A DNA stretch of 31,624 bases, taken from the IMG/VR virus record IMGVR_UViG_3300006033_000080, positions 1-31,624 of that record. One strand, 5' to 3'. Within the stretch, counting starts at the first letter, position 1. Each line of letters starts with the position of its first letter. The notes under the pieces are model-generated. The model searched no databases. It was not told the DNA's origin and saw only the letters and a program-made list of their open reading frames with translations. The position numbers were made by a program, and so were the translations under genes. Positions 1-31,624 of this stretch are shown here, piece after piece. The DNA comes from a virus.

Positions 1-1
1 G

Positions 2-1621
2 GCCGGTGCCGCTGATGGCGCTCTCTTCGGCGGTCTGCATGGCGCAGGAACGGGTGAAGACGCAAGCAGCCGCGCCAAGAACGCAATTGTCGAAGCATTG
101 ATCGGCAGTGCCGCAGGCGGCGCGTTTCCGCTTGTCTCGTCTGGCTTGTCAAAGGCGTATTCCGGCATTCGTGACTATCTGAAGGCCGGGCCGATCTCAA
201 AGAAAGCAGGCGCTTCGCCGGAGGCCCTTCGGCTTCTTGGCAACGTCATGGAGGCGGACGGGTCGCTCGGTCCACAGGGGCAGGGAAACATGCTCCGTGC
301 CGGGAGCGACGCCATGCTTGCTGACGCCGGGCCGAATGCCCGCGCTGTTCTTGATACGGCTATCCAGCGGGGCGGTCCTGGCGCTGTCGAGGCGCGCAAT
401 GCGATATCGGCGAGGACTGACCGCGCGGGGTTGGCAGTAACAGACGCGCTCGACAACACGCTTGGCGCCCCGCAGGGTGTTACGGCGGCACGCTCGGCTA
501 TCCGCAAGGGGTCGGCCGCTGCTCGCGGTAGCGCCTATGACGATGCCTATAATGTGGCAATCGATTATGCCGACCCGCGCGGACAGGCCATTGAGGGCAT
601 CCTGAAGACTCGCGTTCCGAAGAGCGCCATCGCTGTGGCCAACGAATTGATGAGGACCGAGGGGAATGCATCGAAGCAGATCCTCGCGAATGTCGCGGAC
701 GATGGGTCAATCGTATTCGAGACGCTGCCCGACGTTCGCCAGATCGACTACATCACGCGAGGATTGAACGAGGTCGCCGACAGGGCGGATGGGGCCGGAA
801 AACTTGGCGGCACAACCGCGCAGGGCAGGGCTTATTCCAACCTGTCCAGTGAAATCCGCGATACGCTCCGCGACCTCGTGCCGGAATACGGCAAGGCGCT
901 CGAAACCGCTGCCGACCCGATCAGGCGGTCCAAGGCGGTTGAACTCGGCTCCAAGCTTCTTTCGCCATCCATGACCCGTGATCAGGTTGACGAGGCTGTC
1001 CGAGGCATGACCGGGCCTGAAAAGGATGCCCTTGCGCAGGGCGTTCGCTCCCGTCTCGATGATGTGATGGCGAACGTCGCGCGCACCGTCCAGGATGGTG
1101 ACACACCGGCTCGTGAAGCCATCAAGGCCATCAAGGATCTGTCGAGCCGGGCCAATCGTGAAAAGCTCACCGCGGCGATTGGAAAGGCGAAGGCCGACAA
1201 GCTGTTTGACGAGATCGACCGGGCCGCGATGTCCTTCGATCTCAGGGCCTCAGTTGCCGACAATTCCAAGACCTATGCGCGTCTGGCGACGGACCAGATG
1301 GTCAAGGACACGACAGGACCGGGCGTCATCGGCAAAGCTGCTCAGGGCGAACCGATCAATGCTGCGAAGCGCGTTGTTCAAGCCCTCACAGGCATGACGC
1401 CTGAAAAGATCAGGGGCAAGGAAGACGCCATCTATTCCGAGGTCGCGCGCCTGCTGACAAGGGGCGGCGGCGCGGGGCAGACGGTCTATGACGGCATCAA
1501 TACGCTTGGGCAGACAGACCAGGCTACTCGCCTGATGGCGGAACGTATTTCCCGCGCGCTTCTTGGCCCGAAGTTCTCCTATCCAACGTCCACCCAACTA
1601 TCAGACAGAACGCGACGATAG
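2..1621 (+). CDS. Large virion-associated protein, C-terminal part (5' end cut by window)
   Basis: The frame is open from base 2, so the gene begins before the window and only about 539 residues are seen. The visible part starts with a small-residue Ala/Gly stretch (AGADGALFGGLHGAGTG, then IGSAAGGAFP) of the kind found in large phage virion proteins that carry internal or ejection domains. After that it is a long, mainly helical, charged Ala-rich protein with no catalytic motif I recognise. It lies just before the collar and fibre genes, which fits a tail or internal virion role (inference). Its last 98 bases overlap an opposite-strand membrane-protein gene, so the final residues (PKFSYPTSTQ onward) may be poorly conserved. 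A TTG or other start inside the window is unlikely because the frame continues upstream. Confidence 0.75.
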   Translation, partial: AGAADGALFGGLHGAGTGEDASSRAKNAIVEALIGSAAGGAFPLVSSGLSKAYSGIRDYLKAGPISKKAGASPEALRLLGNVMEADGSLGPQGQGNMLRAGSDAMLADAGPNARAVLDTAIQRGGPGAVEARNAISARTDRAGLAVTDALDNTLGAPQGVTAARSAIRKGSAAARGSAYDDAYNVAIDYADPRGQAIEGILKTRVPKSAIAVANELMRTEGNASKQILANVADDGSIVFETLPDVRQIDYITRGLNEVADRADGAGKLGGTTAQGRAYSNLSSEIRDTLRDLVPEYGKALETAADPIRRSKAVELGSKLLSPSMTRDQVDEAVRGMTGPEKDALAQGVRSRLDDVMANVARTVQDGDTPAREAIKAIKDLSSRANREKLTAAIGKAKADKLFDEIDRAAMSFDLRASVADNSKTYARLATDQMVKDTTGPGVIGKAAQGEPINAAKRVVQALTGMTPEKIRGKEDAIYSEVARLLTRGGGAGQTVYDGINTLGQTDQATRLMAERISRALLGPKFSYPTSTQLSDRTRR

Positions 1622-1751
1622 ACAGGCAGACCACGGCGAGCGTCGGCAAGCCCCATTCGTCCACCTTCGATCGAAGGTAAAACGCCCCTCCACCGCAAAC
1701 CACAATAGCACCGATCGTCCCGAATAGGGCCGCTGCGGGGTCTTTGTTCAT
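1524..1751 (-). CDS. Small two-helix membrane protein, antisense to end of virion gene
   Basis: 75 residues. Two hydrophobic segments are visible: roughly residues 8-26 (ALFGTIGAIVVCGGGAFYL) and 37-54 (TLAVVCLSIVAFCLIVGW), joined by a short charged loop and followed by a basic tail. A good ribosome binding site, AGGAG, lies about five bases before the ATG on the minus strand, which favours a real gene despite the 98-bp tail-to-tail overlap with the virion gene. Function is unknown. Its size and topology would suit a holin-like or superinfection-exclusion protein, but nothing in the sequence proves either. Confidence 0.6.
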   Translation of the reverse strand: MNKDPAAALFGTIGAIVVCGGGAFYLRSKVDEWGLPTLAVVCLSIVAFCLIVGWTLDRRTSGQEARGKYVPPSGE

Positions 1752-1814
1752 CAGGTCTCCTGCCTTCGCGCGGGGCCTCTATTCATGCCCTAAACACGGA
1801 TTGGAAACAAGCCG

Positions 1815-2624
1815 ATGCCCTTCGCTACCAACGGTTCGTATAACTTGCCAAGTGGGTATCTCGCCACGACAGGCCAGACGATCCAGACATCACAGCACAA
1901 CCCGCCGTTGGAAGATATCGCTGCTGCTCTTTCGCAAACGGTTGTGCGGGACGGTCGCGCCCCGATGACCGGCAATCTGAACATGGGAGAGTTCAGAATC
2001 ACCAACATGGGCGCGGCGACAAGCGACAACGACGCCGTGACGAAATCGCAGATGGACCAATCCCTGCCGCCTATCGGCGTAATGATGGACTATGCGGGAT
2101 CGACGGCGCCGACCGGGTGGCTGCTCTGCTACGGACAGGCTGTTTCGCGCACGACCTACGCCGACCTGTTTGCGGTAGTTGGCACCGTCTTTGGCGTGGG
2201 CGACGGGTCAACGACATTTAATGTGCCGGATGCCCGTGGCCGCGTCATCGCAGGCAAAGACAACATGGGCGGCACGGCCGCAACCCGTCTCACGACGGGA
2301 AGTGGCGGCGTGGATGGCGTCACACTGGGCGCGGTTGGTGGTAGCGAGACGCATACGCTCACGACGGCGCAGATCCCTGCTCACACCCATACCGGGACGA
2401 CTGACAGCTCTGGCAACCACTCGCACACCGTTTCTTACGTCGATCGCGGCGACGGGTTCGGTAGCAGCCCTGCGATGAGTTCGGCGGCCGGCGCGGAAAC
2501 CAAGACGACATCCACCGCCGGGGCGCATACGCACACGTTCACGACAGGCAGCGCTGGCACGGGCGGCGCTCACGCCAACGTCCAGCCGACGATGGTTCTG
2601 AACAAGATCATCCGCGCGATCTAA
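1815..2624 (+). CDS. Phage tail collar-domain protein (short fibre/receptor-binding)
   Basis: 269 residues. The N-terminal ~80 residues carry a fibre-type motif (MTGNLNMGEFRITNM, then SDNDAVTK). A tail-collar domain follows, starting at about residue 85 with PPIGVMMDYAGSTAPTGWLL and DARGRVIAGKDNMGG. The C-terminal third has repeated His-x-His pairs (AHTHT, NHSHT, AHTHT). In related collar and fibre tips such pairs bind metal ions along the trimer axis (known for T4 and lambda-type fibre tips; inferred here). The protein probably forms the tip of a tail spike that contacts the host surface. A strong hairpin terminator follows the stop codon directly, so this may end a transcript before the longer fibre gene. 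Confidence 0.85.
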   Translation: MPFATNGSYNLPSGYLATTGQTIQTSQHNPPLEDIAAALSQTVVRDGRAPMTGNLNMGEFRITNMGAATSDNDAVTKSQMDQSLPPIGVMMDYAGSTAPTGWLLCYGQAVSRTTYADLFAVVGTVFGVGDGSTTFNVPDARGRVIAGKDNMGGTAATRLTTGSGGVDGVTLGAVGGSETHTLTTAQIPAHTHTGTTDSSGNHSHTVSYVDRGDGFGSSPAMSSAAGAETKTTSTAGAHTHTFTTGSAGTGGAHANVQPTMVLNKIIRAI

Positions 2625-2647
2625 CCGCCTCCTTCGGGCGGCTTTTT
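2625..2647 (+). terminator. Rho-independent terminator after the collar gene
   Basis: Immediately after the stop, CCGCC (2625-2629) pairs with GGCGG (2637-2641) around a seven-base loop and is followed by C and five T. It separates the collar gene from the repeat-containing fibre gene. It could be partial, since late phage transcription is often antiterminated. Confidence 0.75.
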
Positions 2648-2661
2648 CATGGGAATATGAC

Positions 2662-4173
2662 ATGGCAATCATCAAGCCGAGCGACCTTCCTGCAAACGCC
2701 TCGCCCGTAACGACCGACATCCTCATCACCGAGGGCGCATCCGTTGGGAAGTCGACCATTGCGCAGGTGATGACGGCGGGCCGTCCGTTTGCCACTCAGC
2801 TCGAAGCTGAGACGGGCACCGGCACGACACAGACCATGAACCCGCTTACGACGAAGCAGTCCATCGCTTCGGAGGTCGGCTCAACGGTCCAGGCATACAG
2901 CGCCAATCTTGACGAGTATGCCGCCGTCAACCCGACAGTAGCCGGGCTGGCATTGCTGGATGACGTGGATGCTGCGGCACAGCGCACGACGCTTGGCCTT
3001 GGCACGATGGCAACGCAGGCCGCGTCGGCTGTAGCGATCACGGGCGGGTCGGTTGCTGGCATTACCGATCTTGCGGTGGCTGATGGCGGCACGGGAGCCA
3101 GCGATGCGGCTACTGCGAGGACAAACCTCGGGCTGGTCATCGGGACGAACGTCCAAGCCTATGACGCAGACCTTGCGGCAATTGCAGGGCTGACAACGGC
3201 TGCGGACAAGGTGCCATATTTCACTGGGGCTGGCACGGCAGCACTTGCCGACTTCTCGGCATTCGGACGAACGCTGGTTGATGACGCCAACGCGGCGGCT
3301 GGCCGCACCACTCTCGGGGTTGTCATAGGCACTGACGTTCAGGCTTACGATGCGGAGCTTGCTGCGATTGCTGGGCTGACGAGTGCGGCCGACCGGCTCC
3401 CTTACTTCACCGGGTTAGGCACCGCGTCTCTTGCCACGTTTACTGCGGCGGGTCGGGCGCTTGTTGATGATGCCGACGCGGCGGCACAGCGCACGACGCT
3501 CGGTCTCGGCACGGCTGCACTTGCCACTATCGGCACCAGCGGCGACACGGTGCCGAAAAACAACACGGCGAACACGTTCTCAGCGGATCAGGACATCGCG
3601 AAAGCGAACCCAATTTTCACGCTTAACAAGGCGGCGGCGGGGCAATTTGCGCTGTTTGTCGGGCGAATGGCTGGCGCCGCGCGGTGGGCCGTTTTTCTAG
3701 GGGATGGAAGCGCAGAGAGCGGCAGTAATGCCGGCTCGGATTTTGCAATAGCTAACTATACTGATGCTGGCGCGCAGATTGGCTCGCCGCTTGCGATTAG
3801 CCGAGCCACAGGCCTTGTGGCCATAAACAACGGCCTTACCGTCGCCGGTCGTGCAGTCGTCAACCCCGTTGCGCTCACCGATGCCGCGACGGTCGCGCTC
3901 GATCTGTCTCTGTCCAATGACTACACCCTGACGCTTGGCGGCAACCGGACGCTCGGCAACCCCACCAATCGAACGGTCGGGCAGTGGTTCTCGATCACTG
4001 TCACGCAGGACGGGGCGGGCAACCGAACGCTGGCCTATGACACGCACTACAAGTTCCCCGGCGCGGCGGCCCCAGTCCTCACCACAACGGCGAACGCCTA
4101 CGACACGCTCACCTTTCGGGTCAAATCGTCCACGGAAGTCCAGCTCGTCGGCATTGCGAAGGCGTTCGGCTGA
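2662..4173 (+). CDS. Tail fibre protein with repeated segments
   Basis: 503 residues, Ala/Thr/Gly-rich with low aromatic content, typical of an elongated trimeric fibre shaft. The middle contains two consecutive copies of a 62-residue unit starting at about residues 162 and 224 (TNVQAYDADLAAIAGL and TDVQAYDAELAAIAGL), each followed by a YFTG block and a DDA-AAA-RTTLG block. Further DAAAQRTTLGLG motifs occur near residues 90-110 and 275-285. The C-terminal ~150 residues look like a beta-rich tip domain (NDYTLTLGGNRTLGN, GNRTLAYDTHYKF) that would meet the cell surface or hold the next protein. The stop overlaps the next start (TGATG), so the two genes are co-translated. Confidence 0.85.
   Translation: MAIIKPSDLPANASPVTTDILITEGASVGKSTIAQVMTAGRPFATQLEAETGTGTTQTMNPLTTKQSIASEVGSTVQAYSANLDEYAAVNPTVAGLALLDDVDAAAQRTTLGLGTMATQAASAVAITGGSVAGITDLAVADGGTGASDAATARTNLGLVIGTNVQAYDADLAAIAGLTTAADKVPYFTGAGTAALADFSAFGRTLVDDANAAAGRTTLGVVIGTDVQAYDAELAAIAGLTSAADRLPYFTGLGTASLATFTAAGRALVDDADAAAQRTTLGLGTAALATIGTSGDTVPKNNTANTFSADQDIAKANPIFTLNKAAAGQFALFVGRMAGAARWAVFLGDGSAESGSNAGSDFAIANYTDAGAQIGSPLAISRATGLVAINNGLTVAGRAVVNPVALTDAATVALDLSLSNDYTLTLGGNRTLGNPTNRTVGQWFSITVTQDGAGNRTLAYDTHYKFPGAAAPVLTTTANAYDTLTFRVKSSTEVQLVGIAKAFG
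3145..3516 (+). repeat. Two tandem 186-bp repeats inside the fibre gene
   Basis: Units at 3145-3330 and 3331-3516 encode closely similar 62-residue blocks. The DNA has drifted at third positions, so this is an old duplication kept by selection on the protein. It could allow fibre-length change by recombination. Confidence 0.7.
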
Positions 4174-5369
4174 TGTTCGGGGTAATGGGCGCAAACGCAC
4201 AGAAAGAGATCGGGTCGATCGCGACAGCGGGTGCCTTCACAACGATCGTGGACGTGTCGGCCGATCCGGAACATGGCACCACATCAGGCGGGCGAGCGAA
4301 AGGCCTCTGGATCGATAGCCCGCTTCAACCCTACCGCTCCGGCGGTGTGGTGCATTTCCTGACCGGCGCGCAGGACACATACCGATACGCGGTGCCCGAC
4401 AACATCTGGACGCAGGCGAACATCATCCGCCAGCCGTCCGGCCCTGTGCGGCAGTCGGTCAACAACAACGTCTACCAGGACTACGATCACCGCATCTGGC
4501 CTTTCGGGGTTTGGGCGAACTCCGGAAACGTTTGGGCGATAGGCCATCACGAATGGTATGGCTCGGTTGTCACCGATGACGGCATCCCCGGCTATGCCGC
4601 CAATCCGGGCCATGAGTGGGTCTCGACCCCGCTCTGGATGAAATCAACGTCGCACGGCGGCGCGGGTTCGTGGTCGACGAAGGCTTACACCACCTATCCA
4701 GGCTCACCTCCGGGCCGGGAGCGCTTGTTCCTTCAGCCGAAGTCTTGGGTGGGGAACAGCTATGATACCTACTACGGCTTCACCCGAGGCACGAATATCG
4801 TTTACGAGAACGGTTGGTACTACTCCCTTTGCCCGATCATCGAAATCACTGATGATGCCAACAACATCGTGGACATGGGCTTCTGCATGTTCCGGTGGGA
4901 CGATCTGGAAGACCCGACATCCACCGAGTTCTGGAACGGAAGCGGCTGGACGGCCCGCAATCTCGCCTCGTGGCAGGGCATGGGCGGGCAGACGATCTAC
5001 TCATTCTTCAAACTCACGGGCATTTATCCCTACGCGGCGCACAACCGAAACGACACGCTGGCGCAATCGATCCGATATCACGAGCCAACTGGTCAATGGC
5101 TCCTATTCGGCTACAGGACGCCCGGTAATTTCAGCTACGTCAGAACGAAGACGCTCGCCAATCCACGGTGGGAGCAAAACGGCGCGACAAGCATCTCCCT
5201 TGCGGGTGGCGGCGTGGCCAATGACTATGTTGGCTTCGGATACATGACGGTGTTCGACCCGTCTCAGACCGATCAGAACTTCCTCAATATCGGCAACAAC
5301 CCATATGTCGTCGTCGGCGAGGATCACGTCAGATACAAGATGCAGCCGCTCACGATTAATGTGGTCTAG
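4173..5369 (+). CDS. Putative receptor-binding/depolymerase-type tail protein
   Basis: 398 residues, with many Trp, Tyr and Gly (WGNSYDTYYGF, YENGWYYSLCPI, FWNGSGWTARN). The recurring 'W-x-G, Y-x-x-x-G' blocks spaced across the length resemble the blades of a carbohydrate-binding or glycosidase beta-propeller of the GH43/GH32 kind. I cannot point to a convincing catalytic triad, so enzyme activity is only a possibility. It starts inside the stop of the fibre gene (TGATG) and is the last structural gene before the lysis module, the usual place for a host-recognition protein. Its stop overlaps the opposite-strand sulfotransferase stop by four bases. Confidence 0.65.
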   Translation: MFGVMGANAQKEIGSIATAGAFTTIVDVSADPEHGTTSGGRAKGLWIDSPLQPYRSGGVVHFLTGAQDTYRYAVPDNIWTQANIIRQPSGPVRQSVNNNVYQDYDHRIWPFGVWANSGNVWAIGHHEWYGSVVTDDGIPGYAANPGHEWVSTPLWMKSTSHGGAGSWSTKAYTTYPGSPPGRERLFLQPKSWVGNSYDTYYGFTRGTNIVYENGWYYSLCPIIEITDDANNIVDMGFCMFRWDDLEDPTSTEFWNGSGWTARNLASWQGMGGQTIYSFFKLTGIYPYAAHNRNDTLAQSIRYHEPTGQWLLFGYRTPGNFSYVRTKTLANPRWEQNGATSISLAGGGVANDYVGFGYMTVFDPSQTDQNFLNIGNNPYVVVGEDHVRYKMQPLTINVV

Positions 5370-6052
5370 GCGGTCTCGGCAACAGACGCGCTGGCAATTT
5401 CAAAACGGGTCAGCGCGTCCTTGTAGAGCATCTGGTCGTAGCGCGTGAGGGCGTCGATAATCCGATAGTCGTCCTCGCTCGGCTCATCCTCGTAGCGGCC
5501 TTTGTTCACTGTAGGGAGATCGGGTCCGAGAGACGGAACGATCTGCCGCAGGTGTGACAGGGATTCGTCCATCCGTTCGAAGATGCCGACGAACTCGAAA
5601 TACCGGGTGAGGTTCTCGCGGGCCTGAACGTAGGTGTTGTAGCCGACATTGCCGTGGCCGGGCTTGTTGGCTGTGCCGGCAATCAATCGGCAAAGGAAAT
5701 TGTCGAACTCCCAATGCCTGGCGTTCAAGAGGTAGTCGCGCATCGACGGGAATGTGCGCAGGTGATCCCCGACCGGGCTGCGGTCATTGTTCTTCAGGTG
5801 GTTGTAATGCGAGATCATCCGCCCCACCGGATCGCGAAGGAAGCAGGCGTAGCGCGGTTCCTTCGCGGCAATCTCGTGAACTCCGAACCGGTAGTGGCCG
5901 AAGATAATTTCCGTCTCGTCCGGGTAGTCGAAGCCGTGCCGAAAACCCTCCTCGTGAGGGTAGTGGAACGCGACGTTTGCGTCTGATGCTTTCAGAGCGC
6001 TTTTGAGCGACCCGCCTGCGGTCTTCGTGATGTGCATGAAAAACAGGGGCAT
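5366..6052 (-). CDS. Sulfotransferase-family protein (PAPS-dependent), phage cargo gene
   Basis: 228 residues. The N-terminus carries the 5'-phosphosulfate loop HITKTAGGSL (from residue 7), close to the HIPKTGGTSL signature of cytosolic and carbohydrate sulfotransferases. The 3'-phosphate site follows at residues 71-81 (FLRDPVGRMIS). FGHYRFG near residue 51 also fits this fold. The expected reaction is transfer of sulfate from PAPS to a sugar or other hydroxyl. The gene is alone on its strand between the tail-fibre and endolysin genes. It has its own ribosome site (GAGAAG) and a 71-bp divergent gap to the endolysin, so it is probably expressed independently. A surface-glycan target is an inference from its position next to the receptor-binding genes. 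Related loops also occur in glycosyl- and other transferases, so the exact substrate is open. Confidence 0.75.
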   Translation of the reverse strand: MPLFFMHITKTAGGSLKSALKASDANVAFHYPHEEGFRHGFDYPDETEIIFGHYRFGVHEIAAKEPRYACFLRDPVGRMISHYNHLKNNDRSPVGDHLRTFPSMRDYLLNARHWEFDNFLCRLIAGTANKPGHGNVGYNTYVQARENLTRYFEFVGIFERMDESLSHLRQIVPSLGPDLPTVNKGRYEDEPSEDDYRIIDALTRYDQMLYKDALTRFEIASASVAETA

Positions 6053-6123
6053 TGCACTTCTCTCGATTAGGCGCGGCGTTCTCGCACGTCTCCCGCCTCA
6101 CTTCAACACTTAAGGAAAACGAC

Positions 6124-6747
6124 ATGGACCTCGACAAGGGGTATACCCGGCTGATCATCGATACGTGCCTGAAGCACGGGCTGCTGAGGAACCAGGCGGC
6201 TTACGTCCTCGCGACGGCGTGGCACGAAACCGCCCACACGATGAAGCCCGTCCGTGAGTATGGCGGCGAAGCCTACCTCCGCAAGAAGAAATACTACCCC
6301 TACGTGGGAATGGGTTTCGTGCAGCTCACATGGCTGGAGAACTACAAGAAGGCCAGCAAGGAACTCGGCGTCGATTTCGTCAGCGACCCTAAGAAGCTTC
6401 TGGAGCCTCGCTACTCGGCTGAGATCCTTGTCATCGGCTCCCGTGACGGGTGGTTCACCGGCAAGAAGCTGTCCGACTATATCACGCTGGCGAAGTCGAA
6501 CTACGTGTCCGCGCGACGCATCATCAACGGCACCGACAAGGCCCTGCTCATCGCCGGCTATGCCAAGGAATACAATCTCGACCTGAAGCGCATTGGGTAT
6601 GGCGAGAAAGCCTTTCCCGCGCCCGTTCAGCCTTCCCCGGCTCCCAAGCCCGTCGAACCTGTCAAGCCCGCTCCTGTGCCAAGCACGGGCGGTTTCTGGG
6701 CGGTTCTATTCAAGATGCTGGGGAAGCTTTTCGCCCGAAAGACGTAG
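6124..6747 (+). CDS. Endolysin, GH19/chitinase-like muramidase with C-terminal membrane-like tail
   Basis: 207 residues from the ATG at 6124, which has AAGGAAAA upstream; an in-frame ATG at 6052 would read through the divergent promoter region and is less likely. WHETAH (residues 33-38, Glu35 probable catalytic acid), VREYGGEAYL and GFVQLTW followed by YKKAS are the hallmarks of GH19-like phage lysozymes. These cut the glycan strands of peptidoglycan. After residue ~163 comes a Pro-rich linker (PAPVQPSPAPKPVEP) and a short C-terminal segment, GGFWAVLFKMLGKLFARKT. That tail is hydrophobic with basic residues and looks like an amphipathic helix able to touch the membrane. No N-terminal signal or SAR segment is visible, so export through the neighbouring holin is expected. 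Confidence 0.85.
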   Translation: MDLDKGYTRLIIDTCLKHGLLRNQAAYVLATAWHETAHTMKPVREYGGEAYLRKKKYYPYVGMGFVQLTWLENYKKASKELGVDFVSDPKKLLEPRYSAEILVIGSRDGWFTGKKLSDYITLAKSNYVSARRIINGTDKALLIAGYAKEYNLDLKRIGYGEKAFPAPVQPSPAPKPVEPVKPAPVPSTGGFWAVLFKMLGKLFARKT

Positions 6748-6856
6748 CCCACCGGTAAGCCGCGTCAATAACGAGGCGGCGGCGCGCGAGTTCGGCGCGG
6801 ACTTTGTAGAACCGCTGGGCCTCGCGTTCGTAAAACCATGCGCTGATGAACGTCAT
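6710..6856 (-). CDS. Small hypothetical protein opposite the endolysin end
   Basis: 48 residues from the ATG at 6856 (MTFISAWFYEREAQRFYKV...), preceded by GAAAGGTTCGAGG. Aromatic and basic, Arg-rich in the middle (ELARRRLV), with no motif I recognise. It overlaps the last 38 bases of the endolysin tail to tail. A longer start at 6895 is possible but lacks a better ribosome site. Real but unknown at best; it could be chance. Confidence 0.4.
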   Translation of the reverse strand: MTFISAWFYEREAQRFYKVRAELARRRLVIDAAYRWATSFGRKASPAS

Positions 6857-6867
6857 CCTCGAACCTT

Positions 6868-7071
6868 TCAAGAAGTAGGCGCGTGTTCCGGGCAAAACGC
6901 TGGGTCATCCAGCGTCTTGCCTATCGTCCACCCCTCGGCGCGAAGCTGGTCGACAGTCTCGCGATATTCGCGTCGTTCGAAGTTCACATGACGTTTGCAC
7001 ACGTCGCATTCGACGCCGTTCGGGTTTCTCCCAAGAGCGGTTCGCTCAATTCCGGCAACGGTCACTAGCAT
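6868..7071 (-). CDS. Small zinc-ribbon-like protein
   Basis: About 67 residues if started at 7071; ATG at 7089, or the GTG two codons inside, are alternatives, and GAGG lies at the right distance for the GTG. CDVC in the first half and CPEH near the C-terminus form a Cys2-Cys/His set likely to bind one zinc ion, separated by a charged helix (ERREYRETVDQLRAEGW). It is divergent from the small membrane-protein gene at 7112. Small zinc ribbons like this are common in phage accessory regions and mostly have no assigned role. Confidence 0.55.
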   Translation of the reverse strand: MLVTVAGIERTALGRNPNGVECDVCKRHVNFERREYRETVDQLRAEGWTIGKTLDDPAFCPEHAPTS

Positions 7072-7111
7072 CCTCAAACCATACCACATCCCTTCATCGG
7101 AGTGAACAGAA

Positions 7112-7312
7112 ATGGCTCCCATAATCCGCATTGTCCTACGCTATGCGACCTTCCCGCTGCTCTACTACGGCCTGATCAATGAGGGCGAGGCGTCTGACCT
7201 GATTGCCGACCCTGAGATTGCGCAGTGGGTCAGCCTCGCCGCTGGCGTCGTCGCGCCGATTGCTGCGGAGGGCTGGTATGTTCTCGCTCGCCGCATGGGG
7301 TGGGCGAAATGA
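7112..7312 (+). CDS. Small membrane protein of the lysis cassette
   Basis: 66 residues with GGAG before the ATG. One hydrophobic stretch covers residues 3-21 (PIIRIVLRYATFPLLYYGL) and a second covers about 38-58 (QWVSLAAGVVAPIAAEGWYVL). It is translationally coupled to the next gene (ATGA overlap), which is a holin-type protein, and follows the endolysin. A second holin, antiholin or pinholin-like partner is the natural guess, but no family motif confirms it. Confidence 0.7.
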   Translation: MAPIIRIVLRYATFPLLYYGLINEGEASDLIADPEIAQWVSLAAGVVAPIAAEGWYVLARRMGWAK

Positions 7313-7710
7313 TCGCCTCAATCGTCGCCAAGCTTCTCGGCTCTGTCGGCTTCGGCTTTGTCGACCGCGTTCTAGGCCATCTGGAGCGCAAGGCCGATTC
7401 CGAGAACGAACGTCGCAAGATCGATGCTGCGCGAGAGGCGTCATTCAATGCCGAAGCTGCTGGCGTCGTCAAGGCTGGGATGCAGTTCCCGATGTTTTGG
7501 GTGGCGTGGTCCATCGCCGCCGTCCCGACATGCATCTGGCACGGATGGGGGATGATGGACAGCACCTTGAACGGCGCGCTCCCTGACGTGGCCGCACTCC
7601 CGCCGCAGCTCAAGGAATATGCCGATATCGTCTTCGGCAACATCTTCTACTCAGGAGCTGCACTTGGCGGGGCACAGGTCATCGCTACCGCCATTCGAGG
7701 GCGCAAATAA
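7309..7710 (+). CDS. Holin, 3TM gene-transfer-agent type
   Basis: 133 residues from the ATG overlapping the previous stop. An N-terminal amphipathic segment (MIASIVAKLLGSVGFGFVDRVL) and a charged region rich in Glu/Arg/Lys lead to hydrophobic segments at about residues 62-78 (FPMFWVAWSIAAVPTCIW) and 110-128 (VFGNIFYSGAALGGAQVIA). The spacing and the FWVAW...PPQLKEY...FGNIF pattern match the GTA_holin_3TM type common in alphaproteobacterial phages and gene-transfer agents. It would make the inner-membrane holes that release the endolysin. Confidence 0.75.
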   Translation: MIASIVAKLLGSVGFGFVDRVLGHLERKADSENERRKIDAAREASFNAEAAGVVKAGMQFPMFWVAWSIAAVPTCIWHGWGMMDSTLNGALPDVAALPPQLKEYADIVFGNIFYSGAALGGAQVIATAIRGRK

Positions 7711-7827
7711 CGAAGCGGGCCGACGCGCGACGGGCATCGTGCGCCGACCCTGACCGACGACGATAACGAGCATCGCCTTCGGCTGGAGCCATCGTGCCCT
7801 GCTGATGGTTTCGGGAATCTTACGCGC

Positions 7828-8238
7828 ATGGAAAAAGGGAACGGGGCCTTGAATGATCGGAACAAAGACATGCCAGTGCCACTGCCGCGCATAGGACCAT
7901 TCGAAGTCAACCTAAACACGCTCGTCATCATCGGCGGCTTTATGGCCGGAATTGCGACATGGGGCGCGACGTGGGAGCGCATATCCTCCGGGCAGCAACG
8001 CGCCGACCTGGGGATTGAACGCCTCGAACGCCGCATGGTCGCGCTAGAAGCCAACCTGCGGACGCTCGATAATCACGAGCTGCGGATTGCCGCTGTGGAG
8101 CGTGCCGCCGCCGAGGCTTCGACCAACGCCAGAGAAATGACTGTGACTGTCAACGGCGTCGTGACGGACATCCGCGTCATTCGCGAGATCGTCCAGCGCA
8201 TGGAAGCCTCGCAGGGCAATACGCGCAGTCCTCCGTGA
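7828..8238 (+). CDS. Spanin-like coiled-coil membrane protein
   Basis: 136 residues. A single hydrophobic helix at about residues 29-47 (LNTLVIIGGFMAGIATWGA) is followed by a long heptad-like helical region (IERLERRMVALEANLRTLD, IRVIREIVQRMEA) to the C-terminus. A membrane anchor plus periplasmic coiled coil just after holin and endolysin is the layout of an inner-membrane spanin (Rz-type). No lipoprotein outer-membrane partner (Rz1) is evident. The start at 7828 has only a weak ribosome site, and a TTG or ATG up to 14 codons further in is possible. Confidence 0.65.
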   Translation: MEKGNGALNDRNKDMPVPLPRIGPFEVNLNTLVIIGGFMAGIATWGATWERISSGQQRADLGIERLERRMVALEANLRTLDNHELRIAAVERAAAEASTNAREMTVTVNGVVTDIRVIREIVQRMEASQGNTRSPP

Positions 8239-8327
8239 GACGCTTCTTCCTCCGCTACCTGATCAGGATGCTTGGGCTGTCCTACCGAGTGCAGATGGTG
8301 AGGATGTTCTGGAGCTTGTGGGGGTGA
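8235..8327 (+). CDS. Possible mini-ORF at the end of the lysis operon
   Basis: 30 codons from GTG overlapping the spanin-like stop (GTGA). The product begins VRRFFLRYLIRMLGL and is strongly cationic and hydrophobic, ending FWSLWG. It could be a short membrane-active peptide, but it is too short to separate from chance. Confidence 0.25.
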   Translation: MRRFFLRYLIRMLGLSYRVQMVRMFWSLWG

Positions 8328-8328
8328 A

Positions 8329-8415
8329 GCTGACGGGCCGGTCGCTACTCCGGCGCCTTTGAAGCGGGCAGGTTCCCCATCCGCCTGCGTGTCTGCTTTC
8401 CACGCCGCCGTCAGC
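8329..8415 (+). terminator. Branched inverted repeat ending the lysis operon (terminator-like)
   Basis: GCTGACGG (8329-8336) is complementary to CCGTCAGC (8408-8415). Inside lie GCCGG/CCGGC (8337-8341 and 8350-8354) and a GCAGG/CCTGC hairpin. A TTTTCT run follows a few bases later. The layout is a three-way junction closing with a weak T-run, between the rightward lysis genes and the leftward regulator operon. Terminator or processing element is inferred. Confidence 0.4.
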
Positions 8416-8424
8416 CTGACTTTT

Positions 8425-8625
8425 CTACCATATCCCCCGTCCTATCGCAACCTTCCCGAACTGGCGCGATAGCTCGTCTGCCGCCGCTGCCACGTCTTCA
8501 AGGATCGGAAGGTCGCCCTTCTCATAGCGGCGGATGGTGCGCTCGGACTTGCGGATTATTCGGCCCATCTCCGATTGAGATAGGCCGAGAGAAACGCGGG
8601 TGGCTTTGAACTCAGGACCGGTCAT
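8425..8625 (-). CDS. XRE-family helix-turn-helix regulator
   Basis: 66 residues from the ATG at 8625 with GGGAGG upstream. FKATRVSLGLSQSEMGRIIRK-SERTIRRYEKGD is a standard XRE helix-turn-helix (the recognition helix contains SERTIRRYE). The short C-terminal tail has no effector domain. It is the second gene of a two-gene leftward operon and overlaps the end of the first by 14 bases. A 19-bp palindrome upstream of the operon is a plausible target for autoregulation. Confidence 0.75.
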   Translation of the reverse strand: MTGPEFKATRVSLGLSQSEMGRIIRKSERTIRRYEKGDLPILEDVAAAADELSRQFGKVAIGRGIW

Positions 8626-8851
8626 CTTTGCCTCCCATCGCGGCCGCAATCTCTTCCGCAATGAAGGCCCGTAGGTGCTTCTGAACCTCCTCCGCCGCGC
8701 GCTCTTTCGCTTCGATATATCGGTATCCGTAATACCCCCAGCTATACCCATCGTAAGCTTCTCGGGCGGTGCGCTCTTCTGTGCTGGCGCTGGCGTAAGA
8801 GTCCATTGCCTCCAAAAGGCATTCGATCTTCAGAGTATCGCGCATTTCCAT
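8612..8851 (-). CDS. Small charged helical protein, partner of XRE regulator
   Basis: 79 residues from 8851, or 77 from 8845, where GGAG is better placed. Helical and acidic, with a Tyr-rich stretch (YDGYSWGYYGYRYIE) and a C-terminal helix (EEVQKHLRAFIAEEIAAAM). No known domain. It overlaps the XRE gene, so the two are probably made together. A toxin/antitoxin-like or anti-regulator partner cannot be excluded but is not supported by a motif. Confidence 0.6.
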   Translation of the reverse strand: MEMRDTLKIECLLEAMDSYASASTEERTAREAYDGYSWGYYGYRYIEAKERAAEEVQKHLRAFIAEEIAAAMGGKDDRS

Positions 8852-8895
8852 TCTCCCTTGGCAGGTGGGCGTAGCCCGTTCAATCCACCCAATAT

Positions 8896-8914
8896 CGGAC
8901 ATTCATGATGTCCG
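8896..8914. promoter_or_regulatory. Perfect 19-bp palindromic operator candidate
   Basis: CGGACAT, spacer TCATG, ATGTCCG: seven-base perfect arms. It lies about 45 bases upstream of the leftward XRE operon and about 60 bases before the structured non-coding block, so a protein bound here could control both directions. It is unlike the operators of the main immunity region (AC(A/T)AG-N4-CT(A/T)GT). Confidence 0.55.
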
Positions 8915-8975
8915 GTCAATCCCGAAAATATCGCAACCTTCCCGCTTCCAACGCACTGCGGATTCTGGTATAGAG

Positions 8976-9326
8976 GATGGGCGAGGCCCGTGAGGGCTAC
9001 TGTTACTGAGATGCGGGTTTGGGACCAGATCACCATTCTAGAACGGTGATCAGCCGAGTGCGCTGGGTTCGCAACCCGGTCAGCCCGCCTCGCACAAGTT
9101 CCCTGCGAATAGCAGGCACGAGTTGGAAGAAGCGGGGTTGGCTACCCGTTGGTTGGTAGCGCCTCGATATCGGAGCAACCGTCCCTGGCGGACGGAGCCT
9201 AGCTAGCTTGTTCCGGGCCTTCTTCCATTCATTCGCCATCCTAGATGGCACAGAGAAGCGAGGCGGTTAGTTTTGAGCACCGCTCCGGGATCGAGCGCTA
9301 AGCGCCGGTCGCCGCCTCGCTCACCA
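8976..9326 (+). ncRNA. Candidate structured non-coding RNA (~350 nt)
   Basis: No convincing gene on either strand, but many helices: GGCCC-GTGA-GGGCT (8985-8998, a GNRA-type tetraloop on the plus strand); GATCACC/GGTGATC (9028-9034/9045-9051); CTGGGTT/AACCCGG (9063-9069/9073-9079); CCTGC/GCAGG (9102-9106/9112-9116); a 9-bp helix TGGAAGAAG/CTTCTTCCA (9124-9132/9219-9227) enclosing GGTTG/CAACC, GCTACC/GGTAGC (9141-9146/9155-9160) and CCGTCC/GGACGG (9179-9184/9190-9195); GCCATC/GATGGC (9235-9240/9244-9249); and a 10-bp helix AGCGAGGCGG/CCGCCTCGCT (9257-9266/9312-9321). GCGAGGC recurs at 8981, so 8979-8985 could instead pair with 9316-9322 and close the whole molecule. TATAGA at 8969-8974 may be a -10 box, though the -35 is poor. 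The strand is inferred from the GNRA loop. It does not match tRNA, tmRNA or RNase P. Confidence 0.45.
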
Positions 9327-9435
9327 CCATCCAAACCACTCCCCCACTCCCCACCCTACCGCAAATACAAGTACTATCCCGACACGGAGAAGAGCGGAGG
9401 ACTCGGAACGGTGGGTGATCATGCGTCCGTCTCGG

Positions 9436-9627
9436 TCATGTGAGTTCTCCGGGAGGGGGTGAAAACGTCAATGGCCTGAGTTTTCCATCTTCATAAACCA
9501 GAGGCTCATGGTTGGGAGAGGTGAACAGGAATGCCCCGCCAAACCGCGCAATGGACCAAGGACCAGGTTCCGGCAAATCTGCGATATGTTTGATGCCTGA
9601 CCGGCGGATCGTCTCACTTCCCATCAT
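9436..9627 (-). CDS. Small hypothetical protein
   Basis: 63 residues starting MMGSETIRRSGIKHIADL; either of the two adjacent ATGs fits the GGAGG upstream. A compact beta-type pattern (GPWSIARFGGAFLFTSPNHEPLVYEDGKL) suggests a small folded domain. It overlaps the preceding gene's stop by 14 bases and ends the three-gene leftward set. Function unknown. Confidence 0.5.
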   Translation of the reverse strand: MMGSETIRRSGIKHIADLPEPGPWSIARFGGAFLFTSPNHEPLVYEDGKLRPLTFSPPPGELT

Positions 9628-9853
9628 AGCCTCCATCAACGTTCATCGGGTGGGGAGAGGGCGGGAGCAGTTTCCCGTAGCTCTTGAATTCCGAGATACG
9701 AACCGGCTCATCGAGCTTCCATACATGCCCGCCGCATTTGGGGTAATCGCCACCCGGATAACCATATTTGTCGCGCATCTTCGGTCGGTAATCGAGGAAG
9801 CCTCGCCCGCATCGGCGACATTGCGCGATAACGAGAAGGTCTTCGTCACTCAT
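9614..9853 (-). CDS. Small zinc-binding protein
   Basis: 79 residues from the ATG at 9853, which has GGAGG five bases upstream, better than the ATG at 9865. CRRCG near residue 11 and PKCGGH near residue 39 provide three Cys and a His, the pattern of a zinc ribbon or knuckle. The C-terminus is Pro/Gly-rich. It is spaced one base after the stop of the upstream gene, so the two share one transcript. No specific role can be given. Confidence 0.6.
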   Translation of the reverse strand: MSDEDLLVIAQCRRCGRGFLDYRPKMRDKYGYPGGDYPKCGGHVWKLDEPVRISEFKSYGKLLPPSPHPMNVDGGYDGK

Positions 9854-9854
9854 C

Positions 9855-10133
9855 TCATCCTCCATGAACGTTCGCCGAAGGGGAAACGGACTTCGCCATC
9901 AATCGCTCCAGAGGCGAAAGGTGCTTGACCGGAACCGCCGTGTCAGCCTTCACGAACCGGGAGAGGTAGGCGCGCGTTGCCTTGCTCCATACCTTCTTTC
10001 CCCATGACGTGCCGCCGTGAAGACGCCATGCGTTCTCCCTGAGCGCAGCCTTGCGGGTTTTGATGTCGGCGTCGGCCGGGAGGCTCTTGTCAATCTCAGC
10101 GATCAATCGATCTGCGCTGTCTCGCCACGTCAT
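9855..10133 (-). CDS. Conserved-looking small phage protein (TSWGKK motif)
   Basis: 92 residues from the ATG at 10133 with GGAGG upstream. A helical N-terminal region (ADRLIAEIDKSLPADADIKTRKAALRENA) leads to WRLHGGTSWGKKVWSKATRAYL. Proteins of this shape occur widely in phages without known function. It is the first gene of the three-gene leftward set and starts 14 bp from the inverted-repeat (attP-like) region, so its promoter must overlap those sites. Confidence 0.65.
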   Translation of the reverse strand: MTWRDSADRLIAEIDKSLPADADIKTRKAALRENAWRLHGGTSWGKKVWSKATRAYLSRFVKADTAVPVKHLSPLERLMAKSVSPSANVHGG

Positions 10134-10146
10134 CTCAGCCTCCAAG

Positions 10147-10223
10147 GTCCGTTACGTCGCGAGAATCCTTCAACCAAAACAACGGGTCTGACGAGTAACG
10201 GACTTTCAAGTAACAGGTTGAAG
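10147..10223. other. attP: attP candidate: interlaced inverted repeats beside integrase
   Basis: Two inverted-repeat pairs interleave: GTCCGTTAC (10147-10155) with GTAACGGAC (10195-10203), and CTTCAACC (10168-10175) with GGTTGAAG (10216-10223). The offset is 21 bp on both sides, two helical turns, as expected for protein-binding sites on one DNA face. The block lies just past the integrase stop codon, the usual position for attP arm sites. The core crossover sequence cannot be identified without the bacterial site. No tRNA 3' end is visible here. Confidence 0.5.
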
Positions 10224-10265
10224 ATATTACTCTATCCTACTCCTGCACCTATTCAAATGCAAGAA

Positions 10266-11360
10266 TTACGCCGTTGATTTCACTATCTTTTCAGGGCCGA
10301 AGCCCGAACCTTGTTTTGGGTCCGTGACGAAGCTGTTCGCAATCCGTTCGGATGCGCCACGCGCCAGCGCGAGCTTGTCAGCTTCCTTGGTGTAGAGTTC
10401 GGCCATCTCGATCCGAGACCAGCCATACATTGCCATGAGTTGCCGCGCTGTCGCGCCGCGCTCTGCCGCGATTGTCGCCCCGGCTTTTCGAAGCCCATGA
10501 GCGGCGCATCGTTTCGGCAAGCCTGCCTCCCGGCAGCGTTCCTTGAACCAATTCCCAAATGACTGCCCCGACGCGAACGGCCGTCCCGTGGCCGACGTGA
10601 GAAATGCGAGGTCTCCGGTCTTCGTCGCCTTGATCGACGTGTCCAGTTCGTCGCATATCGTGAGGTGAACCGTTGTGTTCGTCTTGGTCGTTGACAGTTG
10701 CAGCACGCCGTCCCTGACGTGCTGACGCCCGGCGCGGATCACATCGGATCTGCGCAGACCAAGGAAGAGCAGAAGGTCTATCGCCAGCCGCGCTTTCGTC
10801 CCGACTGCGTGATGCGCGCGGAACTGCTCGACTTCCTCAACGGTCCATGCGTGAAAGCCGGTGCTCACCACCTTGAACGTGTCCACTCCCTCGCAAGGGT
10901 TCTTCTCCATATGGCCGGACTTCACCGCCCACTGGAACATTTGCGACAGGACGATCAGCGCATTGTTCGCGGCGTGGGGTGATGCGCGCTTGGCGTCGGT
11001 CGCCCCTTGAATGTGCTTGCGCTCAATCTTGGCGAATGGCTTTTCCCCTTGGGTCTTGCAGACGGAAGTTAGAATGTTGTCGCGAAGGCGGCGCGTCGAA
11101 GGCTTATAACTGGAAAACCGGGCGCTTTCCTTGTATCGTGCAACAAGCCAAGCAAGGCTGCGCTTGTCGTCAACTGGTCTAGGCTTCGGCTTCTCTCCTG
11201 CGAGAGCTAGGCGGTAGGCATCCCAAAATTCAGGTGTGCCATAGGTGTCGGGAAGGCGCACATATTCCTTGCCGCGCCGAAATGCCCATGTCCAGGTTCC
11301 GTGTCGAGACTTCTCATGGCGGATATAGACGGGGCGATTGCGGGGCATGTCATCGGTCAA
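10266..11360 (-). CDS. int: Tyrosine-family phage integrase
   Basis: 364 residues from a TTG at 11360 overlapping the previous stop; an ATG four codons in (11348) is equally possible. An N-terminal arm-binding region is followed by a SAM-like core-binding domain (about residues 66-155) and the catalytic domain. The active-site set is complete: Arg203 in GLRRSD, Lys226 in STTKTN, His288-x-x-Arg291 in HGLRK, Trp314 in the usual second-His position, and nucleophile Tyr323 in ELYTK. It would catalyse site-specific insertion and excision of the phage. It closes the leftward gene array and adjoins the attP candidate. Confidence 0.95.
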   Translation of the reverse strand: MTDDMPRNRPVYIRHEKSRHGTWTWAFRRGKEYVRLPDTYGTPEFWDAYRLALAGEKPKPRPVDDKRSLAWLVARYKESARFSSYKPSTRRLRDNILTSVCKTQGEKPFAKIERKHIQGATDAKRASPHAANNALIVLSQMFQWAVKSGHMEKNPCEGVDTFKVVSTGFHAWTVEEVEQFRAHHAVGTKARLAIDLLLFLGLRRSDVIRAGRQHVRDGVLQLSTTKTNTTVHLTICDELDTSIKATKTGDLAFLTSATGRPFASGQSFGNWFKERCREAGLPKRCAAHGLRKAGATIAAERGATARQLMAMYGWSRIEMAELYTKEADKLALARGASERIANSFVTDPKQGSGFGPEKIVKSTA

Positions 11361-11539
11361 AACCGGAACTCCCCTATCTCGTCAATTGGCCGCTCCTCCT
11401 GTGGACGATTCACAAGATCAGCGGGGATAACGTGGACAACCGCCCCGCCTATGTTGACGGTCAGCGTGGCCCGTTCCTTCCCCGCCGCGCGGATCAGGGT
11501 TCGGACCTGCTTCTCGGTCAAGGCGAGCGCGCGTGTCAT
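11357..11539 (-). CDS. Small integrase-adjacent protein (possible directionality factor)
   Basis: 60 residues (MTRALALTEKQVRTLIRAAG...TLTVNIGGAVVHVIPADL). The pattern of an N-terminal helix 'T-x-K-x-V-x-x-x-I-R-A-A' followed by a two-strand 'V-x-I-G-G-x-V-x-V-I-P' is one I associate with short proteins next to integrases in alphaproteobacterial prophages. Its start overlaps the upstream stop (ATGA) and its stop overlaps the integrase start. A role as excisionase is suggested by position only. Confidence 0.6.
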   Translation of the reverse strand: MTRALALTEKQVRTLIRAAGKERATLTVNIGGAVVHVIPADLVNRPQEERPIDEIGEFRF

Positions 11540-11829
11540 GAGGGTTCGCTTCCCTCCTGCGATGCGCTCTCCTCGGCGGCGCGGAGGTCGAGGATGCATT
11601 CGATCTTGCCGCCGACGACAATGGCAGCGAAGCCGGACGGCAGGATAGGGTTCGTAATAACCGGAACGCCCATGAACGAAGATGAGGCGAGTTTCGGGTC
11701 AGCCACAAGCGCAACCCCTGCGCGGTCAAACGCCGCCATGATAGTCGAGAAAGAGTCGACTTGGATTTCGGCCGGTTCCGGCACGTTCATGGTTCTGAAT
11801 TTAGCGATGGCTTCTCGCAACTCACGCAT
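11536..11829 (-). CDS. Hypothetical protein
   Basis: 97 residues with GGAGGGA upstream of the ATG. It begins with a helix (MRELREAIAKFRTM), and the central part alternates like a small alpha/beta domain (FDRAGVALVADPKL, GVPVITNPIL, GFAAIVVGGKIECIL). It ends SQEGSEPS, almost the same tail as the upstream gene (SQEGSDA). The 17-bp DNA around the junction (11546-11562) is repeated exactly at 11829-11845, so one end may have been copied from the other. Confidence 0.6.
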   Translation of the reverse strand: MRELREAIAKFRTMNVPEPAEIQVDSFSTIMAAFDRAGVALVADPKLASSSFMGVPVITNPILPSGFAAIVVGGKIECILDLRAAEESASQEGSEPS

Positions 11830-12055
11830 CGCTTCCCTCCTGCGATAGGGCGCGGAGCCTCGCGATAGCGGCAACAGCGTCGTCATCATTATCCGACCAG
11901 TCGAACCAAACGACGGCAGATATGGCGCTCACCAAGGCTTTATTCCGAGCCTCGGCAGCTTCGACGCGGGCAAGAAGTCTGGCGTAATCGCCAAAAAACA
12001 CGAGAGGGCCATCGTCCCTTGCCGAAACAGCCCTTGCATACCAGCGGTCAACCAT
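11822..12055 (-). CDS. Small hypothetical protein
   Basis: 77 residues from the ATG at 12055 (AAGGA upstream). A helical N-terminus (YARLLARVEAAEARNKALVSAI) is followed by an acidic patch (WSDNDDDAVAAIARLRALSQEGSDA). It overlaps neighbours on both sides by eight bases. No family recognised. Confidence 0.55.
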   Translation of the reverse strand: MVDRWYARAVSARDDGPLVFFGDYARLLARVEAAEARNKALVSAISAVVWFDWSDNDDDAVAAIARLRALSQEGSDA

Positions 12056-12308
12056 GTTGATTATCCTTCGACAAGGCGAGGGTTGCTTCCTCACGCCATG
12101 ATCCAACGTCGTTTTCTTCGTCGGTCCATAGCATCGCTTTCCGCAGCGCCTCCTCCAGCCTCGCCATGCGTTCCGCCTGTGCGGCGCGGTCGGATTCGAG
12201 GGCAATAGCGACGATGTTGTCGAAGTTGATTATTAGCTGGGGCTGCAATCCTTGTGCTTCCAGCGCCTTCCGCGCCGCTTCCATCACGTCCTCGAGGATA
12301 TCAGTCAT
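12048..12308 (-). CDS. Small helical hypothetical protein
   Basis: 86 residues from MTDILEDVMEAARKALE. Nearly all helix, acidic, with a coiled-coil-like centre (DRAAQAERMARLEEALRKAM). It overlaps the preceding stop by eight bases. No motif recognised; probably a co-translated accessory protein. Confidence 0.55.
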   Translation of the reverse strand: MTDILEDVMEAARKALEAQGLQPQLIINFDNIVAIALESDRAAQAERMARLEEALRKAMLWTDEENDVGSWREEATLALSKDNQHG

Positions 12309-12699
12309 GGCGTGGCTCCAGGTTGCGCAACTCGGCAGCGACAGCAGACAGAACGATGTTGCGATGATGCACGGTAACGGCGAAATCCGGGTGCTTGCGG
12401 CCTCGCATTTCAAGATCGGCGTGGATGTTGCGAAGACGGGCGTCGGACGGAAGACCTATTTCCGGGTCAAGCTCATTCGATAGCCGCTCTCGTGTCTCCG
12501 CCTCCACCGTCTCCAGTCTGGCGCGGAGGGCTTCGATGTCGACGCGAAGCGAAGCGTTGAGCGATCGACACGCATCAAGCTGTGCAGATGCCTCACCTGC
12601 CTTCTTCTCGATTGCCTCATAGTCATTAACCCGGACCCAGTTCCCGAACGGGTTGATCTTCCAAACAGTAGCCTCAGAGAAAGCGAACCTGTCGACCAT
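12301..12699 (-). CDS. Coiled-coil hypothetical protein
   Basis: 132 residues from the ATG at 12699, which overlaps the upstream stop (ATGA) and has GAGGAGA before it. A short N-terminal domain (FSEATVWKINPFGNWVRV) is followed by a long heptad region (about residues 27-75: EAIEKKAGEASAQLDACR, IEALRARLETVEAETRERL). The C-terminal part includes HPDFAVTVHHRNIVL. Similar short coiled-coil proteins fill the early regions of many phages with no assigned role. Confidence 0.6.
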   Translation of the reverse strand: MVDRFAFSEATVWKINPFGNWVRVNDYEAIEKKAGEASAQLDACRSLNASLRVDIEALRARLETVEAETRERLSNELDPEIGLPSDARLRNIHADLEMRGRKHPDFAVTVHHRNIVLSAVAAELRNLEPRHD

Positions 12700-13307
12700 C
12701 ACTTCGTCTCCTCTAGGAAGCGGCGGGCGGCGCGGAACTCGGCTACGGGCAAGCTCGGAACCGGCCCGTTTTCGTCGTTCCATTCCAGAAACACGTGAAG
12801 CGATTCAGGCTCGCCGTCCCATTCCGAAGCTACTTCCGCAAACGGCTCGATCACCTTCCGCGCCTCTGCCAGCTTGGCCTCGGCGGATTCGGCTCGGTCG
12901 AGATTGCGTTCCTGCTCTTCCTGATGCAGTTGCCCGAAATGGTTGATTTGCTCGCGGAGGGTGTCACGCTCCATCACGACGCGCTCAAGGGCGGTGGCGG
13001 AATACACGGGGCGCTCTTCATAATCGTGCGGGTCGAACTTCCGCTCAGGAGGCTTTCGCCCCCACAGCCATTCCGACCATTTGTCATCAACGGACCAGCC
13101 CTTCGACCGAAACTGCCACGCCACCGGCTCTTCATCCACATCGGCAGGAGTGGTGGGCGTCTCCGCGTCTAGGGCGGCGATGGCGTCCCGGCAGCCGATA
13201 AGCAAGTCGCGCACGGCGTCGTGGTTCGCCATCTCTGGATTGAACAGCCCGCCACTGGCAAGGTATTCGGTGATGCGCGCGACTAGCGCCTTCTGGATTG
13301 CGGTCAT
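12699..13307 (-). CDS. Ead/Ea22-like early phage protein
   Basis: 202 residues; AGGAG six bases before the ATG. The middle contains 'PVAWQFRSKGW...DKWSEWLWGRKPP', 'YEERPVYS' and then a heptad region from ~108 to 160 (LERVVMERDTLREQINHFG). This order of a WQ-R box, a 'PVYS' strand and a trailing coiled coil is seen in the Ead/Ea22-type early proteins of lambdoid and rhizobial phages, whose function is unknown. The start overlaps the upstream gene by four bases. Confidence 0.6.
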   Translation of the reverse strand: MTAIQKALVARITEYLASGGLFNPEMANHDAVRDLLIGCRDAIAALDAETPTTPADVDEEPVAWQFRSKGWSVDDKWSEWLWGRKPPERKFDPHDYEERPVYSATALERVVMERDTLREQINHFGQLHQEEQERNLDRAESAEAKLAEARKVIEPFAEVASEWDGEPESLHVFLEWNDENGPVPSLPVAEFRAARRFLEETK

Positions 13308-13642
13308 GTCAGGCTCCTGATAGCTAGAACTTCATCGTCCGTGAGGCCAAGAGACTTTGCCTTCGCCAGCGCAGCATCTTTCGCGATGATGCGTTTTTCC
13401 ATCACTTCATCGTCGTGTGACGGTTCTTGAACGAGGATGATCGACGCAGGCAGAACACGCTTCCCGTCGAGTAGCAGCACCTCTACCGGGTCGACCGGGC
13501 AATCGGTGCCCTGCACATATCCTTTCTTCGAAAGCCGGATAGCCGTTGCGCGCAGCTTGCAAAAAGCCTTGACGTATTCGCGCCCGCGACCCTCCGTCAG
13601 GTCCGTGTTGGTCTTGACTGCCCAAAGTATCTCGGTCGTCAC
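13304..13642 (-). CDS. Hypothetical protein
   Basis: 112 residues from a GTG at 13642, chosen because GTGA overlaps the stop of the HNH gene and AGGAGAAGG precedes it. N-terminal beta/helix part (TTEILWAVKTNTDLTEGRG, KAFCKLRATAIRLSKKGYV), then a Pro/Val-rich strand segment (DPVEVLLLDGKRVLPASII). The C-terminal ~30 residues resemble a small helical pair (AKDAALAKAKSLGLTDDEV). No family recognised. Confidence 0.6.
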   Translation of the reverse strand: MTTEILWAVKTNTDLTEGRGREYVKAFCKLRATAIRLSKKGYVQGTDCPVDPVEVLLLDGKRVLPASIILVQEPSHDDEVMEKRIIAKDAALAKAKSLGLTDDEVLAIRSLT

Positions 13643-14070
13643 GTTCCTTCTCCTGTCGATTGCCCTGCGAGCCACATGCGGTAGAGGTGGCTCTGCTGGG
13701 GTGCTTGCTGTTTCGTGATGCGCGCGGGCTTGTCAGGCGCCGGGAAGCCTCTGCCGGGGATATTCTGCTTCGGACGGGCGATGCCGCGCGCCTTGTCCTG
13801 CTGGCGAAGCGTCTTCGCGGCCTTCGGTGTGTCGATCTTCGCGGACTTGAACTTGTGGCAGGGGATGCATGTTGCTGCGCAGTTCTCCAGGCTGTTATCC
13901 TTGGAGTTCGCGTCCAGCACGATATGATCGAACTCGACACCATCCGCGAGAGGGGCATTGCAGCGGCAACCGGGTTCCAGGTTATACCAAGCGCCCACCG
14001 CCTCGCAGCGGCCCTCAGAGCGGGCAAGGGCGGCTCTCTTGGTAGCCTTGGTGAACTCGTTGCGCGCCAC
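13639..14070 (-). CDS. HNH endonuclease
   Basis: 143 residues from GTG at 14070 (AAGGGGAA upstream; the long N-terminal extension in the same frame runs into two other genes and is discarded). The nuclease core is EGRCEAVG...CRCNAPL-ADGVEFDHIVLD, then DNSLENCAATCIPCHKFKS. The EFDH motif is the catalytic strand, Asn of the DNSLEN turn follows, and C-x-x-C-H closes a beta-beta-alpha metal fold. It is a free-standing HNH within the small-gene array, far from the terminase. A homing-type or recombination role are both possible. Confidence 0.85.
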   Translation of the reverse strand: MARNEFTKATKRAALARSEGRCEAVGAWYNLEPGCRCNAPLADGVEFDHIVLDANSKDNSLENCAATCIPCHKFKSAKIDTPKAAKTLRQQDKARGIARPKQNIPGRGFPAPDKPARITKQQAPQQSHLYRMWLAGQSTGEGT

Positions 14071-14072
14071 GG

Positions 14073-14300
14073 CTATTCCCCTTCCTGTAGGGCGGCGCGG
14101 CCGGCTGACTCGTATGCCTTGAGAACTTCTGTGACGATATCTGCGCAAAGCCGCTTCTGAGAAGGCGTGCGGCTGTCCCAAAAATCCATGCTTCCGCCGT
14201 TCTGTTCGAAGGCGTATTCTCGGCTCCAGAGGGCCATCGCTAGCCGAGCTTCGGCGTGCGGATTTGAGTTGCGCTGCGCGCGTTCTCTGTCGTATTTCAT
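14073..14300 (-). CDS. Small hypothetical protein
   Basis: 75 residues from ATG 14300 (AGGAG six bases upstream; the GTG one codon earlier is possible). Helical, with a central aromatic patch (WSREYAFEQNGGSMDFWDS) and a C-terminal helix (IVTEVLKAYESAGRAALQ). The start overlaps the upstream stop by one base. Unknown function. Confidence 0.55.
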   Translation of the reverse strand: MKYDRERAQRNSNPHAEARLAMALWSREYAFEQNGGSMDFWDSRTPSQKRLCADIVTEVLKAYESAGRAALQEGE

Positions 14301-14488
14301 CACCCTCTCCTGTCTTCATTGACCGCCGCGATGAATGCGTCTGCGATTGTCTCGGCTGCTCGGTCTAGTTTGCGAACGAAGGAAATCAGCTCGCGTGTTG
14401 TCGTGCGAAACTCGTCCCCGTAAGGCCGGGAGCGGGTGTGCGGCTTGACCGGGATGGGGCGGGGATGTTCGAGCGGGGCGATGTTCAT
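14300..14488 (-). CDS. Small hypothetical protein
   Basis: 62 residues beginning MNIAPLEHPRPIPVKPH. A Pro-rich, probably extended N-terminus is followed by a single helix (TTTRELISFVRKLDRAAETIAD). GGGAGG lies nine bases upstream of the ATG. No motif recognised. Confidence 0.5.
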   Translation of the reverse strand: MNIAPLEHPRPIPVKPHTRSRPYGDEFRTTTRELISFVRKLDRAAETIADAFIAAVNEDRRG

Positions 14489-14727
14489 TTGCGATACGCC
14501 TCCCATGCGGCGGCGATACCCGGCCATTTCCGCGTGATGTGCGCGACGACTGCTTCGCCAGCCAGATCGTGCGCCATCATCTCGTAGCACTCGCGCTCAG
14601 CATCGATGTATTCGATGAGGTGGGCAGCGTTGCGAAGCGTCGTTCCGAGAGGGATATCCTTGCCGTTATCGCGCCGGCTTGCGTCAGCGATTGAGCGGAG
14701 ATCCTTAGCCATCTTTTCGGGTTTCAT
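14485..14727 (-). CDS. Small hypothetical helical protein
   Basis: 80 residues from the ATG at 14727 (GAGGAAA upstream), overlapping the previous gene's stop by four bases. Helical throughout (MAKDLRSIADASRRDNG, NAAHLIEYIDAERECYEMM) and ending in a Trp-containing segment (ITRKWPGIAAAWEAYRK). No recognised domain. Confidence 0.55.
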   Translation of the reverse strand: MKPEKMAKDLRSIADASRRDNGKDIPLGTTLRNAAHLIEYIDAERECYEMMAHDLAGEAVVAHITRKWPGIAAAWEAYRK

Positions 14728-15140
14728 GCCGCTTTCCTCTCGCTCACGTAGCCGTAAGTTTCCGCCAGCCATTCCTCCGCCTTCTGGAAAAACGCCACGA
14801 ATTCAGGCTCCGACATCTTGTCCAAGGCGATGCTCGACGGGATCGCGACGGGCTGTCCGTTCGGCAGCATCACGACATCGACGCATCCGTTGTGGAGCTT
14901 CAACACCTCGTGCAACCGTTCGGCTGTGAGGCGGTTTGCGCCGGTCGCGGCAACCACGTCGTGAAGCATGGCCCAATAGGCTTTGAGCCTTTCGAGGTTC
15001 CGCCACTCGCGGATTTCGACGCGCACCCGCTGGCCCTGAGCGATGCCGTCCAGAGCGTGCGTGTCGTAGTCGAGTTCCGGCACAAGGTGATTGCCCTTGC
15101 GCACGAAGCTGTAGACGGGTTTGTCGGGCTTCTTCGCCAT
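14724..15140 (-). CDS. DUF1367-like phage protein
   Basis: 138 residues; AGGAAG before the ATG. The order 'GQRVRVEIREWRNLERLKAYWAML', a helical centre with LHEVLKLHNGC, then 'PNGQPVAIPSSIALDKMSE-PEF' matches what I know of DUF1367 proteins of lambdoid phages, which have an RNL-x-x-x-x-FFALL segment and a 'PKSISFANMDEHEF' segment. NinB recombination proteins share a similar 'S-x-M-s-x-x-E' ending and are the alternative. Its place directly after SSB and the annealing protein supports a replication or recombination accessory role (inference). Confidence 0.6.
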   Translation of the reverse strand: MAKKPDKPVYSFVRKGNHLVPELDYDTHALDGIAQGQRVRVEIREWRNLERLKAYWAMLHDVVAATGANRLTAERLHEVLKLHNGCVDVVMLPNGQPVAIPSSIALDKMSEPEFVAFFQKAEEWLAETYGYVSERKAA

Positions 15141-15150
15141 CGTGGCTTCC

Positions 15151-15549
15151 TCAAAATGGGATGGTGTCGTCTAGATCGTCATCGACACGGCGCTGAGTGC
15201 GTGGGTCGTCACGGTCTCCTCGCTGGCGCTCCTGCTTCGGAGCCGCTTCGCGCTTCTCGCCGCCGCCCTGCATGGTGAGTTCCGAGACGCGGACGGTGAG
15301 ATACGTCTTGCCGTCATGCTCGCGCTTGCCGAGATCACCTGACACGGTGACGGCGCTACCCTTTGACAGGTGAGGTTCCAACGCCTCGCCGCGCTTGCCG
15401 AACAGCGAGCAATCGAACCACATGGTTCCCTTGCGCTCGCCATAGCCGTCATCAACGGCAACGGTGAAGTTGAGAACGGCTGTTCCGTCCTGTGTCCTGC
15501 GGAGTTCGGCGTCCTTGCCGAGACGGCCTGCGATTACGATGGTCTTCAC
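15151..15549 (-). CDS. ssb: Single-stranded DNA-binding protein
   Basis: 132 residues. The OB-fold domain starts at MKTIVIAGRLGKDAELRRT and includes VLNFTVAVDD, MWFDCSLFGKR and LSKGSAVTVSGDLGKREHDG. A Gly/Arg/Glu-rich linker leads to the acidic tip DDDLDDTIPF, the classic partner-recruiting tail of bacterial SSBs. It coats single-stranded DNA in replication and recombination. It lies next to the Rad52/Sak-like protein, the usual phage recombination pairing. The length is slightly shorter than bacterial SSB. Confidence 0.95.
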   Translation of the reverse strand: MKTIVIAGRLGKDAELRRTQDGTAVLNFTVAVDDGYGERKGTMWFDCSLFGKRGEALEPHLSKGSAVTVSGDLGKREHDGKTYLTVRVSELTMQGGGEKREAAPKQERQRGDRDDPRTQRRVDDDLDDTIPF

Positions 15550-15558
15550 GGTGTTCTC

Positions 15559-16356
15559 CTAGAGCGGGCGCTGAGGGATGTTGGCGAGGTGAGGGGGAAG
15601 CGACGGCGGCAGATCGCCGGGAAAAGGTTCGTCCTCCACCGCGTCACGGATTGCCTTTTCACGGCCTTCGATCTGGTCGCGAGCCGCCGCCTTGAACGAG
15701 GCGTTCCATCCTTCGGCGACGATCTTCTCGCGCCATGCAACCTTGAACTTCTCAAGCTTGATCAGTGTGTCGCACTCGGCGAGTTCCGTCTGGAAAATGT
15801 CCCATGACGAATTGCGCTTGAGTTCCGCGCTCGATTTTGGCTTGGGAAGATTGAGCGGCTTGTCTTCCGGCTCGGCGAACTCGTCGGTCATTTCGCGGAC
15901 GTATTTGTTGTCCTCGAACAGCCCCATATGCACGTCGGCGCCGACGCCTATCAGCTTCAAGGCGTTCGTCACCGCATCGGTGAACGCCTTCTTGAACGCC
16001 TCGTCATCGCTTTCCCAACGCGCAGGTCTGTTGTATTGTGCGTTCTCCTTGATGTAGGTGACGACCTTGTCGCCGCCGACGCCGTAGATGTGCTGGGAAT
16101 GGTTGTCGTCCTGCTTGAACCAGACCTTGACGATGCAGTAGACAAGCACTTCGCGGTTATCGCCGTTGACAACCTGGAATGAAGGCTCGCCGACGCCCCA
16201 CCCGATACCACAGGGGCCGAATTCCTCGGTCATGCGGCGGAAGGACCAGATCGGCTTGATGGCCGTCCCTGAGAAGCCACCGCCGCGCTTGAACTGCTTC
16301 GTATGCTTCGGGTCAGTACGCCCGAGAATGTCCCAAAGTTTCGTGTTCTCGCTCAT
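15559..16356 (-). CDS. Rad52/Sak-like single-strand annealing protein
   Basis: 265 residues from MSENTKLWDILGRTDPKHTK; the ATG at 16371 inside the upstream gene is less likely. The core 'GTAIKPIWSFRRMTEEFGPCG-GWG', an alternating beta segment (VLVYCIVKVWFK), then 'GGDKVVTY' and DDEAFKKAFTDAVTNALKLIG with LFEDNKY is the signature of phage Rad52-superfamily annealing proteins. The C-terminal third is charged and variable (probable protein-protein tail). It would anneal complementary single strands during phage recombination. No exonuclease partner is visible in the window. Confidence 0.8.
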   Translation of the reverse strand: MSENTKLWDILGRTDPKHTKQFKRGGGFSGTAIKPIWSFRRMTEEFGPCGIGWGVGEPSFQVVNGDNREVLVYCIVKVWFKQDDNHSQHIYGVGGDKVVTYIKENAQYNRPARWESDDEAFKKAFTDAVTNALKLIGVGADVHMGLFEDNKYVREMTDEFAEPEDKPLNLPKPKSSAELKRNSSWDIFQTELAECDTLIKLEKFKVAWREKIVAEGWNASFKAAARDQIEGREKAIRDAVEDEPFPGDLPPSLPPHLANIPQRPL

Positions 16357-16360
16357 CGTT

Positions 16361-16960
16361 TCAATCCACATAGCCAATGTCGAGAGCGGCAAGCGCTTCC
16401 GGCGATTGGGCGGTTTCTCTGAGAAGGGTGGCTAGACATCCGTTGCAGGCGGTGAAGCCTTGGCGGGTGTATTTCAGGAGCCGTCGCATGGTCGCGACGG
16501 GGTAGGTGATCTTGTGAATGGCAAGGCGCTTGCGGCCCAAATCCCACAACGCGACCGGCGTCGTGATCAGGTCTTTGCCGTCGAAAGCGAACTGCGTTAT
16601 GGTGTAGTCAAAGCTATCGATGACGGCTTCCGGGCTTTCGTAAAACCGGAACCGGATCGCCTGAACATCGATAGGCAATGCGGAGTCGCCGACAGTGCCG
16701 CGCCAGTGCTTGTGGTGTTCCGTCTCGCGAACGAGAGACAGAGAGGGCGGTAGGCCAGCCTCCCATGCGGCGAGGTGTTCGGCATCTCGGAAGAAGAAGT
16801 CGAAGTCACTGTCGAGCGGCTGTTTGATCAGCGTCCTACGGATCGCGCCGCCAGCGCACCAAGCATCCTGGCGCACGGCATTGAGAACGCGGAACAGATC
16901 GTCGGTGCTGACGGCAGACCGCTCGCAGAACTCCGCAAGGTCGGTTCGGAAATAGCTCAT
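16361..16960 (-). CDS. Polymerase-beta-superfamily nucleotidyltransferase
   Basis: 199 residues from the ATG at 16960. The active-site pattern is clear: CAGGAIRRTLI, then LDSDFDFFFRD (the D-x-D metal pair), and a third acidic strand LPIDVQAIRF. This is the GG...DxD...D arrangement of nucleotidyltransferases. A C-terminal region contains ACNGC, a possible zinc or structural Cys pair, and a basic helix (MRRLLKYTRQG). The substrate (RNA end, protein or small molecule) is unknown. It sits directly upstream of the annealing protein and SSB, so it is likely expressed with them. The length is shorter than CCA-adding enzymes and lacks their other domains. Confidence 0.7.
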   Translation of the reverse strand: MSYFRTDLAEFCERSAVSTDDLFRVLNAVRQDAWCAGGAIRRTLIKQPLDSDFDFFFRDAEHLAAWEAGLPPSLSLVRETEHHKHWRGTVGDSALPIDVQAIRFRFYESPEAVIDSFDYTITQFAFDGKDLITTPVALWDLGRKRLAIHKITYPVATMRRLLKYTRQGFTACNGCLATLLRETAQSPEALAALDIGYVD

Positions 16961-17133
16961 TGCCTGCGTGTCCTCTTGTCGAGTGAATTGGTGAGGCATT
17001 CGGCGACGATGTGCCTCGCTTCCGAGCCGTAGCGGGCGACGAGATCGTCAATCGCGGCCTGCGCGTTGCGCTCAAGCATTCCGGGCGGGATTTCGAACAC
17101 CGTCCGCTCGTCCTCTCTGGCGTGGGTGGTCAT
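16957..17133 (-). CDS. Small hypothetical protein
   Basis: 58 residues (MTTHAREDERTVFEIPPG...). One helix (ERNAQAAIDDLVARYG), then HIVAECLTNSL and a basic end. It overlaps both neighbours by four bases. The ribosome site is weak, so coupling is likely. Unknown function. Confidence 0.5.
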   Translation of the reverse strand: MTTHAREDERTVFEIPPGMLERNAQAAIDDLVARYGSEARHIVAECLTNSLDKRTRRQ

Positions 17134-17312
17134 GACGGGTCGGCCTCGCGGGCGGCGTCGATAGCGGCCTCCATCACATCCCAAGAAGCATGAGCCGGAA
17201 GTTTGAACCCAATGGCGGCGAGGCCGCGCAGAAGGATATATTGGACGTTTTCATCGCCATCATCGAAGGGCTTAACGTTCAATGCGGCTTGGACTTGCTC
17301 TTTGGTTGCCAT
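17130..17312 (-). CDS. Small hypothetical protein
   Basis: 60 residues from MATKEQVQAALNVKPF. A helix and an acidic turn (DDGDENVQY) precede a hydrophobic helix (ILLRGLAAIGFKL) and an acidic end. GAGGATG lies upstream. No domain recognised. Confidence 0.5.
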   Translation of the reverse strand: MATKEQVQAALNVKPFDDGDENVQYILLRGLAAIGFKLPAHASWDVMEAAIDAAREADPS

Positions 17313-17313
17313 C

Positions 17314-17433
17314 TCACATCCTCTCGAAAAGAAACGCGCCTCCTTCAAACCAGAACGCGTCGTAGACCGCAGCGATGATCAGCGTCCGAGCGAGTAGGGG
17401 CCGGTGGCAGAGCCATTCGATTGCGGGGGTCAT
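17314..17433 (-). CDS. Mini-protein, possible membrane peptide
   Basis: 39 residues (MTPAIEWLCHRPLLARTLII...). The middle is hydrophobic (LLARTLIIAAVYDAFWF) and could span or sit on the membrane. GAGG lies seven bases upstream and ATGA overlaps the previous stop. Short, but the context of tightly packed genes supports it. Confidence 0.5.
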   Translation of the reverse strand: MTPAIEWLCHRPLLARTLIIAAVYDAFWFEGGAFLFERM

Positions 17434-17783
17434 GGCTTGGCCTCGCGTTGGCCTACTACTCGTCCGTCTGCCTTCGAATATTCGAGGCGATACCAACGCG
17501 GGTTAAACATAAGCCCGATGGCTTCTGCGATCTCGCGTGCTGTGTTCTCATCCTCGTCAATGCGCTGATCCATCCAGCCGAACCAGATCAGGTCATCGCC
17601 ATAGGTCTGAGCGATGTTGAAGTCGTCAGAGCCGCGAAGCTTCCATCCATGCTTGATGGCGTCGTTTCGATTATTGAAGCGTTCGCCGTCCCATCCATAG
17701 TGGATTCCGTAGCCGGAGGCGTTCATCCATGCCGACTGACAAATGACGATGAACTCAGGATCAATATTCGGAAGTTTTCTCAC
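17430..17783 (-). CDS. Hypothetical protein, aromatic-rich
   Basis: 117 residues from GTG at 17783, chosen because GTGA overlaps the stop of the mini-gene upstream and GGAG is in place; longer in-frame starts would run through that gene. It is rich in Trp/Tyr/Asp (HYGWDGERFNNRNDAIKHGW, DDLIWFGWMD), then a helix (ENTAREIAEAIGLMFN) and WYRLEY. A compact alpha/beta protein of unknown role. Confidence 0.55.
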   Translation of the reverse strand: MRKLPNIDPEFIVICQSAWMNASGYGIHYGWDGERFNNRNDAIKHGWKLRGSDDFNIAQTYGDDLIWFGWMDQRIDEDENTAREIAEAIGLMFNPRWYRLEYSKADGRVVGQREAKP

Positions 17784-17935
17784 GTCATCATCTCCACTCG
17801 TGCGGAACATCCGCCCAGCGAACGCCAGAACAGGACGTTGGCGACGGCATCGGATTTGCGGGTGAACGGGCCGGATACGAACAGCGCCGGCAATACGCGG
17901 TCGCTGAGAGGGGTGACGAGGACGCGCCATTTCAT
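17780..17935 (-). CDS. Mini-gene of 51 codons
   Basis: Starts MKWRVLVTPLSDRVLPALFV with a strong GGAGGAAG ribosome site and ends overlapping the next start (GTGA). The product is mixed beta/helix with SGPFTRKSDAVANVLFWRSL. No family recognised. The perfect fit into the gap, coupled at both ends, is the reason to accept it. Confidence 0.55.
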   Translation of the reverse strand: MKWRVLVTPLSDRVLPALFVSGPFTRKSDAVANVLFWRSLGGCSARVEMMT

Positions 17936-18273
17936 TGTGCTTCCTCCGGGGGAAGAAGGCTCTTGAGGAAGGCGACTTCCGCTCTGGCGGCGGCATGCGC
18001 TTTGTCTCGGGCCGTTTCGCTAGGTAGGTCGCGATCATTGTGATACTCCCAGTCAACAGCCGCATCGGCGGCGGCTTCGTAGGGGGTGGAATTGCAACAA
18101 TCTTCCTCCGTGTGGTCGAAGACGGGGCATCCGAGGCATCCGTTATGGAAGAACAGACGGCAGAGAGGGCAATCGGTCGCCGTTGTCAGATAATCGAAAG
18201 CCCTCTCCGCCACCGCATTCCTCTCCCACTTGGCGATTGACGCCTTGAGGGCTTCGAGTGTGCGAGCGTCCAT
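17932..18273 (-). CDS. Cys-rich zinc-binding phage protein
   Basis: 113 residues from MDARTLEALKASIAKWE (AGGAAAGGG upstream; the N-terminal extension is discarded). After a helix come CPLCRLFFHNGCLGCPV and EEDCC, a Cys cluster typical of a phage zinc-binding family whose members carry a CxxC-x(n)-CxxC knuckle. The rest is acidic and helical. Unknown function. Confidence 0.65.
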   Translation of the reverse strand: MDARTLEALKASIAKWERNAVAERAFDYLTTATDCPLCRLFFHNGCLGCPVFDHTEEDCCNSTPYEAAADAAVDWEYHNDRDLPSETARDKAHAAARAEVAFLKSLLPPEEAQ

Positions 18274-18599
18274 CACGCAGCCCTTTCCTGAACGGCGTCG
18301 TCGGCCCAATCGCGGGCGTCCGAAAGGATTTCATCCATTGCGTCGTGAACCCGCATGTCAGCGCGTTCGGTGGCGGATACGTCTCGATTGCCAAGGCCCG
18401 CCGCGATCTCGACTGCCTCGATCAGAACGTCATCGCAAATCGTCGCGATCTGGCGGGCGTAGTCCGAATAGAGCAGGGCGCTCTCGGCTTGCAGTTCCAG
18501 CGTGGCAATCGCGGAGCAGTGCAGCCCGTCCTTGAGGGCACAGAGCTGTGCACAGGCTCGCTCGATTGCGACGGTGAGGTCTCTCTTGTCGGCGTTCAT
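18273..18599 (-). CDS. Hypothetical helical protein
   Basis: 108 residues from MNADKRDLTVAIERAC, with GGAGG six bases upstream. Helical throughout (LCALKDGLHCSAIATLELQA, ARQIATICDDVLIEAVEIAA), ending in an acidic helix. The start lies one base after the previous stop. The junction carries the gene-junction repeat described separately. Confidence 0.55.
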   Translation of the reverse strand: MNADKRDLTVAIERACAQLCALKDGLHCSAIATLELQAESALLYSDYARQIATICDDVLIEAVEIAAGLGNRDVSATERADMRVHDAMDEILSDARDWADDAVQERAA

Positions 18600-18600
18600 A

Positions 18601-18903
18601 TCAGCCTCCAGCCTTGACTGTGCCATCGATCAGTTTCTTGATGTGCTGAGAGGCCATGTCCCAGCCGTCCCGAGTCGCGCCGTTGTCGTAGGAACCGTCC
18701 GGGCCTTCGCCGTGAACGTCGTCAGCGAGCTTCGCGGCGCGTTTCGTCGCGACAAACCAGCCCTCGCAGAATTCACGAGCCGCCAGCATCTTCACGCGGC
18801 GCTCAGTCTCGTCCGCATAGGACCAGCCTCGGATTTCCTTGCCGTCGAGCGTGACGGTGATCTCGTCTCGGTCGTTGTCGATTACGCGGGGTGTGGCATT
18901 CAT
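18601..18903 (-). CDS. Hypothetical protein, KAGG-ending
   Basis: 100 residues (MNATPRVIDNDRDEITVTLDG...). The N-terminal beta hairpin (ITVTLDGKEIRGWSY) leads to helices (RRVKMLAAREFCEGWFVATK) and a C-terminal VKAGG. A compact domain of unknown function. Its ribosome site (GGCTGGAGGCTGATCCG) is the same as at two other junctions in the array. Confidence 0.55.
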   Translation of the reverse strand: MNATPRVIDNDRDEITVTLDGKEIRGWSYADETERRVKMLAAREFCEGWFVATKRAAKLADDVHGEGPDGSYDNGATRDGWDMASQHIKKLIDGTVKAGG

Positions 18904-18935
18904 CGGATCAGCCTCCAGCCTTGGAGAGAGCGGCG
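18901..18935. repeat. Gene-junction repeat, copy 1
   Basis: 35 bp covering the 3' end of one gene (encoding ...SKAGG), its stop and the ribosome site/start of the next. It is 34 of 35 identical to 19722-19756, and the central 15 bases also occur near 18601. It looks like a copied 'stop plus translation start' module. Confidence 0.75.
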
Positions 18936-19564
18936 GTAGAGTGGGCGAGGTAGGCGGCTATAGCGACCTCAGCCTCTCTTTTACTGAGGTGAACAGGCCT
19001 CCCATAGCTGTCCTCTCCGAGGATCGTTGCTTGGCACATTGCCTCCACGGAGGCTTGGGATGGGCTGAGCAGGCTCGACAACTCTTTGTTCCGCGCCGCC
19101 ATGCGCTCATAAGCGCCCTTCCAGTAGGCGATGCGGTCTTCGTCTGAGACTGGGGCGCTCTCTTTCGAGGCGGACGGAAACAGCGCCTTCCGCGCTATCT
19201 CGTGCATCGTGCGAGCAGCTGTTTCAAAGTGGCCGAAGTCCACGGCAACCGCGTCGATGCTTTCGAGTGCTTCCCGGTAAGTGTCCGAAGTTTGTAGCGG
19301 CTTTCCGGACAGGAGCGCCCAAGCGATCTTGCGAGCGTCCTCGACTGTGATTTCCATCAGAGTTGCGCTGCCGTCAGCTTCGATTTCCGGTTCTGCCTCG
19401 CGAAGGATTTCCGCCAATTTGTGCGGGGACGCGACCAGAGCCGACTTGATGGCCCTGAGATCGCCGAAGGTCAGACTGCTATCGGTGACAGGCTCGTGAT
19501 CAGCGCGATTGGCGTTGAATGCCAGTTCCGCGTTCAGTCGATCTGTCGTCGTTGGGGCGTTCAT
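18908..19564 (-). CDS. Hypothetical protein, modular C-terminus
   Basis: 218 residues. The N-terminal part (MNAPTTTDRLNAELAFNANR) and a helical middle (IKSALVASPHKLAEILREAE; VEDARKIAWALLSGKPL) precede SDEDRIAYWKGAYERMAARN and a final helix ending ALSKAGG. The YWKGAYERMAARN block resembles the region before the zinc-free end of several phage early proteins. The ALSKAGG ending is the same as in the gene at 19729. Otherwise unrecognised. Confidence 0.6.
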   Translation of the reverse strand: MNAPTTTDRLNAELAFNANRADHEPVTDSSLTFGDLRAIKSALVASPHKLAEILREAEPEIEADGSATLMEITVEDARKIAWALLSGKPLQTSDTYREALESIDAVAVDFGHFETAARTMHEIARKALFPSASKESAPVSDEDRIAYWKGAYERMAARNKELSSLLSPSQASVEAMCQATILGEDSYGRPVHLSKREAEVAIAAYLAHSTAALSKAGG

Positions 19565-19580
19565 CTCTCGTCTCCCTCGT

Positions 19581-19724
19581 TCAGCCGATGTGGGTGGGTG
19601 GTGTGGAGGGCGCAGCTACCGGCGACTGCCCGGTCACTGCCACGCCCTCCATGCTGCCATCCTGCGTCGACCGGATTTTTTCACCGGCAGGGGGCTGCAT
19701 TCGAATGATGGTTTCGCGGGGCAT
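19581..19724 (-). CDS. Mini-protein (47 aa)
   Basis: Starts MPRETIIRMQPPAGEKI behind the shared ribosome site GGCTGGAGGCTGATCCG. The rest is a low-complexity Pro/Ser/Thr segment (VAAPSTPPTHIG). It fills the gap between the KAGG-ending gene and the previous start. Probably expressed, function unknown. Confidence 0.45.
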   Translation of the reverse strand: MPRETIIRMQPPAGEKIRSTQDGSMEGVAVTGQSPVAAPSTPPTHIG

Positions 19725-19756
19725 CGGATCAGCCTCCAGCCTTGGAAAGAGCGGCG
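19722..19756. repeat. Gene-junction repeat, copy 2
   Basis: Same 35-bp unit as 18901-18935 with one difference. It spans the end of the gene at 19729 (ALSKAGG, stop) and the start of the mini-gene at 19581. Confidence 0.75.
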
Positions 19757-20136
19757 CGGGCCTCGCTATCGAAGCAACGCCACGACTGACATTCGCTCTC
19801 GGTTTTGCAGACCGAACAGCACCCGTTCTCGGGATCGATGAACTGTCCTGTGCTGCACATCGCGAAGCAAATCTTGCGCGCTTCGGCTTCAACTTGTGCC
19901 GGTTCCGGTTCCCGCGCGGTGAGGGTTGCTTTCGCGCGCGCTGTCGCAGCGTCGAAGAGAGCAACATCGTTAGCGTCCAGTGCCGCGATAATAGCTTGGG
20001 CTTCCTCAGCCATCCGGACTCGGCCGTCCTTGCGGCGCATGTCGCGAACTTCGATCAGACGCCTCGCCCGCTCGACGCGGGTCTGCTCCATGATCTTCAC
20101 GACAATCGCCACTCTTGGGTCTGGCTCGGCGTTCAT
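19729..20136 (-). CDS. Hypothetical protein with Cys cluster
   Basis: 135 residues. A helical N-terminal half (VVKIMEQTRVERARRLIEVR) is followed by helices and then a Cys-rich stretch: CFAMC, then PENGCCSVCKTESECQSWRC. It has eight Cys in about 40 residues, which suggests one or two metal sites. It ends ALSKAGG like the gene at 18908. The start uses the AACGGAT-type leader shared with 20418 and 22167. Unknown function. Confidence 0.6.
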   Translation of the reverse strand: MNAEPDPRVAIVVKIMEQTRVERARRLIEVRDMRRKDGRVRMAEEAQAIIAALDANDVALFDAATARAKATLTAREPEPAQVEAEARKICFAMCSTGQFIDPENGCCSVCKTESECQSWRCFDSEARAALSKAGG

Positions 20137-20172
20137 ATCCGTCTCTCCGTGTTCGATGGGCGGTGTGTGAGG

Positions 20173-20418
20173 TCAGGCGCACTTGGCGGTGTGATTGCGC
20201 AGTTGATCCGCGTCAGACAGGGCGGCGACGAGCTTCAATTTGAGATCTTCACACTCTCTCTCGAAGTGGAGAGAACGCGCCGTCATGTTCTCAAGCGCTT
20301 CGATCGTCGTGCGCACGGCCGGGATGTGTTCCCGGAACGCATGGTCTGACCAATGGTCCAAGTGGAAGCGGTTAAGTGCGCCGTTCAACGAGACTTCTGG
20401 TGCAGTGTGGGCGTTCAT
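20173..20418 (-). CDS. Small hypothetical protein
   Basis: 81 residues from MNAHTAPEVSLNGALNRF (GGGAGAACGGAT before the ATG). Mostly helical (RTTIEALENMTARSLHFERE), ending with LSDADQLRNHTAKCA. No domain recognised. Confidence 0.55.
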   Translation of the reverse strand: MNAHTAPEVSLNGALNRFHLDHWSDHAFREHIPAVRTTIEALENMTARSLHFERECEDLKLKLVAALSDADQLRNHTAKCA

Positions 20419-20443
20419 ATCCGTTCTCCCTTGTCCATCGGCG

Positions 20444-20701
20444 TCATTTGGGGCGAAGCGCGTCAACGCCTTTTGCCGCGCGAGTGGACATCGGGACGCC
20501 CGGCTTCCATAAGCCCGCGTCCTGCCAAAGCCTGTCTGCCTCATCGACGTTCTTGACGTAGGCGCGCCAGTCGTGCGCGCGATAGGTTTGAATGATCGCG
20601 TCCTTGAGAGGCTTCGGAAGCATTGCCCAATGCTGCGGGCAGGCCAGTCGAGAGCGATCAATCGGCTTCCGACAGCAGCGGCATTCTCCGGTCAGGCTCA
20701 T
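20444..20701 (-). CDS. Zinc-ribbon phage protein (CxCC...CPxHW type)
   Basis: 85 residues. GECRCCRKPIDRSRLACPQHWAMLPKPLKDAI is a compact Cys/His site followed by a helix and 'TYRAHDWRAYVKNVDEADRLW'. The 'CPxHWxxLPxxL' block is familiar from small proteins of temperate phages. One zinc site is predicted. Unknown function, but a recognisable family. Confidence 0.65.
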   Translation of the reverse strand: MSLTGECRCCRKPIDRSRLACPQHWAMLPKPLKDAIIQTYRAHDWRAYVKNVDEADRLWQDAGLWKPGVPMSTRAAKGVDALRPK

Positions 20702-20720
20702 CTTCGTCTCCCCTTCGCCG

Positions 20721-20735
20721 CTCGATGCGGCTGGC
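20721..20735. repeat. 15-bp intergenic repeat, copy A
   Basis: CTCGATGCGGCTGGC, identical to 21223-21237. Both copies lie between the stop of one leftward gene and the start of the next, with related flanks (TTCAGGCG toward the upstream stop). Confidence 0.6.
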
Positions 20736-20749
20736 TGATGGTGTTGTGT

Positions 20750-21199
20750 TCAGGCGCGCTGGTAAAAGCGCAGGGAGTCCTTCAGCCGCGCGACTTCCTT
20801 TTCGAGGTCGGCAATGCGCCCGTCTTTGATGTCGTCGCTGTAGAGCTTCGCCAGTGTTTCGCGGACCTTCTCGCCGTCGCGATATTCGGTCTGGATGTAT
20901 TTGACGTTGGCCCACTTATTGCCGCCGATGAGGGCGCGGACACTGTCCTCGACCATGCGCCGCATGGCGCTCTGAATGTTCTGTTCGGTGTCGCTCAGAA
21001 GGAAGTCGCGGAACGAGTCCCAAACGCGCTCCTGCACGATGTCGAGAACCGGCTTGACGATTTCCTCGGCGAACTTTTCCGCGTGCTCTTCCGTCCAGTG
21101 GGACATAAAGCGCTCAGCAACTTCGCGGGCTGCGAAATACTCCGCCCCAAGCGTGGGATGGTTTTCGGCCTCTGCGATGATTTCGGCGCTGTATGTCAT
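20750..21199 (-). CDS. Hypothetical phage protein, helical
   Basis: 149 residues. Helical with an aromatic N-terminal part (HPTLGAEYFAAREVAERFM, SHWTEEHAEKFAEEIVKPV) and a C-terminal coiled coil (IADLEKEVARLKDSLRFY). No catalytic motif. The leader contains the repeated CTCGATGCGGCTGGC box. Unknown function. Confidence 0.6.
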   Translation of the reverse strand: MTYSAEIIAEAENHPTLGAEYFAAREVAERFMSHWTEEHAEKFAEEIVKPVLDIVQERVWDSFRDFLLSDTEQNIQSAMRRMVEDSVRALIGGNKWANVKYIQTEYRDGEKVRETLAKLYSDDIKDGRIADLEKEVARLKDSLRFYQRA

Positions 21200-21222
21200 C
21201 GTCTCTCTCCGTTCCCGCCAGG

Positions 21223-21237
21223 CTCGATGCGGCTGGC
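21223..21237. repeat. 15-bp intergenic repeat, copy B
   Basis: Second exact copy of CTCGATGCGGCTGGC, in the leader of the gene starting at 21199. Confidence 0.6.
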
Positions 21238-21247
21238 GTGTTGCTGT

Positions 21248-21463
21248 TCAGGCGGCGTGGGTCGGTGTGGCGAGCGAAAACCTTTCGCGAATTGCCGCGA
21301 ACCACCTCAGCGTGTTGGCCTGCGGCGACCATTCCGGCCACGAGTGCTTTGACGGCTCCAATCCCTGAAGCCTGCAAATCTCAGCATGGGCCGAGGCGAG
21401 ATCGGCTTCTGTCTGACGCATAACTGCGTCGAGAGCCTCTCGTTCTGTTTGGGGAATTATCAT
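21248..21463 (-). CDS. Small hypothetical protein
   Basis: 71 residues from MIIPQTEREALDAVMRQTEA (AAGGAGACGATAGCG before the ATG; longer in-frame starts are unlikely). A helical first half is followed by WPEWSPQANTLRWFAAIRE. No family recognised. Confidence 0.55.
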   Translation of the reverse strand: MIIPQTEREALDAVMRQTEADLASAHAEICRLQGLEPSKHSWPEWSPQANTLRWFAAIRERFSLATPTHAA

Positions 21464-21482
21464 CGCTATCGTCTCCTTGCCG

Positions 21483-21755
21483 TCATGCGGTGGGATTCGG
21501 GTGAGTGCAGGAGCCATCACAATCACCAGGGCGGTAGCAATCGTGAGGGCAGGCAGGAACGCCGTTGTCGTTAAGCGCGGCTATCAAGTCTGCCGTGTAG
21601 TATTCGGCGTCAGCGTCCAGCCATCCGTGCTCGACCATCCAAGCGATAATCGGGTCGATGCTCGTTGCCGCCTCTATGTCTCTCGCGCGCTCCTGCTCGG
21701 GCGTGATGTCGTGGTAGCCGATGTCGATGAGATGGTCGCCGTAGGTGATGCCCAT
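21483..21755 (-). CDS. Hypothetical protein with Cys-rich tail
   Basis: 90 residues from MGITYGDHLIDIGYHDITPE (GGGGAGGG upstream). The middle has helices (ERARDIEAATSIDPIIAWMV), then WLDADAEYYTADLIAALND. The C-terminal CPHDCYRPGDCDGSC has four Cys, a likely metal or disulfide knuckle. Unknown role. Confidence 0.55.
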   Translation of the reverse strand: MGITYGDHLIDIGYHDITPEQERARDIEAATSIDPIIAWMVEHGWLDADAEYYTADLIAALNDNGVPACPHDCYRPGDCDGSCTHPNPTA

Positions 21756-21756
21756 G

Positions 21757-22167
21757 TCAGCGGCCCTCCCCAGCCGGACAATCGCACTCCCGCCCAGCCA
21801 TACCAATGCCATTGTGGCCGCGTTCACAGTCGCATAGCTTGGCCTTGACGTTCCGATATGCTTGCCTGAACTCGCGGCGGCCATTTACTGCGGCCTCGTA
21901 ACGGGCCTTCCAAACGAGCGACTGACAGCCGTTCGCGCCGCATTCAGGGTCAAGCCATTTATGACCGGCCAGCGCCTCGATTGCCGCGTTGTGCTGCGCA
22001 TCTGTCCAACCGTCTTCCGGCACAGCAAAGCGGGCGAGACGCTGAGCGATGGCATGCGCCGTAATGCGCGCGTTCGGGAGCGGGGCGTCGCCATACCAAT
22101 CGGCCACCATTCCAGCTAGCGATTCCGCTGCTCGACTGACATCGATTGTCTGGACTGTCTTCTCCAT
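21757..22167 (-). CDS. First gene of the leftward operon, Cys-rich hypothetical
   Basis: 136 residues from MEKTVQTIDVSRAAESLAGM, about 40 bases downstream of the leftward promoter's likely start site. A helical N-terminal half is followed by WLDPECGANGCQSLVWKARYEA and a Cys-rich end (LCDCERGHNGIGMAGRECDC). GGAGAACGGAT precedes the ATG. Being first, it would be made earliest and most strongly after induction; an antitermination or early regulatory role is possible but not shown by sequence. Confidence 0.6.
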   Translation of the reverse strand: MEKTVQTIDVSRAAESLAGMVADWYGDAPLPNARITAHAIAQRLARFAVPEDGWTDAQHNAAIEALAGHKWLDPECGANGCQSLVWKARYEAAVNGRREFRQAYRNVKAKLCDCERGHNGIGMAGRECDCPAGEGR

Positions 22168-22211
22168 ATCCGTTCTCCGTTCCGTGCCCCGATGCGTGGG
22201 GTATGGGGAGC

Positions 22212-22239
22212 ATCCTACTAGCCTCCTAGTGAAAGTCAA
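22212..22239 (-). promoter_or_regulatory. Leftward early promoter (PL-like)
   Basis: On the minus strand, TTGACT (22239-22234) and TAGGAT (22217-22212) are separated by 16 bases. They would start transcription near 22205, ahead of the first leftward gene. Operator O1 lies in the -35/-10 spacer and O2 overlaps the -35, so the repressor would block it. Confidence 0.7.
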
Positions 22240-22272
22240 CAAGGAAACTTGTGTCGCAACTAGATTTCTTGT
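22217..22272. promoter_or_regulatory. Left operator cluster, three 14-bp dyads
   Basis: O1 ACTAG-CCTC-CTAGT (22217-22230), O2 ACAAG-GAAA-CTTGT (22239-22252), O3 ACTAG-ATTT-CTTGT (22259-22272). Centres are 22 and 20 bp apart, about two turns of DNA, the geometry of lambda-type operators where repressor dimers bind side by side. The same dyad recurs at cro/cI. Confidence 0.75.
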
Positions 22273-22283
22273 AAGCCGTTGGC

Positions 22284-22661
22284 ATGGCTATACGACGCAA
22301 TCACCACGGGCTGAGCGAAGCTGGGGTTTTCTACCGTGATCGAGATGAGTGGATGAGATTCGTCCAGACGCGGACGGAATGGGATGCAAGCACGCGGCTA
22401 ATTGGCTGCTTCATCGCTATCCGAGCGAACCCGAAAAGCCGCGAGACCTGGTATATGCAATCAAGGATCGCGGAGGATTTGGGGCTGTCGGAGCCGACCG
22501 TCAAACGTGCGGTGGCGACCCTGATTAAGGCGCAATTGTTGCGAGTTCGGCGGGTAAAACCTAAAGGCGGAAGGCGCGCGGTTAACCACTATGCGCTGAT
22601 CAGCCCGGCTGCTGAGGTATCACCCTTGACCCCTCATTCAGGTATTATCCTTGACCCCTAG
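22284..22661 (+). CDS. Winged-helix DNA-binding protein of the immunity region
   Basis: 125 residues. The central MQSRIAEDLGLSEPTVKRAVATLIKAQLLR is a textbook winged helix with recognition helix EPTVKRAV, followed by the wing (VRRVKPKGGRRAVNHYALI). It is close to the helix-turn-helix part of phage replication initiators and regulators. No ribosome site precedes the ATG at 22284, and O3 ends 12 bases before it, so a leaderless transcript controlled by the left operators is plausible. It converges with the repressor gene. It could be a second switch regulator or a small initiator. Confidence 0.7.
   Translation: MAIRRNHHGLSEAGVFYRDRDEWMRFVQTRTEWDASTRLIGCFIAIRANPKSRETWYMQSRIAEDLGLSEPTVKRAVATLIKAQLLRVRRVKPKGGRRAVNHYALISPAAEVSPLTPHSGIILDP
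22624..22659 (+). repeat. 11-bp direct repeat at the end of the winged-helix gene
   Basis: CCTTGACCCCT at 22624-22634 and 22649-22659, 25 bases apart, inside the last codons. It may be chance or a binding site; no more can be said. Confidence 0.4.
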
Positions 22662-22667
22662 AATAGC

Positions 22668-22703
22668 GGAACTGGCTTAATAACGGAAGTTCCTAGTTCT
22701 AGG
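22668..22703. terminator. Inverted repeats between converging genes
   Basis: GGAACT (22668-22673) pairs with AGTTCC (22688-22693), and CCTAG-TT-CTAGG (22692-22703) is a second dyad overlapping it. Lying between the stops of the winged-helix gene and the repressor gene, these could form a bidirectional terminator, though no T-run is seen. Confidence 0.35.
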
Positions 22704-22727
22704 GATATGGCTTAGGAGAATAAGGCT

Positions 22728-23375
22728 CTAGTCCTCACGCGCAACAGAAAACCGAACCTGCCCCAAAACCCGGATAGTGTCGCCCTCGTCACCATCAAGG
22801 GCGATAGGTGCTTGGAAAAGCGGGTCGTCGGACTCAGGTAAAAGCCACGGTTTCCCGCCTTTGTCGAGCCATAAGAGCTTGACGGTCGCCTCCCGCGTTC
22901 CATCCGCGCGTTCCCGTTCGATGATGTAGCGCCGACCAGGTTTCAGATCCTCGTGGGTCTGGATCGCGCTGCTGAAAACGAGGATCGTCCCCTCAGGGTA
23001 GCGCCGGTTCATCGACGTTCCGCGCGTCTCAACGGCGAGCAGCGAGTAGTTGTGCAAACGCGGGTCGGCAGGAATGGGCACCTCGTAGATGTCTTCCTCC
23101 GGCAACTCCCATGCCTCGTCATAGTGCCCCGCCTGGACGAAGCCGACGACTTTCACCATGCGGACGTTCGGGGCCGGCCCGACGTAGGACGGATCGATCT
23201 CACCGATGCCCACCCCGAGCGCGTTGGCGAGCTTTGGCAAGTGACGGGTTGAGACATTTTCGCCGCGCTCGATCTGCGAGATGAGCTGCTGAGAGACGCC
23301 CGACAGCTTCGCCAGTGCGGATTGGGACAGCCCGGCTTTCGAGCGCAAGCGCGTGAGGTTCTTGGCAATCGTCAT
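22728..23375 (-). CDS. cI: CI-type repressor with S24 autoprotease domain
   Basis: 215 residues from the ATG at 23375. N-terminal XRE helix-turn-helix (residues ~8-60: LRSKAGLSQSALAKLSGVS, QQLISQIERGEN). C-terminal S24 peptidase: cleavage site Ala82-Gly83 (FVQAGH), nucleophile Ser121 in RGTSMNRRYPEG, general base Lys166 in EATVKLL. It keeps the lysogenic state by binding the five operators, and RecA-promoted self-cleavage after DNA damage would induce the phage. The ATG at 23375 has no ribosome site and a -10-like TAGAAT lies seven bases away, so a leaderless mRNA is likely. A start at 23384 is possible. Confidence 0.9.
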   Translation of the reverse strand: MTIAKNLTRLRSKAGLSQSALAKLSGVSQQLISQIERGENVSTRHLPKLANALGVGIGEIDPSYVGPAPNVRMVKVVGFVQAGHYDEAWELPEEDIYEVPIPADPRLHNYSLLAVETRGTSMNRRYPEGTILVFSSAIQTHEDLKPGRRYIIERERADGTREATVKLLWLDKGGKPWLLPESDDPLFQAPIALDGDEGDTIRVLGQVRFSVARED

Positions 23376-23382
23376 GCTCGGC

Positions 23383-23388
23383 ATTCTA
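23383..23388 (-). promoter_or_regulatory. -10 box for the repressor gene (PRM-like)
   Basis: TAGAAT on the minus strand ending seven bases before the cI ATG. No good -35 is present 16-18 bp upstream, and operator O4 (23413-23426) is centred about 42-44 bp before the predicted start, the distance at which lambda CI activates PRM. A positive autoregulation layout is inferred. Confidence 0.5.
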
Positions 23389-23412
23389 GCGAGCGCGATC
23401 ACAAGCGGCCCT

Positions 23413-23460
23413 ACAAGATTGCTAGTTGACATGATCTGCGAAGCCAACTAGTTTGCTTGT
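23413..23460. promoter_or_regulatory. Right operator cluster, two 14-bp dyads
   Basis: O4 ACAAG-ATTG-CTAGT (23413-23426) abuts the cro -35. O5 ACTAG-TTTG-CTTGT (23447-23460) covers the cro -10 and ends five bases before the cro ATG. Both match the left-cluster consensus AC(A/T)AG-N4-CT(A/T)GT. Confidence 0.75.
23426..23454 (+). promoter_or_regulatory. Rightward early promoter (PR-like)
   Basis: A perfect TTGACA (23426-23431) and TAGTTT (23449-23454) with a 17-bp spacer. The start would fall at about 23461-23465, at or just before the cro ATG. O5 overlaps the -10, so repressor or Cro binding would shut it. Confidence 0.75.
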
Positions 23461-23464
23461 TGTC

Positions 23465-23719
23465 ATGAACCTTGAACCCCACATCTCCGCAGCGGTCGAG
23501 CACTTCGGCTCCCAAGAAAAACTGGCGTCGGCGATCGGCTGTTCCCAGCAGCAAATCTCGTATCTGAAGAAGGCGAAGTCGATCAGCGCCGACATGGCGA
23601 AGAAGCTGCACGAGGCCACCAACGGGAAGGTCTCGAAGCACATTCTTCGCCCCGACATCTTCGGTCCGCCGCGCCGCCCCACCGTGAAGGATGCGTCTGA
23701 ACAGGGAGCGGCGGCATGA
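23465..23719 (+). CDS. cro: Cro/YdaS-like lytic switch regulator
   Basis: 84 residues from the ATG at 23465. HFGSQEKLASAIGCSQQQISYLKKAKSIS is a helix-turn-helix of the YdaS/Cro type, followed by MAKKLHEATNGKVSKHILRPDIF, the usual ending of that family. It is divergent from cI and read from the PR-like promoter. It lacks a ribosome site and its ATG lies about ten bases after the -10, so its mRNA is probably leaderless. It likely represses cI and then its own promoter. The C-terminal ~15 residues are unstructured Ala/Glu-rich. Confidence 0.85.
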   Translation: MNLEPHISAAVEHFGSQEKLASAIGCSQQQISYLKKAKSISADMAKKLHEATNGKVSKHILRPDIFGPPRRPTVKDASEQGAAA

Positions 23720-23889
23720 AAGCCCTCAACTGGCGCAAGGCCCGCACGGACGGCAAGCGCAAACTCTCCGTAGCTGACGAGCAGGAATATCGCGGACGCG
23801 ATGCAGCGGCGCGCTGGCTCGAACGCAACGACAAACCCGTCAAGGACAAGAAGCATAGGCGTCACCGCTCATCTGGAGCCGCCGCATGA
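23716..23889 (+). CDS. Small basic protein after cro
   Basis: 57 residues (MKALNWRKARTDGKRKLSVADE...). Strongly basic with clusters of Lys/Arg (KDKKHRRHRSS), which suggests nucleic acid contact. Its ATG overlaps the cro stop (ATGA) and its own stop overlaps the next ATG in the same way. No family recognised. Confidence 0.6.
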   Translation: MKALNWRKARTDGKRKLSVADEQEYRGRDAAARWLERNDKPVKDKKHRRHRSSGAAA

Positions 23890-24131
23890 ACACCGTCGCG
23901 CAACCCCCTCATCGCGACGGCAAGCAGCCAGCGGGAGAGGCCCAATCCTCTCGGCGGACCCCGCTGGCTGCACCCTTTCCCCACCCGCACGCCAAATCCT
24001 CCCAGTCGTGCGGCAACTCGGCGATGAGCGCGGGCGACTGCGTTCCGCCTTCTTTATTCGACCCTGCCTTCCTCGCCGCATGGCGCGAGACGCAGGCCCA
24101 GCCGACCGACGCAGAACCCCGGAGATCGTGA
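23886..24131 (+). CDS. Small Pro/Ser-rich hypothetical protein
   Basis: 81 residues, low-complexity first half (TVAQPPHRDGKQPAGEAQSS), then a short possible domain (SLFDPAFLAAWRETQAQ). Coupled to both neighbours by ATGA/TGATG overlaps. Unknown function; the FDPAFLAAWR segment may be a small binding helix. Confidence 0.5.
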   Translation: MNTVAQPPHRDGKQPAGEAQSSRRTPLAAPFPHPHAKSSQSCGNSAMSAGDCVPPSLFDPAFLAAWRETQAQPTDAEPRRS

Positions 24132-24523
24132 TGCAAACCCGCGTCTCACATCTGGCTCAGCGTGAAATGGGCGTGGGAGGTGTTCTCGTGACAACTCCCG
24201 ATGAGACTGGTTCCGGCCGGAGCAAACTTTGGGGATGGTTCGGTCTGGACCGCGCCAGCTTTGCCGTCATGCCTCGCGTGTTGATACACGCCATGCCGGA
24301 TGAATGGCAGGGCAAAATGGCCGATCTCCTGATCGAGTTCGAAGAAACATTTCCGGGCCTCCAAGACCTTCCCAACGCGACGATCACGGCAAAGCGCGGG
24401 AACAAGTTCACGAGCTGGCCCTCGTGGCTGTTGAACTACCGCAGGCCACATCAGGGCGACATTGACGCGATGCGCCCACTCTCCCGCACCGACGCAGAGA
24501 ACGCAGCGGGGATGGTGTCGTGA
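24131..24523 (+). CDS. Conserved early phage protein (WGWFGLDR type)
   Basis: 130 residues from ATG 24131 (TGATG overlap; longer frames upstream are rejected). The conserved-looking block LWGWFGLDRASFAVMPRVLI, MPDEWQGKMADLLIEFEETF and then FTSWPSWLLNYRRPH resembles small proteins of unknown function from early operons of proteobacterial phages. The alternating aromatics suggest an alpha/beta fold. No catalytic motif. Confidence 0.6.
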   Translation: MQTRVSHLAQREMGVGGVLVTTPDETGSGRSKLWGWFGLDRASFAVMPRVLIHAMPDEWQGKMADLLIEFEETFPGLQDLPNATITAKRGNKFTSWPSWLLNYRRPHQGDIDAMRPLSRTDAENAAGMVS

Positions 24524-24963
24524 GCCTCCACGTTGTCCCACTCGATCTGGCATCGGCCAACGCCTTTGTTGCGAAGGTGCATCGCCATCATGGCGAAGTC
24601 GTCGGGCATAAGTTCTCCCTCGGCGCGTCAAAGGACGGCGAGATCGTAGGCGTGGCAATTATCGGTCGCCCCGTGGCGCGGGGCAGGGATGACGGCTGGA
24701 CGCTTGAAGTCACGCGCCTTGCGACAGACGGGACGAGAAACGCCTGTTCCTTCCTGTATGGCGCGGCTGCGAAGGCGGCGTTCGCACTCGGCTATCGTCG
24801 CATCGGGACATACATCCTGGCAAGTGAGCCGGGAACATCCCTATCAGCTGCTGGGTGGCGTCAGATCGGGGAAGTGAATGGCCGCTCATGGTCATGCAAA
24901 TCCCGTCCTCGTGTCGATAAGCACCCGACCCTCGACAAGCTTCTGTTTGAGAGGGCCGCATGA
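24520..24963 (+). CDS. GNAT-like phage protein (XF1762 type)
   Basis: 147 residues from a GTG overlapping the previous stop. The strand pattern 'HKFSLGASKDGEIVGVAIIG', then EVTRLATDGTRNACSFLYG-AAAKAAFALGYRRIGTYI, SEPGTSLSAAGWRQIGEV is that of the GCN5 acetyltransferase fold, with 'R-x-x-x-x-x-S-x-L' where the acetyl-CoA loop lies. It resembles the phage XF1762-type group, whose substrate is unknown. The typical GNAT Q/RxxGxG/A loop is not well formed, so activity is uncertain. Confidence 0.65.
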   Translation: MSLHVVPLDLASANAFVAKVHRHHGEVVGHKFSLGASKDGEIVGVAIIGRPVARGRDDGWTLEVTRLATDGTRNACSFLYGAAAKAAFALGYRRIGTYILASEPGTSLSAAGWRQIGEVNGRSWSCKSRPRVDKHPTLDKLLFERAA

Positions 24964-25146
24964 TCACTCATCCGCCCACCATCTGCGCGACAGGCGAGAC
25001 GCGATCTCGCCCAGCGCTTCGAATGGATCAGAGCTGGAATCCGTGGCTGGTGCGTCCAGCCAGTTATCATTCGCCGCAAGCCTCATCGGCCTGCGGTTCC
25101 GCGCAACGCCCTGTCTTGCCTGGCAGCGGGGAGGGTGTCTGCGCAT
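24964..25146 (-). CDS. Small leftward gene inside the rightward early operon
   Basis: 60 residues from the ATG at 25146, preceded by GAAAGGAC. Its stop directly abuts the stop of the GNAT-like gene, a clean tail-to-tail fit. RLAANDNWLDAPATDSSSDP followed by FEALGEIASRLSRRWWADE reads like a real C-terminal helix, and the 'AANDN' start occurs in small rhizobial proteins. The competing plus-strand frame over the same bases looks random. Its purpose is unknown; an antisense RNA effect on the early operon is possible. Confidence 0.5.
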   Translation of the reverse strand: MRRHPPRCQARQGVARNRRPMRLAANDNWLDAPATDSSSDPFEALGEIASRLSRRWWADE

Positions 25147-25209
25147 CGGTGAAGTCCTTTCGTCCGGCTGTTGTTCACGAGAGCAACAGTGACGGAAGGA
25201 ACGTCGGAA

Positions 25210-25635
25210 ATGCCCAAATTCAAGTCGGAGAACTCCGAAATGTCTAGCGTCGAGTTTGTCCATGACGTGCTGAGGGAGCGGGTCGCTCCGCCAGCAATAG
25301 GCTCAAAGAAGGAACGGCTTCGCTATGCGACCGCCGCCGTCTTCGAATTTGAGCGGAAGACGAAGGACCGCAAGCGCAAGCGGCCGTGGACGGCCAATCG
25401 GGTGCGGGATTTTTGGAACGGTGATCTGCGCGTCAGCCCTAACGCTGATGAAATCCGCGATCTCGAGGAAATGACAGGACTCCGTTATGGCCGGGAAGAA
25501 CTCCGCTCAATCGAACAACTCATCTCCAAAGCAGACGATTTCTTGGACGGCAGCGAGGCGGATTTCTATCGCCCGTTCGTTGATGCGTTCCGCGCGATGG
25601 CTCGCGCTCTGGATCGCGCCCGAATTGAAAGATGA
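25210..25635 (+). CDS. Hypothetical early protein, regulator-like
   Basis: 141 residues from MPKFKSENSEMSSVEFVHDV (AAGGAA upstream). A helical, basic middle (FERKTKDRKRKRPWTANRVRDFW) is followed by DLRVSPNADEIRDLEEMTGL and helices. The 'RPWTANRVRDFWNGD..RVSPNADEI' segment resembles a small group of rhizobial phage and plasmid proteins with a helix-turn-helix-like step. DNA binding is a guess. C-terminal part acidic and helical. Confidence 0.55.
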   Translation: MPKFKSENSEMSSVEFVHDVLRERVAPPAIGSKKERLRYATAAVFEFERKTKDRKRKRPWTANRVRDFWNGDLRVSPNADEIRDLEEMTGLRYGREELRSIEQLISKADDFLDGSEADFYRPFVDAFRAMARALDRARIER

Positions 25636-25687
25636 CGAACTCTGAACAGTCGTCGCTCCGCGCGGCGCAAGCGAAAAGGACAGTGAG

Positions 25688-26032
25688 ATGAACACCGAAG
25701 GCGAGCCGCGCCGCACACTCTCGGACGGGACGCAGATATACCCCGGCCACCGCGAAATCATCACGGAAGGTCCACAAGCAGGCCAGCAGCGAGGGTATGT
25801 CGTTCTTGCCGAGGAGGAGCGCGCCAAGGGCTTTGTGCGGCCGGTGCGGCGGTCATACCGGCATCTGGCTTGCGGCACGGTCACGACGATGGGCCAGACG
25901 TTGGCCGAGACCTATGCCCGTGATCCGCGCTTCTACAGCGGCACGTTCTGCTGCGGCTGCGGCACACATTTCCCGGTCGGCGCCGATGGGCAGTTCGTTT
26001 GGGATGGCACAAACGAGAGGGTCGGAACATGA
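25688..26032 (+). CDS. Zinc-binding early phage protein (FVWDG type)
   Basis: 114 residues (AAGGACAGTGAG before the ATG). The middle contains RHLACGTVTTMGQTLAETYAR, then FYSGTFCCGCGTHFPV and FVWDGTN: a Cys/His set for one zinc site plus a conserved Trp-Asp-Gly end. The group is common in rhizobial phages without a known function. The next gene starts in its stop (ATGA). Confidence 0.65.
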   Translation: MNTEGEPRRTLSDGTQIYPGHREIITEGPQAGQQRGYVVLAEEERAKGFVRPVRRSYRHLACGTVTTMGQTLAETYARDPRFYSGTFCCGCGTHFPVGADGQFVWDGTNERVGT

Positions 26033-26406
26033 GCCAGCGACAGGCATTCTTGATCGGCAGCGGCCACGTTCTCAGGATCACGGGGATGAGGGGCGAGACG
26101 CCTCCGTGCCCGGAAGCGCGGTTCAAGCGGGGCGATATTGTCAGGGTTCGGCGCAATCAGTCAGTTGGCCATTTCCCACCTGAACTTGTAGTGTTGGTGG
26201 CAATCCCGCCCGGTTTTTCGCCAGATGATGCGCTTGCCGATTTGATGGGAGAGCCGCGCCCATTAATGAAGCAGGTAGGCCGTCGCGCTGTTTCCTACAT
26301 CCTCTGCCAAGAAGGCAGTCCCAAGGTCTATTCGTGCCGTGAGGCTGACTTGTTGCCAAGCGGGAAAGAGCCAGTTGAAATCGGCTCCGTGTCGAGGGCT
26401 GCATGA
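26029..26406 (+). CDS. Hypothetical early protein
   Basis: 125 residues. A central beta-rich region (RFKRGDIVRVRRN-QSVG, LVVLVAIPPGFSPDDALADL) resembles a small SH3-like domain with positive charge, then GRRAVSYILCQEGSPKVYSC and an acidic end. Coupled to both neighbours by ATGA. Function unknown. Confidence 0.55.
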   Translation: MSQRQAFLIGSGHVLRITGMRGETPPCPEARFKRGDIVRVRRNQSVGHFPPELVVLVAIPPGFSPDDALADLMGEPRPLMKQVGRRAVSYILCQEGSPKVYSCREADLLPSGKEPVEIGSVSRAA

Positions 26407-26681
26407 CAACCCGGCACTCCCCCCTAAACACCATCAAGGCCCAGGCGGACAAGATCGCGGCGACGCTTAAGTCCGCTGAGCGCGGCGAGAAAATCGACGT
26501 GCGTTTTGCCGCGAAGATCGCTGAGGCACGCACCCACGATAGTTTCAAGATCGGCATCGTCATGGACGACAAGATCATCACCCTTGACATGCCGTGGGCC
26601 ACGATCCGCGCAACCAGTGAGACCGGCCTTTCCGAATACATCGTCAACCAGATGCGCGAGACGCGCCATGCCGTCAACTGA
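26403..26681 (+). CDS. Hypothetical early protein
   Basis: 92 residues (ATGA overlap). An N-terminal helix (NTIKAQADKIAATLKSAERG) is followed by a beta/alpha segment (FKIGIVMDDKIITLDMPWATI) and a helix (GLSEYIVNQMRETRHA). Looks like a compact one-domain protein. No family recognised. Confidence 0.55.
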   Translation: MTTRHSPLNTIKAQADKIAATLKSAERGEKIDVRFAAKIAEARTHDSFKIGIVMDDKIITLDMPWATIRATSETGLSEYIVNQMRETRHAVN

Positions 26682-26697
26682 TCGACTGCGGAAGCCC

Positions 26698-26790
26698 ATG
26701 CCCGTCTTCCTCACCCGTCTCTTCCGCACTCTAAAGCCCCGCACCCGGATCAAGATCTCCGGGGCGCACCTGAGATTGAGGATCGGCTGA
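26698..26790 (+). CDS. Mini-gene, basic peptide
   Basis: 30 codons from the ATG at 26698 (GCGGAAG upstream), or 40 from 26668. It encodes MPVFLTRLFRTLKPRTRIKI and continues to a basic end. The gene fills the space between 26681 and the next start at 26792. Plausible only from context and charge. Confidence 0.35.
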   Translation: MPVFLTRLFRTLKPRTRIKISGAHLRLRIG

Positions 26791-26791
26791 C

Positions 26792-27148
26792 ATGCCTGAC
26801 GACAACTCCCGCATGAAGATAGCCGTCATCCTCATGGCTGTATGTGGCCTGATCTTCCTCGCCGTAGCACTGGCACAGGCGCACGAGGCGACGGACGTGA
26901 ATGGGCAACCCTTGGGGTGGCGGTATAGCTACTCTTGCTGTTCGGACCGGGACTGCAGGCCCGTTGCTGCTAGCGAGATCCGAGAGACGCCGGAGGGCTA
27001 CCTGCTCATCAAGACGGGCGAGGTCGTAGGCTATCAGGACAAGCGGGTGAAGGAAAGCCCGGACGGCACCTTCCATGTGTGTCAGGTCGCGGGCGATTTC
27101 GAGGCTGGCCGCATCCTATGCATATACGCCCCGGGGAGGTCGTATTGA
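26792..27148 (+). CDS. Exported Cys-rich protein (CCSDRDC type)
   Basis: 118 residues. A basic start and a hydrophobic core (IAVILMAVCGLIFLAVALA) end at AQA-HE, a good signal-peptidase site, so the mature protein should be periplasmic. The mature part has YSYSCCSDRDCRPV, a later HVCQV and a ILCIYAP ending: five Cys likely paired in disulfides. Short secreted proteins with this box are familiar in Rhizobiales genomes; none has a firmly known job. An exported protein in an early operon is unusual and may be a cargo (moron) gene. Confidence 0.7.
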   Translation: MPDDNSRMKIAVILMAVCGLIFLAVALAQAHEATDVNGQPLGWRYSYSCCSDRDCRPVAASEIRETPEGYLLIKTGEVVGYQDKRVKESPDGTFHVCQVAGDFEAGRILCIYAPGRSY

Positions 27149-27369
27149 GGATCACCTATGTCCCGCGTTCCTCCGTCCCGACACGCCTGGCTCTCGGCTG
27201 GACGATCATAGAAGGCGCGCCTCACCCGGCCTCATGGGCGGTGCTGATGCAAATCCCGGAGATGGAAGTCGATACGCCCATTCCCTGCCTTCCTGAGCCT
27301 GTGCGTGGCAGCAACAAGAGCCAAGGCGCACGGTCGCGGAACAAGGTCAGATATGCGGGGGCTGAGTAA
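27145..27369 (+). CDS. Small hypothetical protein
   Basis: 74 residues from a TTG at 27145 behind GGGGAGG; TTGA overlaps the previous stop, which favours it over upstream ATGs. Beta-rich first half (LRITYVPRSSVPTRLALGW, ASWAVLMQIPEMEVDTPIP), then basic tail (SQGARSRNKVRYAG). It ends one base into the RusA start. Unknown function. Confidence 0.5.
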   Translation: MRITYVPRSSVPTRLALGWTIIEGAPHPASWAVLMQIPEMEVDTPIPCLPEPVRGSNKSQGARSRNKVRYAGAE

Positions 27370-27743
27370 TGAGCCTCACCTTTGATCTGCCCATGCCGCC
27401 ATCCGTCAACGGGATGTATCGCAATGTCACCGGAAAAGGCCGAGTGAAGACCAAAGAGGCGAAGGCTTGGGCGCACGAGGCACAATGGATGCTGATCGCC
27501 CAGCGCAACAGGTCAAGCCAGCATCGGTGCATTGTTGGCCCTGTAGCCGTCACCGTAGAGGCATATCGTCCAGGGAACAAGCGCCGCGACCTCGACAACA
27601 TTCTGAAGGCGCTGCTGGACCTGCTGACGGCTTCCAAGACGATCAAGGACGATAGCCAAGTCATGTCGATTCACGCGCGTTGGGTCGATGCAGGGCCGCC
27701 ATGCACGATCACTGTTCACGAGATTGAGCAGGAGGCGGCATGA
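27369..27743 (+). CDS. rusA: RusA-family Holliday junction resolvase
   Basis: 124 residues. The family pattern is clear: N-terminal PMPPSVNGMYRN, then KRRDLDNILKALLDLLT and IKDDSQV. Asp74, Asp76 and Asp94/95 correspond to the three catalytic acidic residues (Asp70, Asp72 and Asp91 in E. coli RusA). A dimer would cut four-way junctions arising in phage replication and recombination, clearing branches before packaging. It is coupled to the replication-type gene that follows. Confidence 0.9.
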   Translation: MSLTFDLPMPPSVNGMYRNVTGKGRVKTKEAKAWAHEAQWMLIAQRNRSSQHRCIVGPVAVTVEAYRPGNKRRDLDNILKALLDLLTASKTIKDDSQVMSIHARWVDAGPPCTITVHEIEQEAA

Positions 27744-28105
27744 GACAGGAACCAACCGGCTTTGAAACGCTGTGGAAGCTGTGGTTGCCCTACGCCCGCA
27801 AGACGGACGGACGCGGCAAGGCTCGCCCCACATACATCAAATGGCTGGAGCTAGGCGCAGATCCGCAGGACATGATCGACGGGGCGCAATGGCATCTCCG
27901 CTCCCTCAGTGAGCGCGACCGGCCCTACATCAACCTCCTGTCCGTCTATCTCAATTCCGAACGGTGGATGGATGAATGCGAACATGAGCGCGCATTCCAG
28001 GCCCGCCAAGCCGAGAAGCAAACCAACGTCGTCAACATCAACCGTCCTCAGCCTCGCTCCAAATGGGCGAGGGAATACGAGGCGCGCAAGCAAGCAGCGG
28101 AGTAA
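27740..28105 (+). CDS. Replication-initiator C-terminal-domain-like protein
   Basis: 121 residues. FETLWKLWLPYARKTDGRGK-ARPTYIKWLELGADPQDMI, then YINLLSVYLNSERWMDECEH matches the small helical domain that ends many phage replisome organisers and primosomal proteins ('F-W-x-x-P-R-K-x-x-K-x-x-A', '...YLNxERWxDE'). No initiator N-terminal domain is attached here, so it may work with a separate protein or in a helicase-loader-like manner. The basic C-terminus (PQPRSKWAREYEARKQ) may hold DNA. Confidence 0.6.
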   Translation: MRQEPTGFETLWKLWLPYARKTDGRGKARPTYIKWLELGADPQDMIDGAQWHLRSLSERDRPYINLLSVYLNSERWMDECEHERAFQARQAEKQTNVVNINRPQPRSKWAREYEARKQAAE

Positions 28106-28110
28106 GCGTC

Positions 28111-28410
28111 ATGTTGGACCAGGCATCAGCCATAGCCGACAAAGCAGCGGCCGTCGTTCACAAGATGGTCGCGAAAGAGGTCGCCGACATCATCGAAAGC
28201 GAGCGGCGTGTGAGCCTCCTGATCGAGCGCGACAAGAGCATTGATCGCGAGATCATGAACGCCTGCATTGAGGTCGGAATCGCGGTCGACAAGTTCAAGC
28301 AGGCGAAATTCACGGGCGGCAGTGCGGAGATCCGGGCGAGGGAGAAGCTGGAGCGCGAGGCAGATCGGCTCCAAGCGATTCTGAGGCAACACAAGAAGAT
28401 GCCGCGATGA
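28111..28410 (+). CDS. Small helical hypothetical protein
   Basis: 99 residues from the ATG at 28111 (GGAG eight bases upstream). Helical over almost its full length (DKAAAVVHKMVAKEVADIIE, ERDKSIDREIMNACIEVG, REKLEREADRLQAILRQHKK), likely a coiled-coil dimer. Basic C-terminus. No family recognised. Confidence 0.55.
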   Translation: MLDQASAIADKAAAVVHKMVAKEVADIIESERRVSLLIERDKSIDREIMNACIEVGIAVDKFKQAKFTGGSAEIRAREKLEREADRLQAILRQHKKMPR

Positions 28411-28622
28411 TCTCGATCTCCGAACGACTTCGCGCCTACAGTGAACCGGTAGGAGATGGCAAGGGAACATGGCGCAAAGTCGGCGTGTGTCAGGAAGCCG
28501 CCGACACTTTGGACGCTATCGTGTGGGTGCTGGAGAAGATGGGTGACAAGACGATCAGCGAATACGAACTAGACGTGATGCGCCGCGCCGCTCTCGCCAA
28601 GGCGAAAGGCAAGCAGGAATGA
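28407..28622 (+). CDS. Small hypothetical protein
   Basis: 71 residues (ATGA overlap). SISERLRAYSEPVGDGKGTW, then a helix (CQEAADTLDAIVWVLEKMG) and ELDVMRRAALAKAKGKQE. It is immediately before the NusG-like gene, with which it shares an ATGA overlap. Unknown; may support the antiterminator. Confidence 0.5.
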   Translation: MISISERLRAYSEPVGDGKGTWRKVGVCQEAADTLDAIVWVLEKMGDKTISEYELDVMRRAALAKAKGKQE

Positions 28623-29173
28623 CGTGGTATGCTATCCGATCCGCGCCCGGTTCGCAGAAGCCGCAACGCGAATACGCTGTGGAAAAAACGGCGCTGACAT
28701 CGAAGGGCAATACGCGCGGCAAAGGCTATCGCATCGTGCCTAGCCTCAATCCGGACGTGTCGGCAATCGAGCGCGTTCTGACCGACGCCGGTATCTCCTG
28801 TTATATGCCAGCCGAGCGGCGTCTCGTTAGAGACAGACTTCGCCCTTACCTGTGGAAATCCCGCCGTTTTGCCATGATCGTCGGGTATGTGTTCATCCAA
28901 GATCCAAATTGGGAAGTGCTATACGATCTCCCCGGCGTCGTGGGTGTTGTGGGTGTAGGCGAAACTCCTATGCCGATTGAATTCTTTGACATTCTAACGT
29001 TGTTCGATGCCGAGGCAAAGGCGTTGGTGAAATTTCAGGAGGAATCGCGCGCGGCTCGCCAGATCATCCGCAAAGCTGCCAAGACCGATCCCAGCCTGAA
29101 GAAGATCGTGGACAAGCTTGACATCGCGGGCACGATCACGGTGCCACTTTCCGAAGCGAAAAAAGCCGCTTGA
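28619..29173 (+). CDS. NusG/RfaH-like transcription factor (candidate late antiterminator)
   Basis: 184 residues. The NGN-domain ends are visible: the start MTWYAIRSAPGSQK (W-Y-x-I strand) and later GISCYMPAERRLVRDRLRP, SRRFAMIVGYVFI, WEVLYDLPGVVGVV. These are the strand and RNA-polymerase-facing parts of NusG N-terminal domains. Between them is an unusual insertion (about residues 23-50). The usual C-terminal KOW domain is missing; instead a helical tail (EAKALVKFQEESRAARQII) follows. It is the last rightward early gene before the terminase, so a role in letting polymerase read the late genes is inferred. No late Q-type protein is evident. Confidence 0.75.
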   Translation: MTWYAIRSAPGSQKPQREYAVEKTALTSKGNTRGKGYRIVPSLNPDVSAIERVLTDAGISCYMPAERRLVRDRLRPYLWKSRRFAMIVGYVFIQDPNWEVLYDLPGVVGVVGVGETPMPIEFFDILTLFDAEAKALVKFQEESRAARQIIRKAAKTDPSLKKIVDKLDIAGTITVPLSEAKKAA

Positions 29174-29606
29174 AGTTAACCAGCAATAGGTTAATGTGCC
29201 GTGCAGGTGATTTGCATGGCGACAGGGGAAACCCCGGCCTACAGCTGAGATGTTCACCGCTCAGCGCATGGCGTCATATTGCCTCAGGATGGGAATACAC
29301 GCCAGCCAAACCCAGCGCCCACGTGCGGCGCGCGTCAGCGGTTTATTGCCAGAGTTTCGCGCTTCGGCGCAACGATATGCGAGGCGGAAGACCCAAGGCC
29401 AACGGCAAGTCGGCAATAGCCCGAGCAACTTGCGTCCGCACCCAACGGGTATCCCAGTATGAAAAGCCGGAAGTCGCGCCCCGGCCCTCGCACACTTTGC
29501 CGGCCCTGTCCCATCGCTCTCCAGAGATGCCTAACTCCAGGGGACATGCGCGCGGGCAAGCCTCATCAGAACAGACCATTCGCGCGCTCAGACCGCCGAG
29601 GGTGAC
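29174..29606 (+). other. Non-coding, structured region before the terminase genes
   Basis: 433 bases. Reading frames here look random on both strands. Hairpins: TTAACC/GGTTAA (29176-29181/29189-29194), GCTGAG/CTCAGC (29244-29249/29260-29265), and GCGC-TTCG-GCGC (29359-29370) with a UUCG tetraloop. CCGGCCCT is repeated at 29481-29488 and 29500-29507. It is the expected position of a cos or pac site and of a late promoter or antitermination RNA; which of these it is cannot be told from one sequence. Confidence 0.4.
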
Positions 29607-29885
29607 ATGAAAAAACAAACGCCGAAAATCGGAGAGGGCAGACCAGGCCCAGGACGGCCAAAGGGCGTTCCCAACAGGACGACCACGCTGCTCAAGGATG
29701 CCATTCTCAAGGCTGCTACAGACGCGGGCAAAGGGGATATGGCGGCATACCTACAGAGGCAGGCTGAGGAGAACCCAGGCCCGTTCATGGCCCTTCTCGG
29801 CAAGGTGCTGCCCATGCAGGTGAATGTGGACGGCAAGCTTGCCCTGACGCCTACAATCAACTTCGGCAATGGCAAAGCCGGCTGA
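29607..29885 (+). CDS. terS: Terminase small subunit-like protein
   Basis: 92 residues. A basic start (GEGRPGPGRPKGVPNRTTTLL) and helices (KDAILKAATDAGKGDMAAYL) end with 'ENPGPFMALLGKVLPMQV', a familiar layout of small proteins directly before large terminases. It would bind the packaging site and hand DNA to the large subunit. It lacks a longer helix-turn-helix domain seen in other TerS groups. Its end overlaps the large-subunit start by 17 bases. Confidence 0.7.
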   Translation: MKKQTPKIGEGRPGPGRPKGVPNRTTTLLKDAILKAATDAGKGDMAAYLQRQAEENPGPFMALLGKVLPMQVNVDGKLALTPTINFGNGKAG

Positions 29886-31368
29886 CGCCGCGCTCGACAT
29901 CAACCTGCATGACAAGCAGCAGGTGGCGTTCTGGAGCGAGGCAACGGAAATCCTTTACGGCGGGGCGGCTGGCGGGGGCAAAAGCCATCTCATGCGGATG
30001 GCTGCGATTACGTGGTGCGCAGAGATACCGGGCCTACAGGTCTATCTCTTCCGCCGTATCCGAGACGATCTGGTCAAGAACCACATGGAAGGCCCGAGCG
30101 GCTTTCGCGAGTTCCTGGCAGGCTGGGTCGAATGCGGGTTCGCGACGATTGTCGAGGACGAGATCAGGTTTTGGAACGGCTCGAAGATCTATCTCTGCCA
30201 CTGCAAGGACGAGAAGGACCGCTTCAAATATCAGGGCGCTGAAATCCACGTCCTGCTGATTGACGAGCTGACGCACTTCACGGACACGATCTACCGCTTC
30301 CTGCGCAATCGCGTCCGCATGGTAGGCATTGATGTCCCGGCCAAGTATCGCGGCAAGTTCCCTCGCATCCTGTGTGGGGCGAACCCGGGCGGCATTGGGC
30401 ACCAGTTCGTCAAGATGACATTCATTGATGGTGTCGAGCCGATGAAGGTCATCAAGGCGCCGAACAGCGAAGGTGGCATGGACCGGCAATACATCCCGGC
30501 CCGCCTCGAAGATAACCCGTCGATGACGGATCACGACCCCGGCTACGAAATGCGGCTTGCCGGCCTCGGTAGCGAGAGCCTGGTGCGCGCAATGCGCTGG
30601 GGCGATTGGGATGTGGTCGAAGGGGCGTTCTTCGACAATTTCGATCAGAAGCGCCATGTCATCCGGCCGTTCGAGATACCGGATGATTGGTTGCGGTTTA
30701 GGGCGGGGGATTGGGGCAGCGCCAAGCCGTTTTCGTTCGGGTGGTATGCTGTCCCGCCCGACGAGTTCAAGACGCCTGATGGCGCGATTATCCCGCGCGG
30801 CGCGCTCGTCAAATATCGCGAATGGTATGGGTGCCGGAAGGATCAGCACGGCAAGTTCGTGCCCAACGTTGGCTTGAAGATGGATGCCAGCGAGGTCGGA
30901 CGCGGGGTATGGGCGCGCGATCTGGACGACAAGATCTCATATGGGGTTCTCGACCCTGCTGCATTCGCTACGGACGGCGGCCCGTCGATAGCCGAACGAA
31001 TGGCAAATGCTGGCGCTTTCTTCCGGCCCGCCGACAACAAGCGCGTCACTCAACGCGGCGCAATGGGTGGCTGGGACCAGATGCGCGCCAGACTGCGGGG
31101 AGATGCGGAAGGGCGGCCGATGCTGCTGTTCTTCTCAAGCTGCATCCATTCGATACGCACAATCCCGGCACTGCAACACGACGAGGACAGGCCAGAGGAT
31201 CTGGATTCGGATAGCGAGGACCATGCGGCTGACGAAACCCGTTACGCCTGCATGTCGCGCCCGTGGGTTCCGACGCCGCTGTTCGATGACAGCCCGCCCG
31301 TCCCGCCTCCCGGCAAGTTCATCATTCCGCCCCCGCAAGAGCCGCCACGGTCAAGGATACGCATATGA
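29869..31368 (+). CDS. terL: Terminase large subunit (packaging ATPase/nuclease)
   Basis: 499 residues. N-terminal ATPase: Walker A GGAAGGGKS (residues 31-39), Walker B VLLIDE (Asp132-Glu133), coupling motif LCGANPGG (about residue 168). C-terminal RNase H-type nuclease: Asp281 in RAGDWG and Asp362 in GVLDPAAF are the likely metal ligands. It cuts concatemeric phage DNA and drives it into the procapsid through the portal encoded next. Length is typical. It is preceded by TerS and followed by portal with an ATGA overlap. Confidence 0.95.
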   Translation: MAKPADAALDINLHDKQQVAFWSEATEILYGGAAGGGKSHLMRMAAITWCAEIPGLQVYLFRRIRDDLVKNHMEGPSGFREFLAGWVECGFATIVEDEIRFWNGSKIYLCHCKDEKDRFKYQGAEIHVLLIDELTHFTDTIYRFLRNRVRMVGIDVPAKYRGKFPRILCGANPGGIGHQFVKMTFIDGVEPMKVIKAPNSEGGMDRQYIPARLEDNPSMTDHDPGYEMRLAGLGSESLVRAMRWGDWDVVEGAFFDNFDQKRHVIRPFEIPDDWLRFRAGDWGSAKPFSFGWYAVPPDEFKTPDGAIIPRGALVKYREWYGCRKDQHGKFVPNVGLKMDASEVGRGVWARDLDDKISYGVLDPAAFATDGGPSIAERMANAGAFFRPADNKRVTQRGAMGGWDQMRARLRGDAEGRPMLLFFSSCIHSIRTIPALQHDEDRPEDLDSDSEDHAADETRYACMSRPWVPTPLFDDSPPVPPPGKFIIPPPQEPPRSRIRI

Positions 31369-31624
31369 TCGAAGCGACGGCCGACACCGAATACGAACCC
31401 TCCGAGCGTCCCGGCGAATCCGCGCCGTGGCTCAACCTTCTCCGCGATGCGGAGAAGGCGTTCGAGGAGTATCAGAACAAGGCCGACAACATCGACAAGC
31501 AGTATGCCGAACTGAAGCGGCTGGCTGCTGTGTCGCGCGAGCGCGAGTTCCAACTGTTCTGGGCCAATGTGCAGGTGCTTGGTCCGTCGATCTATGCCCG
31601 CCCCCCCGTGCCCGTGGTAACGCC
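31365..31624 (+). CDS. Portal protein, N-terminal part (cut by window end)
   Basis: 86 residues visible, starting in the stop of the large terminase. An acidic N-terminal stretch (EATADTEYEPSERPGESAPW) leads to a helix (LLRDAEKAFEEYQNKADNID) and VSREREFQLFWANVQVLGPSIYARPPVPVV, typical of portal proteins from rhizobial phages. It would form the dodecameric ring through which DNA enters. The rest lies beyond the window. Confidence 0.75.
   Translation, partial: MIEATADTEYEPSERPGESAPWLNLLRDAEKAFEEYQNKADNIDKQYAELKRLAAVSREREFQLFWANVQVLGPSIYARPPVPVVT

Follow-up and report, generated by a model that had tools for sequence, protein, structure and literature searches.

The window analysed here is the whole of a virus record, 31,624 bases long, with tail-fibre genes at its left end and the large terminase gene at its right end; the contig is a temperate phage, probably of an alphaproteobacterial host. 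The block under study (8976-9326) occupies the lysis-integrase interval, between genes that on both sides run leftward (Table 1), and falls inside the longest non-coding gap predicted in the contig by hexamer-based gene calling (8852-9613, 762 bp). The end of the HTH gene recurs as an exact 16-bp direct repeat (8443-8458 and 8929-8944), the second copy lying immediately 5′ of the putative promoter of the block. Another gap, 10107-10265, adjoins the integrase stop codon; the motif GTAAC is repeated in it, and 95 nt of it (10132-10226) are structured (z of -4.5). The gap lies about 800 bp from the block and, judging from gene order, is probably attP.

The sequence-only reading that drew attention to the block had found no convincing gene in it, and hexamer usage agrees. 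Its ORFs all have negative scores (8830-9036, -8.6; 9030-9251, -1.7; 9273-9443, -1.4), compared with 20 to 28 for the flanking genes, and a Pfam search of the block matched no gene family. A protein gene in the block was rejected on these grounds. The same reading held that nearly everything else in the genome is coding. The block's gap is indeed the longest, but there is a second large one, 29174-29606, 5′ of the small terminase gene, which looks non-coding and is not structured (z of 0.2). An ORF spans this second gap, yet its hexamer score is -23. Within the gap lies GGTGATTTGCA; the corresponding region of a sister phage, L015, has its reverse complement, TGCAAATCACC, and the gap might be a packaging site. 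In L013 (3566-3690) and L015 (3905-4030), the non-coding region 5′ of the small terminase gene has a conserved start that reads ...CGACTGATTGGGGGCC(GAAA or TTCG)GGC..., so that GNRA and UUCG tetraloops interchange.

Folding of both strands against shuffled controls showed the block to be more stable than chance. The plus strand reached -158.8 kcal/mol (z of -3.37; 1 of 100 shuffles as stable) and the minus strand -148.9 kcal/mol (z of -2.92; none of 100). Ranked among 122 tiles of 351 nt covering the contig, the block came second on the plus strand and first on the minus strand. At the 160-nt scale it is no outlier, with plus-strand z values of about -0.9 to -1.8, whereas in a local-fold scan no other part of the block is as significant as the core domain, for which the minus strand gave a z of -4.01. 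Because the 160-nt windows are ordinary and the core reaches a z of about -4.3, the predicted fold signal is one of long-range closed architecture together with the core at 9085-9267. For the proposed RNA itself z ranged from -2.8 to -4.2, with none of 100 shuffles as stable, but z moves between about -1 and -5 depending on the exact ends and the shuffle number, so no single figure should be over-read. The strongest 160-nt fold of the contig is elsewhere, at 25041-25200; either strand has a z near -4.6 there, and the stretch overlaps the predicted gap 24964-25188.

The dense helices described from the letters are present in the plus-strand fold of the block, along with further ones not listed in Table 1. 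In the favoured fold (fold A), the outer and inner stems close a single structure; its pair probabilities, 0.66 to 1.0 across the outer stem as well, are mostly above 0.9, and it accounts for nearly all of the ensemble. An alternative (fold B) pairs 8981-8987 with 9087-9093 and 9257-9266 with 9312-9321 to give two local domains, at -154.4 kcal/mol, 4.4 kcal/mol above fold A. The GNRA hairpin and the 10-bp stem, both prominent in the sequence-only description, exist but belong to the alternative fold. Likewise, the GCGAGGC/GCCTCGC arms can swap partners as proposed. This swap may work as a switch, but the modelling, which almost fully favours one fold, gives no indication of it.

Table 1. Genes, signals and predicted RNA elements at the locus (fold A, favoured; fold B, alternative)
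Feature	Position	Strand	Remarks
Endolysin	6052-6747
Small leftward genes	8851-8425		include HTH regulator, 8425-8751
-35 candidate TTCCAA	8946-8951	+	weak; 17-nt spacing to -10
Extended -10 promoter-like element TGGTATAGA	8966-8974	+	ends just before block
Outer stem, fold A	8979-8987:9314-9322	+	8 Watson-Crick pairs and 1 G-U
Proposed structured non-coding RNA	8980-9322	+	~343 nt; from fold z and non-coding hexamer usage
GNRA (GUGA) hairpin, alternative fold	8986-8997	+
Hairpin 9028-9051	9028-9034:9045-9051	+	7 bp; 10-nt loop (9035-9044) with palindrome UUCUAGAA
Hairpin 9062-9080	9062-9069:9073-9080	+	8 pairs (two G-U); CGC loop
Core domain	9085-9267	+	local-fold z -4.33
Inner closing stem, 9 bp	9085-9093:9258-9266	+	pair probabilities 0.91-1.0
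Hairpin	9102-9106:9112-9116	+	fold prediction
Segment shared with prophage G032	9223-9260	+	UUCCAUUCAUUC, hairpin 9235-9240:9244-9249, then ACA(G/C)AGA(A/U)GCG
Hairpin common with G032	9235-9240:9244-9249	+	fold prediction
Local 10-bp stem, fold B	9257-9266:9312-9321	+
Rut-like C-rich, G-poor tract	9323-9372	+	26 C, 2 G; directly 3′ of outer stem
Integrase	10266-11360	-

Several features point to the plus strand, as had been assumed: its fold has the lower energy and more G-U pairs (17 against 8 in the minus fold), a unique extended -10 element lies 5′ of it and the strongest rut-like tract of the contig lies 3′. The pattern TGNTATARA occurs only once on the two strands of the 31.6 kb together, as TGGTATAGA, where 0.19 occurrences would be expected. 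From this site transcription would start near the beginning of the outer stem, at about 8980-8981. The evidence for a promoter is suggestive only, because the site had been seen before the pattern was chosen and the -35 candidate is weak; a stricter -35/-10 scan of the contig did not list the site. At the other end, no plus-strand 60-mer of the contig exceeds 9310-9369 in C minus G (+30, about 5 SD). A scan for intrinsic terminators found none at the block, and we propose the tract at 9323-9372 as a region of Rho-dependent termination. Both signals were sought once the block was known; read as such from the sequence, they are two independent plus-specific marks at ends defined by the fold.

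The block matched none of the RNA families searched. A search of 8850-9480 with the 4227 models of Rfam 15 gave no match even at E<=5, and covariance models including ROOL, GOLLD, OLE, HEARO and group I/II introns gave none at gathering or at E<=5. ARAGORN detected no tRNA or tmRNA, permuted tmRNA included; a relaxed run returned only candidates of low quality that overlapped one another, none with an identified tag. The earlier judgment that the block is not a tRNA, tmRNA or RNase P is thus supported. It does share with tmRNA a length of about 350 nt and a stem joining the 5′ and 3′ ends that is followed by ACCA (9323-9326), but it has no T arm, tag frame, ARAGORN match or Rfam match, and the ACCA, being part of a longer C-rich run, is probably a coincidence. 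The phi29 packaging RNA (pRNA), of about 174 nt, is a phage RNA that multimerizes through loops, its intermolecular loops being complementary rather than self-palindromic; the block differs from it in having no Rfam match and in the type of phage. ROOL and GOLLD, two long structured RNAs of phages and prophages whose function is unknown, form assemblies by kissing-loop contacts (PMC12286853). They measure about 660 nt and over 800 nt, compared with ~343 nt here, their models do not match, and this contig, unlike their settings, has no tRNA cluster; the block resembles them only in kind.

Nor did homology searches recover the block as a whole. Phages yielded no DNA homologue and plasmids a single 37-nt match at chance level. 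In 385 alphaproteobacterial genomes there were only short matches, mostly to the 3′ end of the block, judged to be chance in GC-rich coding sequence; the best of them (L148) falls in a long ORF and was likewise judged to be chance. Exact patterns from the block had no match in viral_contigs. A full-length homologue is therefore absent from the phages, plasmids, 385 alphaproteobacterial genomes and related phage records searched. The largest part common to any relative found is ~40-50 nt, in one relative, and for this reason the fold as a whole is without covariation support.

That relative is a related prophage, G032 (IMGVR_UViG_2919583302_000001), whose tail fibre is 77 to 79% and integrase 57% identical to those of the contig. 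It matches 9212-9260 over 38 to 49 nt. As good a match to G032 arose in 2 of 500 shuffled blocks, and across all 40 records first searched we estimate that about 0.1 such matches would be expected before pairing is considered. The shared hairpin carries four stem substitutions, and all six pairs are kept; two of the six are changed on both sides, from G-C to A-U and from A-U to G-C. Given four stem substitutions, the chance of keeping all pairs is 0.013. This is the sole covariation available, one hairpin in one relative. The last bases of the flanking UUCCAUUCAUUC are unpaired in the predicted fold.

The G032 copy sits elsewhere in its genome: it immediately follows an HNH gene in the non-coding region 5′ of the small terminase gene. 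The remainder of the block's fold is not recognizable there. The gap at the lysis end of G032, the analogous position, is not structured (z of -0.56). A model of the shared segment (R1) found only the block and G032 copies, and no third, over the phage records searched, and it found nothing over 297 genomes, a set without a positive control and so a weak test. A match of R1 in L013 (E of 3) was treated as unproven. HNH-gene relatives of G032 have no copy of the shared hairpin. An RNA split by the HNH gene in G032 is not supported, as the joined flanks gain no extra pairing energy (-10.2 against a shuffled mean of -10.5). The HNH protein (L137, 1391-2002), encoded just 5′ of the small terminase gene, has an N-terminal zinc finger and could act either in homing, as an endonuclease, or in packaging.

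The computed features of the block are its structure, the absence of coding, the promoter-like and rut-like signals and one conserved hairpin. On these, we infer that the 343-base block beside the integrase gene probably encodes a new phage non-coding RNA. We hold with moderate confidence that the block is transcribed from the plus strand as a unit of its own, giving a structured, functional RNA of ~343 nt, and with much lower confidence any particular function. Transcription would start at the extended -10 promoter on the plus strand, the RNA would fold into one closed, multi-branched structure, and Rho-dependent termination would follow in the C-rich tract after 9322. The product would most likely be a stable trans-acting scaffold that presents the conserved hairpin, with UUCCAUUCAUUC single-stranded beside it, to a partner, either a protein or another RNA, and two copies could perhaps dimerize through the palindromic UUCUAGAA loop. 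A more elaborate version would make the block the founder of a new integrase-proximal RNA class, with one closed fold, a UUCUAGAA-loop dimer, a swap between closed and two-domain forms affecting lysogeny or lysis, and G032 as a relocated relative; we regard it as quite improbable.

Other explanations account for part of these observations. The block may be structured but non-functional or decaying GC-rich intergenic DNA, with internal repeats (the two GCGAGGC/GCCTCGC copies) left by recombination. The lack of any full-length homologue, the unremarkable z at short scale and the 16-bp exact copy of the neighboring regulator gene end just upstream would all fit such a history, as would the relative G033, which has no comparable structured gap at the lysis-integrase position. 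However, the promoter-like and rut-like signals, both strand-specific and one at each end, and a conserved hairpin with compensatory change argue against it, and we consider it possible but unlikely.

Alternatively, the inverted repeats might act as DNA, the block being an operator or another protein-binding region near the integrase gene. The hairpin at 9028-9051 is, as DNA, a 24-bp dyad, GATCACCATTCTAGAACGGTGATC, that looks operator-like, the contig has 11 copies of its half-site GGTGATC compared with 5.6 expected, and the block folds well on both strands. Yet the dyad is single-copy in the contig within three mismatches and absent from viral_contigs, many of the helices are long-range and contain G-U pairs, more of them on the plus strand, and the probable attP is the integrase-adjacent gap rather than the block. 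A DNA element thus appears improbable.

We also compared the block with skipping-rope RNA (RF02924), of which it could be a divergent member or a derivative. Both would be phage-associated small structured RNAs with GAGAUG before a closing arm: in the block, GAGAUGCGGG at 9008-9017 precedes a possible stem (9013-9017:9084-9088) that would abut an outer stem, and AGAGAA/ACAGAU after the shared hairpin recalls the P2-GAGAU junction. Furthermore, sister phages (L014, L015 and L020; terminase 74% identical) carry a bona fide skipping-rope RNA (50.8 bits) 5′ of the small terminase gene, the place of the G032 hairpin copy. Against this, the RF02924 model gives no match in the block at E<=5, and its only match in the contig, at 28263-28327, scores 11.4 bits, far below the gathering cut-off of 36.7 bits. 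Skipping-rope RNAs are 80 to 107 nt long, compared with ~343 nt, and their conserved hairpin 1 (5 bp, GG loop, two nt after the outer stem), 2-nt linker and kissing-loop contact are all missing here; by inspection against the RF02924 consensus and an alignment (A3) that is misaligned in the third arm and outer stem, there is only the GUGA-tetraloop hairpin directly after the stem. In addition, GAGAU (9008-9012) with its stem is possible only in an alternative fold, 5.3 kcal/mol worse than the favoured one. With no model match, no first hairpin and the needed stems disfavoured, we rejected membership and regard kinship of either sort as very improbable. A minus-strand leader or RNA of the leftward genes at 8851-8425 is hardly credible: the genes on both sides run leftward and the minus fold is nearly as good, but a sigma-70-like promoter for those genes lies at 8919-8891 (minus), downstream of the block, and the rut-like and extended -10 signals fit the plus strand.

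The comparison yielded several observations on skipping-rope RNA itself. In a virus contig (L206) it lies immediately 5′ of a permuted tmRNA (the two at 7076-7165 and 7171-7510), in Caulobacter phage CcrBL10 (L208, 1494-1590) it follows tRNA-Gly by a few nt within a tRNA array, and in CcrColossus a short skipping-rope-like match, below the Rfam cut-off, falls between the lysis genes and a TROVE/Ro60-like gene. The RF02924 consensus runs from the outer stem through 2 nt, a 5-bp arm with a 9-nt loop, 1 nt and the middle arm to 4 nt, a second 5-bp arm and, with 0 nt between, back to the outer stem. Set beside a tRNA model, this arm order and these linker lengths equal those of the cloverleaf. By this analogy skipping-rope is possibly a tRNA-like RNA, whose reported pseudoknot could be a contact of the D-loop/T-loop kind.

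Returning to an independent plus-strand RNA at the block, phage RNA candidates have been catalogued computationally in large numbers, so that an orphan candidate is not rare, and pending proof of transcription this one is of an ordinary kind, though of interest. Proof of a transcript would add one more to the orphan structured RNAs of phages that none of the 4227 Rfam models covers, and with strand, start and end all predicted, a simple experiment could test for it. Such a transcript would also imply that in these phages fast-evolving structured RNAs lie beside both the terminase and the integrase genes.

Follow-up and report, generated by a model that had tools for sequence, protein, structure and literature searches.

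Which factor turns on the late genes of a phage in which no Q-like gene is visible? In phage lambda, Q is the last early gene, and it has a single target, the adjacent late promoter PR' with its start-proximal signal, after which the packaging genes follow. The question is raised by a 31,624-base virus record from IMG/VR, referred to here in its whole length as the window, in which a NusG-like gene occupies the corresponding place. A sequence-only reading of this DNA had proposed that the gene represents a class of phage antiterminators based on NusG instead of Q and devoid of a KOW domain. The coding features concerned are as follows.

28619..29173, + strand: NusG-like protein of 184 aa, with an NGN domain (residues 1 to about 121), an insertion (~14-47) and a helical tail
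29607..29885, + strand: probable small terminase subunit, matching PHROG 11043, which has no assigned function; the role is inferred from position
29869..31368, + strand: terminase large subunit, with Pfam and PHROG matches

The gene at 28619-29173 is real and codes for an NGN-domain protein. Its ATG start overlaps the stop of the preceding ORF (28407-28622); in a Pfam scan the NusG model PF02357 matches residues 50-121 (E 8.7e-8; 33 bits, with a cut-off of 22.2 bits), and PHROG 25909, "transcription antiterminator," matches the full length (residues 1-184, E 7.3e-45). An AlphaFold2 model built from 26 natural sequences, which replaced an earlier AlphaFold model from 5 sequences (pLDDT 66), has a mean pLDDT of 80.8, and its leading fold matches (Foldseek, VIA-align 2) are the NGN domains of RfaH, NusG or Spt5. 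The best of these is 8pen_P, which is RfaH fully recruited at the ops-paused complex (Z 12.1, rmsd 1.9, 96 residues, within model residues 1-133). By profile and by fold the protein meets the NGN criterion of the NusG/Spt5 superfamily, so that the NGN-type N-terminal region proposed from the letters alone is confirmed by the very comparison with NusG and RfaH structures that had been suggested as a check. The long insertion claimed within this domain is also there: the model places it between a strand at 3-8 and the first NGN helix at 49-56.

The placement of the gene just before the packaging genes holds as well, the terminase large subunit lying at 29869-31368, and the gene order in phiLM21 and RHph_N28_2 is the same as in the window. 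Among 20 downstream proteins in the loci of relatives, picked by size and distance, 14 match PHROGs for the large terminase subunit, of four or more kinds (9, 979, 38, 2/3717); one (L015) matches PHROG 2472 only, and the remaining five are something else (esterases in L020 and L040, an RtcB-like protein in L034, an unassigned protein in L023, and none in L027). Because the downstream terminases are of several kinds, we conclude that the NusG-like gene remains in this position even though the packaging module varies. The earlier statement that no Q-like gene is visible was upheld in that neither Pfam Q family, PF06530 or PF03589, matches any part of the record (E 0.1), and no other late regulator was found among the 26 window proteins scanned with PHROGs, a set that does not include every ORF. 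The window also encodes an integrase, tail fibres, an endolysin, RusA and a Mom-like gene, from which we infer that the phage is temperate; the Mom-like DNA modification protein, at 24520-24963, matches PHROG 1384 (E 2e-35). Other genes are found around the same position in relatives: an esterase-like gene (PHROG 8480, lysophospholipase L1-like) lies between the late leader and the likely packaging genes in L020 (6069-7292) and L040 (9924-11174), and a tRNA-Met gene follows the NusG-like gene in phiLM21 (L042 11410-11486, minus strand) and in RHph_TM3_3_3 (L078 1347-1422, plus strand).

Whether the protein truly lacks a KOW domain required a measure other than the Pfam one. No KOW model matches the window protein in the Pfam scan, and Pfam KOW was dropped as a test of KOW presence since it fails on relatives with a plain KOW; absence in the window protein consequently rests on sequence and alignment, and KOW presence was judged by a profile of the relatives' long tails together with the UpxY match of L028, which extends through the KOW of that protein. 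The relatives, aligned without L001 (a near copy) and L033 (cut off at a contig end), show two tail types: a short, window-like type (177-195 residues) and a long type (211-235 residues) running into a KOW, and the profile of the long tails weakly matches the KOW domains of Spt5, uL24 and NusG (best E 1.9e-4). At their C-terminal end, the short tails align to the second half of the KOW of the long type (hhalign probability 93.1%, E 3.3e-7, the value for that single comparison). When the short tails were aligned individually to the KOW, 14 of 15 scored higher than almost every shuffle, with no more than 5 of 300 reaching their scores, and for the window tail 1 of 300 did so; the L023 tail is no closer to the KOW than shuffles are (80 of 300 as high).

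Because of this alignment we read the tail as an eroded KOW: that of the window protein is best read as a KOW minus its first half, predicted to be helical. In the model a long helix (122-156) is followed by a second one (158-172), and residues 173-184 have pLDDT below 50. The earlier description of a helical tail in place of the KOW is thus right as to the helices and the absence of a complete KOW, and has to be amended in that a remnant of the second half persists. The first half, including the KOW motif, is missing, and the bacterial two-domain form of NusG/Spt5 is therefore not met. As a trait of the class, KOW loss could not be sustained: close relatives keep a full KOW, and these KOW-bearing proteins have the same cis element as the window. 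We infer from the universality of KOW in the family that its presence is the older state; a single loss was considered, and the tree, which requires one or two changes between the tail types, does not decide the matter. The KOW of RfaH can take a helical form and many NusG paralogs may do likewise (PMC9247905), and the portion of that source available to us describes no stripped KOW.

A recruitment site within 400 bp upstream of the gene was considered and dropped, since no 8-mer there was shared by more than 6 of 19 groups of relatives. A k-mer count over the 500 bp after the gene, by contrast, found GTGATTTG in 13 of these groups; a control region 4.5 times larger gave at most 10. The sequence-only reading had named 29174-29606 as the region to try in front of a terminator; a conserved unit does lie there, confined to roughly the first 100 bases after the gene. 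Its parts in the window are the following.

29170..29175, + strand: -35-like hexamer TTGAAG, extending over the TGA stop codon that ends the NusG-like gene
29192..29197, + strand: -10-like hexamer TAATGT, spacer 16
29206..29214, + strand: GGTGATTTG, conserved block close to where transcription is predicted to start; the window has a single GTGATTTG
29218..29239, + strand: hairpin 1, with outer stem GGC/GCC, asymmetric internal loop GACA/G and inner stem GGGG-AAA-CCCC
29244..29265, + strand: hairpin 2, GCTGAG-ATGTTCACCG-CTCAGC, its stem derived from comparison with shuffles
29276..29283, + strand: ATATTGCC, a third short block shared with some relatives (6 of 19 groups)

The order of -35-like hexamer, -10-like hexamer, GGTGATTTG, hairpin 1 and hairpin 2 is fixed in the relatives, where the -35-like hexamer often falls on the stop codon of the gene, the spacer is 15-18 and the -10-like hexamer ends about 8-12 bases before TGATTTG. 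At 22 non-redundant sites the promoter match averages 8.68 of 12, compared with 6.41 +/- 0.20 for shuffled sequences and 5.74 at random places, and lies above all 200 shuffles (maximum 7.0); the window's own match is weak (7 of 12). The putative promoter resembles in form the σ70 consensus of S. meliloti, CTTGAC-N17-CTATAT (PMC2573895). The 22-site test, like a separate shuffle of the hairpin 1 stem, includes one chance row (L007 at 625/626), which was excluded from alignment A4, the leader folding energy, and the hairpin 2 and terminator counts. In loci with a gene inserted after the NusG-like one, the complete unit is found beyond the insert (at +268, +383, +394 and +1784), in the +1784 case behind an RtcB-like gene; in L034 an RtcB-like RNA ligase gene (1264-2622) separates the leader unit from the NusG-like gene.

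Hairpin 1 is a putative RNA structure supported by covariation. Its 24 distinct copies align without gaps, except for the three-base loop of the window, and the outer stem varies with compensation (GGC/GCC, GCAGC/GCUGC, GGCGC/GCGCC, GGAC/GUCC and others) around two near-invariant parts, the asymmetric internal loop (GACN opposite G) and an inner stem GGGA/UCCC; the loop is NNCG in most copies and AAA in the window. Pairing is found in 88.9% of cells, against 74.9 +/- 1.7 after shuffling, and the covariation score of 0.397 compares with 0.153 in shuffles; none of 500 shuffles reached either value, and shifting the partner by 1-3 columns lowers the pairing to 33-58%. Kinship among sequences can lift such scores above shuffles without any structure; a more cautious measure, the number of pairs changed on both sides, gives 6, a value reached by 17 of 500 shuffles, and the second, separate shuffle test of the stem agrees. 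In L062, kept in alignment A4, the outer stem is mostly unpaired in the fixed register. The hairpin 1 model, R1, scores 25.9 bits in the window (E 1.7e-5; next window match E 0.91), the window copy being one of the 24 sequences from which it was built; most of its matches are likewise by construction, L026 and L032 not being among the 24, and no clear site was seen in 4 of 36 sources (L015, L035, L041, L042).

The stems of hairpin 2 exceed those of shuffled sequence in length, reaching at least 6 pairs in 13 of 21 copies (shuffled mean 4.3, maximum 9). TCAC occurs within its loop in 15 of the 21 copies. In the window the loop sequence TTCACC could pair with GGTGA at 29206-29210, making a pseudoknot possible. 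The predicted energy of the whole leader is no better than that of shuffled sequence (mean z -0.75), and the claim for the hairpins accordingly rests on comparison alone; the minimum-energy fold is often without hairpin 1, and Rfam has no match in the window.

Gene and cis unit occur together. When 2.9 million viral contigs were searched with a pattern that joins GTGATTTG to the hairpin core, for which we roughly estimate fewer than one chance match, 33 loci were returned. A NusG-like gene lies upstream in 31, which is every locus that could be judged (37-1146 bp from the end of the match); in the other two the DNA upstream is only 39 and 321 bp long. Twelve contigs were new, including KOW-bearing relatives missed by protein patterns. 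The unit is present in single copy by pattern in 11 of 14 records, the other three having none, and by covariance model in 10 of 10.

Proteins of the phiLM21 type have the same promoter form and GTGATTTG followed by another hairpin, CGGACC...GGGAATACTCG, which we call class II. The pattern GTGATTTG-N20-45-GGAATACTCG gave 103 stretches, of which 80 were examined: 70 bear the full class II signature. Upstream of it, within 3 kb, a NusG-like gene is found in 67, the upstream DNA of the remaining three being 455-1289 bp long; none of the 10 stretches that lack the signature has the gene. The inner stem of class II varies with its pairing kept (mean 4.86 pairs against 3.05 +/- 0.17 shuffled), and the outer pair switches between G-C and U-A. 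Class II hairpins (L079-L158, for example L104) are commoner than those of class I. A constant GTGATTTG with hairpin classes matched to protein subfamilies is what would be expected if protein and hairpin interact, and suggests that they do, with linked descent contributing too; co-occurrence of an adjacent gene and element can also come from shared descent.

The relatives that retain a full KOW derive from phages and prophages of Hyphomicrobiales. Of all relatives, thirty loci are in viral contigs and four in genome contigs (Chelativorans twice, a Rhizobiaceae MAG and a Hyphomicrobiales MAG), and those in phage records, from phiLM21 and two Rhizobium phages, are annotated as NusG-like antiterminators. 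Within the host order, 2 of 397 genomes have a match at E 1e-15, one of them the genome on which the search was centred. Another genome of the order encodes a distant phage-type protein with NGN and a complete KOW (L071 1297-2358, minus strand), with a longer open frame in front. The phiLM21 and Rhizobium phage proteins are like that of the window in the position of the gene before the terminase, in the NGN recognizable by sequence and in the promoter-like sequence followed by GTGATTTG (not read out in RHph_TM3_3_3), and differ from it in identity (about 28-33%), in their tail and in the class II hairpin. The class had not gone unnoticed: PHROG 25909 and the GenBank records of these phages already say transcription antiterminator, and a 2025 survey, as far as its accessible part goes, has all phiLM21-like prophages carrying a NusG-like antiterminator (PMC12429752). 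The database label itself appears to rest on similarity only. Our literature search, which did not reach the original phiLM21 paper, returned no account of the promoter-hairpin unit or of a KOW remnant; to the extent that the literature was covered, the names are known, and what is new is the cis unit beside the gene and the erosion of the KOW.

We consider it likely that this NusG paralog, loaded at the late promoter and its leader, makes late transcription processive in the manner of Q, both binding and antitermination being inferred. A specialised paralog, the last product of the early operon, would thereby turn on the late genes. RNA polymerase would start at the σ70-like promoter at the end of the gene, whose late role is inferred, and the leader RNA would begin near GGUGAUUUG and continue into the conserved hairpin, the structure of which is backed by covariation. 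The protein would be loaded there through the hairpin RNA, the exposed non-template DNA or both, presumably read by the NGN domain and its basic insertion; judging from the fold, it could stay on the polymerase through the clamp contact common to NGN domains and so render it resistant to pausing and termination across the late genes. With the KOW reduced to a short helical tail, contacts to Rho and the ribosome might be lost or altered, or the tail might be a helix that, as in RfaH, keeps the NGN masked before loading; both suggestions are speculative. Of the original idea of a NusG-based late antiterminator instead of Q, then, fold, position, the lack of Pfam Q families and the co-occurring promoter-hairpin unit speak for it; relatives had already been annotated as antiterminators, the class-wide KOW loss had to be given up, and the function remains an inference.

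The target of antitermination is not evident, because sites resembling intrinsic terminators are rare after the element: 3 over 21 loci, against 1.4 +/- 1.05 in shuffled sequence, and none in the window. Intrinsic terminators after the leader were set aside for want of a clear excess, the only strong-looking ones being in L004 (+147; the same contig as L017) and L036 (+205). Since the leaders lack evident terminators, the protein would have to act on pausing or on Rho-dependent termination.

How the protein is loaded is a question within the preferred reading. In an RfaH-like form of it, the protein would read the non-template DNA of GGTGATTTG in a promoter-proximal paused complex, and the hairpins would only hold the pause. 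Such loading is possible, if rather doubtful: GTGATTTG is the sole block common to both hairpin classes, recruited RfaH is the best fold match, and the insertion site of the family adjoins the region of RfaH residues K10, H20 and R23, which contact ops together with R73 and lie just after the first strand or in the first helix (PMC5995543); yet the hairpin keeps its stem, through compensatory changes, and its internal loop, a degree of conservation that a pause alone would hardly need, and the block is about 10 nt or less from the predicted start, which is early for an elongation complex.

The leader might instead act without the protein, either directly on RNA polymerase, as the put RNA of HK022 acts on its own (PMC9378689), or as a 5' UTR stabiliser, leaving the NusG-like protein a global role such as displacing host NusG and blunting Rho-dependent silencing of phage DNA. 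We think this improbable. Linked descent could explain why neighbouring parts co-occur, and a KOW-less protein could, by inference, compete with host NusG without recruiting Rho; against this, the element is present once per genome at the presumed late promoter, close relatives with the same element keep their KOW, and the two hairpin classes track two protein subfamilies with GTGATTTG held constant, which suggests joint action. That the gene is merely an ordinary accessory copy of NusG with no part in late expression finds room only in the similarity-based nature of its label, and is scarcely credible given its position before several unrelated terminase modules and its dedicated cis unit.

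For the wider evolutionary proposal we see the chances as even: Hyphomicrobiales phages would have swapped Q for NusG paralogs guided by a leader hairpin, the two hairpin classes diversifying with the two protein subfamilies, and in the branch of the window the KOW would have eroded, with the NGN alone sufficing for loading and processivity. It would show phages rebuilding the late switch from a universal elongation factor, not from Q. There may be a whole phage group of RNA-associating NusG-like proteins, whose recognition could be read from the natural variation of the two hairpin classes, and since KOW-bearing and KOW-less versions occur naturally beside the same site, the role of KOW in antitermination would be directly testable.

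Among known systems, lambda Q and PR' share with this arrangement a phage gene last in the early region, an adjacent promoter with a start-proximal signal, a single target and packaging genes downstream. The protein families are unrelated, and the record has no Pfam Q family. GafZ of the Caulobacter gene transfer agent offers a further parallel as an alphaproteobacterial phage-like late cluster under antitermination; unlike our protein, it acts together with host NusG and through a putative DNA site located between the -35 and -10 positions, and the accessible part of the source, which mentions a Q binding element, does not describe it as NusG-like (PMC11150451).

The proposal that DNA is read leans on RfaH, which shares with the phage protein the NGN fold (as its best structural match) and the standing of a specialised paralog, and near whose ops-reading site the phage insertion falls. 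It differs in that the window protein has no complete KOW able to become a β-barrel. The RfaH model TIGR01955 does not match the window protein at E 1 (relatives score 17-28 bits against 144.5), and the UpxY model NF033644 reached 14.2 bits against a cut-off of 100. There is no ops site at the leader (29100-29700, up to 2 mismatches), and the window as a whole has 7 sites against 3.9 expected at up to 2 mismatches, no clear enrichment.

The proposal that RNA is read is taken from LoaP: its target leaders contain a UNCG hairpin that LoaP binds and that antitermination requires (PMC12691694). The LoaP model NF033641 has no match to the window protein and gives the KOW-bearing L028 17.7 bits against a cut-off of 125. 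LoaP acts on polyketide operons (dfn and mln of Bacillus velezensis), whereas the phage protein is proposed to act on late genes, its leader has no clear intrinsic terminator, and the window protein is without a KOW. What the two have in common is that each is a NusG paralog with few dedicated targets and with a hairpin in the target leader, of the UNCG type for LoaP and mostly NNCG in the phages (AAA in the window). As of 2025, and as stated in the part of that source available to us, specific association with an RNA element is known for no bacterial NusG-like protein other than LoaP (PMC12691694); if our reading is true, the phage protein would be the second known kind of RNA-guided NusG-family protein, and the first in phages.
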